DNA of 64,000 nt from Haemophilus massiliensis (GTDB lineage Bacteria; Pseudomonadota; Gammaproteobacteria; Enterobacterales; Pasteurellaceae). The stretch covers positions 385,679-449,678 of the forward strand of contig LM994634.1 in the NCBI GenBank assembly GCA_000752995.2. Reading direction: 5' to 3'. Positions 1 through 64,000 of the stretch are shown in pieces; position 1 is the first letter of the stretch; every line of letters starts with the position of its first letter. Under the pieces are notes generated by a model. It worked only from the letters and a program-made list of their open reading frames with translations. It ran no database searches and was not told the DNA's origin. A program made the translations under genes and the position numbers.

Positions 1-15
1 AACCAGAGAATGATT

Positions 16-49
16 AAGAGAAGCGTTGTTTAGAACGCTTCTCTTTTTT
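16..49 (+). terminator. Rho-independent terminator of a gene left of the window
   Basis: A perfect 12-bp stem (AAGAGAAGCGTT and AACGCTTCTCTT) with a 6-nt loop is followed by a T run. It reads on the plus strand, so it ends a transcript that enters from outside the window. Confidence 0.85.
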
Positions 50-288
50 ACATGTGTTTTGGTGTATTTTATGTTGAACCGTATTGATATCGAAATACCA
101 TGCTTCGACAAGCAACCGTGTGATATGAGATTATGGTCTCAACTGTGCGTGCAGATGAAGCAAAATATGCGCTGATGCTGATTGACCGATGCTCCATTTC
201 GGATCTTAATCAATGCTACAAAAGTGCGGTCGGATTTGTTGGCATTTTGGCAAATCCAACCTTTTAGTTTTTACTCAAAATAAAGTGA
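50..288. other. Intergenic region, no supported gene
   Basis: Between the left-edge terminator and the end of the alcohol dehydrogenase gene I see only short open stretches: 34 codons from an ATG at 71 and about 41 codons from a GTG at 147 in another frame. Neither has a ribosome binding site. One uptake signal core (AAGTGCGGT) lies near 221. A decayed gene remnant is possible but cannot be shown. Confidence 0.5.
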
Positions 289-1437
289 TTATTTCGCTAA
301 ATCAAACACTTCCGTAATAGCCGCTTTGGTATAAATGTCGCTCATTTGCCAATCTTTCGCATTTTGAACCGCATTATCAATTACGGCGCTCAGTTGTTTG
401 TCGTTGACACCGAGTTGTGCCAGTGTAGTCGGTGTACCGATTTTGGTGAACCAAGATTTGAGCGCGGCAATGCCTTCTTCGGCAGTCTGCAAGCCGAAAA
501 TTTCGCGGGCGAAACGTTCAAACTGCGGTCGATTTCGTTCTTTCCACCATGTCATCCATGCCGGCATAACCACAGATAGTCCGGCACCGTGCGGTACATC
601 GCAAATAGCACTTAACGCATGTTCAATCATGTGATTAGGATAGCTGAAGCCGGTAGTTCCCACGTAAGTTAAACCGTTCAGCGCCATGGTCGCCGCCCAA
701 GCGAATTCACCGCGGGCATCCAAATCGTTTGGGTTGTTGAGCAGGATTTCCGTAGTGCGGATGACGGTTTTGATATTGGCTTCTACCTGCATGTTGATGA
801 GCTCAGGCTGTACGCTGGCGGTAAAATAGCCCTCAATGGAATGGGCAATAATATCCGCTGCCGAATACACTAAATAATCCCGGCTGACAGTCGCCTGTAA
901 TTTAGGATTGATGACCGAGACTTTCGGATACAAATCCTCACCGTTAATGGCATATTTTTGTTGAGTTTGTTCATTCATCACCACGCCGCCGTTATTCATT
1001 TCGCTACCCGTTGCCGCAAGGGTCATGATGTCGAAAATCGGCAGGTTTTTCTCAACCACCGCTTTGTCAATAAAGAAATCCCATACATCGCCAGCATACA
1101 ATGCGCCCGCGGCGATGGCTTTGGCACTGTCTAAACAGGAACCGCCGCCGACACTTAAAATACTGTCTATCCCTTGTTGACGAACAAGTTCAATCCCTTC
1201 GTTTACTTTGCTTAAAATCGGATTGCTTTTAATGCCGCCGAATGCGACGAATTCAATGCCGTTGGCGTTCAAACTGGCGGCGACATCATTAAATAACCCC
1301 GATTGTTTAATCCGCTCGCTGCCGTACACCAGCAACGTTTTTTTGACACCGAATTGGTGCATATAAGCGCCGATATTTTTTTCTTTATCTACACCGAACT
1401 CTATGCGGGTCGGATTACGAAAACAGAATGAATACAT
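289..1437 (-). CDS. Iron-containing alcohol dehydrogenase (butanol dehydrogenase/YqhD-like)
   Basis: This 382-residue protein belongs to the group III, metal-dependent alcohol dehydrogenase family, which interconverts aldehydes or ketones and alcohols with NAD(P)H in the cytoplasm. The GGGS nucleotide-binding motif is at residues 97-100. The likely metal ligands are D195 and H199 in ADIIAHSIEGYF, H269 and/or H273 in NHMIEH, and H283 in DVPHGAG. Length is typical of the YqhD/BdhA branch. The start at 1437 has a purine-rich AAAGAGGAACAT stretch just upstream. It lies 27 bp downstream of the cupin gene on the same strand, so the two may be co-transcribed, perhaps in detoxifying reactive carbonyls. 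The physiological substrate cannot be read from sequence. Confidence 0.9.
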   Translation of the reverse strand: MYSFCFRNPTRIEFGVDKEKNIGAYMHQFGVKKTLLVYGSERIKQSGLFNDVAASLNANGIEFVAFGGIKSNPILSKVNEGIELVRQQGIDSILSVGGGSCLDSAKAIAAGALYAGDVWDFFIDKAVVEKNLPIFDIMTLAATGSEMNNGGVVMNEQTQQKYAINGEDLYPKVSVINPKLQATVSRDYLVYSAADIIAHSIEGYFTASVQPELINMQVEANIKTVIRTTEILLNNPNDLDARGEFAWAATMALNGLTYVGTTGFSYPNHMIEHALSAICDVPHGAGLSVVMPAWMTWWKERNRPQFERFAREIFGLQTAEEGIAALKSWFTKIGTPTTLAQLGVNDKQLSAVIDNAVQNAKDWQMSDIYTKAAITEVFDLAK

Positions 1438-1464
1438 GGTATGTTCCTCTTTAACAATGAAAAA

Positions 1465-2421
1465 TTATTTTAACTTAGCGTAATCGGCATCGGAAACCGG
1501 TTCCAGCCATTCATTACGGGTATTTTCACCCGGCATTTCGATGGCAAGGTGCTGAAACCATGCAGTTGGCGCCGCGCCGTGCCAATGTTTCACTCCGGCT
1601 GGAATATGCACCACATCACCGGCTTTTAGGGCTTGAGCCGGTTTGCCCCATTCTTGATAATAGCCGTGTCCAGCGGTGACAATCAGCATCTGTCCGCCAC
1701 CTTTGCCGGCGTGATGAATGTGCCAGTTATTACGTGCGCCCGGTTCAAAGGTGACATTGCCGATAGGCAGTTGTTCCATCGACAGCATATTCAGATAGCT
1801 TTTGCCGACAAAATATTGCGCATAAGCGGTATTTTCTTCCCCGATCGGAAATGGGCTCATCGCCGGTCTTGATATTTGGCGAATCTCTGCGAGTTGTTCA
1901 TCGCTCAGACCGTTTTGCTTGCTGATGTTAATATGAGCATGTAATTGATTTTCTACCCCTTGCATTGTACTTAATGCCGCAACGGTAATGATCTCCCGTT
2001 CCTGCCAGTTAAGCAAATCGTTGGCAAAAATATCGCCGAATAAATGGGCTTTCAGATAGCGGTCGATCTCCGGTGAAAGTGCGGAGAGATCGACGGTTTG
2101 TCCGACTAAACGGGTTTGTGTTTGCGTGCCGAGCGCTAATAAATCGGTATTTCCTGGCAACAGGCGGGCAGAACGCCCTTGTTCAGTTTTCAACCCTTGC
2201 GCACGTCGGGCTGCGACGCGTTCTGATAAAGCGGATAAGGCGTTTAAACTGCGCGGAAAACCTGCATAAGCATAAAGTTGCGTTATCGCAGCCTGAATTT
2301 CATTTACGGTTAAATCATTATCCAATGCCTGATCGATGGCGGCATTAAGGCGGGGGATATCGCCGTTTGCGCTAAATGCGCCGATCTGTGCGAAACTGTA
2401 TTGTTTGTCGGAAAGTATCAT
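1465..2421 (-). CDS. Carboxymuconolactone decarboxylase-family/cupin fusion protein
   Basis: The 318-residue protein joins carboxymuconolactone decarboxylase-like (AhpD-like) alpha-helical sequence over about residues 1-200 to a C-terminal cupin domain. The cupin metal site is visible as NNWHIHHAGKGGGQML, with GDVVHIPAGVKHWHG further on. Such proteins are often annotated as quinone- or aldehyde-stress genes; no reaction can be assigned here. I start at the ATG at 2421 because AGGGAG lies 8 nt upstream. The frame stays open to 2619 and encodes a hydrophobic, signal-peptide-like segment there (TAVILTALLAFATPE), but no usable start codon precedes it. The gene is divergent from a LysR regulator, which probably controls it. 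Confidence 0.75.
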   Translation of the reverse strand: MILSDKQYSFAQIGAFSANGDIPRLNAAIDQALDNDLTVNEIQAAITQLYAYAGFPRSLNALSALSERVAARRAQGLKTEQGRSARLLPGNTDLLALGTQTQTRLVGQTVDLSALSPEIDRYLKAHLFGDIFANDLLNWQEREIITVAALSTMQGVENQLHAHINISKQNGLSDEQLAEIRQISRPAMSPFPIGEENTAYAQYFVGKSYLNMLSMEQLPIGNVTFEPGARNNWHIHHAGKGGGQMLIVTAGHGYYQEWGKPAQALKAGDVVHIPAGVKHWHGAAPTAWFQHLAIEMPGENTRNEWLEPVSDADYAKLK

Positions 2422-2636
2422 TTGTCTGACTCCCTGTTGATTTGTGGTCAGCGTTTGCACGATATTTCGCACCATGGTTTCAGGTGTTGCGAATGCCAAA
2501 AGTGCGGTTAAAATCACCGCTGTTTTGGCTGTTTCTATTATGTGAAACACGAATGAGCGAATGACTGAATTGTAATTCCGTTTTGATCTCACTAAAATGA
2601 ATAAATATAGAAAACACAATTCCGAAAAATGAGATT

Positions 2637-3533
2637 ATGAACCGATTAGATGCTTTAAAATATTTTGTCGTTGCTACTGAAACGTTGAGTTTTCGGGCAA
2701 CGGCAGAGCGATTTTCCGTTTCGCCGCAAGTGATTACCCGCGTGATAGGTGAATTGGAAAATGAATTGGGCGAACAATTATTTAAACGCAATACCCGTTC
2801 TATTCGTTTATCGGATTTTGGCGCGCAATGGTTGCCCAAAGCGGAACAGTTTTTGCAGCAGGAACACGCTTTATTCGGTTCGCCTAGGGTGAATGATAAC
2901 GAATTGTCCGGTATCGTGCGGATTACCGCGCCGCCGTCAGCCTATAGCGACTGGGTGCTGAAGCAACTGTTAATTGCCTTAACGCCCTATCCTGATATTC
3001 GCATTGATTGGCGCACCGGGTTTGATGTACTAAAAACGGTGGAAGATCAAATAGATATCGGCTTAAGAATTACGCAATCGCCGGAACAAAACTGGATTGC
3101 GAAAAAAATTCGTATGTTGAACGAACCGATTGTGGCTTCACCTAAACTGCTTGAACGGGTCGGACAGCCCGAGAATATCGCAGATCTGGTGGCGCACTTT
3201 CCGCTCGGAAGTCTGCTGAATAACAAAACCAATCGACCTTGGCATTGGTATGTCAATGATGAACTGATCCCCATTTATCAGGCCAATGTAGTGACTGATG
3301 ATGCGAAAGCCTTGTTGCAAGCCGTTCTGGCAGGCAGAATATTTGCCCCGATTCCCTATATGGATTGCCAGCATTACTTGGAAACGGGTGAATTGGTAAA
3401 AGTGTTTCCTTACAGCGAATCACAAAAATGGGCGTATTATTTATATCGTCCCAGACAAACCATTACCGCTAGACGGGTACTGGTGGTGTATGAATTATTG
3501 GAAAAAATTTATTTAAGCCATCGCGCCATATAA
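2637..3533 (+). CDS. LysR-family transcriptional regulator
   Basis: This is a 298-residue LysR-type regulator. The N-terminal winged helix-turn-helix spans about residues 2-60 (AERFSVSPQVITRVIGELE) and an inducer-binding domain follows. It is transcribed away from the cupin and alcohol dehydrogenase genes with a 215-bp shared upstream region, the usual arrangement for a LysR protein that controls its divergent neighbours. The inducer is unknown. Similarity to the CrgA/DhcR-like branch is an impression only. Confidence 0.9.
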   Translation: MNRLDALKYFVVATETLSFRATAERFSVSPQVITRVIGELENELGEQLFKRNTRSIRLSDFGAQWLPKAEQFLQQEHALFGSPRVNDNELSGIVRITAPPSAYSDWVLKQLLIALTPYPDIRIDWRTGFDVLKTVEDQIDIGLRITQSPEQNWIAKKIRMLNEPIVASPKLLERVGQPENIADLVAHFPLGSLLNNKTNRPWHWYVNDELIPIYQANVVTDDAKALLQAVLAGRIFAPIPYMDCQHYLETGELVKVFPYSESQKWAYYLYRPRQTITARRVLVVYELLEKIYLSHRAI

Positions 3534-3800
3534 TCTCACCATGTAAAAGTGCGGTGGGTTTTAACGATGTTTTTAATACGCTAAAAAACGGATTGAAAAT
3601 CGACCGCACTTTTGGCTAGTCTCACCGTATTTTTATTATCTTGATAGCTGATACTCTTTTGTATGGCGCTGAAAGAGGGGCCGGTGAAATTTTGTATTGA
3701 GTTATTTTGCATGGTAAGCCATTTTTGTGGTATGTTTAAAACCGAGCCTGCTCTGGCAGCCGTTCAACCTGATTTAACGATGAAAGCAAAGGAGATTATT
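3534..3800. other. Intergenic region with inverted uptake-signal pair
   Basis: AAAAGTGCGGT near 3545 and ACCGCACTTTT near 3603 are inverted copies of the uptake signal separated by about 47 nt. They could form a weak terminator for the LysR gene. The open frame that runs from 3663 into the small DUF1328 gene lacks a ribosome binding site and is not considered coding before 3801. Confidence 0.5.
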
Positions 3801-3959
3801 ATGCTACGTTATTCCGTTATCTTTTTCGTGATTGCCATTATTGCTGCGGCATTGGGCTTTGGTGGCATCGCCGGCAGCGCGGCAGGTATTGCCAAAATCC
3901 TGTTTATCGCATTTTTGGTTTTGGCGGTATTGTCTCTACTTTTCGGCCGCAGACTTTAA
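3801..3959 (+). CDS. Small DUF1328/YtjA-family membrane protein
   Basis: This is a 52-residue protein with two hydrophobic segments separated by a Gly-rich turn ([14 protein letters not shown]), which fits the DUF1328 (YtjA) family of short inner-membrane proteins of unknown function. The start at 3801 is set by AAAGGAG seven nt upstream and by the family's usual size of 50-60 residues. A longer frame upstream from 3663 is rejected. It appears monocistronic and ends about 60 bp before a hairpin with a T run. Confidence 0.85.
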
Positions 3960-4015
3960 AACGGTTGGAAAAAAGAAGCTGAGGTTTAACCTCATCGCGT
4001 TAGAGATGTAATTGA

Positions 4016-4057
4016 AGGACTGATACCGATATTATATTGGGCTCAGTTCTTTTTATT
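4016..4057 (+). terminator. Probable terminator after the DUF1328 gene
   Basis: AGGACTGA pairs with TCAGTTCT (one G-U wobble) around a loop of about 19 nt and is followed by TTTTTATTTTT. Confidence 0.6.
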
Positions 4058-4204
4058 TTTATATTCCTTCTTTAGCAGTGATTCGCAATAGCCGGTTTTG
4101 GCAAGTGAATATGATTACATTGTGCATTTCGCCGCCGGCAGCTTCTATTGGCGGCTATCATTGAATTTGATCTTTGCAGAATAAATCTACCTCTTTTATA
4201 AAAA

Positions 4205-4228
4205 CGTTATGCATATTATTATATAGCC
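4205..4228. promoter_or_regulatory. ModE-type operator upstream of molA
   Basis: Read on the minus strand this 24-bp site is GGCTATAT, 8 nt, then GCATAACG. It matches, at 15 of 24 positions by my count, the E. coli modA operator as I remember it (CGTTATAT-N8-ACATAACG). It lies 23-46 bp upstream of the molA start, where repressor binding would overlap the promoter. A closely related site lies before the second molybdate cluster at 11805-11828. The repeat is seen in the sequence; ModE binding is inferred. Confidence 0.55.
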
Positions 4229-4250
4229 TATTTTTAATTGAGGTGATCTT

Positions 4251-5291
4251 ATGAAATTTAAACGTTTTCTATTGGTAATATTTACCTGTTGTATCGCATT
4301 GTCTTCCTTTGCCGAACGTACCGTAACCGATCAGTTAAACCGCGAGATTGTGATTCCCGATCACGTACAGCGAGCGGTTATTTTGCAACATCAAACGCTG
4401 AATATTGCGGTACAGTTGGATGCGCTCAAGCAAGTGGTGGGCGTATTATCCAAATGGAAAAAACAATTGGGGGCGGACTATGTTCGGTTGGCGCCGGAGC
4501 TGGAAAAGATGGCGACGCCCGGTGATCTTAACGAAGTCAATATCGAAAGTCTGTTGCGGTTACAACCGGATGTGGTGTTCGTTACTAATTATGCGTCGCC
4601 GCAAATGATTGAACAAATTTCTAATGCGGGGCTGCCGGTTATTGTGATTTCTCTACGTAGCGGTGATGAACGCGAGCAAGCAAAATTAAATCCCACTTTG
4701 GAAAATGAAGATGAAGTCTATAATGACGGGTTAAAACAAGGAATTCGTTTAATTGCCGAAGTGTTTGAAAAGCAGGCGCAGGGTGAGGCGTTAATCCGAG
4801 CAGCCTTTGCCAACCGTCAGTTACTGGCACAGCGGCTGGGCGATATCAAACCTGCCGACAGAATAAAAGTTTATTTGGCAAATCCGGATTTAACCACCTA
4901 CGGCTCAGGCAAATATACCGGCTTAATGATGGAACATGCTGGCGCTTATAATGTGGCTGCCGCGACAATTAGAGGCTATAAACAGGTTTCGCTGGAAAAT
5001 GTGTTGAGCTGGAATCCGCAAGTTATTTTCGTGCAGAATAGGTATCCCGATGTCGTCAACCAAATTCGCACTTCTGCCGAATGGGCAAATATAGACGCGG
5101 TGAAAAACGAACGGGTCTATTTGATGCCGGAATATGCCAAAGCTTGGGGGTATCCGATGCCGGAAGCGCTGGCTTTGGGCGAATTGTGGATGGCGAAGAA
5201 ACTGTATCCGCAGCGGTTTAGGGATATCGATCTGGATAAACTGGTTGACGATTATTATGTTACATTCTACCGCACTCACTACAAAGACTGA
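4251..5291 (+). CDS. molA: Molybdate/tungstate-binding periplasmic protein MolA
   Basis: The 346-residue protein has a Sec signal peptide (about residues 1-21, ending SSFA) and a class III, TroA/BtuF-like solute-binding fold. It strongly resembles what I recall of H. influenzae HI1472 (MolA), for example in the stretches LQHQTLNIAVQLDA and PEYAKAWGYPMPEALALGE. MolA binds molybdate and tungstate and delivers them to MolBC. GAGGTGAT sits just upstream of the start. The permease gene begins 10 bp after its stop, so molA-molB-molC form an operon. The upstream ModE-like box supports the oxyanion assignment over an iron or cobalamin substrate. Confidence 0.88.
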   Translation: MKFKRFLLVIFTCCIALSSFAERTVTDQLNREIVIPDHVQRAVILQHQTLNIAVQLDALKQVVGVLSKWKKQLGADYVRLAPELEKMATPGDLNEVNIESLLRLQPDVVFVTNYASPQMIEQISNAGLPVIVISLRSGDEREQAKLNPTLENEDEVYNDGLKQGIRLIAEVFEKQAQGEALIRAAFANRQLLAQRLGDIKPADRIKVYLANPDLTTYGSGKYTGLMMEHAGAYNVAAATIRGYKQVSLENVLSWNPQVIFVQNRYPDVVNQIRTSAEWANIDAVKNERVYLMPEYAKAWGYPMPEALALGELWMAKKLYPQRFRDIDLDKLVDDYYVTFYRTHYKD

Positions 5292-5301
5292 CTGAGGCGG
5301 T

Positions 5302-6309
5302 ATGTCGCATCGTAATAAACGGATATATCCGCTGTTCATATTACTGATTATTACCGTTCTGGTTGCGTTGGGGATCGGGCGGTATTCTCTTTCTGTGCCG
5401 GAAGTCATTCATATTCTGTTGGCAAAACTCAGCGGTCTCCCTTTGGCGCCGATTCAACAGCAGATAATTTTTCAAGTCCGCCTGCCGCGGATTCTGCTTG
5501 CTGCGCTGGTGGGCGCCGGGTTGGCATTAAGCGGTTGTGTATTGCAGGGCATTTTTCGCAACCCGTTGGTCGATCCGCACATTATCGGAGTAACTTCCGG
5601 TGCGGCCTTTGGCGGTACGTTAGCGATTTTTCTGGGATTCGGTATCCAAGGGTTATTTTTTAATACCGTTATATTCGGGGTAGGCACCTTGCTCGCGGTT
5701 TTTCTGCTCAGTTATAAATTGACGAAACAAAGTCTGCTGATGCTTATCCTTACCGGCATGATGTTAAGCGGATTTTTTTCCGCGTTGGTCAGCCTGTTAC
5801 AGTATATTTCCGACGTTGAAGAAAAACTGCCGAGTATTGTGTTCTGGTTAATGGGCAGTTTCGCCACCGCCAACGGCGAAAAACTGTACTTCTTCTTTCT
5901 GCCTTTTATCTGTTGCAGCGCTGTGTTGTTAGGGGTGCGCTGGCGCCTGAATTTGTTGTCTTTGGGGGATAAGGAAGCCAAGGCGTTGGGCGTCAAAGTG
6001 ACACCGCTGCGCTGGTGTGTTCTGTTTTGCAGCGGGGTGATTGTTGCCTGTCAGGTTGCGGTCAGCGGCAGTATCGGCTGGGTGGGGTTGATCATTCCGC
6101 ATATCGGTCGTATGCTGGTCGGCGCTAATCATCAGAGTTTATTACCTTGTTCCATGTTAATCGGCGCGGTTTATATGATCGTTATCGATTGTTTTGCGCG
6201 CGCCGCGACTGATGCGGAAATTCCGATCAGTATTTTAACTTCGCTGATCGGTGCGCCGTTATTCGGTTTTTTACTGTATAAACTGAAACGGGACGGCTGG
6301 AATGAATAA
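5302..6309 (+). CDS. molB: Molybdate/tungstate ABC transporter permease MolB
   Basis: This is a 335-residue FecCD/BtuC-type permease with about ten hydrophobic segments. Family landmarks include RLPRILLAALVGAGLALSG near residue 60 and GSIGWVGLIIPHIGRML near residue 255, the latter being the coupling region that contacts the ATPase. In H. influenzae MolB (HI1471) forms a type II importer with MolC. Here it follows molA and overlaps molC by 8 bp, which implies translational coupling. Without its neighbours it could be mistaken for an iron-chelate permease. Confidence 0.88.
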   Translation: MSHRNKRIYPLFILLIITVLVALGIGRYSLSVPEVIHILLAKLSGLPLAPIQQQIIFQVRLPRILLAALVGAGLALSGCVLQGIFRNPLVDPHIIGVTSGAAFGGTLAIFLGFGIQGLFFNTVIFGVGTLLAVFLLSYKLTKQSLLMLILTGMMLSGFFSALVSLLQYISDVEEKLPSIVFWLMGSFATANGEKLYFFFLPFICCSAVLLGVRWRLNLLSLGDKEAKALGVKVTPLRWCVLFCSGVIVACQVAVSGSIGWVGLIIPHIGRMLVGANHQSLLPCSMLIGAVYMIVIDCFARAATDAEIPISILTSLIGAPLFGFLLYKLKRDGWNE

Positions 6310-7084
6310 AAGTGCGGTGATTTTTTGCCGAGATTTAAGCTTTGCTTATACTGCACAGCCGTGGTTGTTCCGCGCGCTTTCTTTTGCGCTTGCCCAAGGC
6401 GATGTTCTGGCGGTTTTAGGGCCGAATGGCTGCGGCAAAAGTACGTTGTTGGATATTCTGCTGAAGGTTCGTCAGCCGCTAACCGGCGAAGTGGTTGCTG
6501 GCAAGCCGTGCTGCTTTGTGCCTCAGTTTTTTATGCCGCCTTTTGCATATAGCGTGTTGGATATTGTTTTGATGGGGCGTTCCACACATATCGGAATGTT
6601 TTCCGCCCCTAAAGCGGCAGATCGGGAAATTGCCCGGGACGCGTTAAACAGTTTGGGGTTGCTCGCTATTGCGGATAAGGATTTCAGATTATTGTCCGGC
6701 GGGCAACGGCAGATGGTATTAATTGCCAGAGCGCTTGCCAGTGAGGCGCCGATTATGCTGTTGGACGAACCCGCATCGGCGCTGGATTTGTATAACCAAA
6801 ACCAGTTGTTATCTTTGCTGCGCCGACTTGCCGAACAAAGAAAATTGACCATTATTTTCACAACCCATCAGCCTAATCATGCCGCGTTACTGGCGAATAA
6901 AACCTTACTGCTGAAAAAAGACGGCTTTTTATTCGGTGAGACCAGTCAGATTCTGAATAGCGAAAATCTCAGCGAATTGTTTAATATTACGATGTTACAA
7001 CGGCGGATTGATTACCGCCGGAGCATTTTCCGACACTTTGTCCCTTTATATGATGTGGCGTTAGCACGGCATGATGACGAATGA
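6302..7084 (+). CDS. molC: Molybdate/tungstate ABC transporter ATPase MolC
   Basis: The 260-residue ABC ATPase has Walker A GPNGCGKST (residues 40-48), signature LSGGQ (131-135), Walker B IMLLDEP (151-157) and an H-loop TTHQP. It resembles H. influenzae MolC (HI1470) and powers MolB. The start overlaps the end of molB. An uptake signal core forms part of its first codons (NKSAV). It is the last gene of the molABC operon; no clear terminator follows. Confidence 0.88.
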   Translation: MNKSAVIFCRDLSFAYTAQPWLFRALSFALAQGDVLAVLGPNGCGKSTLLDILLKVRQPLTGEVVAGKPCCFVPQFFMPPFAYSVLDIVLMGRSTHIGMFSAPKAADREIARDALNSLGLLAIADKDFRLLSGGQRQMVLIARALASEAPIMLLDEPASALDLYNQNQLLSLLRRLAEQRKLTIIFTTHQPNHAALLANKTLLLKKDGFLFGETSQILNSENLSELFNITMLQRRIDYRRSIFRHFVPLYDVALARHDDE

Positions 7085-7309
7085 GCAAATGACAATAAGA
7101 GAATAACGTTGTTAGGAATAAAACGGGCGCAACAAAAGTGCGGTGGTTTTTTCTGTGATTTTACCATTCTTGCTATTGAATAAATTTATTCTTCTTTTTC
7201 TAATATAAATATATTTATAAGTTAGATAAATTTAATAATTATATTTATTTTAGGCGTTTCTCTATACTTAGGCTCCGTAACACAAAATACAGAATGAAAG
7301 GAGTAGAAA
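7085..7309. other. AT-rich intergenic region before the MFS gene
   Basis: It contains one uptake signal (near 7136) and a very AT-rich stretch (7180-7260), probably the promoter region of the MFS exporter. A good ribosome binding site, AAAGGAG, lies at about 7298. No gene or hairpin terminator is evident. Confidence 0.5.
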
Positions 7310-8479
7310 ATGCCCATTGTTATTTATATTTTTGCAATTAGCGCGTTTGCGCTAGGATTGGCGGAGTTTTTGCCGATTGGTTTATCTGATGTGATTGCGG
7401 TTGATTTGGGTGTGAGTGTGGAGCAAGTGGGCAAGAATGTTACAGCGTATGCGCTGGGCGCGACAATTTCGGCACCGATTTTGACCGCTTTAACCACAAA
7501 CTGGTCGCGTAAAACAGTCATGCTAACTACGGCAGGGCTGTTTAGTGTCGGTAGTCTATTGGCAGTATTGGCTGGGAATTTAGCTGTGATGACGGCCAGT
7601 CGTTTTCTGGCGGGGGTGGGACACGGTTTATTTTTAGCGGTCGCATCCAGCACGGCAGCCGATCTGGCGGGCAAAGCAAGGGCTGGACGTGCTGTTGCCG
7701 TGGTGTTTAGCGGTTTTACACTGGCTATGGCAGTAGGTGTGCCGCTCAGTACGTGGTTGGGCGGTATAATTTCCTGGCGCTGGGTAATGAGTCTGGTGGC
7801 ACTGTTCGGCATTATTGGTGGAGTTGGGTTATTGTGTGGTATGAAAGACTGCTTACCAACCGCTGAGCGGCAATCTGTGGCAGAGAATTTGCATATACTG
7901 TTCAATCCGTTCTTATTGTCAGCAGCGTTGGTGACAGTGTTTGCCTATGCGGGTACCTTCACCGCCTATACTTATATCGCTCCAATGTTGAACCAGATTA
8001 CAGGCGTTGCAGTGCAGCACATCGGTATTTTTATGCTGATTTACGGTATATCAGCTGCGATTGGCAATATTTGGGGAGGTCATCTTACTGACCGATTAGG
8101 CGAATATAAAGCCAATATTCTGATTATTTCAGGGATTATTCTTACCGCACTTCTAATGTGGTTTGCACTGTCTTCCATCGTCGCAATGGGTGTGCTGGTG
8201 GCTAGCCTGGGTTTTTTCACTTTTGCCGTTGTGCCGTCATTACAGGCCCGTTTACTGAAATTGGCAATCGGTTTTTCTTCCAATGCTCAGGGCATCGCAG
8301 CCGGTCTGAATATTGCGGGTTTTAATCTGGGCGTTGCGTTTGGTTCATTTACTGGCGGTGTAGTGATTGCTCACGGTGGTTTTGCTTATACTCATCTTGC
8401 CGCCGTTGTGTTATCGCTTATCGGTTTGAGTCTGATGCTTTGGCAAAGCAAAAAATTCGTCAATGTTCAAATGTGTTGA
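7310..8479 (+). CDS. MFS transporter, DHA1 drug-efflux type
   Basis: This is a 389-residue major facilitator protein with 12 predicted membrane segments, similar in outline to AraJ/SotB/YdhP-like exporters. The typical early motif of this group, FALGLAEFLPIGL, is at residues 12-24, and the loop 2-3 motif is a modified version (TNWSRKTVM). AAAGGAG precedes the ATG. A LysR regulator follows 161 bp downstream on the same strand and may control it. The substrate cannot be predicted; sugar, drug or amino acid efflux are all known in the family. Confidence 0.85.
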   Translation: MPIVIYIFAISAFALGLAEFLPIGLSDVIAVDLGVSVEQVGKNVTAYALGATISAPILTALTTNWSRKTVMLTTAGLFSVGSLLAVLAGNLAVMTASRFLAGVGHGLFLAVASSTAADLAGKARAGRAVAVVFSGFTLAMAVGVPLSTWLGGIISWRWVMSLVALFGIIGGVGLLCGMKDCLPTAERQSVAENLHILFNPFLLSAALVTVFAYAGTFTAYTYIAPMLNQITGVAVQHIGIFMLIYGISAAIGNIWGGHLTDRLGEYKANILIISGIILTALLMWFALSSIVAMGVLVASLGFFTFAVVPSLQARLLKLAIGFSSNAQGIAAGLNIAGFNLGVAFGSFTGGVVIAHGGFAYTHLAAVVLSLIGLSLMLWQSKKFVNVQMC

Positions 8480-8640
8480 ATTCACGACGATAAAAACTAA
8501 TTGTTGCGTGTTAATATCGAACTTATAAGTTGCCTGAAAGATTTCGTTGGGCAGTTTTTTATCACTGTTTCTTTTATTTTACGCTGCACTCTATTAATAT
8601 TTCTATATTACTCCGTTAATCCGATAAAAAATCTATTGCT

Positions 8641-9528
8641 ATGTCTTATCTTTCACAACTGAAAACTTTTCTTGAAGTTTATCGGGTCAGATCCATGTCG
8701 CAGACCGCAGCGAATCTACACATTACTCAGCCTACGGTATCACTGCATATTCAATCGTTGGAAAGCCTGATGGGCAAACCATTATTTGTGCGACAGGCGC
8801 GTGGCGTGCTAGCAACTCCGGTAGCAGATGAACTGGCGCGTGCCATTGCGCCACATATTGATAGCCTTGAGAGTAAGCTGCTCAGCATCAAGCTTGGTTC
8901 TCCCAACGGTGGCACGGTGCATATTGCTTGTTCGCCCGATTTTCTACACCATCGGTTGTTGAATATTATCGCACCACTGCTTGATCATCATATTAATTTG
9001 CGCTTTCAACTCGGTAATCGGGATTTTGTCTATCAAACGCTGGAAAATGATGGGGTAGATTTGGCGTTTACTGCCAGTGCACCTTCGCCCGAACGTTACA
9101 ATTTTGCCCATTTTATGCAGGAAAAATTCTATTTAGTCTGTTCGCCACAGCTGATTAAATTACAAGATCGGCTTGATCCGGCATTGCTGGCACAAACACC
9201 GTTGATTGCCTTTGATGAAAATTTGCCACTGGTACGCAATCTGTGGATAGCGTTATTCCGGACTGCACCGACTGTGCAGGCGAACCTTATTGTGCCTGAT
9301 CTTCGCATCATTAAAGCGCTCGTCATACAAGGTGCCGGCTGGACAGTATTGTCTGATTATCATTGCCGTCAGGAGTTGATTGACGGCAGGTTAGTTAATC
9401 TTATACCGCAGGCGCTTGCCCCAAGTAATGATATTTATCTCGTCTGGAATAAAAATAAACGATTATCGGCGTCGGCAAACTATATTAAAGAGTATATTTT
9501 GAACCAGAATGGCGATAGCGCACATTGA
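8641..9528 (+). CDS. LysR-family transcriptional regulator
   Basis: The 295-residue protein has an N-terminal LysR helix-turn-helix (AANLHITQPTVSLHIQSLE, about residues 18-36) and a substrate-binding C-terminal domain. The start codon has no good ribosome binding site, but the domain begins directly after it. It lies downstream of, and codirectional with, the MFS gene and may regulate it. Unlike most of the window it contains no uptake signal. Confidence 0.85.
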   Translation: MSYLSQLKTFLEVYRVRSMSQTAANLHITQPTVSLHIQSLESLMGKPLFVRQARGVLATPVADELARAIAPHIDSLESKLLSIKLGSPNGGTVHIACSPDFLHHRLLNIIAPLLDHHINLRFQLGNRDFVYQTLENDGVDLAFTASAPSPERYNFAHFMQEKFYLVCSPQLIKLQDRLDPALLAQTPLIAFDENLPLVRNLWIALFRTAPTVQANLIVPDLRIIKALVIQGAGWTVLSDYHCRQELIDGRLVNLIPQALAPSNDIYLVWNKNKRLSASANYIKEYILNQNGDSAH

Positions 9529-9656
9529 AAGCAAAATGCACAACTGCATTGCGTTATACCGGCACGCGAGTAGAATGCGAATTTTCTGTTTTTTTCACCG
9601 CACTTTAGAGGACGGTTATACCTTGATGGTATAACCACCGCGTTGGTAACAGTACG

Positions 9657-10508
9657 TCAGAATCTCAGCGTTTCACCTTCTTTCGGTACGCTGACCCGAT
9701 CCGTCATGTTATTTTTTTGCACATATTGGCGCATGTCCTGACTGGAAACTGTCGTGTGGTTTACCGCATCCATGTGTACCGTAATAATATTCGCCTGCGG
9801 GGCACGCTGATAGACCCTGCTTACATCGGCGGTGCCCATAATAATACCGCCGTCCATGTTTGCCAGTTTGGCATATCCGGTGTTCATCACGATCACTTTG
9901 GGTTGATAATCTGTTAATGCTTGCTCAACTGCCGAATTCCAGATTGTATCGCCGACCACATACAGGGTTTGTTCATTCGGTGCTTGGAAAACCACGCCCA
10001 TGGCGTCGCCTAACAGCTCTGCCATTTGCGGATTGGAGTACATCCCATCGGTGCCGTGTTGACCGCCGGTTTTGCTGAGTTTTACGGTGCCGAATGCCGT
10101 GTTTTTGCCGACTACGCGTACGTCAGTGAAACCCTGTTTGCGCACAATGGCAGCATCGCCGGCATTCTGAACGAAAATCGGCGTGTCTTTGGTGATCAGC
10201 TTCTGCGCCGCTTCATCCCAGTGATCGGCGTGAGTATGGGTCAGGATTATCGCATCCACGCCTGAGAGTACGGTTTCGACCGGTTGAGTCATATCAATTA
10301 ACGGATTGCGCGCAGTGCTGTTTACCGTGCCGGCGAAACCGGCGTAACTGCCTTTCGGCGCTAAGTACGGATCGAGCAAAAAAGTTTTATCGCCGTACTG
10401 GATTTTGGCGGTGGCATTGCGAATATGCTGATACTGCATTGCTGCCGCGGTGTTGCCGATGATACTTGTACCGAGTAATGCGGCTAAAGCCAGTTTAGTT
10501 AATTTCAT
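9657..10508 (-). CDS. Periplasmic metallo-beta-lactamase-fold hydrolase
   Basis: The 283-residue protein has a signal peptide (about residues 1-23, ending TAAA) and an MBL domain whose zinc motif HTHADHWD is at residues 91-98. Further likely ligands are in GGQHG, VVGDT and VHMDAVNH. It looks like the UlaG-like branch of the superfamily rather than a true beta-lactamase. The substrate is unknown. It is divergent from a GlxA-type regulator with a 147-bp intergenic region, so the two probably form a regulator-target pair. Confidence 0.85.
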   Translation of the reverse strand: MKLTKLALAALLGTSIIGNTAAAMQYQHIRNATAKIQYGDKTFLLDPYLAPKGSYAGFAGTVNSTARNPLIDMTQPVETVLSGVDAIILTHTHADHWDEAAQKLITKDTPIFVQNAGDAAIVRKQGFTDVRVVGKNTAFGTVKLSKTGGQHGTDGMYSNPQMAELLGDAMGVVFQAPNEQTLYVVGDTIWNSAVEQALTDYQPKVIVMNTGYAKLANMDGGIIMGTADVSRVYQRAPQANIITVHMDAVNHTTVSSQDMRQYVQKNNMTDRVSVPKEGETLRF

Positions 10509-10655
10509 TATGTACCTCGTTAAAAATTGTTAAAAAACAGACCGCACTTGTGTCTGTCGATAGGCATATTATGAGTGAAGTATAGTGTTTGTGATATTGA
10601 CTTTTTTATCAATAAGCGAAAGAATCGGGTCAGTTTTCATGCATGGAATATTTAT

Positions 10656-11612
10656 ATGTGTAACGCTAAATTGCCTCAAGTCGCATTGATTTTATATCCT
10701 GATTTTCAACCGCTGATTTATACCATTCCGCAGGCGGTGTTTTCCACGGCGCCGGAGGGAAAGCCATTGTTCGCTTTACGCCATATTGCGATAGACGGGC
10801 AAACCTTTTGTTCCGGTGCGGTTTCGGTGCGACCCGACGGCGGCTTGGAATTATTGGAACAGGCCGATGTGATTATTATTCCCGGTTGGCACGATATTCA
10901 CCAGCCGCCCTGCCCGTCACTGATTGCTGCGCTACGGCGGGCGTATGCGCGTGGAGCAACCTTAGTTGGTTTATGTTACGGCGCGTATGCGTTGGCTTAT
11001 ACCGGCTTGTTAAATGATAAAAAAGCCACAACTCATTGGGCGGGTGCGGAGGATTTCAAGCGACGTTTTCCTGCCGTGCGGCTTGATTCCAATGCCCTTT
11101 ATGTGGAACAGGCGCGGCTGATTACTTCCGCCGGTGTCGCCGCGGGATTGGATTGTTGTCTGGCGATTGTGCGGGCGCGCTATGGGGTGAAAATCGCCAA
11201 CCGAATTGCGCGCTTGCTGGTTGTCGCACCTCATCGGGAAGGCGGTCAGGCACAATTTATAGAACAACCGGTCGCGCAGATGACATCTCACCGTTCGATT
11301 AATCAGCTGCTGGCCGAAATTCAGGAAAATCCGACCGCACTTTATCATATTGATACCCTTGCCAAACAGCTTGCCATGAGCCGCAGTACTTTTACTCGTC
11401 ACTTTCGTAAGGCCACCGGCATGGCGTTTAACCACTGGTTGACGGAAGTGCGGCTGCAAAAAGGGCGGGATTTATTGGAAAGCAGTGATTTAAGCATTGA
11501 ACAAATTGCCGAGCGAATCGGTTATCGCAGTGCAACCGCATTTCGTCAACAATTTAAATTAAAACATCAGATTAGCCCGCAGGCATGGCGGAAAGAATTC
11601 CAAGGGAACTGA
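10656..11612 (+). CDS. GlxA-family (DJ-1/PfpI plus AraC) transcriptional regulator
   Basis: The 318-residue protein has an N-terminal DJ-1/PfpI-like domain (residues about 8-190, with GLCYGAYAL at 105-113 carrying the elbow Cys) and a C-terminal AraC-type double helix-turn-helix (LAKQLAMSRSTFTRHF and IEQIAERIGYRSATAFRQQF). I prefer the ATG at 10656, which has GGAA 7 nt upstream and begins right at the domain. An in-frame ATG at 10575 would add 27 poorly conserved-looking residues. It is divergent from the periplasmic MBL-fold gene, its likely target. Confidence 0.85.
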   Translation: MCNAKLPQVALILYPDFQPLIYTIPQAVFSTAPEGKPLFALRHIAIDGQTFCSGAVSVRPDGGLELLEQADVIIIPGWHDIHQPPCPSLIAALRRAYARGATLVGLCYGAYALAYTGLLNDKKATTHWAGAEDFKRRFPAVRLDSNALYVEQARLITSAGVAAGLDCCLAIVRARYGVKIANRIARLLVVAPHREGGQAQFIEQPVAQMTSHRSINQLLAEIQENPTALYHIDTLAKQLAMSRSTFTRHFRKATGMAFNHWLTEVRLQKGRDLLESSDLSIEQIAERIGYRSATAFRQQFKLKHQISPQAWRKEFQGN

Positions 11613-11804
11613 ACCGATAAAATCGTGTCGGTTGTGTGAGTTGGTTTTTTCGCTAGCGTTCGTCACCAAGCCCAGATTTGCGGGATTTTTACGTTGAGTG
11701 GATAACGGTCTGATAATGTCATAAGCCAAGGCAATCAAAACAAATCGCTGAAAGACGGCGCGGAAAGTGATGGTTTGATTTTTTAATTGCAGCTTTTTAG
11801 ACTT

Positions 11805-11828
11805 CATTATATTATTCGTTATATAAGG
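11805..11828. promoter_or_regulatory. ModE-type operator upstream of the modABCD-like cluster
   Basis: The 24-bp site CATTATAT, 8 nt, ATATAAGG matches the E. coli modA operator as I remember it (CGTTATAT-N8-ACATAACG) at 16 of 24 positions, including 7 of 8 in the left arm. It ends 28 bp before the modA-like start. It has the same length and orientation-independent pattern as the site before molA at 4205-4228. Confidence 0.6.
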
Positions 11829-11856
11829 CATCTTTGAATAACTAAAAGGTTCTATT

Positions 11857-12594
11857 ATGAAAAAAACAATCATATTTTTAACCGCACTTTCTGCCACTTT
11901 TTCGCTTTGGGCTGCAGAATTACATCTTTACGCCGGTGCGGGATTGAAATCGCCGGTAGAAAAAATCGTGAAGCAATTTGAACGGCAAACCGGTAATCAG
12001 GTAACGGTGGAATACGGCGGTTCGGGGCAATTATTGGCGCGTTATCAGGCGGTTAAAAAAGGCGATCTGTATTTACCCGGTTCTGAAGAATATGTGGATA
12101 AACTGGTGAAAGCCGGTGAGGTGAAAGAATTTGCACCTATTGTGCGGCATATTCCGGTGATGGCGATTAGAAAAGAAAAAAGCGCGGGTATTGATTCGTT
12201 CAAGGCGCTTGCACAAAGCGATCTTCGGCTAGGGATCGGGGATAGCAAAGCGATGGCACTCGGCAAAGGTGCGGAAAAAATGCTGGCATTGTCGGGTTAC
12301 GGTGAGGCTTTAAATGAAAAAATTGTGGTGCGTGCCGGCACCGTTCAGCAGTTGATGCTGTATTTGCTAAACGGTGATGTGGATGCAGCGGTGATTGGTC
12401 GCGCCGGCGCATGGAAACAGCGGGAAAAACTTGTGTTACTGCAAAATCCTGCCGGTACGCCGGAAGAACAGGTTACCATTGCGCTGTTGACAACCTCAGA
12501 AAATCCGACTCAAGCTAAAGCTTTATTGGAACTATTTAAATCCGCAGAAGGTATAAAATATTTCACCGATGAAGGATTCTTACCGATTAACTAG
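11857..12594 (+). CDS. modA: ModA-family molybdate-type ABC substrate-binding protein
   Basis: This 245-residue periplasmic protein has a signal peptide (about 1-19, ending LWA) and a ModA-like type II solute-binding fold: LHLYAGAGLKSPVEKIVKQFE, EYGGSGQLLARY and GTVQQLMLYLLNGDVDAAV. The family binds molybdate or tungstate. Permease, ATPase and ModD genes follow as overlapping or abutting genes, and a ModE-like box lies just upstream. An uptake signal lies in its signal-peptide codons (TAL). A sulfate-type or tungstate-specific ligand cannot be excluded. Confidence 0.8.
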   Translation: MKKTIIFLTALSATFSLWAAELHLYAGAGLKSPVEKIVKQFERQTGNQVTVEYGGSGQLLARYQAVKKGDLYLPGSEEYVDKLVKAGEVKEFAPIVRHIPVMAIRKEKSAGIDSFKALAQSDLRLGIGDSKAMALGKGAEKMLALSGYGEALNEKIVVRAGTVQQLMLYLLNGDVDAAVIGRAGAWKQREKLVLLQNPAGTPEEQVTIALLTTSENPTQAKALLELFKSAEGIKYFTDEGFLPIN

Positions 12595-13366
12595 CAGTCT
12601 CGGACAACGTTTATCTCTGCTCCCGCTATGCTTGTTTTTGGCGGTGATCGGCGGTGCGGTATTGGCATTAATCAATCAATTGGACGGGCATTTTTTTCGT
12701 CAAACGTTTGCGGATAAAGAGCTTTATTTTGCGCTGGCGATGTCGCTTGGTACCTCATTGTTATCTCTGTGCTTTGCAGTATTGATTGCATTGCCGTCCG
12801 CTTGGGTAATGAGCCGGATAACACTGCCGTTTCAGCGCATGATCGATACGCTTTTGGACTTACCTATGGTGCTGCCGCCTTTGGTTATCGGGCTGAGTCT
12901 GTTATTGCTGTTCAATGCGCAAGGTTATGTGGGGCAATGGTTTCCTTTTATCCGTGAACTGATTTTTAGCCCGCTCGGTATTATCGTCGCACAGACCTAT
13001 ATTGCCGCCTCCATTTTGCTACGCAATGCGCGCGGTGCGTTTTCTTCAATTGATCCGGGCTATTGTCTGGCGGCGTATAATTTGGGGCTTTCGCCGTTTA
13101 ACACCTTATGTCGCATTGAATTACCCATGTGTTTGAAACCATTATTGTGCGGTGCGATTCTGGCTTGGTCGCGAGCGATTGGGGAATTCGGCGCAACGTT
13201 AATGCTGGCGGGAGCAACCCGTTTTAAAACCGAAACCTTGCCAATGGCAATTTATTTAAATATTGCCAGCGGTGATTTTGAACTGGCAATCGGTGCGGCG
13301 ATCTGGCTTTTGCTGATTTCGGCGCTTTTGCTGCTGTTATTACGTGTCATTAATCGGAATATTTGA
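12569..13366 (+). CDS. modB: ModB-family ABC transporter permease
   Basis: The 265-residue inner-membrane protein has about six hydrophobic segments and the EAA-type coupling motif SRAIGEFGATLMLAGATRFK near residue 205, as in ModB/CysTW permeases. Its first 26 bp overlap the end of modA, so translation is probably coupled. It should carry molybdate or tungstate delivered by the ModA-like protein. Confidence 0.82.
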   Translation: MKDSYRLTSSLGQRLSLLPLCLFLAVIGGAVLALINQLDGHFFRQTFADKELYFALAMSLGTSLLSLCFAVLIALPSAWVMSRITLPFQRMIDTLLDLPMVLPPLVIGLSLLLLFNAQGYVGQWFPFIRELIFSPLGIIVAQTYIAASILLRNARGAFSSIDPGYCLAAYNLGLSPFNTLCRIELPMCLKPLLCGAILAWSRAIGEFGATLMLAGATRFKTETLPMAIYLNIASGDFELAIGAAIWLLLISALLLLLLRVINRNI

Positions 13367-13987
13367 ATGTTGGTGATCGAGGCGTTATCTGCGGGCATTT
13401 TAAACCGGGTTAATCTACATCTTCGGCAAGGCGAATCGGTAGCCGTTCTGGGGCGTTCAGGAAGCGGAAAAACAACATTGCTGAATGCAATCGCCGGTTA
13501 TATTCCCTATCGGGGAACCATTTTTCTTGCCGGGCAAAATTTAAATGCCGTACCGGCATGGAAACGATCATGCCGCTATTTGAACCAGCAACTTTATCTT
13601 TTTCCACATAAAACGATAGGCGGCAATCTGGCGTTGGCACAGGGAAACTGTGCGAATCGACAAGTTCAGCTGCAATGGCTCGATAAACTGAAAATTGCGC
13701 ATTTGATTGATCGTTATCCCGCTCAGATTTCTGGGGGAGAGCGACAGCGAGCGGCACTTGCCCGAGCGTTGATTGCTCGTTCTCAACTGCTGCTTTTGGA
13801 TGAACCTTTTTCTTCTCTGGATTGGGAAATTCGACGGGAAATATGGGATATGGTGAAAACGCTGCGTGAAGAATTGCAGCTGACCTTGCTATTTGTTACT
13901 CACGAACCGAAGGAAGCGGAATACTTTGCCGAGCGCACGATTCGGCTGCATCAGGGGCGTGTTATTTTGCATCGGGAGACAATATGA
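13367..13987 (+). CDS. Short ModC-like ABC ATPase without TOBE domain
   Basis: The 206-residue ABC ATPase has Walker [10 protein letters not shown] (29-37), signature ISGGERQ (121-127), Walker B LLLLDEP (141-147) and H-loop FVTHEP. Canonical ModC is about 350 residues because it carries a C-terminal molybdate-binding TOBE/molbindin domain. That domain is absent here, so size resembles ThiQ-type ATPases. The gene abuts the permease stop and overlaps modD by 4 bp (ATGA), so it belongs to this oxyanion importer. Confidence 0.8.
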
Positions 13988-14832
13988 TTTACTTTTCTGA
14001 CAAAGAACTTGATGATCTGCTGCTGGAAGATATTTACCGCGGTGATTTAACCACTCAGGCATTAAATATTGCTGCGGTGCCTGCCCACATGATATTTAAG
14101 CGTAAAAATGCCGGCGTGGTAGCGGGTATTGATGTGGCAGAGAAGCTGCTGGCGAAACTGGGGATTGCCTATAATGTACATATTCGAGACGGCGCGCAGG
14201 CACAAGCGGGTGAAACGCTAATTAGCGCTGAAGCAAGTGCTGATAAATTGCATCAGGCTTGGAAAGTCGTACAGTTGGTGCTGGAATGGTCTTGCGGTGT
14301 AGCACAATATACGGCAGAAATGATTAATCGGGCAAAAGCTGTCAATCCTTGTGCCGTGATCGCCTGCACCCGTAAAAGCATTCCGAATACTCGTAAACTG
14401 GCAACCGCAGCCGTGCTGGCGGGGGGCGGACATATTCATCGTCAGGGCGTGAGCGAAACCCTACTGGTGTTTACCAATCATCGTCGTTTGCTGGCGCAAC
14501 CGGACGATTACTGCGCCCTTGTGCAGCAGCTGCGTTTATCGGCGCCGGAAAATAAAGTGACGCTGGAAGCGGATAACCTTGCACAATTTAAAACCATGCT
14601 TGCGGCTCGGCCAGATATTATTCAGCTGGATAAATTCAGCGTTACTGATGTGCAGGAGGCGGTGCGCATTGTTGATGCGGCTCAGAGTCCGGTCGTCTTG
14701 TCGGTTGCCGGCGGAGTCAACAAGCATAATATCGAACACTATGCCGCCTTAGGTATTCATTTATTTATCACATCTGCGCCTTATTATGCGATGCCGGAGG
14801 ATATTAAAGTGATCATCACGCCAAAGAAATAA
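13984..14832 (+). CDS. modD: ModD, quinolinate phosphoribosyltransferase-like protein
   Basis: The 282-residue protein has the fold and motifs of nicotinate-nucleotide pyrophosphorylases: [13 protein letters not shown] at the start, [13 protein letters not shown] near residue 120, and a C-terminal barrel ([19 protein letters not shown]). NadC-type enzymes use TRKTTPG at the equivalent site, whereas ModD proteins have this altered form and occur in mod operons. The biochemical role of ModD is not established. Its position as last gene of the cluster supports the molybdate assignment. Confidence 0.85.
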
Positions 14833-14860
14833 TTGCGGTTTTGCCGGATAATATGTGATA

Positions 14861-14890
14861 AAAAGCCTTGTTAAGATAAGGCTTTTTTCT
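14861..14890 (+). terminator. Terminator of the modABCD-like operon
   Basis: AAAAGCCTT and AAGGCTTTT form a 9-bp stem with an 8-nt loop and a T run, about 30 bp after modD. Confidence 0.8.
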
Positions 14891-14936
14891 CAAAAAGAAT
14901 AAAAAAATCACCGCACTTTTTGGCTGTCGGTTAATT

Positions 14937-15908
14937 TTACTGTTCGTCGGCAAATAAGATGCCTTGTTGTTTGCGTGCTTGTTCCAGCAGTTGGCACACG
15001 GTGGCGCTGATGTTCAGCATGTGTTCGGCGAAAGCGCTGTCTTGTTGGTCGATAATGCGTACAAAATGCTGAAATTCATATAGCATGCGATGTTGTGCGT
15101 CAAAATGATATTCTGTCGTTTCGCCCTGATTATCGCGCAGGCTGAATCGGTTCATAGCATTGGCGGGCATCGGTACGCTGATATTGCCTTTGTCTCCCTG
15201 AATGGACAACAAAACCGGCGCGCTACAGTCTTTAGCGCCGATACATACCGCTTTAAATGTGCCGTAATCAAGCAGCAAAATGCCGCTGGTGTCGATCCCG
15301 CGTTCAATATTCGCCGCATAAGTGCAGGATTGCGGCGTGCCGAACAGCCCCACCGCGAAATGCAGGTTATAGACGTTCAGATCCATTAACGCCCCGCCGG
15401 ATTTTTGTGGATCGAAAGCGGGTAGAATCTCGCCGGCTTTAAAGCGGTCGTAGCGTGAGGAATACTGACTGTAATTTAAACTGACGATTTTCAGCGCACC
15501 GAGAGCGTCGATTTTTTGTTTGATTTCTCGGTATGCGGGCAGATAATGCACCGTGACCGCCTCCAGCAGAATTTTTCGGCGCGCCGTCGCCAGTTCGCGT
15601 AATTGCTGGAATTGAGCATAATTCGAGGTGATCGGTTTTTCCAAAACCACATGTTTATCCGCCGCTAACGCGCGATGAGCGAACTCAAAATGCAAGTGAT
15701 TAGGCAGGGCGATATAGATCGTATCCAAATCGCTTGCCAGCATTTCCTGATAATCAAAGAAATACTGTTTAATGCCGTGTTGGCGGGCAAGCGCTTGAGT
15801 TTTTGCCTGATCCCGCCCGAAAAGAGCGAGGTGTTCAAGTGTGATGGCGGGAATAACCTGTAGCAATTCCTGTACGATCATTCCTGTACCGACAATACCG
15901 AGTTTCAT
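14937..15908 (-). CDS. Gfo/Idh/MocA-family oxidoreductase
   Basis: The 323-residue protein begins with the Rossmann motif GIVGTGMI (residues 4-11) and has the family's EKPIT motif (VVLEKPITS) near residue 93. It should be a cytoplasmic NAD(P)-dependent sugar or inositol dehydrogenase; the substrate is not recognisable. The start at 15908 is supported by AGGGAG six nt upstream and directly precedes the Rossmann strand. An upstream in-frame ATG at 15977 is less likely. It is monocistronic as far as can be seen. Confidence 0.87.
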   Translation of the reverse strand: MKLGIVGTGMIVQELLQVIPAITLEHLALFGRDQAKTQALARQHGIKQYFFDYQEMLASDLDTIYIALPNHLHFEFAHRALAADKHVVLEKPITSNYAQFQQLRELATARRKILLEAVTVHYLPAYREIKQKIDALGALKIVSLNYSQYSSRYDRFKAGEILPAFDPQKSGGALMDLNVYNLHFAVGLFGTPQSCTYAANIERGIDTSGILLLDYGTFKAVCIGAKDCSAPVLLSIQGDKGNISVPMPANAMNRFSLRDNQGETTEYHFDAQHRMLYEFQHFVRIIDQQDSAFAEHMLNISATVCQLLEQARKQQGILFADEQ

Positions 15909-16098
15909 TATTTTCTCCCTTATAGTTTGCGCTGGAATCGGTATATTGTACGCGGTTACGACATAAAATGCGCGCAAGATGACAGGTATTTTGCTGGTAA
16001 AAAGTGCGGTGATTTTTTTGCGTGTTTCACGGCATATTATTATGGCGGTCGCATAACTGAAAATCAGTAAAATCCGACCGCACTTTTGCGCCGTTCAG

Positions 16099-16752
16099 TT
16101 AGTCACAGGAATGGCTGTCCGACTCTACGCGGTTTTTATCGCGCAATGCGGTGATGGCTTGCCGTACGACGCTGCATCCGCTTTTCAGAACTAACAGGCT
16201 CAGTAGTGCGCTGGCGATGATATCAACCCATAGCCAGTGCAGTAGCCAAGCGCTTAAGCCGGCGACAATCGCCACGACGGAACCAAAGAGATCGGCTAAT
16301 ACATGCAGATAAGCCGCCTTAATGTTGAGATTATGCTGATCGCTTCGTAACATAATCCGTGCCACCAGTATATTGATCAACAAGCCGATAAATGCGACGG
16401 TCAGCATCGGCAGCGCCGCCATTGTCGGCGGATTTTGCCAGCGTTCGACAGCTTCCAATAAAATGATGACGGCAACCGCGATCAGTGATGTGCCGTTTAG
16501 CAGCGCGAACCATTTTTGCATCGGCGCGCTGAGAAACAGGGAGAGCAACGCCAGAAAAAGTGACAGGCTGTCATTTGCCATATGTCCCGCATCGGCTATC
16601 AGGGTGAGGCTGTTAAAATAATAACCACCGAGTAGCTCGATCAGCATATAACCGCTGATCAGCGCCAAACTCAGCGTTAAAACGGCTTTATTGTTCGGTA
16701 TATGGGTATGATGATGCCCTTGTTGTCCGCAGTCGGATTGGCGATTTAACAT
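16099..16752 (-). CDS. Cation diffusion facilitator (CDF) metal exporter, short form
   Basis: The 217-residue protein has six hydrophobic segments, a His-rich N terminus (GHHHTH, 12-17) and CDF metal-site motifs in TM2 (DAGHMANDSL, D54/D61) and TM5 (HVLADLFGS). CDF proteins export Zn, Co, Cd or related divalent cations in exchange for protons. The usual C-terminal cytoplasmic domain of about 80 residues is absent; the protein ends soon after TM6 with a short SHSCD tail. It is transcribed from a MerR-type promoter and is divergent from the MerR regulator gene. Confidence 0.88.
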   Translation of the reverse strand: MLNRQSDCGQQGHHHTHIPNNKAVLTLSLALISGYMLIELLGGYYFNSLTLIADAGHMANDSLSLFLALLSLFLSAPMQKWFALLNGTSLIAVAVIILLEAVERWQNPPTMAALPMLTVAFIGLLINILVARIMLRSDQHNLNIKAAYLHVLADLFGSVVAIVAGLSAWLLHWLWVDIIASALLSLLVLKSGCSVVRQAITALRDKNRVESDSHSCD

Positions 16753-16807
16753 GGTGATTCCTCCTTAGATAAGCGAGTAATGCCGAACTTGTATTACGCT
16801 GAGCATC

Positions 16808-16838
16808 ACTATAAACTCTGTAGTTACTACGGACTCAA
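16808..16838 (-). promoter_or_regulatory. MerR-type promoter of the CDF exporter
   Basis: On the minus strand, -35 TTGAGT (16838-16833) and -10 TATAGT (16813-16808) are separated by 19 bp, the elongated spacer characteristic of MerR-activated promoters. The spacer holds the dyad GTAGT-A-ACTAC. The exporter ATG is 55 bp downstream and the MerR gene starts 52 bp away in the other direction. Confidence 0.75.
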
Positions 16839-16889
16839 GAAAAAATTCGTTAAAGGCAATCATATGCCGCTATCACTCGGAAGAAAATT

Positions 16890-17273
16890 ATGAAAATCAA
16901 TCAATTAAGTAAACAAAGCGGAATTCATTCGGAAACCATCCGCTATTATGAAAAAATCGGTTTATTGCCGATGCCGCAACGGGCGGCGAACGGTTATCGT
17001 GACTATGATGTGCACAGTCTGGCTCGGCTGAATTTCATTAAATCCTGCCGTTCGCTCGGGTTTTCTATTGATGAAATCAAACAACTGAACGGATTGAAAC
17101 ATAATCCGCAGCAGCATTGCACCGCTGATGCGATGATTATGGCTCATTTGCAGCGTGTGGATGAAAAAATTGCGCAGTTGACGGAAATCAGAACCTTCTT
17201 GCAGGCGCTGGTAAACGGTAAGCAGCATCGGGCAGAAGAGTGCAAGGCGATTGTGGGCTTGAGTGCACGTTGA
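16890..17273 (+). CDS. MerR-family transcriptional regulator of metal efflux
   Basis: The 127-residue regulator has an N-terminal MerR helix-turn-helix (INQLSKQSGIHSETIRYYEKIGLL, residues 3-26), a coiled-coil dimerisation helix (about 80-115) and Cys residues in QQHCTADAM and EECKAIVG, placed where ZntR/CueR/CadR-type sensors bind metal. It is divergent from the CDF exporter and a 19-bp-spacer promoter lies between them. It should activate exporter transcription when metal is in excess. Which metal is sensed cannot be decided. Confidence 0.9.
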   Translation: MKINQLSKQSGIHSETIRYYEKIGLLPMPQRAANGYRDYDVHSLARLNFIKSCRSLGFSIDEIKQLNGLKHNPQQHCTADAMIMAHLQRVDEKIAQLTEIRTFLQALVNGKQHRAEECKAIVGLSAR

Positions 17274-17287
17274 TGCTGGTAGAATAA

Positions 17288-17309
17288 AGGCGACATATTA
17301 ACGTCGCCT
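17288..17309. terminator. Hairpin between convergent merR and TonB-receptor genes
   Basis: AGGCGAC and GTCGCCT form a 7-bp stem with an 8-nt loop between the two convergent stop codons. There is no strong T run, so termination is only probable. Confidence 0.5.
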
Positions 17310-17330
17310 CGGTTACATGTAGTTATTGCC

Positions 17331-19988
17331 TTAGAATTTGTAGCTTAGGCTTAGCACGAATGTGCGTCCGCGAGCCCAGTTGTTGAGAACGGATTTATTG
17401 CCGTCGCCGTCTTCTGCAAACATGGTGTAGTAGCGTTGGTTGGCAGAGTCGTTATTGGAATCCAGCGGATCGATATATTTTCTGTCAAACGCATTTTGTA
17501 ATTCGACTTTCAGTGTGAGATCCGCGATGGGTTCGTAGGTAATGTAGAAATCCCAAATTAGCGGCTGACGCTCGATCGTTTCTGTTGCTCGAATTTCCTG
17601 TTTTTTCAAATAGTTGTCATAGGTATTTTGTTCACCGATATTGACTTTATTAATGGTGGCGCGTTTGCTTTTGCCGTAGTAACGCATGGTGGTGCCGAGC
17701 GTGAGTTTTTGATCAAACCATCTTGTACCAATGTCCACTCGACCGTAATCGCGCGGTAGCATGGTGATTTTGCTTAACCCGTAACCCAGTTCCAGTTTGC
17801 CGGAGTTCAACTTCGGCGTAGCAGCCGGGCTGGCGTCGCTGAAATTGGTGGGCTGGTTGGTTTTTTGATAGGCGTAGGCAAGGTTGATATAAGCCCGCCC
17901 CATATCGTAGCTAAATTCCAGCTCCAACCCTTTTTTCGTTACTGTTTTAGCATAATTCTGATAGTGGATAATTTTGCTGAAACCGACCATTCTTGCCCAA
18001 TCAGGATGATAATTGTGTTGGTTATATATTTTCGAATCACCCCAGAATCCAAATGTATTATGAATATAATTTTTGATTTTGCTGCGGTAGCCGACGATTT
18101 TAAAGCCCAGCAGATCATCATCCCGGAATACCCCCTCTTTGAAGCCGTTGATTCCCAATTGGTAGGTATTGGCACGTTCCGGTTTCAGATCAGTTTTTAC
18201 CCCGAGATCACTTAAGTGTGAGAAAAACATTTCCTGAATATTCGGCATACGGTGAGTTCGGGAATAGTTGATAAACGGCATAAACAGCGGATGAAAATCA
18301 GCGCTTAAGGTCACAGAATGATTCAACGCATTTTTCTTACCGCTTTTATGCACCAGCGGTTCATAGTTTTCACATACGTCAACGCCCTCGCTTGGTGTGT
18401 AGCAAAGCTGTTTCCAAAGCGGAGAGTTTTTATCTAGTGTATCGCGTAAATCTGAACCTAAATAATATTCGGCATGTTCTCCGGTAAATTTATAACGAGT
18501 GAAATTGGTATTGTAAGCGAGATTGAAGCGCCCGAAATCTAGGCTGTTGTCGAGGTACCAGCTGTAAAACTGCTGTTTACCGGAAGGCTGCATGGTAATG
18601 GATTTTTGTGGCAATAAGGCTTTATTTCCTCGGTTATACATGCCATAAAACAATCCTAATTCATAAGGATAACGGCTTTTACTGTATTTATTTTTCAACA
18701 CATTGAAACCTACGGTAGTTTTTAACCGCACTTCCTGTGGCAATTCTATATTGAAGCTATTATTGATATCCAGCAGATCCGCATTATTTTTTGTTTCCAG
18801 TGGTGAGCGAACGGTTTTACCGGCGAACAGAGAGCCTGCTGCATATTTTTGTATACCGACATTATGGGCGAGCAATAAGTGCAGATCTAAATAGTCTCCT
18901 TTGTTGATGCCATAATTTAACTGATAGTTTTTGGTATCAATGGTACGCCCGGCAACATAGTTATGTAGGCTACGAAATTGCAGCGTGAGGGCATGCAGAT
19001 CGTCCATATATTCCAATTTTGCCAGATGACTGTGTGATTTTTGTCGTAATGAATCGGGATCAATAGGTTTCACATCAAATTGATGCACTAAATCTTCCTG
19101 CCAGCTTTTTTCCGTCTCGGCAACCGCTTCTTCGACGGTTAGGCATCTTACCCCTCTTAAACATTTCACTTTTGGCATATACCAGCCGTTGATATCCTCC
19201 CATTTGCCATTGATAAACTCTAATCCGCTTAATTCCCGAAAATAGAATTTTTTTCTATCTTCAAGGAATTTTTCTCCCGCGTTGCGGATCAATTCACCGC
19301 CGCCGTAGCGATAATCTTGTGAAATTTTACGATGACTGTAGCCGTACAATATCCCAAAATAACCGCCGTTATCTAAAGGCTGGCGGAATGCGGCGGTGGC
19401 AGCATAATTCGGTTCGGTCGCATTAGTGCCGGTCAGACCTTTGAGTAATATACCGAATCGATCGCCGTCTTTAACCACATCATTCACACCCAATGTCCGA
19501 AAATCCGCTGCGCCAAATAAACTGTTGATTCCGCTTTTACCGCTGAAACTGCCGCGCGACAGTTCCACATCGGCGATAAAATTCGGATCGATATTCGCGC
19601 CGAATTGCGAGGTGCCGCCGGCGCGCCCTTTGCTGTCTGCCGCCGCGGAATAAAAGGTTTGTGGTACGCCGTCAATAAGCGCATTGGCCCGCCCGAAACC
19701 TGATTCGCCGCGAATATTTACAGACAGCACACCGGAACTTTTATCCTGTTGAGTAAAGGCACCCGGCATGCTGCGTATTACCGTATCGAGTGTTTGTGTG
19801 GAATTATACAGATCTTCTTTTACGCTGACGGCTTTTGCCTGTGTAAAGGTTCTCTTTGCCGTTTCCCCGGAAGACGTCCCTACCTTGCCTTCCACATTGA
19901 TTTGTTCTAATTGTTCTGTGTCGGCATAGGCTTGCAGTGAACAGCCCACTGCAAGGGTTGCGATGCCGAGTGTTATCAAATAATTCAT
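17331..19988 (-). CDS. TonB-dependent outer-membrane receptor, iron-regulated
   Basis: The 885-residue protein has a signal peptide (about 1-22, ending QAYA), a TonB box-like segment (EQINVEG, about 28-34), a plug domain (roughly 45-170, with NIRGESGFGRANALIDGV) and a C-terminal 22-strand barrel ending in Phe (LSLSYKF). Two Cys pairs occur in extracellular-loop positions (KCLRGVRCL and LCYTPSEGVDVCE). A perfect Fur-box palindrome lies just upstream, so it should import heme, transferrin-derived iron or a siderophore. No adjacent ABC genes identify the ligand. Confidence 0.9.
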   Translation of the reverse strand: MNYLITLGIATLAVGCSLQAYADTEQLEQINVEGKVGTSSGETAKRTFTQAKAVSVKEDLYNSTQTLDTVIRSMPGAFTQQDKSSGVLSVNIRGESGFGRANALIDGVPQTFYSAAADSKGRAGGTSQFGANIDPNFIADVELSRGSFSGKSGINSLFGAADFRTLGVNDVVKDGDRFGILLKGLTGTNATEPNYAATAAFRQPLDNGGYFGILYGYSHRKISQDYRYGGGELIRNAGEKFLEDRKKFYFRELSGLEFINGKWEDINGWYMPKVKCLRGVRCLTVEEAVAETEKSWQEDLVHQFDVKPIDPDSLRQKSHSHLAKLEYMDDLHALTLQFRSLHNYVAGRTIDTKNYQLNYGINKGDYLDLHLLLAHNVGIQKYAAGSLFAGKTVRSPLETKNNADLLDINNSFNIELPQEVRLKTTVGFNVLKNKYSKSRYPYELGLFYGMYNRGNKALLPQKSITMQPSGKQQFYSWYLDNSLDFGRFNLAYNTNFTRYKFTGEHAEYYLGSDLRDTLDKNSPLWKQLCYTPSEGVDVCENYEPLVHKSGKKNALNHSVTLSADFHPLFMPFINYSRTHRMPNIQEMFFSHLSDLGVKTDLKPERANTYQLGINGFKEGVFRDDDLLGFKIVGYRSKIKNYIHNTFGFWGDSKIYNQHNYHPDWARMVGFSKIIHYQNYAKTVTKKGLELEFSYDMGRAYINLAYAYQKTNQPTNFSDASPAATPKLNSGKLELGYGLSKITMLPRDYGRVDIGTRWFDQKLTLGTTMRYYGKSKRATINKVNIGEQNTYDNYLKKQEIRATETIERQPLIWDFYITYEPIADLTLKVELQNAFDRKYIDPLDSNNDSANQRYYTMFAEDGDGNKSVLNNWARGRTFVLSLSYKF

Positions 19989-20039
19989 GTTGCCTCTTTA
20001 AATAAAAAAAACGGTTAAATTTTAATCATTTTTATGCAA

Positions 20040-20066
20040 AAATGATAATTATTCTAATTATCATTT
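20040..20066 (-). promoter_or_regulatory. Fur box of the TonB-dependent receptor
   Basis: A 12-bp perfect inverted repeat (AAATGATAATTA and TAATTATCATTT around TTC) contains the Fur core GATAAT-type hexamers. It is 52-78 bp upstream of the receptor start, overlapping the expected promoter. Confidence 0.88.
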
Positions 20067-20253
20067 AATTCAAAGGCAAGGTTTTTTAAATTGGATCTAT
20101 TTGAATAGTAATTTGAGATTATTACAAAAAGTAAGAAAATAATGACCGCACTTTAGCGTCGGAAAGGGATAAAAAAACTGAATGCTTATAGCATTAAGAT
20201 TGTCTATCAGTAAGAGAAACCGATGAAGTGCAATGATCAATGGTCTTTATCAA

Positions 20254-20280
20254 AAATCCCCGTACAGGATACGGGGATTT
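20254..20280 (-). terminator. Terminator of the M20 hydrolase gene
   Basis: AAATCCCCGTA and TACGGGGATTT form an 11-bp stem with a 5-nt loop. On the minus strand it is followed by T residues, 12 bp after the hydrolase stop. Confidence 0.85.
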
Positions 20281-20291
20281 GTTGGAAATGT

Positions 20292-21563
20292 TTAGACGGC
20301 TAATAAACGTTGGATAAGCTGGGTATAAATGTTAACACCGGTTAAAAGCTGATTTTCATCGAAATCAAATTCCGCCTGATGATGACCGGCGGTGCGGTCG
20401 GCGCCGATAATAAAATAAATGGCTTTGCCGCCTTTTTCCTGTACCCGACGCCCCAAGATCGTGGCGTCTTCACTGGCGTTGAACGCATAATCGGCATCGG
20501 TTGTTTTCACCTGTGGCTGGGCGCGTGCAATTTCTTCCAACAGCGTTACCAGTTCGGCGTCGTTGTTCATATCAACCGCTTCGCCCATAATTTCCGTTTC
20601 ATAAGCCAGATCAAAGCTAATGGCAACCCCTTTGGCGATATGCATCACTTGATCGACCATATATTGATTGATCGCCTTATTCTCGCCGCGTACTTCCAGC
20701 TGTATGGTAGCGCCTGACGGAATTACATTGCGCCCTTCGCCGGCTTTTAGTACACCGACATTAATGCGTGTCATGCCCTCGCCGTGGCGGGCGATACCAT
20801 GCAATTGGGTGACGGCATGGGCGGCAGCGAGCAGTGCATTTTTGCCCACGTGCGGTTGTGCACCGGCATGTGCCGGTTTGCCGATATAGCGAATGTCGAT
20901 TTTGGTGGTGGAAAGAAAATTTTTCGGATTGCAAATCACACAGCCGCTGTCGGCACAGAAACTTAAATGCGAGGCGGCAAAATAATCGGCATCGTCGAGC
21001 ACGCCACTGGCGGCTATCGCAGCGGCGCCGCGCACGCCTTCTTCCGCCGGTTGAAACACCAATTTGATTTTGCCGCTCAACTGCGCTTTATGTTGACTCA
21101 GCCACAGTGCGGTGCCCAGACCGATAGCGATATGCCCGTCGTGGCCGCAGGCGTGCATAAAACCGTCGTTGATGGAACGGAAATTCAGACGGTTTGGAAT
21201 ATGTTCCGCATTATGAGTTTCGGTTACATTGACGCAATCAATATCAAAACGCAGCGCCACGGTTTTTCCCGCTTTGCCGGTATCCAGTACCCCGACGCAG
21301 CCGGTATAGCCGTCCATTTTGTCCAGCCATTTACGCGTCACATTATGCGCAAGAGCGTTTTCCAATCCTTGTTCGACTACGGCTTTTTGTCGGCCGCGAA
21401 CAAATTGTTGGTTAATAATTTGCTTGCCGAGCAGAACCTCAAACCCCAGATTTTCCAGATAATCGGCGATTTTGGCGGTGGTATAGAATTCTGCCCAACC
21501 GATTTCCGGAAAACGGTGAAATTCCCGTCGCCAGCGAATTAATTGTTGTGCCAAGTCGTTCAT
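20292..21563 (-). CDS. M20-family amidohydrolase, AbgA-like
   Basis: The 423-residue M20/M40 metallopeptidase has the metal-binding segment MHACGHDGH near residue 137, FQPAEEG near residue 178 with the catalytic Glu pair, and a dimerisation domain inserted after it. Length and the N-terminal insert (residues 48-90) resemble p-aminobenzoyl-glutamate hydrolase subunit A (AbgA), which cleaves a folate breakdown product; N-acyl amino acid or peptide hydrolysis is equally possible. A DcuC-like carrier gene precedes it on the same strand, which suggests uptake and cleavage of one substrate, although a strong hairpin lies between them. Confidence 0.8.
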   Translation of the reverse strand: MNDLAQQLIRWRREFHRFPEIGWAEFYTTAKIADYLENLGFEVLLGKQIINQQFVRGRQKAVVEQGLENALAHNVTRKWLDKMDGYTGCVGVLDTGKAGKTVALRFDIDCVNVTETHNAEHIPNRLNFRSINDGFMHACGHDGHIAIGLGTALWLSQHKAQLSGKIKLVFQPAEEGVRGAAAIAASGVLDDADYFAASHLSFCADSGCVICNPKNFLSTTKIDIRYIGKPAHAGAQPHVGKNALLAAAHAVTQLHGIARHGEGMTRINVGVLKAGEGRNVIPSGATIQLEVRGENKAINQYMVDQVMHIAKGVAISFDLAYETEIMGEAVDMNNDAELVTLLEEIARAQPQVKTTDADYAFNASEDATILGRRVQEKGGKAIYFIIGADRTAGHHQAEFDFDENQLLTGVNIYTQLIQRLLAV

Positions 21564-21606
21564 TATCGCCTCCCGTTCAGGTGTGAAGAAAGAAGAAAAC
21601 TCTCAG

Positions 21607-21653
21607 AAAACGCACCGCACTTTTTCTGTCGAACTGAAAGTGCGGTGCGTTTT
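21607..21653 (-). terminator. Terminator made of an inverted uptake-signal pair
   Basis: Two inverted uptake signals extended by GCGTTTT form a 17-bp perfect stem with a 13-nt loop, ending the DcuC-like gene 10 bp after its stop. Confidence 0.85.
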
Positions 21654-21662
21654 TAGTGTGTT

Positions 21663-22958
21663 TTACAGCATAAATAGCGCCAAAAATAAGGTCGCCAGTA
21701 TCATACCGAGGGCGGTGCGTTTCACCATTTCCACCGGGCTGACCATGGCAAGTCCGGCGCACACGATAGTTACGCCCGCAATCGGTGAGGCGGTACGTCC
21801 GATAGCGCCAGCAATCGCCGCCGCCATGCCCAGATTCAGATGGGTATAACCCAGTTCCGCCGCATGCGGGGTGACCGCAGTATTAAAGGCAATTGCGGCG
21901 GCATCGCCGGAACCGGTGATCACACCCATGAGAAACGGTCCGATAGTTGCCCCCCAGCGTACGAATTCATTGGAATGTTTTAGAAAATCGATAGCGCCGT
22001 CTATCGCTCCGGTTGATTTCAGTCCGGCGACGAAAACGCTGGCTGCGATAATAATACCTAATACGTTGGCATAGGAATTGCCCATGCCGTTAAAAAATTC
22101 GTTGGTGATTTTCGCCGGTGCGGTGCGGGTGACGATAAGCCCATAAATCGCTCCGATTAACATGGCTTGCGGTACGCCCATTTGCGTCCATTCCAGTCCC
22201 GGCGTTTGCTGTAGCGAGGTGCCGCCAATAATCAAAATAATCAATGGAATCAAAGGTGCCAGCGCATAAAATATGTTAACGCCTCCGGCGGATTGCGTGG
22301 CGGAATCGGCTTTTTCCCGTAAATATACGTCGCGGTGTGTTTGTCCGTAATCTTTCAGAATAATCGCAATGATAGTGAGCGTGAGTGCGCCGATTAATCC
22401 TGCAATGGTGGTGTACGGCGCGTGTGATAAGTTGACTTCGGTGATGGTTAATCCTGACATTTCGCTGATCATGGCGGAATGGGATGAGCCCGGGCTCATC
22501 ATCGAACCGAAAGTGCCGGCTAAGATCGATGCACCCGCCATAGCAGGATGAACACCCGCCGAACGCAATACCGGAATCAACGTGGCACCAACCGCGGCCG
22601 CGCAGCCTGCCGCCGAAGGAATCGCGATATTAATAAAAAAGGTCAGCATGGTGGCGATAGGAATCAGCAGAAACTTCAGCCCGCTGAGCGGTTTGGTCAA
22701 CAGATTCACCAGATGAGTGTCACATTCGGTGAATTTCATCACATAGGCGAATCCCATGCTGGAACAGATTGCCATAATCAATCCGCCGGATGTCATGGAC
22801 TTGGCAAAGGCGTTCAGCGCTTCCATGGGATTTAGCGTTAAAATTGCCATGACCAGCCCAACACCGATAAGCACGGTGCGGGTTTCATATTTTTTAATTA
22901 ACAGATAAATGGTTGCAATAATCCCGATAATTGCAATTAATGCTTTAATTTCAGCCAT
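21663..22958 (-). CDS. DcuC-family C4-dicarboxylate-type anaerobic carrier
   Basis: This 431-residue inner-membrane protein has about 12 hydrophobic segments and resembles the DcuC/YfcC anaerobic carrier families (INIAIPSAAGCAAAVGATLIPVL; TGSGDAAAIAFNTAVTPHA). DcuC exchanges or exports succinate and fumarate; homologues near M20 hydrolases may move peptides or acyl amino acids instead. The start is preceded by GGGGGTTAT. It is the upstream gene of a pair with the M20 hydrolase. Confidence 0.8.
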   Translation of the reverse strand: MAEIKALIAIIGIIATIYLLIKKYETRTVLIGVGLVMAILTLNPMEALNAFAKSMTSGGLIMAICSSMGFAYVMKFTECDTHLVNLLTKPLSGLKFLLIPIATMLTFFINIAIPSAAGCAAAVGATLIPVLRSAGVHPAMAGASILAGTFGSMMSPGSSHSAMISEMSGLTITEVNLSHAPYTTIAGLIGALTLTIIAIILKDYGQTHRDVYLREKADSATQSAGGVNIFYALAPLIPLIILIIGGTSLQQTPGLEWTQMGVPQAMLIGAIYGLIVTRTAPAKITNEFFNGMGNSYANVLGIIIAASVFVAGLKSTGAIDGAIDFLKHSNEFVRWGATIGPFLMGVITGSGDAAAIAFNTAVTPHAAELGYTHLNLGMAAAIAGAIGRTASPIAGVTIVCAGLAMVSPVEMVKRTALGMILATLFLALFML

Positions 22959-23038
22959 ATAACCCCCAATAGATAATCAGTTGAAAATGCGGAAAGCCTG
23001 CATCGTCATACATCGTGGCGGTATCCGCAGGAATATTG

Positions 23039-23908
23039 TTATTGATTTTGTGCCGCATCGGCTTGCTGACGCTCATAAGCGAACAACGTATTGAACATCA
23101 GCATTGCCACGGTCATCGGGCCGACGCCGCCGGGCACCGGAGTAATAAATGCGGCTTTTTGGCTTGCGGCGTCATATTGCACATCGCCCAACAGCTTGCC
23201 GTTTATTCGGTTAATGCCGACATCGATCACAACGGCGCCTTGCTTAATCCAATCGCCGGGTATAAATTGTGCTTTACCGACAGCAACTACCAAGATATCC
23301 GCTTGTCTCACGTGGCTTTCCAAATCTTTGGTAAAACGGTGGGTGACGGTTACGGTACAGCCGGCAAGCAGCAATTCCAGCGCCATGGGACGCCCGACGA
23401 TATTCGATGCACCGACAACAACGGCGTGCTGACCATATAAATCTATGCCGGTGGTTTCCAGCAGTTTCATAATGCCGTATGGCGTACAGGCGCGTAATGT
23501 CGGAATGCGCTGACACAGGCGTCCGACATTATACGGATGAAAACCGTCTACATCTTTTTCCGGCGCAATACGTTCGATTACCGAGGTGCTGTCGATATGT
23601 TTCGGCAGCGGTAATTGCACCAAAATTCCATCGATTTTCGGATTATGATTCAAGCGCTCGATCAACTCAAGCAGTTCCTGCTGTGAAGTGTTTTCCGGCA
23701 GATCATAGGATTCGGAATAAATGCCGATTTCTTCACAGCTTTTACGTTTGCTTCCCACATACACTTGAGAGGCAGGATCAGCGCCGACCAGAATCACCGC
23801 CAGTCCGGGCGCGCGTTTGTCTTGATTACGATATTGCTGAATCTGTTGTGCGACCTCGGATTTTATTTTTTTAGCTAATTCGGTACCGGAAATAACTTGT
23901 GCGACCAT
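23039..23908 (-). CDS. folD: FolD, methylenetetrahydrofolate dehydrogenase/cyclohydrolase
   Basis: The 289-residue bifunctional enzyme oxidises 5,10-methylene-THF and hydrolyses the methenyl form to 10-formyl-THF in the cytoplasm. Family signatures are [14 protein letters not shown] (with the catalytic Lys) near residue 52, [18 protein letters not shown], the NADP-binding [12 protein letters not shown], and [14 protein letters not shown] near the C terminus. I start at 23908 with AAGGAA upstream. The longer frame to 24094 runs into tRNA-Pro and is not coding. Confidence 0.96.
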
Positions 23909-24026
23909 GGATTGTTCCTTGTGAAAGATAAAACGTAAACGGTTGCTATTTTGGCAGAAAACCCTTTTTAATGTAAGTCCGATTGAAATAAATTTGAGCG
24001 ATTGGATGAAAAATAGAAAAAATTCG

Positions 24027-24054
24027 TTGACTGCAAATAAAAGAAAACTATAAT
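24027..24054 (+). promoter_or_regulatory. Sigma-70 promoter of the tRNA-Pro/tRNA-Arg unit
   Basis: TTGACT (24027-24032), a 16-bp spacer and TATAAT (24049-24054) lie just before tRNA-Pro at 24067, leaving a leader of only about 5 nt. Confidence 0.8.
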
Positions 24055-24066
24055 GCTCACATTCGT

Positions 24067-24143
24067 CGGCGAGTAGCGCAGCTTGGTAGCGCAACTGGTT
24101 TGGGACCAGTGGGTCGTAGGTTCAAATCCTATCTCGCCGACCA
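24067..24143 (+). tRNA. tRNA-Pro (UGG)
   Basis: A 77-nt cloverleaf with acceptor stem CGGCGAG/CTCGCCG, discriminator A and encoded CCA. The anticodon loop TTTGGGA carries anticodon TGG (GGTTTGGGACC region), and the T arm has GGTTCAAATCC. It is the first gene of a two-tRNA unit. Confidence 0.95.
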
Positions 24144-24172
24144 CTTCAATTTATCTTATATCCATTTGAAAT

Positions 24173-24249
24173 GCGCCCTTAGCTCAGCTGGATAGAGCAA
24201 CGGCCTTCTAAGCCGTAGGTCATTGGTTCGAATCCAATAGGGCGTGCCA
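24173..24249 (+). tRNA. tRNA-Arg (UCU)
   Basis: A 77-nt cloverleaf with acceptor GCGCCCT/AGGGCGT (G-U at the first pair), anticodon loop CTTCTAA with anticodon TCT, T arm GGTTCGAATCC and encoded CCA. It follows tRNA-Pro by 29 nt and is probably processed from the same transcript. Confidence 0.95.
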
Positions 24250-24340
24250 TTTTATCCCGATTGTCATCGCAATAAGTCAGCCTGATTTTACTTTTTTATC
24301 ATATAAAAAATGCGATTATAACTAACCGCACTTTTTCGAT

Positions 24341-25177
24341 TTAATTGGCGTTAAAGGTATCGCACTGACTTGGATCGCCGCTTTGCAGACCGCGTTTAAA
24401 CCAAGCCAAACGCTGTGCCGAGGTGCCGTGTGTAAAGCTGTCGGGAACGGCGTAACCCTGACTGCGTTTTTGCAGGCGATCGTCGCCGACCGCTTCTGCG
24501 GCGTTGAAAGCTTTTTCGATATCACTGCTTTCGAATAATCCGCTTTTGGATGCCTGATATCCCCACACTCCGGCAAAACAGTCCGCCTGTAGCTCCAATT
24601 TGACGGATAACTGATTGGCCTGCGTGCTGTTGAGTTTTTGTCGAGCCTGATTCACTTTCGGCAAAATGCCGAGCAGGTTTTGCACATGATGCCCCACTTC
24701 GTGAGCGATCACATAGGCAAAGGCGGATTCGCCGTCGGCACCCAGCTGATTTTTCATGTCGCTGTAAAAAGACAAATCCAGATAAACCCGCTGATCATTC
24801 GGGCAGTAAAACGGTCCCATCGCCGATTGTCCGGTTCCGCATGCAGTTGAAGTCGCGCCGCTGTAAAGCACCATCACCGGCGCGTTGTAAGTGCGGTTGT
24901 GTTGCGCAAAATAATTGCCCCAAACCGTTTCCGTATCGGCCAGCACCACGCGCGATAAGCTGTTGAGCTCCTGTTCTTCCTGTGTATTGAGTGAGGCGCC
25001 GTTTTGTTCGCTGAAATCCGGCGTGCCCACCAGACCGGAAAGATCCACGCCGTAATAGGCGCCGATTAATAGGATAATGATACCGAAAATTCCGGTGCTT
25101 TTACCGCCTTTAAACGCACCGCCCGACGAACGGCGATCTTCCACATTCGTGCTTTCTCTGCGACCTTGCCAGCGCAT
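24341..25177 (-). CDS. YpfJ-family neutral zinc metallopeptidase
   Basis: The 278-residue protein has a basic N terminus (MRWQGRRESTNVEDRR), one membrane anchor (about residues 27-43) and the zinc motif HEVGHH at 159-164, with the family's downstream ELQADCFAGVWG holding the third ligand. It belongs to the predicted neutral zinc metallopeptidases of unknown substrate. I start at 25177 because AAGGA sits 8 nt upstream and the YpfJ family begins MRWQGRRES; the ATG three codons upstream directly abuts that site. Confidence 0.9.
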   Translation of the reverse strand: MRWQGRRESTNVEDRRSSGGAFKGGKSTGIFGIIILLIGAYYGVDLSGLVGTPDFSEQNGASLNTQEEQELNSLSRVVLADTETVWGNYFAQHNRTYNAPVMVLYSGATSTACGTGQSAMGPFYCPNDQRVYLDLSFYSDMKNQLGADGESAFAYVIAHEVGHHVQNLLGILPKVNQARQKLNSTQANQLSVKLELQADCFAGVWGYQASKSGLFESSDIEKAFNAAEAVGDDRLQKRSQGYAVPDSFTHGTSAQRLAWFKRGLQSGDPSQCDTFNAN

Positions 25178-25370
25178 AATTTGCATCCTTTTGTCTTTTA
25201 CTAAAGCGTCTATTTTAGTATAAAACGGGATAAAAGTGCGGTGATTTTTCGCAGAGTTTTTTCAATTAATGTAAAGATTGTCTTAATCCGTTAACTTGAT
25301 ATGGACTTATGAGGACGAATTGGTTAATGTTACAGCCGAACTCAACGGGTATTGATATAAGGAGCATCAT

Positions 25371-25814
25371 ATGGGTTTATTTGATTTTGTCGGCGAGATC
25401 GGTAAAAAGATTTTCTCTAAAAAAGAAGACGCCTCACAGGCGGTTACCGCACATATCGCAGAAGATAATCCGGGCGTGGAAGATGTAGCGGTCACGGTGG
25501 AGGACGGCGTAGCAAAACTGGAAGGCAAAGCCGCGTCGGCGGAAGCGCTGGAAAAAGCCATTCTAATGGCGGGCAACGTGGTAGGCATTAATAGCGTAAA
25601 TGTGGATAATGTTGCCATTCAAAACGGTGAAAGTTTAGCCGGTGACGATGAATTCTACGTTATTCAGAAAGGCGATACTTTATGGAAAATCGCGGAAAAA
25701 ACTTACGGCAACGGTGCGAAATATACCGCGATTGTTGCGGCAAACAAAGAAGTCATCAAAGACGCGGATAAAATTTTTCCTGGCCAAAAAATCCGTTTAC
25801 CGAAATCGCTGTAA
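25371..25814 (+). CDS. kbp: Kbp (YgaU), BON plus LysM potassium-binding protein
   Basis: This 147-residue cytoplasmic protein has a BON domain (about residues 20-90, EDVAVTVEDGVAKLEGKA) and a C-terminal LysM domain (about 95-145, FYVIQKGDTLWKIAEKTYG). E. coli Kbp (149 residues) has the same layout, binds K+ and helps at high potassium. AAGGAG lies just upstream of the start, and a strong terminator follows, so it is monocistronic. Confidence 0.92.
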   Translation: MGLFDFVGEIGKKIFSKKEDASQAVTAHIAEDNPGVEDVAVTVEDGVAKLEGKAASAEALEKAILMAGNVVGINSVNVDNVAIQNGESLAGDDEFYVIQKGDTLWKIAEKTYGNGAKYTAIVAANKEVIKDADKIFPGQKIRLPKSL

Positions 25815-25827
25815 TCAGTGAATACCG

Positions 25828-25865
25828 CAAAAGCCTTATTGATATAAAATAAGGCTTTTGTTTTG
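25828..25865 (+). terminator. Terminator of kbp
   Basis: CAAAAGCCTTATT and AATAAGGCTTTTG form a 13-bp stem with a 7-nt loop, followed by TTTTG. Confidence 0.85.
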
Positions 25866-26021
25866 TTTAGATTAAAAAATAATCAAATGCGGTTTTTTAT
25901 ACGCCATTTTCTCGACTGACGGCCTTTGTACCGCTATAATTCATCGTCTTTTTAATTAAATTTTGGTTAACGTGTTCGGTGCGGGTATTCGCCGAGTGCA
26001 AATTCATTTTGAGGTAACATA

Positions 26022-27320
26022 ATGTCATTTAATATTGAAACAACTCAAGGTCTTGAGCGTCGTGTCAGCATCACCGTTCCGTCCGAAACCGTCGAACAGG
26101 CTGTGCGTGAAGAATTAAAACGCGTATCAAAAAATGCACGTGTGGACGGTTTCCGTAAAGGTAAAGTACCGGCACAAATTATTGAAAAACGCTTTGGTGC
26201 GTCTGTTCGTCAGGATGTATTAGGTGATTTGCTGCAAAAACATTTCTTCAATGTGATGTTTGAAAACAAAGTTAATCTGGCGGGTCGCCCGACATTTAAT
26301 GTTGAGCAGTTTGAAGCCGGTAAAGAGCTGAAATTCAGCGCTACGTTTGAAGTATATCCGGACGTGCAACTGCAAGGATTGGAGCAAATCAAAGTGGAAA
26401 AACCGGTGGTTGATATTGCCGAAAGCGATATTGATAAAATGGTTGATGTATTGCGCAAGCAGCAGGCGACTTGGACGGAATCGCAGGATGCGGCAAAAGC
26501 CGATGATCGCGTCGTGATCGATTTTATCGGTTCGGTTGACGGTGAAGAATTTGAAGGCGGCAAAGCCAATGATTTCGTGCTGGCGATGGGACAAGGACGC
26601 ATGATTCCAGGATTTGAAGACGGCATCGTCGGGCATAAAGCGGGTGAAACCTTTGATATTGACGTTACTTTCCCGCAAGAATATCACGCAGAAAATCTGA
26701 GAGGCAAAGCGGCAAAATTCAGCATTACGCTGAAAAAAGTCGAAGTCATGGTGTTGCCTGAATTAACAGACGAATTTGTTGCGAAGTTCGGTCCGAACAC
26801 CAAAACTGTTGCGGATTTACGCGCTGAAATTGCAAAAAATATGCAGCGTGAATTGAAAAATGCGCTGACTGCGCGGATCAAAAATCAGGTGATCGACGGC
26901 TTAATTGCACAGAATCCGATTGAAGTACCGGCAGCGGCGGTCGAGCAGGAAATTGAAGTATTACGCGGTCAGGCGGCGCAACGTTTCGGCGGTAATACTC
27001 AACAAGCGGCACAGTTACCACGTGAATTGTTTGAAGAACAGGCGAAACGCCGTGTTCAAGTGGGCTTATTGTTAGCGGAAGTGATTGCCTCCAACCAACT
27101 GAAAGCGGATGAAGAACGTGCTAAAGCAATGATTCAGGATATTGCCTCAGCCTATGAACAACCGGCAGAAGTTATCGAATATTACAGCAAAAACAAAGAG
27201 TTGATGAATAATATTCGTAATGTAGTGTTGGAAGAACAAGCCGTTGACGCCGTTTTGACAAAAGCGCAGGTAACGGAAAAAGCGGCTTCATTCGATGACA
27301 TCATGAATCCGCAAGCGTAA
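26022..27320 (+). CDS. tig: Trigger factor, ribosome-associated chaperone
   Basis: The 432-residue protein has the ribosome-docking signature GFRKGKVP at residues 43-50, a central FKBP-type prolyl isomerase domain (about 150-245, with [19 protein letters not shown]) and a helical C-terminal chaperone domain. It binds nascent chains at the ribosome exit. GAGGTAACATA precedes the ATG. tig-clpP-clpX is a conserved order; here an uptake-signal hairpin separates tig from clpP. Confidence 0.97.
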
Positions 27321-27343
27321 TTTCGTTCGCTTGAATTTACTTT

Positions 27344-27382
27344 AAAGTGCGGTCGTTTTTATTAAAAAAATGACCGCACTTT
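27344..27382 (+). terminator. Terminator of tig made of an inverted uptake-signal pair
   Basis: AAAGTGCGGTC and GACCGCACTTT form an 11-bp stem around a 17-nt AT-rich loop that can extend the pairing, followed by TTG. Confidence 0.75.
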
Positions 27383-27386
27383 TGTT

Positions 27387-27447
27387 ATATAATATCGCTT
27401 ACAACTAAATCGTAAGCAAAATCGCTTACCTAACGAACGAGGTGGAT
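27387..27447 (+). promoter_or_regulatory. clpP promoter/leader with alternating GCTTAC repeats
   Basis: A TATAAT-like -10 lies near 27387-27392. Downstream, GCTTAC (27397-27402), GTAAGC (27412-27417) and GCTTAC (27424-27429) allow two mutually exclusive 6-bp hairpins before the ribosome binding site GAGGTGG. Function is unknown. Confidence 0.4.
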
Positions 27448-28029
27448 ATGAGTTTAATTCCTATGGTGGTGGAGCAAACCGCACGCGGCGAGCGTTCTTA
27501 TGATATTTATTCGCGCCTATTGAAAGAACGCGTAATTTTTCTCAGCGGTGAAGTGGAAGATAATATGGCGAATCTGATTGTCGCGCAGCTGCTTTTTTTA
27601 GAATCGGAAAATCCGGAAAAAGACATTAATATTTATATTAATTCGCCGGGCGGTTCGGTAACGGCGGGCATGGCGATTTACGACACCATGCAGTTTATTA
27701 AGCCGGATGTGCGCACTTTGTGTATCGGTCAGGCTTGTTCCATGGGCGCATTTTTGCTGGCGGGCGGTGCTGCTGGTAAACGTGCGGCATTGCCGCATGC
27801 GCGTGTGATGATTCACCAGCCGTTAGGCGGTTTCCGTGGACAGGCGTCCGATATTCAGATCCATGCGCAGGAAATTTTGAAAATTCGTCATACCTTAAAT
27901 CAGTGTCTGGCATTGCACACCGGGCAACCGCTTGAAAAAATCGAGCACGATACCGATCGTGATAATTTTATGTCTGCCGAAGAAGCCAAAGCCTATGGCT
28001 TGGTCGATGATGTTTTGCTACAACGATAA
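27448..28029 (+). CDS. clpP: ClpP, ATP-dependent protease proteolytic subunit
   Basis: The 193-residue serine protease has catalytic triad S98 (QACSMG), H123 (MIHQPLGG) and D172 (DRDNF). It forms the double-heptamer chamber used by ClpX and ClpA. I choose the ATG at 27448 (SLIPMVVEQ) with GAGGTGG upstream; the in-frame GTG at 27442 overlaps that site. clpX begins 12 bp after the stop. Confidence 0.97.
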
Positions 28030-28041
28030 CTGGACGAAGAG

Positions 28042-29277
28042 ATGACAAAAGATACCGAATTACATTGCTCTTTTTGCGGTAAAGAACAAAAAGAAGTGGA
28101 AAAATTAATTGCTGGCACATCGGGATATATTTGCAATGAATGTATTGAATTGTGCCACGATATGCTACATGAGACGCCGCATCCCGATGATGAGCGGCAA
28201 AATGACGATGAGATGAAATTGCCGACACCGCACGAAATCCGTGCCCACCTGGACGATTATGTCATCGGGCAGGATTATGCCAAGAAAGTACTGGCGGTGG
28301 CGGTGTATAATCATTACAAACGCCAGCGCAGCCAGCAGCAGAATAACGATGTGGAACTGGGCAAAAGCAATATTTTGCTCATTGGCCCGACCGGCAGCGG
28401 TAAAACTCTGCTGGCGGAAACCCTTGCCCGTATGCTCAATGTACCGTTTGCTATGGCCGATGCCACGACCCTAACCGAAGCTGGCTATGTGGGCGAAGAT
28501 GTGGAAAACGTGTTGCAGAAGCTACTACAGAACTGCGATTATGATATTGAGCGTGCTGAGCAGGGCATTATCTATATTGACGAAATCGACAAAATTACGC
28601 GCAAGTCGGAAAATCCGTCGATTACCCGTGACGTGTCCGGTGAAGGGGTGCAACAGGCATTGCTGAAGCTGGTGGAAGGCACGATCGCATCAATTCCGCC
28701 GCAGGGGGGGCGTAAACATCCGCAACAGGAAATGCTGCGTTTGGATACCTCGAAAATTCTGTTTATTTGCGGTGGCGCCTTTGCCGGTCTGGATAAAATC
28801 GTGGAAAAACGTACCCATATCGGCAGCGGAATCGGTTTCGGCGCGGAAGTAAAAGGCGAATCGGATAAAGCGAGTTTAACTGAACTATTCAGTCAGGTCG
28901 AACCGGATGATTTAATGAAATTCGGTTTAATTCCCGAATTTATCGGTCGTTTACCGGTGATTGCACCGTTAAGTGAACTGGACGAAGAGGCGCTGGTTAA
29001 AATTCTGACCGAACCGAAAAATGCGTTGACTAAGCAATATCAGGTACTCTTTGGCTTGGAAAATGTAGCGCTGGAATTTACCCCGCAGGCGCTACGGGCA
29101 ATGGCGAAAAAAGCTCTTGAACGTAAAACCGGTGCGCGCGGATTACGCTCTATTGTAGAAGGTTTGTTACTGGACACCATGTATGATCTACCATCATTGG
29201 AACAGCTGCATAAAGTTGTGGTAGAAGAACAAACCGTAACCGAGAATACCTCGCCAAAGCTGGAATTTAATCAGTAA
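28042..29277 (+). CDS. clpX: ClpX, ATPase specificity subunit of ClpXP
   Basis: The 411-residue AAA+ unfoldase has an N-terminal zinc finger (C9, C12, C31, C34), Walker A GPTGSGKT (115-122), the pore loop GYVGED (148-153), Walker B IIYIDEID (175-182) and the ClpP-docking IGF loop (263-265). It delivers tagged proteins, including ssrA-tagged chains, to ClpP. It shares an operon with clpP and ends at an uptake-signal terminator; the CRISPR array starts about 110 bp downstream. Confidence 0.97.
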
Positions 29278-29292
29278 TTTCAAGAATATAGT

Positions 29293-29322
29293 AAAAGTGC
29301 GGTAATTTTTACCGCACTTTTT
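29293..29322 (+). terminator. Terminator of clpX made of an inverted uptake-signal pair
   Basis: AAAAGTGCGGTAA and TTACCGCACTTTT form a 13-bp stem with a 3-nt loop, followed by T residues. Confidence 0.9.
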
Positions 29323-29390
29323 GAAATAATGGAATTTTTCTTCCATTGTTCAATTCTGAGCGCGTTATTGGCTTGTTAGGCATCCACATT

Positions 29391-31015
29391 ATTTCAACAC
29401 ACGGTTATGCGTAGGTAGCCGGGTAAACGGGTATTACCGCCGTCAGCGATAATGTAGTTTCAACACACGGCTACGCGTAGGTAGCCGGAAAATCAGTTAA
29501 TAAATTGCCTAGTCGAGCTGTCGTTTCAACACGCGGCTACGCGTAGGTAGCCGGGTATAATCGCCATAAAAGGCGTGCGCCACCTGCTGTTTCAACACGC
29601 GGCTACGCGTAGGTAGCCGGCCAACAACTGCCAATACGGCACCTGCTACGAACTGTTTCAACACGCGGCTACGCGTAGGTAGCCGGCAAGTTGTATCAAC
29701 AAATGCCACATCGCCTTTATGTTTCAACACACGGCTATGCGTAGATAGCCGGGCAATAAAAATACCCACCAAAACGGTTTGTCGTAGTTTCAACACACGG
29801 CTATGCGTAGATAGCCGGGACCTATACTGATTATTTAGAGGGGCAATCGGATGTTTCAACACACGGCTATGCGTAGATAGCCGGCAACGCTCGGATTAAA
29901 TCTTATGCGGCAATTTCTGTTTCAACACACGACTATGCGTAGATAGCCGGCGGAACGGTTGACGAGTTTTTAGCAAAATCAGCGGTTTCAACACACGACT
30001 ATGCGTAGATAGCCGGCGGACGTAATCTAAAACATGCTTTAGCACAAGCTGTTTCAACACACGACTATGCGTAGATAGCCGGAACGGGTGATTTACCCAA
30101 TCCCGGTGACTTGGTGGTTTCAACACACGACTATGCGTAGATAGCCGGTTAAGCGACTACGAATTTTATGCGCCGACCACACCGTTTCAACACACGACTA
30201 TGCGTAGATAGCCGGCGCAATTAGCTGATGCAACATATCAGCCGGGGCAGGTTTCAACACACGACTATGCGTAGATAGCCGGCCGCCGTAGCGCTGAATA
30301 AGCAGGTTAAAGATCTTGTTTCAACACACGACTATGCGTAGATAGCCGGAAGCAACAACACTTCTACCAGGTTGCAGAATCCAGTTTCAACACACGACTA
30401 TGCGTAGATAGCCGGCGCCAATTGTCCGCGCGGGCGTCTGCTCCACATCGTTTCAACACACGACTATGCGTAGATAGCCGGCAAGGCATCTTTGAATAGG
30501 TGTTCATATGCAATCGGTTTCAACACACGACTATGCGTAGATAGCCGGAAATTAGACTGGACAGACAATCCGGCGATCATGCTGTTTCAACACACGACTA
30601 TGCGTAGATAGCCGGGAAACCCGTTATTGTTTGCTTTTGCAAAAAGAGGTGTTTCAACACACGACTATGCGTAGATAGCCGGCGAAACAGTAAAAATGCA
30701 GGAGCAACACAATGCAGGTTTCAACACACGACTATGCGTAGATAGCCGGGAACGCGAAATTTCATGCCATGTGCCAAGACGTAGCGTTTCAACACACGAC
30801 TATGCGTAGATAGCCGGTTCAATTTATTTTGGATAAGAAAGGTATTAAGCGTTTCAACACACGACTATGCGTAGATAGCCGGGACAGGCGTTCGTGATAT
30901 TGTCGGCTTTATGAATGTTTCAACACACGACTATGCGTAGATAGCCGGACCTCAAGAACGTTAAGAAACCCGCAACGCCAAAAGTTTCAACACACGACTA
31001 TGCGTAGATAGCCGG
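29391..31015 (-). CRISPR. CRISPR array, 25 repeats of 32 bp and 24 spacers
   Basis: Repeats start at 29391, 29457, 29523, 29589, 29655, 29721, 29787, 29853, 29919, 29985, 30051, 30117, 30184, 30251, 30318, 30384, 30450, 30517, 30584, 30651, 30718, 30786, 30851, 30917 and 30984. On the minus strand the repeat runs from CCGGCTA to GTGTTGAAAC, the orientation expected of the mature repeat, so transcription is probably minus with the leader at the right. Spacers are 33-36 nt and none is duplicated. Repeat 1 is degenerate, marking the old end. Variants: 2 with ACACACGGCTACGCG; 3-5 with ACACGCGGCTACGCG; 6-8 with ACACACGGCTATGCG; 9-25 with ACACACGACTATGCG. A 32-bp repeat with about 34-nt spacers and this tail suits subtype I-C best, but no cas gene is in the window to prove it. 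Confidence 0.97.
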
Positions 31016-31249
31016 AGCCTTGTTGGCAAAAGGCGAGGGTTCTGGCTTGAAATGCAAGAATTCGCTGATCTGCAACAAAAAGGCAGATAGCAAGTATAAC
31101 ATAGTTGTATTTATGTTATATCAATAAGTTAAGTATCTGATTTGTTAAAGAAACATAGAATTCGCTAACCTAGAAGGATTTTATGTGAACCAACGGTTAG
31201 CGATTAGATAATGAATATATCTTTAAAAATATTCGGGGCAGATTGCGCC
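31016..31249 (-). promoter_or_regulatory. Presumed CRISPR leader, AT-rich with dyads
   Basis: The region beside the youngest repeats contains a perfect inverted repeat TATAACATA, 8 nt, TATGTTATA (31095-31120), another CGCTAACC/GGTTAGCG (31163-31202), a small hairpin ATCTGC/GCAGAT (31068-31088) and the decamer AGAATTCGCT twice, exactly 100 bp apart (31057 and 31157). A minus-strand promoter candidate is TTGATA (31124-31119) with TATACT (31098-31093), but the 20-bp spacer is long. No gene is seen here. Confidence 0.5.
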
Positions 31250-31537
31250 CTAACGCCGTAGTTTTCCGATTTTTACCCCTAAAAAGCCGAGAGATACCGG
31301 ATCCAGATAATCGCCTAAAAATTTAAATAATTCATGCAAATCGGTGAAAGTGCGGTTGATTTTTACTTGATCTTCCACTTTGCGGGTGAACTCGTAAGTA
31401 ATCGCGCTGCCGTCGATATGGGCTTCTAAGGTCAGATAGACTTTTTCAAAAAAGTGGCTGCGTGCGCCTTCTTCGCCCGGATCACTGATACGTACATTCC
31501 AGTTGTTGCTGAATAAGACTTCCGTTTTAATCGACAT
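31250..31537 (-). CDS. Small uncharacterised protein (DUF5377-like)
   Basis: The 95-residue soluble protein has no signal peptide, membrane segment or recognisable catalytic motif. It recalls a Pasteurellaceae-restricted family that I think is DUF5377. I start at 31537 (SIKTEVLFSNNW) because AGAGG is 8 nt upstream. An uptake signal lies in its codons, so it is resident rather than recently acquired. It sits between the CRISPR leader and arfA on the same strand but shows nothing Cas-like. Confidence 0.65.
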   Translation of the reverse strand: MSIKTEVLFSNNWNVRISDPGEEGARSHFFEKVYLTLEAHIDGSAITYEFTRKVEDQVKINRTFTDLHELFKFLGDYLDPVSLGFLGVKIGKLRR

Positions 31538-31564
31538 AATAATGACCTCTGTGGTTTGCATAAT

Positions 31565-31619
31565 GAAAAAAAGCCCGATTATAAAATCTTTGTTGCCAAA
31601 AATCTGATAATCGGGCTTT
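31565..31619 (-). terminator. Hairpin/terminator inside the arfA coding sequence
   Basis: On the minus strand AAAGCCCGATTAT (31619-31607) pairs with ATAATCGGGCTTT (31582-31570) around a 24-nt loop, followed by a T run. The arfA stop codon (31581-31579) is within the descending arm. Confidence 0.9.
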
Positions 31620-31824
31620 CGATAAATTTCCCGGCGTGTTTCGCTTTACGCTGATAGCTACCTTTTCCTTTGCGTTTTTTCTCAATGCGTTGGCGGAACA
31701 GGCGATCATGCAGCAACGCCTGAATGGCGTTATCGCGAATCGTGCCTTTGTGATGCCGATAGACTGCGGGCTGTTGTTTGGCTTCGGCACAAACCGATAC
31801 AACCGACGGTTTTTTCTTGCTCAT
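31579..31824 (-). CDS. arfA: ArfA, alternative ribosome-rescue factor A
   Basis: The 81-residue basic protein has the ArfA core [17 protein letters not shown] (residues 24-40) and [22 protein letters not shown]. ArfA recruits RF2 to ribosomes stalled on non-stop mRNA when tmRNA fails. Codons 69-81 and the stop codon lie inside a 13-bp hairpin (31570-31619), so the message is expected to be cut or ended without a stop codon and the factor to be made only when tmRNA is limiting, as described for E. coli arfA. AGGAGAG precedes the start. Confidence 0.93.
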
Positions 31825-31881
31825 AGGGCTCTCCTGATAAAATAAACGCCCGGTTTCGGGCGGGCGCTATTATAAACGAAA

Positions 31882-32232
31882 TTATAAAATTGCTAAAACA
31901 CTTTCTGGTGGGCGGCCGATTTTTGCTTTATCACCATTGACCACGATCGGGCGTTCCAATAAAGCCGGGTGTTCTGCGATGGCGGCCAGTAGCTGAGGTT
32001 CGCTGAGCGCCGGATTATCCAGTTCCAGTGTGCGGTACAGTTCGTCTTTGGTTCGCATCATTTCACGCACGCTGCCTATTTGTAGTTTTCTCGCGAGAGT
32101 TTGTAACTCTTCCACGCTGTAGTGTTGCTGCAAGTAGAGTTCCACTTCCGGTTTAACATGATGCTGTTCCAGCAAGGCTAAGGTCTGACGGCTTTTTGAA
32201 CAGCGGGGATTATGATAGATTTTAACACTCAT
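31882..32232 (-). CDS. ArsC-family thioredoxin-fold protein (arsenate reductase-like)
   Basis: The 116-residue protein matches the glutaredoxin-dependent ArsC family: YHNPRCSKSRQTLALL with the active-site Cys at residue 11 and the C-terminal RPIVVNGDKAKIGRPPE with the conserved Arg residues. It may reduce arsenate to arsenite, but no ars operon genes are nearby. Spx/YffB relatives share the fold; the RPIV and IGRPPE motifs favour ArsC. I start at 32232 (SVKIYHN) with AAGGA upstream. Confidence 0.88.
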   Translation of the reverse strand: MSVKIYHNPRCSKSRQTLALLEQHHVKPEVELYLQQHYSVEELQTLARKLQIGSVREMMRTKDELYRTLELDNPALSEPQLLAAIAEHPALLERPIVVNGDKAKIGRPPESVLAIL

Positions 32233-32310
32233 AGAAAAATTCCTTTGCAGATACAAATCCTTGGGATTTTACCTTATAATCAGCAGAAATGCTTGTAATA
32301 AGGATATTTT

Positions 32311-33366
32311 ATGCTGGAAATGTTAAGAAATTGGTATAACCGCCGCTTTAGCGATCCGCAGGCAATGGCGTTACTTGCCATCCTGCTGTTCGGATTCGTG
32401 GCGATTTATTTTTTCAGTGATTTACTGGCGCCGCTGTTGATTGCAATTGTGCTGGCTTATTTACTGGAATGGCCGATTCGCATTTTTAATGAAAAGCTGA
32501 AATGTCCGCGTTTGTTGGCAACGATTATGGTATTGGGCAGCTTTACTGGGCTGGTGCTGGTGACCAGTCTGGTATTAATTCCGACGCTGGTGAATCAAAC
32601 GGTGAATTTGTTCAGCGATTTACCGCATATGTTCAATCGACTGAATGAATGGCTGCTTTCTTTGCCGGAAGATTATCCCGAAGTGGTGGATTATCAAATG
32701 GTTGATGCGATTTTCAGCAGTATTAAAAGCAAAATTCTGGGGTTTGGTGAGTCCGCGTTGAAATTTTCCGTCACCTCTATTTTGAGTTTGGTGACGCTCG
32801 GCATTTACGCGTTTTTAGTGCCGCTCATGGTGTTTTTTCTGTTAAAAGACAAGCAGGAACTGATGACTTATATCAGCGGTTTTTTACCGCGCAACCGCAC
32901 GCTGGCATATAAAGTGTGGCAGGAAATGCAACTGCAAATTGCCAATTATATTCGTGGTAAAATTGTCGAAATTCTGATTGTGGCGGTCATCACTTATGTG
33001 ATCTTCCTGTTTTTCGGGTTAAATTATCCATTGTTGCTGGCGGTGGCGGTCGGGCTTTCGGTGCTGATTCCTTACATCGGCGCGGTGCTGGTGACAATTC
33101 CGGTGGTGCTGGTGGCGATATTTCAGTTCGGCGCGACGCCGACATTTTGGTGGCTGATGGCGGCCTATTTGGTCACTCAAATATTGGACGGCAATTTGCT
33201 AGTGCCGTTTTTGTTTTCCGAAGCGGTCAATTTACATCCTTTGACGATTATTGTTGCAGTGCTGATTTTCGGCGGATTATGGGGTTTTTGGGGCGTGTTT
33301 TTTGCCATTCCGTTAGCGACGCTGGTGAAAGCCGTGGTACACGCGTGGCCGTCTGAAGACGCCTAA
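32311..33366 (+). CDS. AI-2E/PerM-family membrane transporter
   Basis: The 351-residue inner-membrane protein has about eight hydrophobic segments in the pattern of the AI-2E exporter/PerM family, with the C-terminal signature [21 protein letters not shown]. Members have been linked to autoinducer-2 export or Na+/H+ exchange; the PerM branch has no proven substrate. It is followed 46 bp later by mltF on the same strand. Confidence 0.88.
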
Positions 33367-33412
33367 AAAGTGCGGTAAAATTTTTAACGGTTTTTAATCT
33401 GGCAGGTGTCAT

Positions 33413-34900
33413 GTGAAAGGGTTATTTCTACGCATTATCGGTGCTGTTGCGCTGTTGCTGTGGGCGATCGACATGGTGTTTCCGTGGCAGAAAATTATGC
33501 TGTCGGAAGAAAACCGCTATGCTGCAATTCAGTCGCGCGGCAAGCTGATTGTCGGTACGATCAATAACCCGATTTCATATTTTATTGGGATTGAAGGGCA
33601 GTCCGGGTTGGAATACGAATTAAGCAAGGCGTTCGCCGATTATTTAAATGTGGAATTGGAAGTGCGCCCGATGGCGACCGGCGAAGAGTTATTTTCTGCC
33701 TTGGCCAAACATCAGATCGATATTGCTGCGGCGAATTTACTGTATCAGCCGAGCCGGCTGGAAAATTTTCAAATCGGTCCCGCTTATTATTCCGCCTCTT
33801 GGCAGTTGGTTTATCGCAAGGGCGAGAACCGTCCGCTTTCGCTTCAACAGCTGAATGGCAAATTGGTTATCGCAGCCGGTTCAGAGCTTGATGCGCTGTT
33901 AACCACATTTAAGGAACAATACCCGCAACTGAGCTGGACAGTGGCAGATAACACACAGGAAGAATTATTGTTGCAGGTTGCGGAGGGTAGAATTGATTAT
34001 ACGGTGGCAAATTCCATTGATGTTTCCATTACTCAGCAGATTAAACCGCAGCTTGCGGTAGCCTTTGATGTTACCGATGAGTCCACCGTACATTGGTATT
34101 TACCGAATAATTCTTACAGCGAATTGCAGGCGGCGTTGTTGGATTTTATGAACGGTGCGATTGAAACTGGTTTGATTGCCCGCATTGAAGAAAAATATTT
34201 TAATCATTTAGGGCAATTTGATTATGTGGATACCCGTTCATATTTGGCGGCGATAGAAACCACGTTGCCTAAATTTGTGCCGTTATTTGAAAAATATAAA
34301 GGCGATCTGGATTGGCGCTTGCTGGCGGCAGTGGCATATCAGGAATCCCACTGGAATCCTGATGCCACCTCGCCAACCGGAGTGCGCGGCATGATGATGT
34401 TGACTAAAGCGACCGCCGACCGAATGAAAATCGGCAACCGGCGCGATCCGGAACAGAGTATTAAAGCCGGTTCCGAATATTTACATTTGCTGTTGGGGCA
34501 AATGCCGGACAGTATTTTGCCGGAAGATCGCATTTGGTTCGCATTGGCTGCCTATAATATGGGATTGGGTCATTTGCTGGATGCCCGCCGACTGACCAAA
34601 AATCTGGGCGGTGATCCGGATAATTGGCTGGATGTGAAAAAAAATCTCCCGCTATTGGCGGAAAAGCGGCATTATACTCAGCTGAAATATGGCTATGCGC
34701 GGGGATACGAAGCCTTTCAATATGTGGAAAATATACGCCGTTATATGAACAGTATCGTTAATTATCATCGTGTCCGGCAGAGCCAAACTGAGCAGAATGA
34801 GGCACAACCGACAGGACCGTATAAAGCGACGAATGTGTCGCCAACGTCGCTGTCGGCGACAAAGGCTGAAATCAGCAATAAACAGATAGAAAATAAATAA
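33413..34900 (+). CDS. mltF: MltF, membrane-bound lytic transglycosylase F
   Basis: The 495-residue protein has an N-terminal membrane anchor (about 5-24), a periplasmic SBP_bac_3-like domain (about 45-265, [26 protein letters not shown]) and a C-terminal lytic transglycosylase domain with [23 protein letters not shown] holding the catalytic Glu near residue 312. It cleaves peptidoglycan strands to 1,6-anhydromuramic products. Translation starts at a GTG at 33413 with AGGTG upstream; the ATG overlapping it is out of frame. A small basic ORF follows 14 bp downstream. Confidence 0.93.
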
Positions 34901-34914
34901 AACAAGAGGTTGTT

Positions 34915-35073
34915 ATGGCAGTAAAAAGAAAAACGTTTTTAAAAAAGAATAACCGTAAACTGTTCAGTCTATCACAGGGACGCGCGTTGCGCCTGAAACG
35001 TCTGAAACAGCGGAAAGCACGATTATGGGCAAGACATTCCTTACAATTTGTAGTGCAGGATATTTGTTGTTGA
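34915..35073 (+). CDS. Small highly basic protein of 52 residues, unknown function
   Basis: This short ORF has an excellent ribosome binding site (AAGAGG, 5 nt, ATG) and lies 14 bp after mltF and just before a strong terminator, so it looks like a real last gene of that transcript. The product starts MAVKRKTFLKKNNRKLF, is rich in Lys and Arg (about 20 of the first 43 residues) and ends VVQDICC. The charge suggests nucleic-acid or ribosome binding. I do not recognise a family. Confidence 0.65.
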   Translation: MAVKRKTFLKKNNRKLFSLSQGRALRLKRLKQRKARLWARHSLQFVVQDICC

Positions 35074-35087
35074 TTTCTCAAATCAAG

Positions 35088-35138
35088 AAAAAGTGCGGTG
35101 CTTTTTTATAAACTTTTTATAAAGACACCGCACTTTTT
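35088..35138. terminator. Bidirectional terminator made of an inverted uptake-signal pair
   Basis: AAAAAGTGCGGTG and CACCGCACTTTTT form a 13-bp stem around a 25-nt AT-rich loop between the convergent small ORF and dsbB, with T runs in both directions. Confidence 0.85.
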
Positions 35139-35143
35139 TACTT

Positions 35144-35677
35144 CTATTTAAAAAGCAAACGACGCTTTTTGGTCGTTTTCAGCTGGCTAATAAGCAACAG
35201 CACAAAGAGCAGACTGTAGAAGGCAAAGATAACCGCAATCCATTGTGCCATTGACAGCCCCCAGAGTTCCCAAACCACATCCGAACAGGAACCGTAAGGG
35301 CTGAATACCGCAGGAAACCATTTATCCAGCGGCAGCGTTTGCGGAAACTCCGCCATGTAGGAGCATTGATTCCAAGGGGCGGGATGCAGCTGATAATCCA
35401 CATGTTTAAACGCCAACAGCAGTCCTTTCAGCGCGCTACCCAAGCCGACCAATAACGCGAGCAGGCGCAATATAAGCAGGCGGGGCGCGATAAGCCCGAT
35501 TAGACCTGCAATGGCGATACCGAATAATGCCACACGTTCGTAAATACACATGACACAGGGCGCTAAATCCATACCGTGCTGGAAGTAAAGCGCACTGCCT
35601 TCCAGTGCCAGTGCGGACAGCAACAGCAGCAGCCAGCCGGCACGGTGTATTGATAAGTCTTTTAAGTAGTCCAGCAT
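35144..35677 (-). CDS. dsbB: DsbB, disulfide bond formation quinone oxidoreductase
   Basis: This 177-residue inner-membrane protein has four membrane segments and two periplasmic Cys pairs: C41/C44 (APCVMCIYERV) and C105/C131 (NQCSYM and YGSCSDVVW). It reoxidises DsbA and passes electrons to quinones. It follows nhaB by 21 bp on the same strand. fadR-nhaB-dsbB is also the order in E. coli. Confidence 0.95.
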   Translation of the reverse strand: MLDYLKDLSIHRAGWLLLLLSALALEGSALYFQHGMDLAPCVMCIYERVALFGIAIAGLIGLIAPRLLILRLLALLVGLGSALKGLLLAFKHVDYQLHPAPWNQCSYMAEFPQTLPLDKWFPAVFSPYGSCSDVVWELWGLSMAQWIAVIFAFYSLLFVLLLISQLKTTKKRRLLFK

Positions 35678-35698
35678 TATTTTTCCTTTATATGTTTA

Positions 35699-37240
35699 TT
35701 ATACCGGCAGGATAAGCCCCAACTGAGTGAATACTTGGGTTGCCGCCGGCAGCACATATTCTACCGCAAGTAAACCGATTAAAGACAGCACAATAGTATA
35801 TGGCAGCGCCATGTAAACCATTTTGCCGTACGACAAACGGATAAGCGGTGCCAGTGATGAGGTGAGCAAGAACAAAAATGCCGCTTGTCCGTTCGGGGTG
35901 GCAACAGACGGCAAATTCGTGCCGGTATTGATTGCCACGGCGATCAGTTCGAACTGGCCGAGAGAAATCACGCCCTGTTCCAGCGCGGCTTTCGCTTCGT
36001 TGATGTAAACCGTTGCGACGAACACGTTATCTGAAATCGCAGAAAGGACACCATTGAAAATATAGAACAGAATTAATTGTGCGCTTTCGCTGGCGGATAA
36101 GACGAAATGGATGATCGGCGCGAATAATTGCTGATCGATAATGACCGCTACTACGGAGAAAAAAACCACCAACAACGCGGTAAACGGCAGCGATTCCTGA
36201 AATGCTTTACCTAAGGCATGTTCGCTGGTTACGCCGCACAGCGAGGTGCACAAAATGATAATGCTTAAACCGATAAGACCGACTGCGGCTAAATGAAACG
36301 CCAGACCGATAACCAACCAAATACCGACGAGCGCTTGAATAACCAGTTTGATCCGTTCCTGTTTGTTCATTTTGAGTTCGCGATTACGATCGAATTTGGC
36401 TAAAACACCCCAGACTTTGCGCGGCAGTTTGGCACCGTAGCCGAAGAGATGTAGTTTTTCTACCAATGCGCAGGTCAGCACGCCGCATACCAGCACCGGT
36501 ACGGTAACCGGACTCATCCGCAAGAAAAATTCACTGAACGCCCATTTTGCCTGTTCCGCAATAATCAGATTCTGCGGTTCGCCCACCATAGTCATTACGC
36601 CGCCCAGTGCGGTACCGACCGCCGCGTGCATCATTAAGCTGCGCAGAAACGCTCGGAATTGCTCCAGCGTGTCTTTTCGGTTACCGATATGTTTATCGTC
36701 GTTAATATCATCGGAATCATCGAAATTTTTTCCTGACGCCACTTTATGATACACCCCGTAAAAGCCCATGCCGACGCTGATAATGACTGCAACGACAGTC
36801 AGCGCATCAAGAAAGGCGGAGAGGAAAGCGGCACTGAGACAGAAAGAAAGCGAGAGAACCAGTTTGGAGCGAATGCTGAGTAACAGTTTGGTAAAGACGA
36901 ATAAAAGCAACTGCTTCATGAAGTAAATACCGGCGACCATAAACATCAGCAACAGGATCACTTCAAAATTAGCCATAATTTCGGCTTTCACGTGCTCTGG
37001 CTTGGTCATACCGATGATTACGGCTTCCAGTGCCAGCAGTCCGCCCGGTTGCAACGGATAACATTTTAATGCCATGGCGAGGGTGAAAATGAATTCCGCT
37101 ACCAGTACCCAGCCGGCGAGAAAGGGACTGACGAAAAAAAATAACAACGGATTTAAAATAAGAAACCCCACAATAGATAATTTATACCAATCAGGGCTGG
37201 GACCTAAAAAATTTTTAAAAAATGCTTGTGTATAACTCAT
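35699..37240 (-). CDS. nhaB: NhaB, Na+/H+ antiporter
   Basis: The 513-residue inner-membrane antiporter matches NhaB in length and sequence ([17 protein letters not shown] at the N terminus, [29 protein letters not shown]). It expels sodium in exchange for protons. I start at 37240 (SYTQAFFKN), which fits the family N terminus; AAGG is 11 nt upstream. It is divergent from fadR and followed by dsbB. Confidence 0.94.
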
Positions 37241-37369
37241 AATATTTACAACCTTAATATAAAAAAATGCATCCATGTAATTGTAATATATACTGCTTTC
37301 AAGGATAATAAGAAATCTTTATTTTGTTATCTATATCACAATTTTTTCAATATTATACAGAAGAAACGC

Positions 37370-38095
37370 ATGAATAATAGTCAACCTCTGCTTAAAGCGC
37401 AGAGCCCTGCCGGTTTGGCGGAAGAATATATTGTTAAAAGCATTTGGAATAATCATTTTCCGCCGGGCTCGGATTTGCCGGCAGAGCGGGAACTGGCAGA
37501 TAAAATCGGCGTGACCAGAACGACGCTGCGCGAAGTTTTGCAGCGTTTGGCGCGTGATGGCTGGCTGTTGATTCAGCACGGCAAACCGACACGGGTTAAT
37601 AATGTGTGGGAAACCGCCGGGCCGAATATTATCCACACCCTGATCCAACTGGACAAATCTGTGATTCCGGTGATTATTACCAACGTTGTGTCATTGCGCA
37701 CCCGTATGGGCGAACATTATATTCCGGAAGCCATTCAACTGGATGCCGCAGCATCATTGAAACTGTTTGAAAATCTACCGCACTTGGCGGATACGCCGCA
37801 AGCCTATGCTGAATTCGATTATAATCTATATCGTAGTTTTACTTTTGTGGCGAATAAACCGGTGTACGGATTGATTCTAAACAGCTTTAAGGCGTTATAT
37901 CACCAAGTTGCCTCGTTATTTTTCTCCGACGCTCAATCCAGAACGTTTACATTGCGTTTTTATCAGGAATTGCAGGAAAGCTGCCGCCTCGGCGATATCG
38001 AGCGGGCGGCGGTGTGCTTAATGGAAAACCGCGAGCGCAGTAGCGGGATCTGGAAATCCATGTTGCATCATCTACCGCCGGATTTCGGTGAATAA
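37370..38095 (+). CDS. fadR: FadR, fatty-acid metabolism regulator
   Basis: The 241-residue GntR-family regulator has the FadR winged helix (PAERELADKIGVTRTTLREVLQRLARDG, near residues 35-62) and an all-helical acyl-CoA-binding domain. It senses long-chain acyl-CoA and controls fatty acid synthesis and breakdown genes. I start at 37370 to match family length (E. coli 239); the upstream open frame to 37226 overlaps the nhaB promoter region and is not counted. Confidence 0.93.
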   Translation: MNNSQPLLKAQSPAGLAEEYIVKSIWNNHFPPGSDLPAERELADKIGVTRTTLREVLQRLARDGWLLIQHGKPTRVNNVWETAGPNIIHTLIQLDKSVIPVIITNVVSLRTRMGEHYIPEAIQLDAAASLKLFENLPHLADTPQAYAEFDYNLYRSFTFVANKPVYGLILNSFKALYHQVASLFFSDAQSRTFTLRFYQELQESCRLGDIERAAVCLMENRERSSGIWKSMLHHLPPDFGE

Positions 38096-38096
38096 A

Positions 38097-38126
38097 AACC
38101 GCCGGTTTTATTTTAACGCGGCGGTT
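38097..38126 (-). terminator. Terminator of alaA
   Basis: AACCGCCG and CGGCGGTT form an 8-bp stem with a 14-nt loop. On the minus strand it is followed by TTTTT. Confidence 0.75.
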
Positions 38127-38148
38127 ATCGACGAAGGGATTTGCCTGT

Positions 38149-39363
38149 TTATTGATGATAATGTTGTAAAAAACGGGCAAATTTGGTTAGTGCAGCGTCA
38201 ATCTGGTGTACATAAGGCAACGTGACGATGCGGAAGTGATCGGGCTCGTGCCAGTTAAAGCCGCGTCCGTGTACCAATAGCACTTTCTCCTGACGCAGCA
38301 AATCCAGCACCATTTTTTCATCATCGTAAATATTGAATTTTTTCGTGTCGATTTTCGGGAACATATACAACGCGCCCATCGGTTTTACACAGCTAACCCC
38401 CGGAATTTGATTAATCAGTTCAAATGCCTTGTTGCGTTGTTCCAGCAAACGCCCGCCGGGTAAAATAAATTCGTTAATACTTTGATAGCCGCCCAACGCC
38501 GTCTGAATGGCATGCTGCATCGGGTGGTTGGCGCACAAACGCATGGAAGCCAGCATATCCAGCCCTTCAATATAACCTTTGGCCTGTTTTTTCGGCCCGT
38601 TGAGAATCATCCAGCCTTGTCGGAAACCGGCGACCCGATAAGCTTTTGACAGACCGTTTAAGGTAATGGTGAGTAGATCCGGTGCCAGTGCGGCAATGTG
38701 ATGATGCTGCGCGTCGTCATAGAGAATTTTATCGTAAATTTCATCGGCAAAAATAATCAGATTGTGCCGACGAGCAGTGGCGACAATCTGTTCCAACAGC
38801 GTTTTGCTGTACACTGCACCGGTTGGATTATTCGGATTAATAATCACAATGGCTTTCGTGCGAGCGGTGATTTTAGCGTTTATGTCGTCAATATCCGGGA
38901 ACCAATCCGCCTGTTCGTCACACAGATAATGCACCGCCTTACCACCCGCCAGCGTTGCCGCCGCAGTCCATAAAGGATAATCCGGCATCGGAATCAACAC
39001 CTCATCGCCGTTATTCAACAAGGCCTGCATAGCCATCATAATCAGCTCGGAAACGCCGTTGCCGATATATACATCATTGACGGTGGCGCCGTGAATGCCT
39101 TTGGACTGGTAATATTGCACGATAGCTTTACGCGCCGAATACAGCCCTTTAGAATCGCAGTATCCCTGCGCGGCAGGCAGGTTGCGTAAAATATCCACCA
39201 AAATTTCATCAGGCGCCTCAAAACCGAAGGGCGCGGGGTTGCCGATATTCAGTTTTAAAATTTTATTTCCTTCCTCTTCCAGCCGTAGCGCTTCTTTATG
39301 CACCGGCCCGCGGATGTCATAACAGACATGTTCCAATTTATCTGATTTAGGAAATATATTCAT
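38149..39363 (-). CDS. alaA: AlaA-type alanine aminotransferase
   Basis: The 404-residue class I aminotransferase closely resembles E. coli AlaA (YfbQ), which makes alanine from pyruvate and glutamate. Landmarks: LNIGNPAPFGFEAPDEI near residue 38, NPNNPTGAVY near 180, ADEIYDKILYD, and the PLP-Lys segment GLSKAYRVAGFRQGW. I start at 39363 (NIFPKSDKLEHV) with AAGGG 8 nt upstream; the open frame to 39471 has no support. Confidence 0.93.
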   Translation of the reverse strand: MNIFPKSDKLEHVCYDIRGPVHKEALRLEEEGNKILKLNIGNPAPFGFEAPDEILVDILRNLPAAQGYCDSKGLYSARKAIVQYYQSKGIHGATVNDVYIGNGVSELIMMAMQALLNNGDEVLIPMPDYPLWTAAATLAGGKAVHYLCDEQADWFPDIDDINAKITARTKAIVIINPNNPTGAVYSKTLLEQIVATARRHNLIIFADEIYDKILYDDAQHHHIAALAPDLLTITLNGLSKAYRVAGFRQGWMILNGPKKQAKGYIEGLDMLASMRLCANHPMQHAIQTALGGYQSINEFILPGGRLLEQRNKAFELINQIPGVSCVKPMGALYMFPKIDTKKFNIYDDEKMVLDLLRQEKVLLVHGRGFNWHEPDHFRIVTLPYVHQIDAALTKFARFLQHYHQ

Positions 39364-39588
39364 AGTGATAACCCTTAATATCTTGCTGTGATTGAGAAAA
39401 CGGAATCGGAATCGATGACGTGTTATACAACGGCTGACGTACTCCGCGCGCGGGAATGGCGCTTTTGCCACCGCACTTTACGCTTATTTTTTGAAGATGA
39501 AAAGATTTTGTAAAAAATTCCGATAAAGTGCGGTAGAATTAACGCTTATTTTTAACTTATTTTATCGCTAAAAACAACGCTTTTCTCA

Positions 39589-40863
39589 ATGGATAATTTG
39601 CAATCAATCAAAAACCGGTTAATTGAACGGATTCGCCTTCATCAGCCGCAGACGCAGGAAATCAGCGAGTTTCGGATAGAAACCGTGATGACAGTGGCAA
39701 TGCTGAGTTGGTTGAAAGCACAGCAGACTTATCCTCAATTCTATTTTAATTTTCGCGACAGCGGCCGACAGCTTGCGGCGTTAGGCAAAGTGCGGTCATT
39801 TTCTGCCGCGAATCAGGCGCAGGATTTTGTCCGCCGTCTGGCGCTGCCGTTACTCGGCGGGTTGAAATTTTATGGTGAGGGCGAGTTTTTTCTGCCGCGC
39901 CTGTTGTTGCGCCAGCATGAAGCGCAGTTGACCGTCAGCCTGTTTCTTGATAACTGCAAACCGTTACGGCAGGAATGTGATGCGGCATTACGCTGTCTGG
40001 AAACTTTTGATAAAACGACCGCACTTTGTTCCATTCGCCAGCTGATTCATTTGTGTGGACAAAAAGCGACGCAGACCGATTGGTGCCAATGGGTGGAACA
40101 GGCGCTAGCGGCAATTCGCCGCGGCGAGTTAGGTAAGAGCGTACTGGCTAACGAAACCTGTTTTCAGACTGCAAGTGCGCTAAACGCCAAGGATTTTCTT
40201 GCCGAAAGCGAACGCCGAAATTTAGGTTGTTATCATTTTTTATGGGCGTGGAATGCCGAATGTGCGTTTGTCGGTTCGCCGCCGGAACGTTTATACCGGC
40301 GTGAGGGCACGCAGTTGCAGACCGAAGCGCTAGCGGGAACGGCGCTGATGACAGAAGATGCGCAGTTTAATCGTCAGCAGGCGCAATGGTTATTGCAGGA
40401 TCAAAAAAATATTTATGAAAACCAGCTGGTGGTGGATGATATTCGGCACAAACTGCAACCTTATATTCGACAGTTGACGGTGTCTGAGCTGAGTTTGAAA
40501 CAATTGCGTCAGGTACAGCATTTAAGACGCTGTATTATTGCCGAGCTGCGTTGTGGTTATGGCGATGAGACTTGCCTACAGGCAATGCATCCGACCGCCG
40601 CGGTCGCCGGTCTGCCACAGCAGGCGGCGCTGGATTTTTTACGCCGCACGGAATGTTTTAATCGCGATTGGTATGCCGGCACTTTGGGGGTCATGGAAAC
40701 GACGCGGGCGGAATTTTGTGTTGCGATTCGCTCCGCTTTTGTGGAGGGAGATAAAATTCGTGTATTTGCCGGTGCGGGTATTGTTGAGGGTTCGGTTCCC
40801 TTGCTAGAATGGCAGGAGATCGAACGTAAAGCGTTAGGATTAGTCTCATTATTACAAGAATGA
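39589..40863 (+). CDS. menF: MenF, isochorismate synthase
   Basis: The 424-residue enzyme converts chorismate to isochorismate, the first menaquinone step. The chorismate-utilising domain fills the C-terminal two thirds: ETCFQTA, SPPERLYRREGTQLQTEALAGTA, HPTAAVAGLPQQAA and FAGAGIVEGSVPLLEWQEIERK. menD starts 16 bp after its stop and menH overlaps menD's end, so the three form an operon. Uptake signals near 39471 and 39529 flank its promoter. Confidence 0.95.
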   Translation: MDNLQSIKNRLIERIRLHQPQTQEISEFRIETVMTVAMLSWLKAQQTYPQFYFNFRDSGRQLAALGKVRSFSAANQAQDFVRRLALPLLGGLKFYGEGEFFLPRLLLRQHEAQLTVSLFLDNCKPLRQECDAALRCLETFDKTTALCSIRQLIHLCGQKATQTDWCQWVEQALAAIRRGELGKSVLANETCFQTASALNAKDFLAESERRNLGCYHFLWAWNAECAFVGSPPERLYRREGTQLQTEALAGTALMTEDAQFNRQQAQWLLQDQKNIYENQLVVDDIRHKLQPYIRQLTVSELSLKQLRQVQHLRRCIIAELRCGYGDETCLQAMHPTAAVAGLPQQAALDFLRRTECFNRDWYAGTLGVMETTRAEFCVAIRSAFVEGDKIRVFAGAGIVEGSVPLLEWQEIERKALGLVSLLQE

Positions 40864-40879
40864 AAAACGGAGAACAACT

Positions 40880-42586
40880 ATGTCTGTGAGTGTATTTAAT
40901 CGTTGTTGGTCAAAAGTGATTTTAGAAACGCTTGTACGACAGGGCGTTACTCACTTCTGTATCGCACCGGGTTCCCGTTCCACCCCGTTAACGCTTGAGG
41001 CTGCGCGTTTACAAGACGGGCGCCGTGCGGTTTGCCACACGCATTTTGATGAGCGCGGACTGGGCTTTTTCGCGCTGGGACTGGCAAAAGCCGTCAATAC
41101 GCCGGTCGCGGTGATTGTTACCTCCGGCACCGCTGCAGCAAATTTGTATCCCGCTATTGTGGAGGCGCGCCAAAGTGCGGTGAATTTAATCGTGCTGACC
41201 GCCGATCGCCCGCCGGAGCTGCTGGAATGCGGTGCGAATCAGGCGATCGTTCAGCAACGTCTGTTTGCCGATTATCCGGTTTCCGCGCTGGATTTGCCGC
41301 GACCGAGTGAGGATTATGCGGCGGACTGGCTGATTTCCATACTGGAGCAGGCATGTTACCGGCAACAGCAGCAGCCGGGTGTGGTGCATATCAACGTGCC
41401 GTTTGCCGAGCCGTTGTATGCTGCGCAAACCGATGAGATTGATACTCACCCTTGGTTGACTAAGGTGCAGCGCTGGCTGACTCAGCATAAGACTCGCACC
41501 GTGCATTCGCCTTTGCAACAGGAAGTTTTGATGCACGAGCACTGGGATCATTGGCGTACTAAACGCGGTGTGATTGTGGCGGGTAAAATGCCCTTAGCGC
41601 AATCCATGGGGATCAGCGCTTGGGCGAATACGATGGGTTGGATTTTGCTGACGGATGTTCAGTCCGGGGTGGAGCCGAGTCTGCCTTATGCGGATATTTG
41701 GCTTGCCAATCAAACAGTGAGAAAAAAATTGCTGGAAGCGGATATTGTGATCCAACTGGGTTCGCGTTTTATCAGTAAACGGATTAACCAATTTTTAAGC
41801 GAGTTCCACGGTGAATATTGGATTGTTGAAGACAGCCACAACGCGGTGGATCCTTATCATCACGCTCACACCCGTTTTAACGCCAAAATTCACCATTGGT
41901 TACGCGCGCATCCGCCGCTGCGGCAAAAACCTTGGTTGCTTGAGCCGCTGGCGCTAGCAAAATTCTGCGCCACTTTTGTGGAACAGCAGGTGGGCGGCAA
42001 TTTGAATGAGGCGTCGTTGGCACATCATATTGAGCGAATACTGCCGAATAACGGTATTTTGTTTCTGGGCAACAGTTTATTTGTGCGTCTGGTTGATGCG
42101 CTGACCAAATTGCCGGAAGGCTATCCTGTTTATACTAACCGCGGTGCCAGCGGTATTGACGGCTTGCTGGCGACCGCCGCCGGCATCGGTGTCGGCGCCA
42201 ATCAGCCGTTAGTGGCGATGATCGGCGACACCTCGGCGCTGTATGATTTGAATTCGCTGGCATTATTTAAAAACGTCAATCAGCCGACGATTATTTTTAT
42301 TATTAATAATAACGGTGGAGCGATTTTCGATATGTTGCCGGTGGACGCCGAAGTCAAAGACCGCTTTTACCGTATGCCGCACAATCTTGAGTTTTCACAG
42401 GCGGCGTCGATGTTTGATCTGAAATATGCCCGTCCTTATACATGGGCGGATTTGAGCTCAGTGCTGAAACATGCCTATTCGCGCCGAGAAACCACCTTAA
42501 TTGAAATTAAAGTGGCTTCCAGCGACGGCAGTAATATTTATAAACGCTTGATTGAACAGATTAGTTATGCCGTTATCGGAGCCTGA
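40880..42586 (+). CDS. menD: MenD, SEPHCHC synthase
   Basis: The 568-residue thiamine-diphosphate enzyme condenses 2-oxoglutarate with isochorismate. Seen are the N-terminal FCIAPGSRSTPLTLEA, TSGTAAANLYPA, and the ThDP/metal-binding segment GDTSALYDLNSL followed by IINNNGGAIFDMLP. GGAG precedes the ATG. It follows menF closely and is joined to menH. Confidence 0.96.
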   Translation: MSVSVFNRCWSKVILETLVRQGVTHFCIAPGSRSTPLTLEAARLQDGRRAVCHTHFDERGLGFFALGLAKAVNTPVAVIVTSGTAAANLYPAIVEARQSAVNLIVLTADRPPELLECGANQAIVQQRLFADYPVSALDLPRPSEDYAADWLISILEQACYRQQQQPGVVHINVPFAEPLYAAQTDEIDTHPWLTKVQRWLTQHKTRTVHSPLQQEVLMHEHWDHWRTKRGVIVAGKMPLAQSMGISAWANTMGWILLTDVQSGVEPSLPYADIWLANQTVRKKLLEADIVIQLGSRFISKRINQFLSEFHGEYWIVEDSHNAVDPYHHAHTRFNAKIHHWLRAHPPLRQKPWLLEPLALAKFCATFVEQQVGGNLNEASLAHHIERILPNNGILFLGNSLFVRLVDALTKLPEGYPVYTNRGASGIDGLLATAAGIGVGANQPLVAMIGDTSALYDLNSLALFKNVNQPTIIFIINNNGGAIFDMLPVDAEVKDRFYRMPHNLEFSQAASMFDLKYARPYTWADLSSVLKHAYSRRETTLIEIKVASSDGSNIYKRLIEQISYAVIGA

Positions 42587-42587
42587 T

Positions 42588-43328
42588 ATGCCCTGTCTGG
42601 TCTTTCTGCACGGCTTGCTCGGCAGCGGTGCCGATTGGCAGAAACTGATTGAAAAACTACCGCACTTTGACTGTTTTGCGCCCGATTTGCCTGGCCATGG
42701 TAGACAGAAAAATACTGTCGTCGCAGATTTTGAACAAACTGCAGGTTTTGTGGCAGATTACATTCGACGGTCAATCGGGCAGCGTCCTTATTTTTTGATA
42801 GGCTATTCACTGGGCGGGCGAATAGCCCTTTATTATGCGCTACAGGCGCAATGCGAAAAAGGCAATTTACAAGGGCTGATTTTAGAAGGCGCAAATTTGG
42901 GATTGCAATCGGCAGCGGAAAAGCGGGCGCGCTGGCAGCATGATTGTCGCTGGGCGCAGCGTTTTGCTACACAAGCGCCGCAGCAGGTGCTGCAAGATTG
43001 GTATCGGCAAGACGTGTTTGCGCATTTGGATGAACAACAACGCGCCGCATTAATTGCTGAACGGACGCCGCACTGCGGCGCCAATATCGGGCATATGCTG
43101 CGCGCCACCTCGCTGGCTAAACAGCCGGATTTTCGCCCTAAAGTGCGGTCGAATTTATTGCCGTTTTTTTATTTTTTTGGTGAAAAGGATCAGAAATTCC
43201 GTCAAATAGCGGAAGACAGCGGTTTACCGCTAACGCTGATTGCAAATGCCGGGCATAATGCACATAAAGAAAACCCGCCAGCATTTGCCGCTGAATTAAC
43301 CGCCGTGTTGCGCGCGGTTACCGATTAA
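42588..43328 (+). CDS. menH: MenH, SHCHC synthase (alpha/beta hydrolase)
   Basis: The 246-residue alpha/beta hydrolase-fold enzyme removes pyruvate from SEPHCHC to give SHCHC. The nucleophile elbow is GYSLGGRIAL and the catalytic His is in NAGHNAHKENP. I choose the ATG at 42588 (PCLVFLHGLLGSG) because GGAG is 6 nt upstream; ATGs at 42552 and 42567 lie within menD and lack such a site. It begins just after the menD stop. Confidence 0.9.
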   Translation: MPCLVFLHGLLGSGADWQKLIEKLPHFDCFAPDLPGHGRQKNTVVADFEQTAGFVADYIRRSIGQRPYFLIGYSLGGRIALYYALQAQCEKGNLQGLILEGANLGLQSAAEKRARWQHDCRWAQRFATQAPQQVLQDWYRQDVFAHLDEQQRAALIAERTPHCGANIGHMLRATSLAKQPDFRPKVRSNLLPFFYFFGEKDQKFRQIAEDSGLPLTLIANAGHNAHKENPPAFAAELTAVLRAVTD

Positions 43329-43349
43329 AAAGGCGGGGAATCCCCCGCC
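43327..43349 (-). terminator. Terminator of the lepA-lepB-rnc-era operon
   Basis: GGCGGGG and CCCCGCC form a 7-bp GC stem with a short loop. On the minus strand it ends in TTTTT, 20 bp after era; it may also stop menH transcription. Confidence 0.8.
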
Positions 43350-43369
43350 GTTGAAAGTCAAAAAACCGT

Positions 43370-44299
43370 TTATTCATCCACATAACCCAGACTGCGCAGC
43401 GCGCGTTCGTCGTCCGCCCAGCCGGATTTGACTTTCACCCACAGTTCCAGATGCACTTTGTTGTCAAACAAACGTTCCATGTCCGCACGCGCTTCGGTGC
43501 CGATCAGTTTGATTTTCTGCCCTTTATTGCCGATAACCATTTTTTTCTGTCCTTCCCGTTCGACTAAAATCAGGCCGTTGATCTCATAAGTGCCGTGTTC
43601 GTTGGTTTTAAACTGCTCAATTTCTACAGTGATGGCGTAAGGCAATTCTTCACCCATAAAACGCATCAGCTTTTCGCGGATAATTTCCGATGCCATAAAG
43701 CGCTGTGAACGATCGGTCACGTAATCTTCCGGAAAATGATGCACGCCTTTGTGCAGGGAATTGCGCACGATTTGTTGCAGATTCTGCACGTTGTTGCCGC
43801 GCTGGGCAGAAATCGGCACGATGTCTTTAAAGTCGAATTTTGCGCTGATTTGAGTAATAAACGGCAGCAATTCGTCTTTATTTTTAATATTGTCAATTTT
43901 ATTAATCGCCAATACCACCGGCGCTTTTGCCTGACGCAGTTTGTTGAGTACCATTTCATCGTCGTCGTTCCAGTGGGTGCCGTCCACCACAAAAATGATC
44001 AGATCCACATCACCGATAGCGCTGCTTGCCGCACGGTTCATCAGGCGGTTAATGGCGCGTTTTTCTTCAATATGCAGCCCCGGCGTATCCACGTAAACCG
44101 CCTGATAGGCGCCCTCGGTATGAATGCCGACAATGCGGTGACGGGTAGTTTGGGCTTTACGTGAGGTAATCGAGATTTTTTGTCCCAGAATTTTGTTCAA
44201 TAATGTGGATTTGCCCACATTCGGGCGCCCGATAATAGCGATAAAACCGCAGTAGGTCTCGAGCGCTGGTGTGGTATCAGTTGGATTTGTGTGTGTCAT
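43370..44299 (-). CDS. era: Era, GTPase for 16S rRNA maturation
   Basis: The 309-residue GTPase has G1 GRPNVGKST near residue 25, G3 DTPGLH, G4 NKID, and a C-terminal KH domain ([21 protein letters not shown]). It assists 30S assembly by binding the 3' end of 16S rRNA. It overlaps rnc by 4 bp. Confidence 0.97.
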
Positions 44300-44970
44300 T
44301 TGATGTCCAGTTGTTTCAATATTTGTTCTGCTACGGCCTGTTCTGCTTTCCGCCGGCTTGAACCGGTTGCGCTGAAAGTGCGGTCGATATTTTGTACGTT
44401 ACATTGCACAGTAAAGGTTTGGCAATGGGCCTCGCCCTGAATATTGACTACGTTGTAGGTCGGCAGCGGCAGTCGGTTGCCCTGTAAATACTCTTGCAAA
44501 CGAGTTTTGGCGTCTTTTTGGTTATCGCCTGGTTTGATTTCTCGCAGTAGCAATCGGAACCAGCCGCGAACCGTCACGGTGGCGGTATTAAGATCGCTAT
44601 CTTGCGAAATGGCGCCGATGATCGCTTCCACACAGTCGGCAAGAATGGATTCGCGACGAAAACCGCCACTTTTCAGCTCGCCGGGGCCAAGCAACATATA
44701 ATTGCCCAGTTCAAATTCCCGTGCCAGTTCGGCAAGGGTCGGTTCGCGCACTAAAGTGGCGCGCATACGGCTGAGTTCGCCTTCATTACAGTGCGGAAAC
44801 TGGTGATATAAGGCATCGGCAATGGTGTAATTGAGGATGGCATCTCCCAAAAATTCCAGCCGTTCGTTGTGATTTTTCGCCGCGCTGCGGTGCGTCAGTG
44901 CCTGTTTTAACAGTGCGGCACGGTTAAATTGGTAACCGATTTTACGTTGTAGTGGTTCTAAATTTTTCAT
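44296..44970 (-). CDS. rnc: Ribonuclease III
   Basis: The 224-residue endonuclease has the signature [19 protein letters not shown] near residue 37 with catalytic acidic residues, a second acidic cluster [10 protein letters not shown], and a C-terminal dsRNA-binding domain (about 155-224). It processes rRNA and structured mRNAs, and is the enzyme expected to cut the arfA hairpin in this window. Start 44970 fits the family length of about 225; the open frame beyond it lies in lepB. Confidence 0.96.
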
Positions 44971-44975
44971 AAATA

Positions 44976-46007
44976 TTAGCGAATTTTGCTGAACATACGT
45001 TCGGTTCGAATGCCCGTCGGCCATTCGTTCTGCTTTTTGTCCAGACTTAACCAAATATATGAGGCTTTACCGACGATGTTTTTTTCCGGTACAAAGCCCC
45101 AGAAACGGCTGTCTGCGCTGTGATTGCGGTTGTCGCCCATGACGAAATATTGTCCTTCCGGCACAACCCATTCGGTAATGTAATTTTGCTGCGCATCGTA
45201 ATCACGATACATATAGGTGGCATTCGGCGGTTGCGGATCCCAATGAATCTGATGTTCCACATCACCGCTTTCGGTTAATTTCAACGGGTGCAGATTACTG
45301 TAAATCGGTAGCCCGGCGCTGTCTTGTCCGACGATAATGTTGAAATCCGGATCTTCTTGTGCGGTGCTGTAATCAAATTCTTTGGTAGTGCAGTCGGCAG
45401 TGCATTCTTTACCGTCTTTTCCGTAGGTCAGTGTGATATGGCGATCCACTTCGTTGTATTGAATACGGTCGCCGGGAATGCCGACGATGCGTTTAATATA
45501 ATCCACATTTGGTTCCGGCGGCGCTTTGAATACGATAATATCGCCGCGTTGCGGTTTGCCGGTTTCAATGATGGTATTTTGGAATACCGGATCTTTGATC
45601 CCGTAAGCATATTTTTCCACCAGCAGGAAATCGCCGACGCGTAAGGTCGGTTCCATCGACCCGGAGGGAATTTGGAACGGTTCAAACAGAAAGGAGCGCA
45701 GAATCAGCACGAATGCCAGCACCGGGAACAGTGAAGCTAAAAATTCCGCGCCTTCGGAAATGGGTTCGATTTGATTTTTTTCTTCTTCTGTTAAGGTCTT
45801 TCCACTGCGTTGTTCTGCGCGTGCGATTTGTCGGGCGCGTTTCGGCAATACCGCAAAGCGGTGATAACACCATAATATGCCGCAAAGTGCGGTCAATAAA
45901 ATCAACAAAATGGTGAAAGTGTTCGGTAACGCCAGATGATCAAGCAGTTTCCAGACAGCGTAACCGACTGCAATCAAAATGATAAAAGCGAGATTTGATT
46001 TAGACAT
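44976..46007 (-). CDS. lepB: Signal peptidase I
   Basis: The 343-residue inner-membrane peptidase has two N-terminal membrane segments, the catalytic Ser117 in [10 protein letters not shown], the catalytic Lys162 in [12 protein letters not shown], and box [15 protein letters not shown]. It removes signal peptides of exported preproteins. It lies between lepA and rnc in a compact operon. Confidence 0.97.
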
Positions 46008-46016
46008 TGTTGTTCC

Positions 46017-47813
46017 TTACTTATCCTTGCCCACATGTAAGATAGCCAGAAACGCTTCCTGCGGCACTTCCACATTGCCGAGGGATTTCATGCGTTTTTT
46101 GCCTTCTTTTTGTTTTTGCAGCAGCTTTTTCTTACGGCTGACATCGCCGCCGTAACATTTTGCTAAGACGTTTTTGCGCAGCTGTTTGACGGTTGAACGG
46201 GCGATAATATGGTTGCCGATTGCCGCCTGAATGGCAATATCGAATTGCTGGCGGGGGATCAGCTCGCGCATTTTTTCCACCAACTCACGACCGCGGTATG
46301 GCGCATTGTCTTTATGTACGATAAGTGCCAGCGCATCCACTCGTTCGCCGTTAATCATAATATCTACGCGCACCATGTCCGCCGCCTGAAAACGTTTAAA
46401 GCCGTAATCCAGCGAAGCGTAACCGCGCGATGTGGATTTCAGTCGATCAAAGAAATCCAGCACCACTTCGCCCATTGGAATTTCGTATGTGAGCGCCACC
46501 TGATTGCCGTGATACACCATGTTGGTCTGCACGCCGCGCTTTTCCACGCAAAGCGTAATGACGTTGCCGAGATAGCTTTGCGGCAGCAGCATATTACATT
46601 CGGCAATCGGCTCACGGATTTCCGCGATATTGTTTAATGGCGGCAATTTTGCTGGACTGTCCACATAAACCACATCGCCGTTGGTCAGTTCCACTTCATA
46701 AACAACGGTTGGCGCGGTGGTGATTAAATCTAAGTCGTATTCACGCTCCAGACGTTCCTGGATGATTTCCATATGCAGTAAGCCGAGGAAGCCGCAGCGG
46801 AAACCGAAGCCGAGCGCACTGGAATTTTCCGGTTCATAGAATAACGAGGCATCGTTCAGGCTTAATTTGCCCAGCGCATCACGGAAGGCTTCATAATCAT
46901 CGGAACTGATCGGGAATAAACCGGCATACACCTGCGGTTTGACTTTTTTAAAGCCCGGTAAAACCGAGTTTGCCGGGTTGTTGTGCAAGGTGAGCGTATC
47001 GCCTACCGGCGCGCCTAAAATATCTTTAATCGCGCACACCACCCAGCCGACTTCGCCACAGTTCAATTGTTCAGTATCCACTTGTTTCGGCGTGAAAATA
47101 CCGAGGCGATCCACATTATAGGATTGACCGGTGGACATCACTTTGATTTTGTCGCCTTTGCGTAATGTACCGTTTTTGATCCGCACTAATGAGACCACGC
47201 CGAGATAATTGTCAAACCAAGAGTCGATAATCAGTGCTTGCAGCGGTGCGGCGGGATCGCCTTGCGGGGCGGGAATTTTGCGCACGATTTCTTCCAGCAC
47301 ATCTTCAATCCCGACGCCGGTTTTGGCGGAGCAGCGCACCGCATCCAGCGCATCGATCCCTACAATATCTTCAATTTCTTCCGCCACCCGTTCCGGATCG
47401 GCGGCAGGCAGGTCGATTTTATTTAAAATTGGCACCACTTCCAGATCCATTTCAATGGCAGTATAGCAGTTTGCCAGAGTTTGTGCCTCCACTCCCTGAC
47501 CGGCGTCAACCACCAGCAGCGCGCCTTCACAGGCTGCCAGTGAACGGGAAACTTCATAGGAAAAATCCACATGTCCCGGTGTGTCGATAAAATTCAGTTG
47601 ATAAGTTTCCCCATCGTGCGCCCGATAATTTAAAGTAACGCTTTGGGCTTTAATGGTAATCCCGCGTTCGCGTTCCAAATCCATGGAATCCAGCACTTGT
47701 TCCGCCATTTCGCGATCGGACAGCCCGCCACAGGTTTGAATCAGACGATCCGACAAAGTTGATTTTCCGTGGTCAATATGTGCAATAATAGAAAAGTTAC
47801 GTATGTTCTTCAT
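46017..47813 (-). CDS. lepA: LepA (EF4), ribosomal back-translocase-type GTPase
   Basis: The 598-residue translation GTPase has G1 AHIDHGKST (residues 11-19), G3 DTPGHVDF, G4 NKID, and the LepA-specific C-terminal domain ([21 protein letters not shown]). It acts on ribosomes under ionic or other stress and in initiation. It is the first gene of lepA-lepB-rnc-era. Confidence 0.97.
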
Positions 47814-47945
47814 ATTTCAGTTAGAATGATTTCCCTAAAGTTTAACTGGTGGATTGTACCTGAATATGTACGGATATGCCATATCGGGCAATAAAATTGC
47901 GTAAAAGTGCGGTACGAAAATCACGCGTTTTTAAGCGAACGAAAA

Positions 47946-47973
47946 ACACCCTAAAGCAAATACCTTAGGGTGT
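47946..47973 (-). terminator. Terminator of grcA
   Basis: ACACCCTAA and TTAGGGTGT form a 9-bp stem. On the minus strand it is followed by TTTTT. Confidence 0.85.
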
Positions 47974-48005
47974 CATTTCTATCTAAAAAGGTGAAGTTGA
48001 TAAAA

Positions 48006-48389
48006 TTACAAACTTTCAGTGAAAGTACGGGTAATCACATCGCGTTGTTGTTCCGGAGTTAATGAGTTGAAACGCACGGCATAACCGGAAACGCGGATGG
48101 TGAGCTGCGGATATTTTTCCGGGTGTTTCACGGCGTCTTCTAAGGTTTCGCGGCGTAATACGTTAACATTTAAGTGCTGACCGCCTTCGACTTTAACGGT
48201 CGCTGCGACATCAACCGGTAATTCGCGATATTCGATCTGACCTAACTCGCTGACTGCGACGACTTGGTCTTCGGCATATTGTGCTTTTGCTGCCAGACAA
48301 CGGGCTTCACCTTTTTCGCTGTCCAATAACCAGAATGAATTCAATAAATTGTCGTTAGCGGCTTGAGTAATTTGAATACCTTTAATCAT
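48006..48389 (-). CDS. grcA: GrcA, autonomous glycyl radical cofactor
   Basis: The 127-residue protein is a stand-alone copy of the glycyl radical domain of pyruvate formate-lyase. [12 protein letters not shown] carries the radical Gly at 102. It replaces the oxygen-cleaved C terminus of PflB and restores activity. Its last 60 residues are almost identical to the C terminus of PflB at 59078-59257. Two FNR-type sites upstream fit anaerobic induction. GAGG precedes the start. Confidence 0.96.
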
Positions 48390-48470
48390 AAAGTGCCTCC
48401 TGATTGGCTGTGTGTTAATTAAACTAAGTTGGGATAAATTTTATCAAGAAATTTTATCTTTTCAATTATT

Positions 48471-48527
48471 TTGATATGAATCAGGTTTGCTGAGTGAAAG
48501 AAAAATGGCTATTTTGATTTATATCAA
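48471..48527 (-). promoter_or_regulatory. Two FNR-type sites upstream of grcA
   Basis: TTGAT-TTAT-ATCAA at 48514-48527 is a perfect FNR palindrome, and TTGAT-ATGA-ATCAG at 48471-48484 has one mismatch. They lie 82-138 bp upstream of grcA and are 43 bp apart, centre to centre. Confidence 0.75.
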
Positions 48528-48673
48528 GTGATTGGTGGCGTGTATTCTTTTTTTTTCTATTTTTATTAACCTTTATTTTGCTTTTGATTAACAATTTAGT
48601 CTAAATTCAGCCTGTTAATTTAAGCTCAGGTTATTTATAATCTTTCCACAATTATAAATGGACAAGGCGCAAT

Positions 48674-49348
48674 ATGAAAACCTGGAAAGACGCGATCGGC
48701 AAAGAAAAGGAACAACCTTATTTTCAGCACATTTTACAACAGGTACATCGTGAAAGAGCCATAGGCAAGGTGATTTATCCGCCGGCTGCCGATGTGTTTA
48801 ATGCCTTTAAACTGACAGAATTCGAGCAAGTTAAGGTCGTCATTTTGGGGCAGGATCCGTATCATGGGCCGAATCAGGCGCACGGGCTGGCATTTTCGGT
48901 AAAGCCGGGCATTGTGCCGCCGCCTTCGCTGGTTAATATGTATAAAGAGCTTGCCGCCGACATCGCGGATTTTCAGATTCCGCAGCACGGCTATCTGACG
49001 GCATGGGCACAGCAGGGCGTGTTATTGCTCAATACCGTATTAACGGTGGAACGCGGGCGGGCGCATTCTCATGCCAATTTCGGCTGGGAAACTTTCACAG
49101 ATCATGTGATTAGCGTGCTGAATGCACAGCGGGAACATTTGGTGTTTCTGTTATGGGGCAGCCATGCGCAGCGCAAAGGACAGTTTATTGATCGCGCGAA
49201 ACATTGCGTATTATCGGCGCCACATCCTTCACCGCTTTCCGCTCACCGCGGTTTTTTGGGCTGTCGGCATTTTTCAAAGACTAATCAGTATTTGCAACAA
49301 CATAATCTACCGGTGATCGACTGGCAGTTGCCGTTAACCGTTGAATAA
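48674..49348 (+). CDS. ung: Uracil-DNA glycosylase
   Basis: The 224-residue family 1 enzyme excises uracil from DNA. The catalytic D61 is in GQDPYHG (59-65), and the Leu-intercalation loop [14 protein letters not shown] has the catalytic His. It is divergent from grcA. Confidence 0.97.
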
Positions 49349-49369
49349 CACATATAAAAAGGAAGATGT

Positions 49370-50146
49370 ATGCTCGCGATTATTTCTCCGGCGAAAACCC
49401 TTGATTTTAAAAGTGCGGTGCCGAAATTTGAATTTTCTCAACCGCACTTAATTGATTACAGTACTCGGCTGATTGATATTTGCCGTAAACTTTCTCCCGC
49501 ACAACTCGGTTCTTTGATGTCAATCAGTGATAAATTGGCCGGACTGAATGCCGCCCGTTTCGCCGAGTGGCAGCCACAGCATGATGAACAAAATGCCCGC
49601 GCGGCGATTTATGCCTTTAAGGGCGATGTATATACTGGGCTGGATGTGGACAGCTTAACGCGGGAAGATGTGCTGTTTGCTCAGCGACACTTACGCATTT
49701 TATCCGGTCTGTACGGGGTGTTGCGTCCGATAGATTTTATGCAGCCTTACCGTTTGGAAATGGGCACGCGGCTTGCCAATCAACAAGGTAAGGATTTGTA
49801 CGCGTTCTGGGGCGATACAATTACCCGCAGCGTGCAGACCGCGCTGGATGAGCAGGGCGACGATATTCTGCTTAATTTGGCCTCCGATGAATATTATAAA
49901 TCCGTGCAAACGAGCGGGCTGAAAGCCAGAATTCTGAAGCCGGTTTTTCTGGATAACAAAGGCGGGAAATATAAAGTGATCAGCTTTTATGCGAAAAAAG
50001 CCCGCGGTTTAATGTGCCGTTATATCATTCGAAATCGGTTGACGGAAATCGAGCAGCTGAAAGAATTTGATTTGGGCGGTTATTGGTTTGACAGTGCTGC
50101 ATCAACTGATAGTGAGCTGATATTTAAACGGGATTTGAGTGAATAA
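49370..50146 (+). CDS. yaaA: YaaA, peroxide-resistance protein
   Basis: The 258-residue protein matches the YaaA/UPF0246 family from its first residues ([13 protein letters not shown]) to [19 protein letters not shown]. In E. coli YaaA lowers free intracellular iron under hydrogen peroxide stress. Here it is followed by a lipoprotein gene and fieF, another gene that lowers cytoplasmic iron, in what looks like one operon. Confidence 0.94.
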
Positions 50147-50147
50147 C

Positions 50148-50756
50148 ATGAACGATCTATTCAAGCGTGACGGATTGCCGAATTTGACGGCACGATTAAA
50201 AAAAATAGTGCTTTTTAGCACCGCACTTTTTCTTGTCGCCTGTGCCTCGCAGCCCGAATTATCGGCGCCACAGTTTGTCAGCCATAACAATCACACTTAC
50301 TACCTTGCCGCACAGCAGGACTTAGGCAGTATGGCGCGTTATTTTTATGTGACGAAAGAGGACTCGCCGCAAGAGTGGAAAAGTGCGGTGGAATTATTAT
50401 TAGATCGCAACCGCCAGCAGCGCACGCTGGATGATCGTATCCAATTGCGTCAGCGAGTATATAAAAATACGGCTGTGCCGCGTTTTGATATTTATCGACA
50501 GAATGATGTGCTGTATTCTTTTGTGATTTATCAGCCTAGTGCGCAGAATAAGGACTGGCGGGTCGATGTGTCGAAAGGGAAAGATATTCCGCTGTGTGGA
50601 TTTATTCAGTATCAATATTCCGTAAAGATTGCGAAGAATAAAAAATTGATGAATATGAATAAAAGTAAAATCATCAATTATTTGAAAAAATATGTCGCCG
50701 ATAAAGAAATGACGCAGCTGAAGCAGGCAAACTGGCCGTGGAGTTGTGAAAAATAG
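50148..50756 (+). CDS. Putative lipoprotein, unknown function
   Basis: The 202-residue protein has a basic N terminus and a signal peptide ending in the lipobox LVACASQ (Cys near residue 32), so it should be a lipid-anchored envelope protein. No further domain is recognised. An uptake signal supplies the codons TALF of the signal peptide. I take the ATG at 50148, one base after the yaaA stop; a GTG three codons upstream is possible. The stop overlaps the fieF start. Confidence 0.8.
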   Translation: MNDLFKRDGLPNLTARLKKIVLFSTALFLVACASQPELSAPQFVSHNNHTYYLAAQQDLGSMARYFYVTKEDSPQEWKSAVELLLDRNRQQRTLDDRIQLRQRVYKNTAVPRFDIYRQNDVLYSFVIYQPSAQNKDWRVDVSKGKDIPLCGFIQYQYSVKIAKNKKLMNMNKSKIINYLKKYVADKEMTQLKQANWPWSCEK

Positions 50757-51670
50757 TGCGTGATTATTCATTACAGGTAAAAAAAGCTGCCAATCTGGCG
50801 GTGTTTACTGCGTTGGTGCTGATGTTGAGCAAAGGTGCCGCGTGGTGGCGGACCGGTTCGGTCAGTATGTTGGCGTCTATTACGGATTCCATGTTGGATT
50901 TATTAGCTTCTTTTATGAATATGCTGATTTTACGCTTTGCCTTAATGCCCGCCGATGATAATCATTCCTTCGGTCACGGTAAAGCGGAATCTCTTGCTGC
51001 CTTAGCGCAAAGTGCGTTTATTTCCGGTTCTGCCATTTTTTTATTATTGCAGGGCATTCACCGTCTGAACGCGCCCCAGCCTTTAACCGATACCTCGCTG
51101 GGTATTGCGGTGACGCTCTTTTCTATCGCCGTGACATTCGGGCTGGTTTTTTATCAGACTCGGGTTATTCGGCAGACGGACAGCCCGGCAATTAAAGCGG
51201 ATCGCTTGCATTATCAAACCGATTTGTTGATGAATGTTGCCATTCTTATTTCTCTGGGGCTGACGGCGTACGGCTTTGTCGCAGCGGATGCGCTGTTTGC
51301 CATTCTTATCGCCGTTTATATTCTGTTTAACGCTGGTAAAATGTTGTTCGATGCAGCGCAGTTACTGCTTGATCAGGCATTGCCGGAGGCGGAAATCAAG
51401 CGGATTGAAGCGGTGATTTTATCCACGCCGCAAATCCTCGGTTTCCATGATTTGCGTACGCGACGTTCCGGTGCTGTGCGTTTTATCCAGTTTCATCTGG
51501 AACTGGCGGATAATCTTTCTTTTGTGCAGGCGCATGCCATTACCGATCATCTTGAAAGTCGTTTAAGAGAATTGTTCCCGCAGGTGGATATTGTGATTCA
51601 TCACGAACCGACCAGCGTGGTGCAAACTGAACAGCGTCAAATTCGCGGTGTTGAACCGCATATGGAATAA
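50756..51670 (+). CDS. fieF: FieF (YiiP), ferrous iron/zinc efflux pump
   Basis: The 304-residue CDF transporter has six membrane segments with metal site residues in ITDSMLD (TM2) and HYQTDLLMN (TM5), and a C-terminal metal-binding domain (residues about 210-290, with HDLRTRRSG and VDIVIHHEP). Unlike the short CDF at 16099 it is full length. The start is a GTG at 50756 that overlaps the preceding stop. With yaaA it may defend against iron or peroxide stress. Confidence 0.93.
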   Translation: MRDYSLQVKKAANLAVFTALVLMLSKGAAWWRTGSVSMLASITDSMLDLLASFMNMLILRFALMPADDNHSFGHGKAESLAALAQSAFISGSAIFLLLQGIHRLNAPQPLTDTSLGIAVTLFSIAVTFGLVFYQTRVIRQTDSPAIKADRLHYQTDLLMNVAILISLGLTAYGFVAADALFAILIAVYILFNAGKMLFDAAQLLLDQALPEAEIKRIEAVILSTPQILGFHDLRTRRSGAVRFIQFHLELADNLSFVQAHAITDHLESRLRELFPQVDIVIHHEPTSVVQTEQRQIRGVEPHME

Positions 51671-51784
51671 TTAGACTTAAATCAAAATATGTGATAATTC
51701 ACCAAAATTTTGCTAGAGACGGTCTGGTGAATAGTGTAATCTTAGCGACAGTTTTTATATTGCAACTTTAAATAAGGTATATTT

Positions 51785-52750
51785 ATGATAAAAAAAATTG
51801 CTGTATTGACAAGCGGCGGCGATGCGCCCGGCATGAATGCCGCCATTCGTGGGGTGGTCCGTTCTGCCTTAGCGGAAGGGCTGGAAGTGTATGGAATTTA
51901 TGACGGCTATCATGGTTTATATCACAATAAAATCAAACAATTGAGCCGTTATAGCGTGTCCGATGTGATTAATCGCGGCGGCACCTTCTTAGGTTCGGCG
52001 CGTTTTCCTGAATTTAAAGATCCCGCAGTACGTGCCAAATGTGCGGAAGTGTTGCGTTCACACGGTATTGACGCGTTAGTGGTGATCGGCGGTGACGGTT
52101 CTTATATGGGCGCCAAATTGTTAACTGAAGAACATGGCTTTCCTTGTGTGGGTATTCCGGGCACCATTGATAATGATGTTGCGGGGACGGATTATACTAT
52201 CGGTTATCAAACGGCATTACAGACCGCAGTGGAAGCAATCGACCGTTTGCGCGATACCTCAAGTTCCCACCAGCGTATATCCATTGTAGAAATCATGGGC
52301 AGACATTGTAGCGATTTAACCATTTCCGCTGGCATTGCCGGAGGCTGTGAATATATTGTCGCCTCCGAAGTGGAATTTAATCGCGAGGAATTGATCCAAC
52401 AGATTGAGCGCAGCATTGCAAACGGCAAACGTCATGCCTTAATTGTAATTACTGAATTAATTTGTGATGTGAATGCACTGGCGAAAGAAATTGAATCGCG
52501 CGTACATCATGAAACCCGTGCCACTGTGCTGGGACACATTCAGCGTGGCGGTACGCCTTGTGCTTTTGACCGTATTCTGGCTTCCCGTATGGGCGTGTAT
52601 GCAGTGGATTTACTGTTGCAGGGCAAAGGCGGTTATTGTGTCGGCATCCAAAATGAACAGCTGGTTCACCACGATATTATTGATGCTATTAATAACATGC
52701 GCCGTGAATTTAAAGCGGATTTAATGGCGATGTCGAAACGCTTATTCTGA
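51785..52750 (+). CDS. pfkA: 6-phosphofructokinase
   Basis: The 321-residue enzyme phosphorylates fructose 6-phosphate with ATP. Signatures are [16 protein letters not shown] (residues 8-23), GGDGSYMGA, and [19 protein letters not shown] with the catalytic Asp. AAGGTATATTT precedes the ATG, and a strong terminator follows. Confidence 0.97.
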
Positions 52751-52768
52751 TTTGTCTCATCTGTATAT

Positions 52769-52797
52769 CAGGGCATCCGAGTTGGATGCCCTGTTTG
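52769..52797 (+). terminator. Terminator of pfkA
   Basis: CAGGGCATCC and GGATGCCCTG form a 10-bp stem with loop GAGTT, followed by TTTGTTT. Confidence 0.88.
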
Positions 52798-52822
52798 TTT
52801 CTGCTCACGGCAAACTTGTCGC

Positions 52823-53998
52823 TTATTGTTTGTGCGTCAGTAAGGTTAACACTTCATAATGCGCCGTATGCGGGAACATGTCGAACAGCTGTATTTTTTG
52901 CATGCGGTAATTTGTCAGGTGAGTCAGAACTTTTGCCATTGAAACCGCGTTACAGCTGGAATAAAGGATAAAGTGCGGTTGTAATTGATTAAGAAATTGT
53001 ACTAATTGTGTGCCGAGGCCGCGTCTGGGCGGGTTGACGATAAGTAGATCTGGGGTTTGTTTTTGGGCGAGGGTGAACTGTGCCGCATCCAACGACTGAA
53101 AGCTGACGTTTTTCAGGTTCAACCTGCGAGCGGATAAACCGGCGGCAAAAATTGCGGAAGGCGCGATTTCAATACCTACCAGTTCGACCCCTTTACCTTG
53201 CCGTTGCAATATATGGGCGCAATGCAGACCAAAGCCGCCGACGCCGCAAAACAAATCCCAAATCGAACGAATAGGCAAATCTTTAATCCACTGCTGTGCG
53301 CTGCCGTATAATCCCTGTGCTACACTCGGATTGGTCTGGAAAAAACCTTGCGGGCGCATAAATAGCGGAATATGGTTAAAAAATTCGGGCAGATTTTGTT
53401 GCTCGGTGAGAAAAATTTCCGTTTCGCCTTCCAAAATGGCGGCATGCTGAGGCTGAATGTTCACACTGATCACGTTCAGCTGCGGCAGTTTTGCCTGCAA
53501 GGCGGGCAGTTCTCGTCGGATTAAGGGTAGTTTGTTTTGCGAACGCAGGACAAAGCGCAGCATCAGATCACCGCTGCTTTTGCTTTCGCTGAGCAGTATA
53601 TATTTCAGCTCGCCCTTTTGTTTCGCCGTATTGTAAGGAACCAGTCCGGCACGGGCGATGAAATCCTTTAAAACCGGAAAAACCGCATCGAAAGCGGCAG
53701 GGTAAAGCGGGCAATCGCATAAATCTATCGCACTTTGCGGATTTGTTGAATCCGGCAGAATGCCTAGCACGGGACGCTCGACCGTACCGCTAACCGCCAT
53801 CTTAGCTTTGTTGCGAAATCGACTTAACGGCGATGAGTAAGGTGTATGCCAAATCAGCGCGGATTGATCCAATGCGGCGATCTGCTGTTGCAGGTGGGCG
53901 GTTTTGTCTGCCAATTGTTGTGCATAGGATTTTTCCAACCATTGACAGGAACGGCAATCCTGTTGTTGATAATGATAACAGGGAATTGTAAGCTGCAT
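52823..53998 (-). CDS. rlmC: RlmC, 23S rRNA (uracil-747-C5)-methyltransferase
   Basis: The 391-residue SAM-dependent enzyme has an N-terminal iron-sulfur Cys set (C7, C15, C18 and CDC further on), the SAM site [15 protein letters not shown], the NPPRRG motif and the nucleophile Cys in YSSCNAVSM. Length near 375-390 and sequence fit RlmC (RumB) better than RlmD, which has a TRAM domain. It begins one base after the nagZ stop, as the last gene of hinT-ycfL-nagZ-rlmC. Confidence 0.9.
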
Positions 53999-53999
53999 A

Positions 54000-55046
54000 T
54001 TATCCCTTCGTTGCCAACCAGTCTTGCTGAAGTGCGGTCAGTTTTTTATGATTTTCCTGCCAACGGGCGGAATGTTGCAGTTCATCCCAACGAAACGTCT
54101 TTTGTTTGAACAGGTTTTGTTGTCGTGCCCGACGTAATACCGTTTGTTGTGCCGATTCTTGCGGTTTGAAATGATCCAACACCTGAATTACGCCTTCCCG
54201 TTCATTGCACAGCAACAGTAAATCGCAGCCGGCGTGCAACGCTTGGTCGCAGCGGCTGACAAAATTGCCCATAAAACCGGCACCTTGCATGCCCAAATCA
54301 TCGGAAAAAATCGTGCCGCGGAAATCTAGTTGCTCACGTAGCACTTGTTTCAGCCAGTAACTCGATCCGCTGGCAGGTTGAGTATCGCATTGCGTGTAGA
54401 TCACATGCGCCGGCATTATTGCATCTAAACAACCGTTTGCAATCAATTGGCGGAACGGTTGTATATCACAGTTAAAAATCTCCTCCCGAGTGCGATTGTC
54501 ATAAGGGGTTTCCAGATGAGAATCTGCCAGCACATGGCCGTGCCCGGGAAAATGTTTGCCGGTTGCCGCCATGCCCGCCTGATGCATACCGGCGATAAAT
54601 TGTGCGGCTAGGCGAATTGTCGGTTCACATTCGGCATGAAAGCTGCGATCGCCGATGGCTTTGCATTGATGTCCGAGATCCAATACCGGCGCAAAACTTA
54701 AATCAATGCCAAGTGCGGTCATTTCCGCCGCCATTTGCCAACCCGCCTGTAATGCCGCGTCATTTTGTACCGCTGGATCGTCAATCAGTTCCGCGAATGC
54801 CTGCATGGCGGGCAGTTGGGTGAAACCGTGCCGAAAACGCTGGACGCGTCCGCCTTCCTGATCGACAGTGATAAGTAATTCTTGTTTAACGTTGTGACGA
54901 ATCGAATCAACTAATGCCTGAATTTGTGGACGATCATAAAAGTTACGGCTGAATAAAATAACTCCGGCAACCAACGGGTGCGATAATAATTCCACTTCTT
55001 CTTGGGTCAGTTCGTGACCTGTTAAGTCAATAAGCAGTGCGGACAT
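54000..55046 (-). CDS. nagZ: NagZ, beta-N-acetylhexosaminidase
   Basis: The 348-residue family 3 glycosidase acts in the cytoplasm on peptidoglycan recycling products. It carries the signature [14 protein letters not shown] near residue 172, with the catalytic His/Asp loop, and [12 protein letters not shown] near residue 60. It lies 8 bp after the ycfL-like gene. Confidence 0.95.
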
Positions 55047-55054
55047 GATAGACC

Positions 55055-55414
55055 TTATTTTAAGCGTAAATACAGACGATAGTTGACACTTTCGGCGGTT
55101 GGACGGATTAATTCAAGTTCCGTCCGTTGTTTTTTCTGTAACGTGACAAAAGGCGGGTTAGCTACTGAGTTGTCCGTATTTTGGGTGACGCCATTTTTGT
55201 CATACCAGAAAAAATTATAAGCGACGGTAACCGGTTGAGCGGATTTGTTTTTTATCCAAGCGGAATCCGGCTCGGCAGCAGCGTCAATTAACTCCACTAG
55301 CTCGGATTCCATATTCAGAATCGGTTTGGTGCTATTCACTAGATTCGGTACCGGAGTCGAACCACAGGCGGTTAGCAATAAACCGAGAGCGATACAGGAA
55401 AGTCGTTTTTTCAT
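55055..55414 (-). CDS. YcfL-family lipoprotein
   Basis: The 119-residue protein has a signal peptide with lipobox LLTACGS (Cys at 17) and a small beta-rich domain ([14 protein letters not shown]) of the YcfL/DUF1425 type, with unknown function. In E. coli ycfL lies between hinT and lpoB; here it sits between hinT and nagZ. Its ATG overlaps the hinT stop (TAATG). Confidence 0.85.
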
Positions 55415-55764
55415 TATTTTGCCAGCATTTTACCTAGGGGTTCACCGCCGACCAAGTGCATATGCAGATGGAATACTTCTTGTCCGCCGTGTTCGTTGCA
55501 GTTAACGATTAAGCGATAACCGTCTTGGGCGATTCCTTCGCGTTCTGCCAGCTTGGCTGCAACGGTAAACAGACGTCCCAAGCTGATTTCATCCTGTTCA
55601 GTGACGTCATTAACGGTAGGGATCAGTTTGTTTGGGATAATCAGTATGTGGGTTTTCGCTTGTGGTGATATGTCGCGAAAGGCTGTAACCCGGTCATCCT
55701 GATACACAATGTCGGCCGGAATTTCTTTACGGATGATTTTACTGAAAATCGTTTCTTCTACCAT
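55414..55764 (-). CDS. hinT: HinT, purine nucleoside phosphoramidase
   Basis: The 116-residue HIT protein has the HxHxH motif at residues 99-103 (HLHMHLVGG) and the N-terminal [21 protein letters not shown]. It hydrolyses AMP-lysine and related phosphoramidates. It is the first gene of a four-gene operon. Confidence 0.96.
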
Positions 55765-55854
55765 GGTGATTTCCTTTGTTTATAGCGGGAGTCGTGGACA
55801 ATATTTTTAGCAGAAAATCAGTAAAATAGCAATTTAAGAAAAAAATCTGTTAAC

Positions 55855-55911
55855 TTGATGTTAAGTAAAAGTTCTGTCTTAGTTTTTTGTGTTAAATAAA
55901 TGTTAAATAAA
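55855..55911 (+). promoter_or_regulatory. ArcA-like direct repeat and weak FNR-like site upstream of focA
   Basis: TGTTAAATAAA occurs twice head to tail (55890-55900 and 55901-55911), the layout of ArcA boxes (consensus GTTAATTAA direct repeats at 11-bp steps). TTGAT-GTTA-AGTAA at 55855-55868 is a degenerate FNR half-palindrome. The sites lie 100-157 bp upstream of focA. In E. coli ArcA and FNR both drive focA-pflB. Confidence 0.6.
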
Positions 55912-56011
55912 GCAATTTTTAAAAAAATTTATAAAAAATAAAAATTTTTTTGGTTTAAAGTTTTACCTGAATGCCTTAGAATAGGCATAGTTAATTCTTG
56001 TGGGATACATA

Positions 56012-56866
56012 ATGAAAACAGAAAACTCAATCAGCCTGATGGCAACCCCAACGGAAATGGCTCAAATCGGCGAAGATGTCGGTGTTTATAAAGCCAGTAA
56101 AAACCAATTCTACTCTTTCTTATCTGCCATTTCAGCTGGCGCCTTTATCGCCCTCGCATTTATTTTCTATACTACAACTCAAACCGGCAGTGCTGGCGCA
56201 CCTTGGGGATTAACCAAGCTGGTCGGCGGTTTGGTTTTCTCTGTCGGTGTTATCATGGTTGTGGTATGCGGTTCCGAATTATTTACTTCATCAACCATGA
56301 CATTGGTGGCGCGTGCCGGCGGACGAATTAATACCTTTCAGATGCTGCGCAATTGGGTCGTTGTGTATTGCGGTAACTTTGTAGGGGCTACGGTGATTGT
56401 CCTGCTGGTGTGGTTTGCTGCACAAACGATGGCGGCTGACGGTCAATGGGGACTGACCATTTTAAACACCGCGCAGCATAAAATTCATCATACTTGGCTT
56501 GAAGCCTTTTGTTTAGGCATTCTGTGTAATATTATGGTCTGTATTGCTATTTGGATGGCGTATGCAGGCAAAACTTTAACCGATAAAGCCTTTATTATGA
56601 TTCTGCCGATTGGATTGTTTGTGGCATCCGGCTTTGAACATAGCGTGGCAAATATGTTTATGATTCCTATGGGAATACTTACTGCACATTTCAGTCCGGC
56701 GGAATTTTGGCAGGCGATTGACATGGATCCGGCGCAATTTGCGGATCTGGACGTTTATCATTTTGTTGTAAAAAATCTCATTCCCGTTACCTTGGGCAAT
56801 ATCGTCGGTGGCGGAGTTTGTATCGCATTGTTGCAGTGGTTTACTAATAGACCGCATGCACATTAG
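56012..56866 (+). CDS. focA: FocA, formate channel
   Basis: The 284-residue FNT-family membrane channel has six membrane segments. Family motifs include SAGAFIALAFIFY near residue 40, GSELFTSSTM, and HSVANMFMIPMGI with the conserved His. It moves formate and other small anions. I start at 56012 (KTENSISLMA), matching the 285-residue E. coli protein; a GTG at 56000 is in frame. pflB follows 78 bp downstream. Confidence 0.95.
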   Translation: MKTENSISLMATPTEMAQIGEDVGVYKASKNQFYSFLSAISAGAFIALAFIFYTTTQTGSAGAPWGLTKLVGGLVFSVGVIMVVVCGSELFTSSTMTLVARAGGRINTFQMLRNWVVVYCGNFVGATVIVLLVWFAAQTMAADGQWGLTILNTAQHKIHHTWLEAFCLGILCNIMVCIAIWMAYAGKTLTDKAFIMILPIGLFVASGFEHSVANMFMIPMGILTAHFSPAEFWQAIDMDPAQFADLDVYHFVVKNLIPVTLGNIVGGGVCIALLQWFTNRPHAH

Positions 56867-56944
56867 TTTAGGGGTAAGAGCGGTTGATTTTTGCGCCGTT
56901 TTTACATTGTTGAAATTTATCTACTAGAGAAGGAAGTTATAGCA

Positions 56945-59257
56945 ATGACTCAATTAACAGAAGCTCAACAGAAAGCGTGGGAAGGTTTTGTTCCGGGAGA
57001 CTGGCAAACCGAAGTAAACGTACGTGATTTTATCCAGAAAAACTATACACCTTATGAGGGTGATGAATCATTCCTTGCAGACGCGACCGAAGCGACCACT
57101 GCGTTATGGAATGATGTTATGGAAAAAATTAAAGTTGAGAACCAAACACACGAACCATATGACATTGATACCGATACACCGTCAACCATTACTTCACACA
57201 AACCTGGTTATATCAATAAAGCATTGGAAAAAATTGTCGGTTTGCAGACTGATGCACCGTTAAAACGTGCAATTATGCCGTTCGGCGGTATTAAAATGGT
57301 GAAAGGTTCATGTCAGGTTTATCGTCGCGAGCTGAAACCTGAAATTGAACATATCTTTACCGAATACCGCAAAACTCATAACCAAGGGGTATTTGATGTT
57401 TATACGCCGGATATTCTGCGCTGCCGTAAATCCGGCGTGATTACCGGTCTTCCTGATGCTTACGGCCGTGGTCGTATTATCGGTGACTATCGTCGTTTGG
57501 CGGTATATGGCGTGGATTTCTTAATGAAAGATAAATTCAAACAATTTACTTCATTACAGTCTCGTCTGGAAAGCGGTGAAGATATTCAAGCAACTATTCA
57601 GCTGCGTGAAGAAATTGCCGAACAGCATCGTGCATTAGGCAAAATCAAAGAAATGGCGGCTTCTTATGGTTGTGATATTTCCAACCCGGCAACTAATGCG
57701 CAGGAAGCGGTACAATGGACTTATTTTGCTTATCTTGCGGCGGTTAAATCGCAAAACGGTGCGGCAATGTCATTCGGTCGCGTATCCAGCTTCCTGGATA
57801 TTTATATCGAACGTGACTTAAAAGCAGGCAAAATTACTGAACAACAAGCGCAGGAATTAATCGACCATTTAGTCATGAAACTACGTATGGTACGTTTCTT
57901 GCGTACACCTGAATACGATCAATTATTCTCCGGCGACCCAATGTGGGCAACTGAAACCTTAGCCGGTATGGGCTTAGACGGTCGTACGCTGGTGACTAAG
58001 AACAGTTTCCGTATGTTGCACACACTATACACAATGGGACCGTCACCTGAACCGAACTTAACTATTCTGTGGTCGGAACAACTGCCTGAAGCGTTCAAAC
58101 GTTTCTGCGCTAAAGTTTCTATTGATACTTCATCCGTACAATATGAAAACGACGATTTAATGCGTCCTGATTTCAATAACGACGACTATGCGATTGCTTG
58201 TTGTGTAAGCCCGATGGTTGTGGGTAAACAAATGCAGTTCTTCGGTGCCCGTGCAAACTTGGCGAAAACTCTGCTATATGCAATCAACGGCGGTATTGAT
58301 GAAAAATCCGGCGTACAGGTCGGTCCGAAAACAGCTCCTATCACTGATGAAGTGCTGAATTTCGATACCGTTATGGATCGGATGGATCACTTTATGGATT
58401 GGTTGGCAACTCAGTATGTGACCGCACTGAACATCATTCACTTTATGCACGATAAATATGCCTATGAAGCGGCGTTAATGGCGTTCCATGATCGTGATGT
58501 ATTCCGTACCATGGCTTGTGGTATTGCCGGACTTTCCGTAGCGGCCGACTCACTGGCGGCAATCAAATACGCTAAAGTTAAACCGGTTCGTGGCGATATT
58601 AAAGATAAAGACGGTAATATTGTCGCGTCCAATGTGGCGATTGATTTTGAAATTGAAGGCGAATATCCGCAATTCGGTAACAACGACAGCCGTGTGGATG
58701 ATTTAGCGGTTGATTTGGTTGAACGTTTCATGAAGAAAATTCAGACTCACAAAACATACCGCAATGCGACTCCGACACAATCTGTGCTGACTATCACCTC
58801 TAACGTGGTATACGGTAAGAAAACCGGTAATACTCCGGACGGTCGTCGTGCTGGCGCACCATTCGGACCTGGCGCAAACCCAATGCACGGACGTGACCAG
58901 AAAGGTGCGGTAGCCTCCCTGACCTCTGTGGCCAAACTACCGTTTGCTTATGCGAAAGATGGTATTTCTTATACCTTCTCTATCGTTCCGAACGCATTAG
59001 GTAAAGACATTGATGCGCAAAAACGCAACCTTGCCGGCTTAATGGACGGTTACTTCCACCACGAAGCGACAGTGGAAGGCGGTCAGCATCTGAACGTAAA
59101 CGTATTAAATCGTGAAACTCTACTGGATGCGATTGATCATCCTGAGAAATATCCTCAGTTGACAATCCGTGTTTCCGGTTATGCTGTGCGTTTCAATTCG
59201 TTAACCAGAGAGCAACAGCAAGACGTCATTACCCGTACATTTACTCAGTCAATGTAA
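56945..59257 (+). CDS. pflB: PflB, pyruvate formate-lyase
   Basis: The 770-residue glycyl radical enzyme converts pyruvate and CoA to acetyl-CoA and formate in anaerobic growth. Active-site C419 and C420 are in AIACCVSP and the radical Gly745 in [19 protein letters not shown] precedes the ATG at 56945; the open frame from 56891 is not used. Upstream is focA; the activase gene pflA is not adjacent but lies after hel. Confidence 0.97.
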
Positions 59258-59369
59258 TCGGTTGATGATAAGGTGGTGAGTGTTAATTATGTAAAGCGGT
59301 TTTATCATAATGACTTGTGCTGAGGCGGTATATTCGGCACCGCTCATCACCGAATAAGATAATTCATTG

Positions 59370-60303
<934 letters not shown>

Positions 60304-60332
60304 TATCGCCAAGTTTTAGCTCGCATTACCTT

Positions 60333-60368
60333 GAAAATTCCCCTTTATTCCAACAGAGGGGAATTTTC
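60333..60368 (+). terminator. Hairpin after hel
   Basis: GAAAATTCCCCT and AGGGGAATTTTC form a 12-bp stem with a 12-nt loop, 30 bp after hel and 62 bp before pflA. Confidence 0.65.
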
Positions 60369-60430
60369 CCGTATTATGCTATCGATTTTTACTTTATTTT
60401 CTACTCAGCTATTTATTAATAAGGAACATT

Positions 60431-61171
60431 ATGTCTGTTGTGGCTCGTTATCATTCTTATGAATCCTGCGGAACCGTTGATGGCCCGGGAATTCGTTTTA
60501 TCCTGTTTTTACAAGGCTGTCTGATGCGTTGTAAATATTGCCATAATCGCGACACTTGGGATTTACATGGCGGCAAAGAAATTACCGTCGAAGAACTGAT
60601 GAAAGAAGTGGTAACCTATCGCCATTTTATGAATGCGTCGGGCGGTGGTGTTACCGCCTCCGGCGGCGAGGCGATTTTGCAGGCGGAATTTGTACGTGAC
60701 TGGTTCAGAGCCTGTAAAGCGAACGGAATTCATACCTGTCTGGATACCAACGGGTTTGTGCGCCATTATGATCATATTATTGATGAATTACTGGATGTGA
60801 CCGATCTGGTTTTGCTGGATTTAAAAGAATTAAACGATAAAATTCACCAAAATCTAATCGGCGTACCGAATAAACGCACTTTGGAATTCGCCAAATATCT
60901 GCAAAAACGCAATCAAAAAGTTTGGATCCGCTATGTTGTGGTGCCCGGTTGGACGGACAACGATCACGATGTTAATATGCTGGGGCAATTTATTCAAGGC
61001 ATGACAAATATCGAAAAAGTCGAATTGCTGCCTTATCATCGTCTGGGGGCGCATAAATGGGAAGCCATGGGCGAAAAATATGAGCTGGAAGATGTCAAAC
61101 CGCCGACAAAAGAATCCCTTGAACATATCAAACAAATTCTGGAAGGTTACGGCCATATCGTAAAATATTAA
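60431..61171 (+). CDS. pflA: PflA, pyruvate formate-lyase activating enzyme
   Basis: The 246-residue radical SAM enzyme has the 4Fe-4S motif C30-x3-C34-x2-C37 ([16 protein letters not shown]) and generates the glycyl radical on PflB. The N-terminal [18 protein letters not shown] is typical. AAGGAAC precedes the ATG. Confidence 0.96.
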
Positions 61172-61392
61172 TTCGGCAAATCGCCGATAGAAGCCGATAG
61201 AAAAAGTGCGGTGGATTTCGCGCCGGTTTTGTTCGGTTAATGCGGATAGCGGACAAAAACATTACAAAAAACGACCGCACTTTTTTGCCTTTATTTCTTC
61301 TGAACACAAAATCGTCGCTATCGCCCGGCGGCGCGTTTATCAACGAAGCATTGCGCAGAGGCAAGGGCGAGGGAGGCGATTATCGCTTTCGG

Positions 61393-61899
61393 TTAAACCT
61401 GATATTTCGTCTTATCACCAATGTCAAAATGCAGCGGCATGCGCCATTTTTGTATCGCCAGTAGTAAGAATAAAACGGCGCTGATTAAAGCCAACAGCTG
61501 CGTAGCCAAGGTAAATTCAAAGACCGCACAAAACCACAGTAATGCCAGAAACACCGGTTGCAGGTTCAGGCAGAATACCTTAAAACAAAAATATTCTTTG
61601 TATGCCAGCCCGCCCAGCGTCACGAATGCCGCGCCCAGCGCCAGTTCATGCAAACCGAATAAGTGGCACAACAGGGCGCTCCAAGTGGCGAATTGTAACA
61701 ATAAACGAAAGTGTTTCAGATAAATATGTAGGGATGAGGCGCATAGCATGGCGGCGATTAACAGCCCCGGATAGGCGAATTCGGTGTAATAGGGCAAAAG
61801 TGCGGTGCTAATCGCAGCTAAAACGAAGCCGCTGCGGTATAACATCACGGTAAGATAATCCCAGAAATCCATCGGGGATTTAATATGTGGATCTGCCAT
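61393..61899 (-). CDS. Inner-membrane protein, DUF2301-like
   Basis: The 168-residue protein has about six hydrophobic segments and the conserved-looking core GAAFVTLGGLAYKEYFCFKVFCLN, which I associate with the DUF2301 family of unknown function. It starts 18 bp after lpxH on the same strand, with GGAG upstream of the ATG. Confidence 0.75.
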   Translation of the reverse strand: MADPHIKSPMDFWDYLTVMLYRSGFVLAAISTALLPYYTEFAYPGLLIAAMLCASSLHIYLKHFRLLLQFATWSALLCHLFGLHELALGAAFVTLGGLAYKEYFCFKVFCLNLQPVFLALLWFCAVFEFTLATQLLALISAVLFLLLAIQKWRMPLHFDIGDKTKYQV

Positions 61900-61917
61900 T
61901 ATGTTCTCCTTTTTAAT

Positions 61918-62631
61918 TTAATGTTCGTTGATAAAGTGCAAATCGTGCGCGCAAACCTCCAAAACGGAGTTGGTTTCGCCCCAATCGCCCAGTACGATAC
62001 GGGTAAAGTGCGGTTCGATTTTATGGATATTTTGCCGGTGCGTATGCCCGTGGATTATTTGGCGGACATTAAACTGTCGGAAAATGTGTAGCACAAAATC
62101 CGCGCTGACATCCATAATCTGCTCGGCTTTTTGTTTTTTATCCGCCTGGCTTTTGGCACGAATTTTCTGCGCGATTTTCAACCGCACTTTTAACGGTAGG
62201 TGCAAAAACAGCCACTGACGCCATTTTTGCTGCACTTTCTTACGATATTGTTGATAGGCGGTATCTTCCGTACAAAGTGTGTCGCCATGACAAAGCAATG
62301 TCGGCGTGCCGTATAAATCAATGAGCTGATAGGTCGGCAGCAGTTGTAAACCGCAGCTGCGGGCAAAGCGTTCGCCGAGCAGAAAATCTCGATTGCCATG
62401 AATAAAATAGCATGCAACGCCGCTATCCGTCAGTTGTTTGATATGATGTTTGACCAGTTCGATCAGTGTCGATTGTTCGTCATCTCCGATCCAGAAATCG
62501 AATAAGTCGCCTAAAATATACAGTTTTTCCGCCTGCGGCGCTTTTTGCTGCATAAAATCGGTAAACAGGCGAGTTAAGTGCGGTCGGTTTTCGCTGAGAT
62601 GTAAATCCGCAATAAAATAGGTTTTTTTCAT
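61918..62631 (-). CDS. lpxH: LpxH, UDP-2,3-diacylglucosamine diphosphatase
   Basis: The 237-residue calcineurin-like phosphoesterase has the metal-site motifs FIADLHLSE (residues 6-14), [31 protein letters not shown] and HGHTHRQN. It makes lipid X in lipid A synthesis at the inner membrane. It is divergent from plsC. Confidence 0.95.
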
Positions 62632-62742
62632 AAATATCGGTGATCTGATTTTTTTCCGTAGAGTATCATTTTTTCTCCTGATTTCTACACATATTTAGCT
62701 ATTTTCGCTATACTTGAGCAAATTTTTTTCGAGTGCTGAATT

Positions 62743-63474
62743 ATGCTAAAAATTCTCAGAATTATTGTCATTACTTTTTGTTGTATTTTGATTTGCCTGT
62801 TAGGTACGATTTATTCTTTTATCCGCTTTAAAAATCCGAGCAATGTTGGGGCAGTGGCTCGCTGGTTCGGGCGTTTATACCCGTTGTTCGGACTGGAAGT
62901 GGAACATCGTTTCCCGTCAGATGCCGGCAATGTCGGTCCCTGCATTTATATCGGTAATCATCAGAATAACTATGATATGGTGACGATTTCCTATATGGTA
63001 ATGCCGCGCACCGTGAGCGTCGGGAAAAAGAGCCTGATTTGGGTGCCGTTTTTCGGCATTTTATATTGGGCGACGGGCAATATTTTTCTGGATCGCGATA
63101 ACCGCACCAAAGCACACAGCACAATGACTGAGCTGGCGCGTCGCATTCATGCCGACAATTTGTCCATTTGGATGTTTCCGGAAGGCACCCGTAGCCGCGG
63201 GCGCGGATTGCTGCCGTTTAAAACCGGCGCCTTTTATGCCGCCATCGCCGCTGGCGTGCCGATTGTGCCGGTCGTGTGTTCTACTACCCATAATCAGGTG
63301 GATCTTAATCGACTACACAACGGCAAAGTGATTTGTGAAATTTTAGCGCCAGTTGATACCTCGGGTTATACCAAAGAAAATGTGCGCGAGCTGGCGGAAC
63401 ATTGTTATCAGATTATGCAGCGCCGCATCGCCGAACTGGATGCGGAACTGGCGCAGTCCAAGCCGCAGGTTTAA
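62743..63474 (+). CDS. plsC: PlsC, 1-acyl-sn-glycerol-3-phosphate acyltransferase
   Basis: The 243-residue membrane-bound enzyme makes phosphatidic acid. It has an N-terminal membrane segment (about 6-26), the NHX4D motif at H73-D78 (GNHQNNYD) and FPEGTRSRG further on. ftsP/sufI follows 18 bp downstream, the same neighbour as in E. coli. Confidence 0.95.
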   Translation: MLKILRIIVITFCCILICLLGTIYSFIRFKNPSNVGAVARWFGRLYPLFGLEVEHRFPSDAGNVGPCIYIGNHQNNYDMVTISYMVMPRTVSVGKKSLIWVPFFGILYWATGNIFLDRDNRTKAHSTMTELARRIHADNLSIWMFPEGTRSRGRGLLPFKTGAFYAAIAAGVPIVPVVCSTTHNQVDLNRLHNGKVICEILAPVDTSGYTKENVRELAEHCYQIMQRRIAELDAELAQSKPQV

Positions 63475-63492
63475 TTCTCACAGGTGTAGCGC

Positions 63493-64000
63493 ATGAAGCA
63501 TTATTCCCGTCGTCAGCTATTAAAAACCGCGCTGTTAGCCGGTGCGTTTTCGGCTATTCCAACATCGCTATTAGCGGCGGAGCGCCAGCCTTTGCGTATT
63601 CCGGGGCTAATCGAAATCCGCCGCGGCAAACCGCTGTTTCTCGGTATGGAAAGCACACAAACCCAGCTTATTCCCGGAAAATATACCGAAGTGTGGGGAT
63701 TTAACGGTGCTTATCTGGGACCGACGGTAAAGATTCGTCGCGGCGATTTTGCTAAATTAAATTATCGTAATAATCTGTCGCAGATCGTGGCGCTCAATAT
63801 TCAGGGGTTGCAGGCAAGTGCCGAGTTATTCGGCGGGGTGGCGCGAACCTTTAAACCGAATGAAATCTGGGCGCCGATTGTGCCGATCAATCAACCTGCC
63901 GCAACTTGCTGGTATCATGCCTGTACGCTGGCAAGTTCGGCTTATCAGACTTATCGCGGGTTGGCAGGGCTGTGGATTATTGAAGATGAGGAAAGTCGCA
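63493..64000 (+). CDS. ftsP: FtsP (SufI), Tat-exported division protein, 5' part
   Basis: The first 169 codons are present and the gene runs off the right edge. The N terminus [17 protein letters not shown] is a twin-arginine signal peptide (SRRQLLK), cleaved near residue 28. The following sequence is the first cupredoxin domain of the multicopper-oxidase-like FtsP family ([33 protein letters not shown]). The copper-site His residues of true oxidases appear not to be conserved (NIQGLQA), as in SufI, which stabilises the divisome under stress. Confidence 0.9.

Follow-up and report, generated by a model that had tools for sequence, protein, structure and literature searches.

In a 64,000-nucleotide stretch of Haemophilus massiliensis DNA, hereafter the window, a CRISPR array at positions 29391-31015 carries repeats that change in blocks, with both arms of the repeat stem switching at one boundary. 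The array comprises 25 repeats, each 32 bases long, and 24 spacers of 33–36 bases. We regard it as likely that this is a type I-C array lying apart from its cas genes and served by them in trans, and that its founder repeat changed stepwise, with the intermediates now gone. The best reading of the zoned repeats is that they evolved in the ordinary way, in order of time, and that some steps are missing. The location of the array and its synteny, the conservation of its leader, the single cas1 and cas5c of the genome, the repeat blocks and the sequences similar to 10 of the 24 spacers are all direct observations.

The array resembles known type I-C arrays (Cas5c/Cas8c/Cas7) in its 32-base repeat ending GTTGAAAC, 7-pair stem and 6-base loop, as well as in the spacer lengths, the leader, the TTC or TTT often seen upstream of putative protospacers and the I-C cas locus in the genome. 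Unlike them, it has no adjoining cas genes, five repeat variants and a weak predicted stem in the majority repeat. Read from the clpX side, where the oldest repeats lie, towards the leader, the repeats form the blocks 1, 2, 3–5, 6–8 and 9–25, each uninterrupted (Table 1). The minus-strand stem reads CGGCTAC/GTAGCCG in repeats 2–5, CGGCTAT/ATAGCCG in 6–8 and CGGCTAT/ATAGTCG in 9–25.

Table 1 Features of the array and its flanks. Repeat bases are numbered 1–32 on the minus strand (crRNA sense), with the stem formed by bases 2–8 and 15–21 and the loop by bases 9–14.
Feature	Positions	Strand	Description
clpX-like ORF	28042..29277	+	old side of the array; presumably clpX-like, named from its sequence by eye
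Repeat 1	29391..29422	-	oldest, degenerate; C8.A15 and C5.A18 mismatched, C32T
Repeat 2	29457..29488	-	consensus CCGGCTACCTACGCGTAGCCGTGTGTTGAAAC
Repeats 3–5 with spacers	29523..29686	-	T22C (plus-strand A11G); stem as in repeat 2
Repeats 6–8 with spacers	29721..29884	-	T22 restored; C8T with G15A, which turns pair 8-15 from C-G into T-A
Repeats 9–25 with spacers	29919..31015	-	additional C19T (pair 4-19 from G-C to G.U)
Leader	31016..31227	-	212 bases compared
End of cas-locus homology	31228..31249	.	reaches about the last cas2 codons there
103-aa ORF	31250..31561	-	leader side

These zones and stem sequences had been given in a preliminary description of the sequence, and they are borne out: there are 25 repeats in uninterrupted blocks, and both arms switch at the boundary between repeats 5 and 6. 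Its view that the blocks succeeded one another from the old end to the leader end is likewise supported. The two-sided switch at that boundary stands, but the description had overlooked the reversal of T22C, which lies outside the stem, so that the boundary holds three differences (C8T, G15A and the reversal) and not two. No half-step, that is, no one-sided intermediate, is present among repeats 2–25.

No cas genes adjoin the array, a point that the preliminary description had missed, and neither a cas1 nor a cas5c is found nearby. The sole cas1 and the sole cas5c of the genome both lie on another contig, C9, in a locus with the full type I-C set (cas3, cas5c, cas8c, cas7, cas4, cas1 and cas2), and this single locus would serve the array of the window in trans. 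The preliminary description had named Cas6/Cas5; what the genome carries is cas5c, of type I-C, and type I-C systems use Cas5c. The cas-linked array on C9 is nearly invariant: 36 of its 37 repeats, a count that omits a duplicated five-repeat piece ahead of an N run, are the same as repeat 2 of the window. The sequence of repeat 2 is also that of the majority repeat in the cas-linked array of Necropsobacter massiliensis, as it is in the genome's own.

The leader of the window has 1 difference in 212 bases to the leader of a stand-alone array in N. massiliensis, versus 14 to the cas-linked leader of its own genome and 11 to that of N. massiliensis. Its first 54 bases are the same in both stand-alone leaders and in the N. 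massiliensis cas leader. Homology to the cas locus continues past the leader and extends in the C9 stretch L011 to position 17479, with the cas2 frame taken as 17453-17722. Because the leader is paralogous to that of C9 and the homology goes on to about the end of cas2, the stand-alone array most likely arose by duplication from a cas locus. The 103-aa ORF beyond the leader had no NCBIfam match.

Some further features of the cas-linked loci were observed. In the genome's own I-C locus, a SLATT-domain protein is encoded between cas4 and cas1 (L012:593-1093). A segment of C9 that contains a 277-aa ORF and the initial array repeats occurs twice at an offset of 3.1 kb (L011:10582-15118), and this duplication around the N run (12017-13307) may be a scaffold artefact or reflect a masked stretch. 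The C9 array also holds identical spacers, both adjacent (15 and 16) and apart (14 and 24), and in L014 spacers 22-23 reappear as 43-44.

A scan of our genome collection found the repeat type of the window in the relatives Necropsobacter rosorum and N. massiliensis. When any base was allowed at sites 8 and 15, with up to 2 mismatches, the repeat pattern occurred in 3 of 140 genomes, none of them outside Necropsobacter. N. massiliensis carries its stand-alone array (L013) at the orthologous site, between flanks that are 91–92% identical. The two arrays are alike in their site, their leader and the order of T22C repeats followed by T22 repeats; they differ in that the N. massiliensis array has 7 repeats, no spacers in common with the window and no T8-A15 repeats. 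Zero shared spacers next to a conserved leader suggest turnover since the split. None of the window spacers recurs in five Necropsobacter arrays, and repeats of this type that combine T8 with A15 were absent from the 67 + 7 + 55 repeats read in the two other genomes of the genus. In N. rosorum, the 103-aa ORF stands with no array beside it, and the genome paper of that species reports one array (PMC4192374).

The stand-alone arrays are the more varied ones in two of these genomes. Non-majority repeats make up 8 of 25 in the window versus 1 of 37 in the cas-linked array of the same genome (P=0.002), and 5 of 7 versus 0 of 67 in N. massiliensis (P=1e-6). This may reflect slower acquisition, with which more mutations would fall between acquisitions. 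Against it, a large survey found that, among arrays sharing a repeat, those close to cas genes and those far away acquire new spacers to about the same extent (PMC12814883). The cas-linked array of N. rosorum is highly varied too, with 29 of 55 non-majority repeats; therefore, distance from cas genes is not required for variety. That array (L015, 6909-10531) is a mosaic of recurrent repeat variants, and its repeat 4 combines the 5' half of one variant with the 3' half of another and resembles a junction. Both features go beyond simple leader-proximal copying.

The reversal of T22C in the window, together with the T22C-then-T22 order in N. massiliensis, indicates that repeats 5 and 6 probably did not succeed each other in time. 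Judging from these sequences, there is probably a gap at the boundary, and the earlier idea of a switch between true temporal neighbours is not supported. If the T22C block is common by descent, the return to T22 predates the changes at sites 8 and 15, and repeats of the consensus type used to separate what are now repeats 5 and 6. As no spacers are shared with N. massiliensis, the lost units cannot be identified one by one, and each species may have acquired its T22C block independently. In published work, the rate of spacer deletion exceeds that of mutation per site by a median factor of 374 (PMC11472070). At such a rate the loss of intermediates is to be expected, and a gap of this kind is ordinary.

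We propose the following course of events. Each new unit would join at the leader with a copy of the repeat nearest to it, whereby a mutation in this founder repeat would become a block. The change from C8-G15 to T8-A15 would have taken separate single steps, most easily with C8T first, through a U-G wobble. The units with the intermediate and with the return from T22C to T22 would have disappeared by spacer deletion, or the founder repeat would have been overwritten when it recombined with a different repeat. The stem presumably tolerates such changes because pairing persists, though it becomes weaker every time.

Half-steps can be read in other arrays. Repeat 28 of the N. rosorum array has C8T with G15 kept (a U-G wobble), which is the exact half-step of the change in the window, in a single repeat that has other differences too. 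Pair 3-20 of the same array runs through G-C, A.C, A-U and G.U across repeats 2–6 and is G-C again in repeats 7–9, although repeat 4 in this series is the one that resembles a junction. In L025, one A.C repeat at pair 7-16 lies exactly between a G-C block and an A-U block; L054 has one A.C repeat and L035 two U-G repeats. Of the seven arrays in which two-sided changes occur, four retain half-steps outside the oldest repeat, and none was found in L026, L057 or the window array, which weighs against the stepwise course. Two-sided changes in Pasteurellaceae can thus proceed one side at a time, via wobbles as well as mismatches.

The frequency of such changes was surveyed in 66 arrays of the window type with at least 5 repeats, 46 from Pasteurellaceae and 20 from other Gammaproteobacteria, the I-C type being assigned by repeat end and cas1 neighbour alone and the oldest repeat of each array being excluded. 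The Pasteurellaceae arrays came from stretches beside chosen cas1 matches (59, mostly high-scoring and I-C-like, and 8 more) and from the Necropsobacter loci; the outside set covered 32 of the 33 genomes with matches, the 33rd being the genome of the window itself. Several of the surveyed stretches end at contig ends. Arrays with repeats ending in GAAAC were kept (76 before further exclusions), which left out the I-C-like Pasteurellaceae arrays ending in TAAAC (L047, with 48 invariant repeats, and L059, with 18 repeats). L070, L076 and L078 were excluded as another type, as were the small L011 duplicate and, for having under 5 repeats, 8 further arrays.

A stem pair with two Watson-Crick states that differ in both partners was present in 7 of the 46 Pasteurellaceae arrays and in 0 of the 20 others. 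The seven arrays (that of the window, L015 from N. rosorum, L025, L026, L035, L054 and L057) span four genera, and the independent events among them are perhaps only four or five. Beyond these, two-sided pairs that involve only the oldest repeat occur in L020, L043 and L056, and one that involves the second-oldest in L076. The description of two-sided substitution within one array as unusual thus finds no support. Variation in bases 2–31 was found in 28 of the 46 Pasteurellaceae arrays versus 3 of the 20 others, and the zero of the outside set therefore says little, as those arrays have few variants of any kind. Variants recurring after a gap were seen in 6 of the 46 and 1 of the 20 arrays (bases 2–31); with the first and last base counted, which are liable to edge error, 31 of the 46 vary and 9 show recurrence. 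Such recurrence means that simple leader-proximal copying is not the whole story in Pasteurellaceae. As a separate observation, base 1 of the repeat differs from unit to unit in L026, L048, L088 and L116 while the remainder is nearly constant, which suggests that base 1 arrives with the spacer.

Across arrays, the co-change of pairing partners exceeds chance. Compared with re-paired controls, 10 (array, pair) cases were counted where 3.82 were expected (P=0.0004; 11 informative of 66 arrays), a statistic that counts joint change whether or not pairing results, and in which variants inside one array share descent. With one array per genus there were 7 versus 2.96 expected (P=0.007), and 6 versus 2.66 (P=0.017) when the window was left out. 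L035 scores 0 by this measure despite its two Watson-Crick states, its majority state being a mixed pair. The N. rosorum array was merged for the co-change, base-rate and recurrence counts (66 arrays) and split in two for the comparison of G-U with A-C below (67 arrays). Within the window array, a partner pair would be hit by chance in 84 of 364 placements (23%) when 3 of the 14 stem positions are changed, and in 7 of 91 (8%) when two are. At this chance level, the window array taken alone is weak evidence for constraint, and the test over many arrays is the stronger one.

Further tallies show what becomes of stem pairs. Single-sided states were G-U rather than A-C by 27 to 13 (P=0.04 against one half), with no excess relative to unpaired positions, where identical base changes stand at 23 to 15 (Fisher P=0.64). 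Broken pairs make up 37 of the 64 single-sided stem states. The two-sided states comprise 7 Watson-Crick, 1 G-U and 5 broken ones.

The preliminary description took the minus strand as the one that forms the hairpin. This holds, as the stem forms on that strand in predicted folds and the protospacer flanks agree with minus-strand crRNAs. Furthermore, the stem is predicted to form in every variant among repeats 2–25, yet its stability is not preserved: the minus-strand values fall from -11.4 kcal/mol in repeat 2 to -11.1 in repeats 3–5, -9.3 in repeats 6–8 and -6.6 in repeats 9–25, where the stem-pair probabilities are 0.68–0.78. The C8T half-step alone would give -9.6 kcal/mol, and every stem step in the array lowers the predicted stability. 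C19T creates a G-U pair on the minus strand only, and the plus-strand fold falls to -4.1 kcal/mol. Among the surveyed arrays compared, the majority repeat of the window has the second-weakest predicted stem, L031 being weaker (-6.2). Strong selection for pairing, as first proposed, is not supported by a stem that is weaker at each step and by a G-U to A-C ratio like that at unpaired sites, and we rejected strict selection on these grounds. The data fit better with tolerance of moderate weakening than with defence of the stem.

Other origins of the boundary between repeats 5 and 6 have to be weighed against stepwise change with lost intermediates. It is unlikely, in our estimate, that repeats 6–25 were imported by inter-repeat recombination from an array of the same type, in another strain or since lost, which would make the boundary a junction. 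Three differences at a single boundary, one of them a reversal, would suit such an event, as would the recurrence of variants after gaps in Pasteurellaceae, the joining of two variants in repeat 4 of N. rosorum and the 54 leader bases that the two stand-alone leaders share with the N. massiliensis cas leader. However, a donor with T8 and A15 is missing from the arrays read in the other two Necropsobacter genomes, the pattern left free at both sites was confined to the genus among the 140 genomes, and the leader and both flanks are of the local type. A misjoining of two arrays during assembly, which the preliminary description had itself raised, is extremely improbable. The genome does hold a second array of near-identical repeats, whose assembly is duplicated around the N run, but repeats like 6–25 occur nowhere else in the genome by exact pattern, the window spacers are absent from the five Necropsobacter arrays, and flanks and leader are collinear with the N. 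massiliensis locus. A misassembly with the cas-linked array was rejected for these reasons.

We also consider it quite unlikely that both arms changed in one event, in which a polymerase would have copied one arm of the leader-proximal repeat from the other, so that the half-step was absent or very brief and no selection was needed. Template switching has been published as a process that can create compensatory substitutions in the stems of RNAs (PMC8794818), no half-step is left in repeats 2–25, and the excess of partner co-change across arrays is predicted by templating as well as by selection. Yet a perfect stem requires a prior mutation before templating can act, so that only the second step would be replaced. 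Half-steps stand as separate repeats in other arrays, and the T22C reversal, outside the stem, would be left unexplained. The change at pair 8-15 is an isolated single pair with the same loop on both sides of the boundary, in which a template-switch footprint is neither present nor excluded; an isolated base change bears no footprint of the mechanism (see also PMC8794818). A broader version, which we hold to be highly unlikely, places the origin of the two-sided excess at spacer integration, where the opened repeat would fold and one arm would template the other, keeping the hairpin without selection. If this were true, the adaptation machinery would help to maintain the crRNA hairpin, and the arrays of this family would preserve RNA-helix evolution as an ordered fossil record, half-steps included.

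Among the titles and abstracts searched, none was found that deals with stems changing on both sides from block to block within an array; the scope of this search did not include Mitrofanov et al. 2026 (microLife uqaf050), reportedly a large-scale study of repeat mutations. Compensatory changes and G:U pairs are known to keep CRISPR repeat stems between organisms (Kunin et al. 2007, PMC1896005), whereas those in the window lie between blocks of one array and are ordered by acquisition. The CRISPRDetect paper (PMC4869251) describes how a mutated repeat passes its mutations on to new repeats; the block-wise inheritance of variants is alike there, and the pairing of the changes is the distinct point of the window array. 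A two-sided change inside one array is thus a natural consequence of compensatory change and repeat copying, both of which are known. Trees are the usual basis for inferring compensatory change in RNA helices, while here a single molecule preserves the sequence of events, and half-steps persist at pair 3-20 of N. rosorum and pair 7-16 of L025. Thousands of arrays could serve as cheap data on whether helices change via wobble or mismatch intermediates. What follows for the array of the window itself is modest: a single Cas5c would face predicted stems of -11.4 and -6.6 kcal/mol in the same cell.

Sequences similar to ten of the spacers (1, 2, 3, 6, 7, 8, 9, 11, 19 and 21), from all zones, were found in Pasteurellaceae genomes or plasmids, and spacer 2 matches three Aggregatibacter plasmids; a comparison of the array with phage records gave no match (E up to 0.01). 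The adjacent motif of type I-C systems is TTC. The triplets directly 5' of the protospacers in crRNA sense, from 22 matches of 9 spacers, were TTC in 7 cases, TTT in 6 and another triplet in 9, and 5 of the 9 spacers have at least one TTC match, most matches being imperfect relatives and not necessarily the true sources. These flanks support the minus-strand orientation of the crRNAs. At least one spacer in each of the zones 1, 3–5, 6–8 and 9–25 has TTC or TTT directly 5', the flank of the one protospacer match in zone 2 being outside the triplet counts, which suggests, from sequence matches, that zones of all ages arose by acquisition of the I-C type. The 11 oldest spacers are all 34 bases long, and only 3 of the 13 younger ones (33–36 bases) are (Fisher P=0.00015, for a comparison picked post hoc); this shift falls at no boundary between repeat blocks. 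The neighbouring spacers 8 and 9 match another Pasteurellaceae genome at sites that lie about 140 bp from each other; this is so at two places of that genome (L124 and L125), in a region of short coding repeats.
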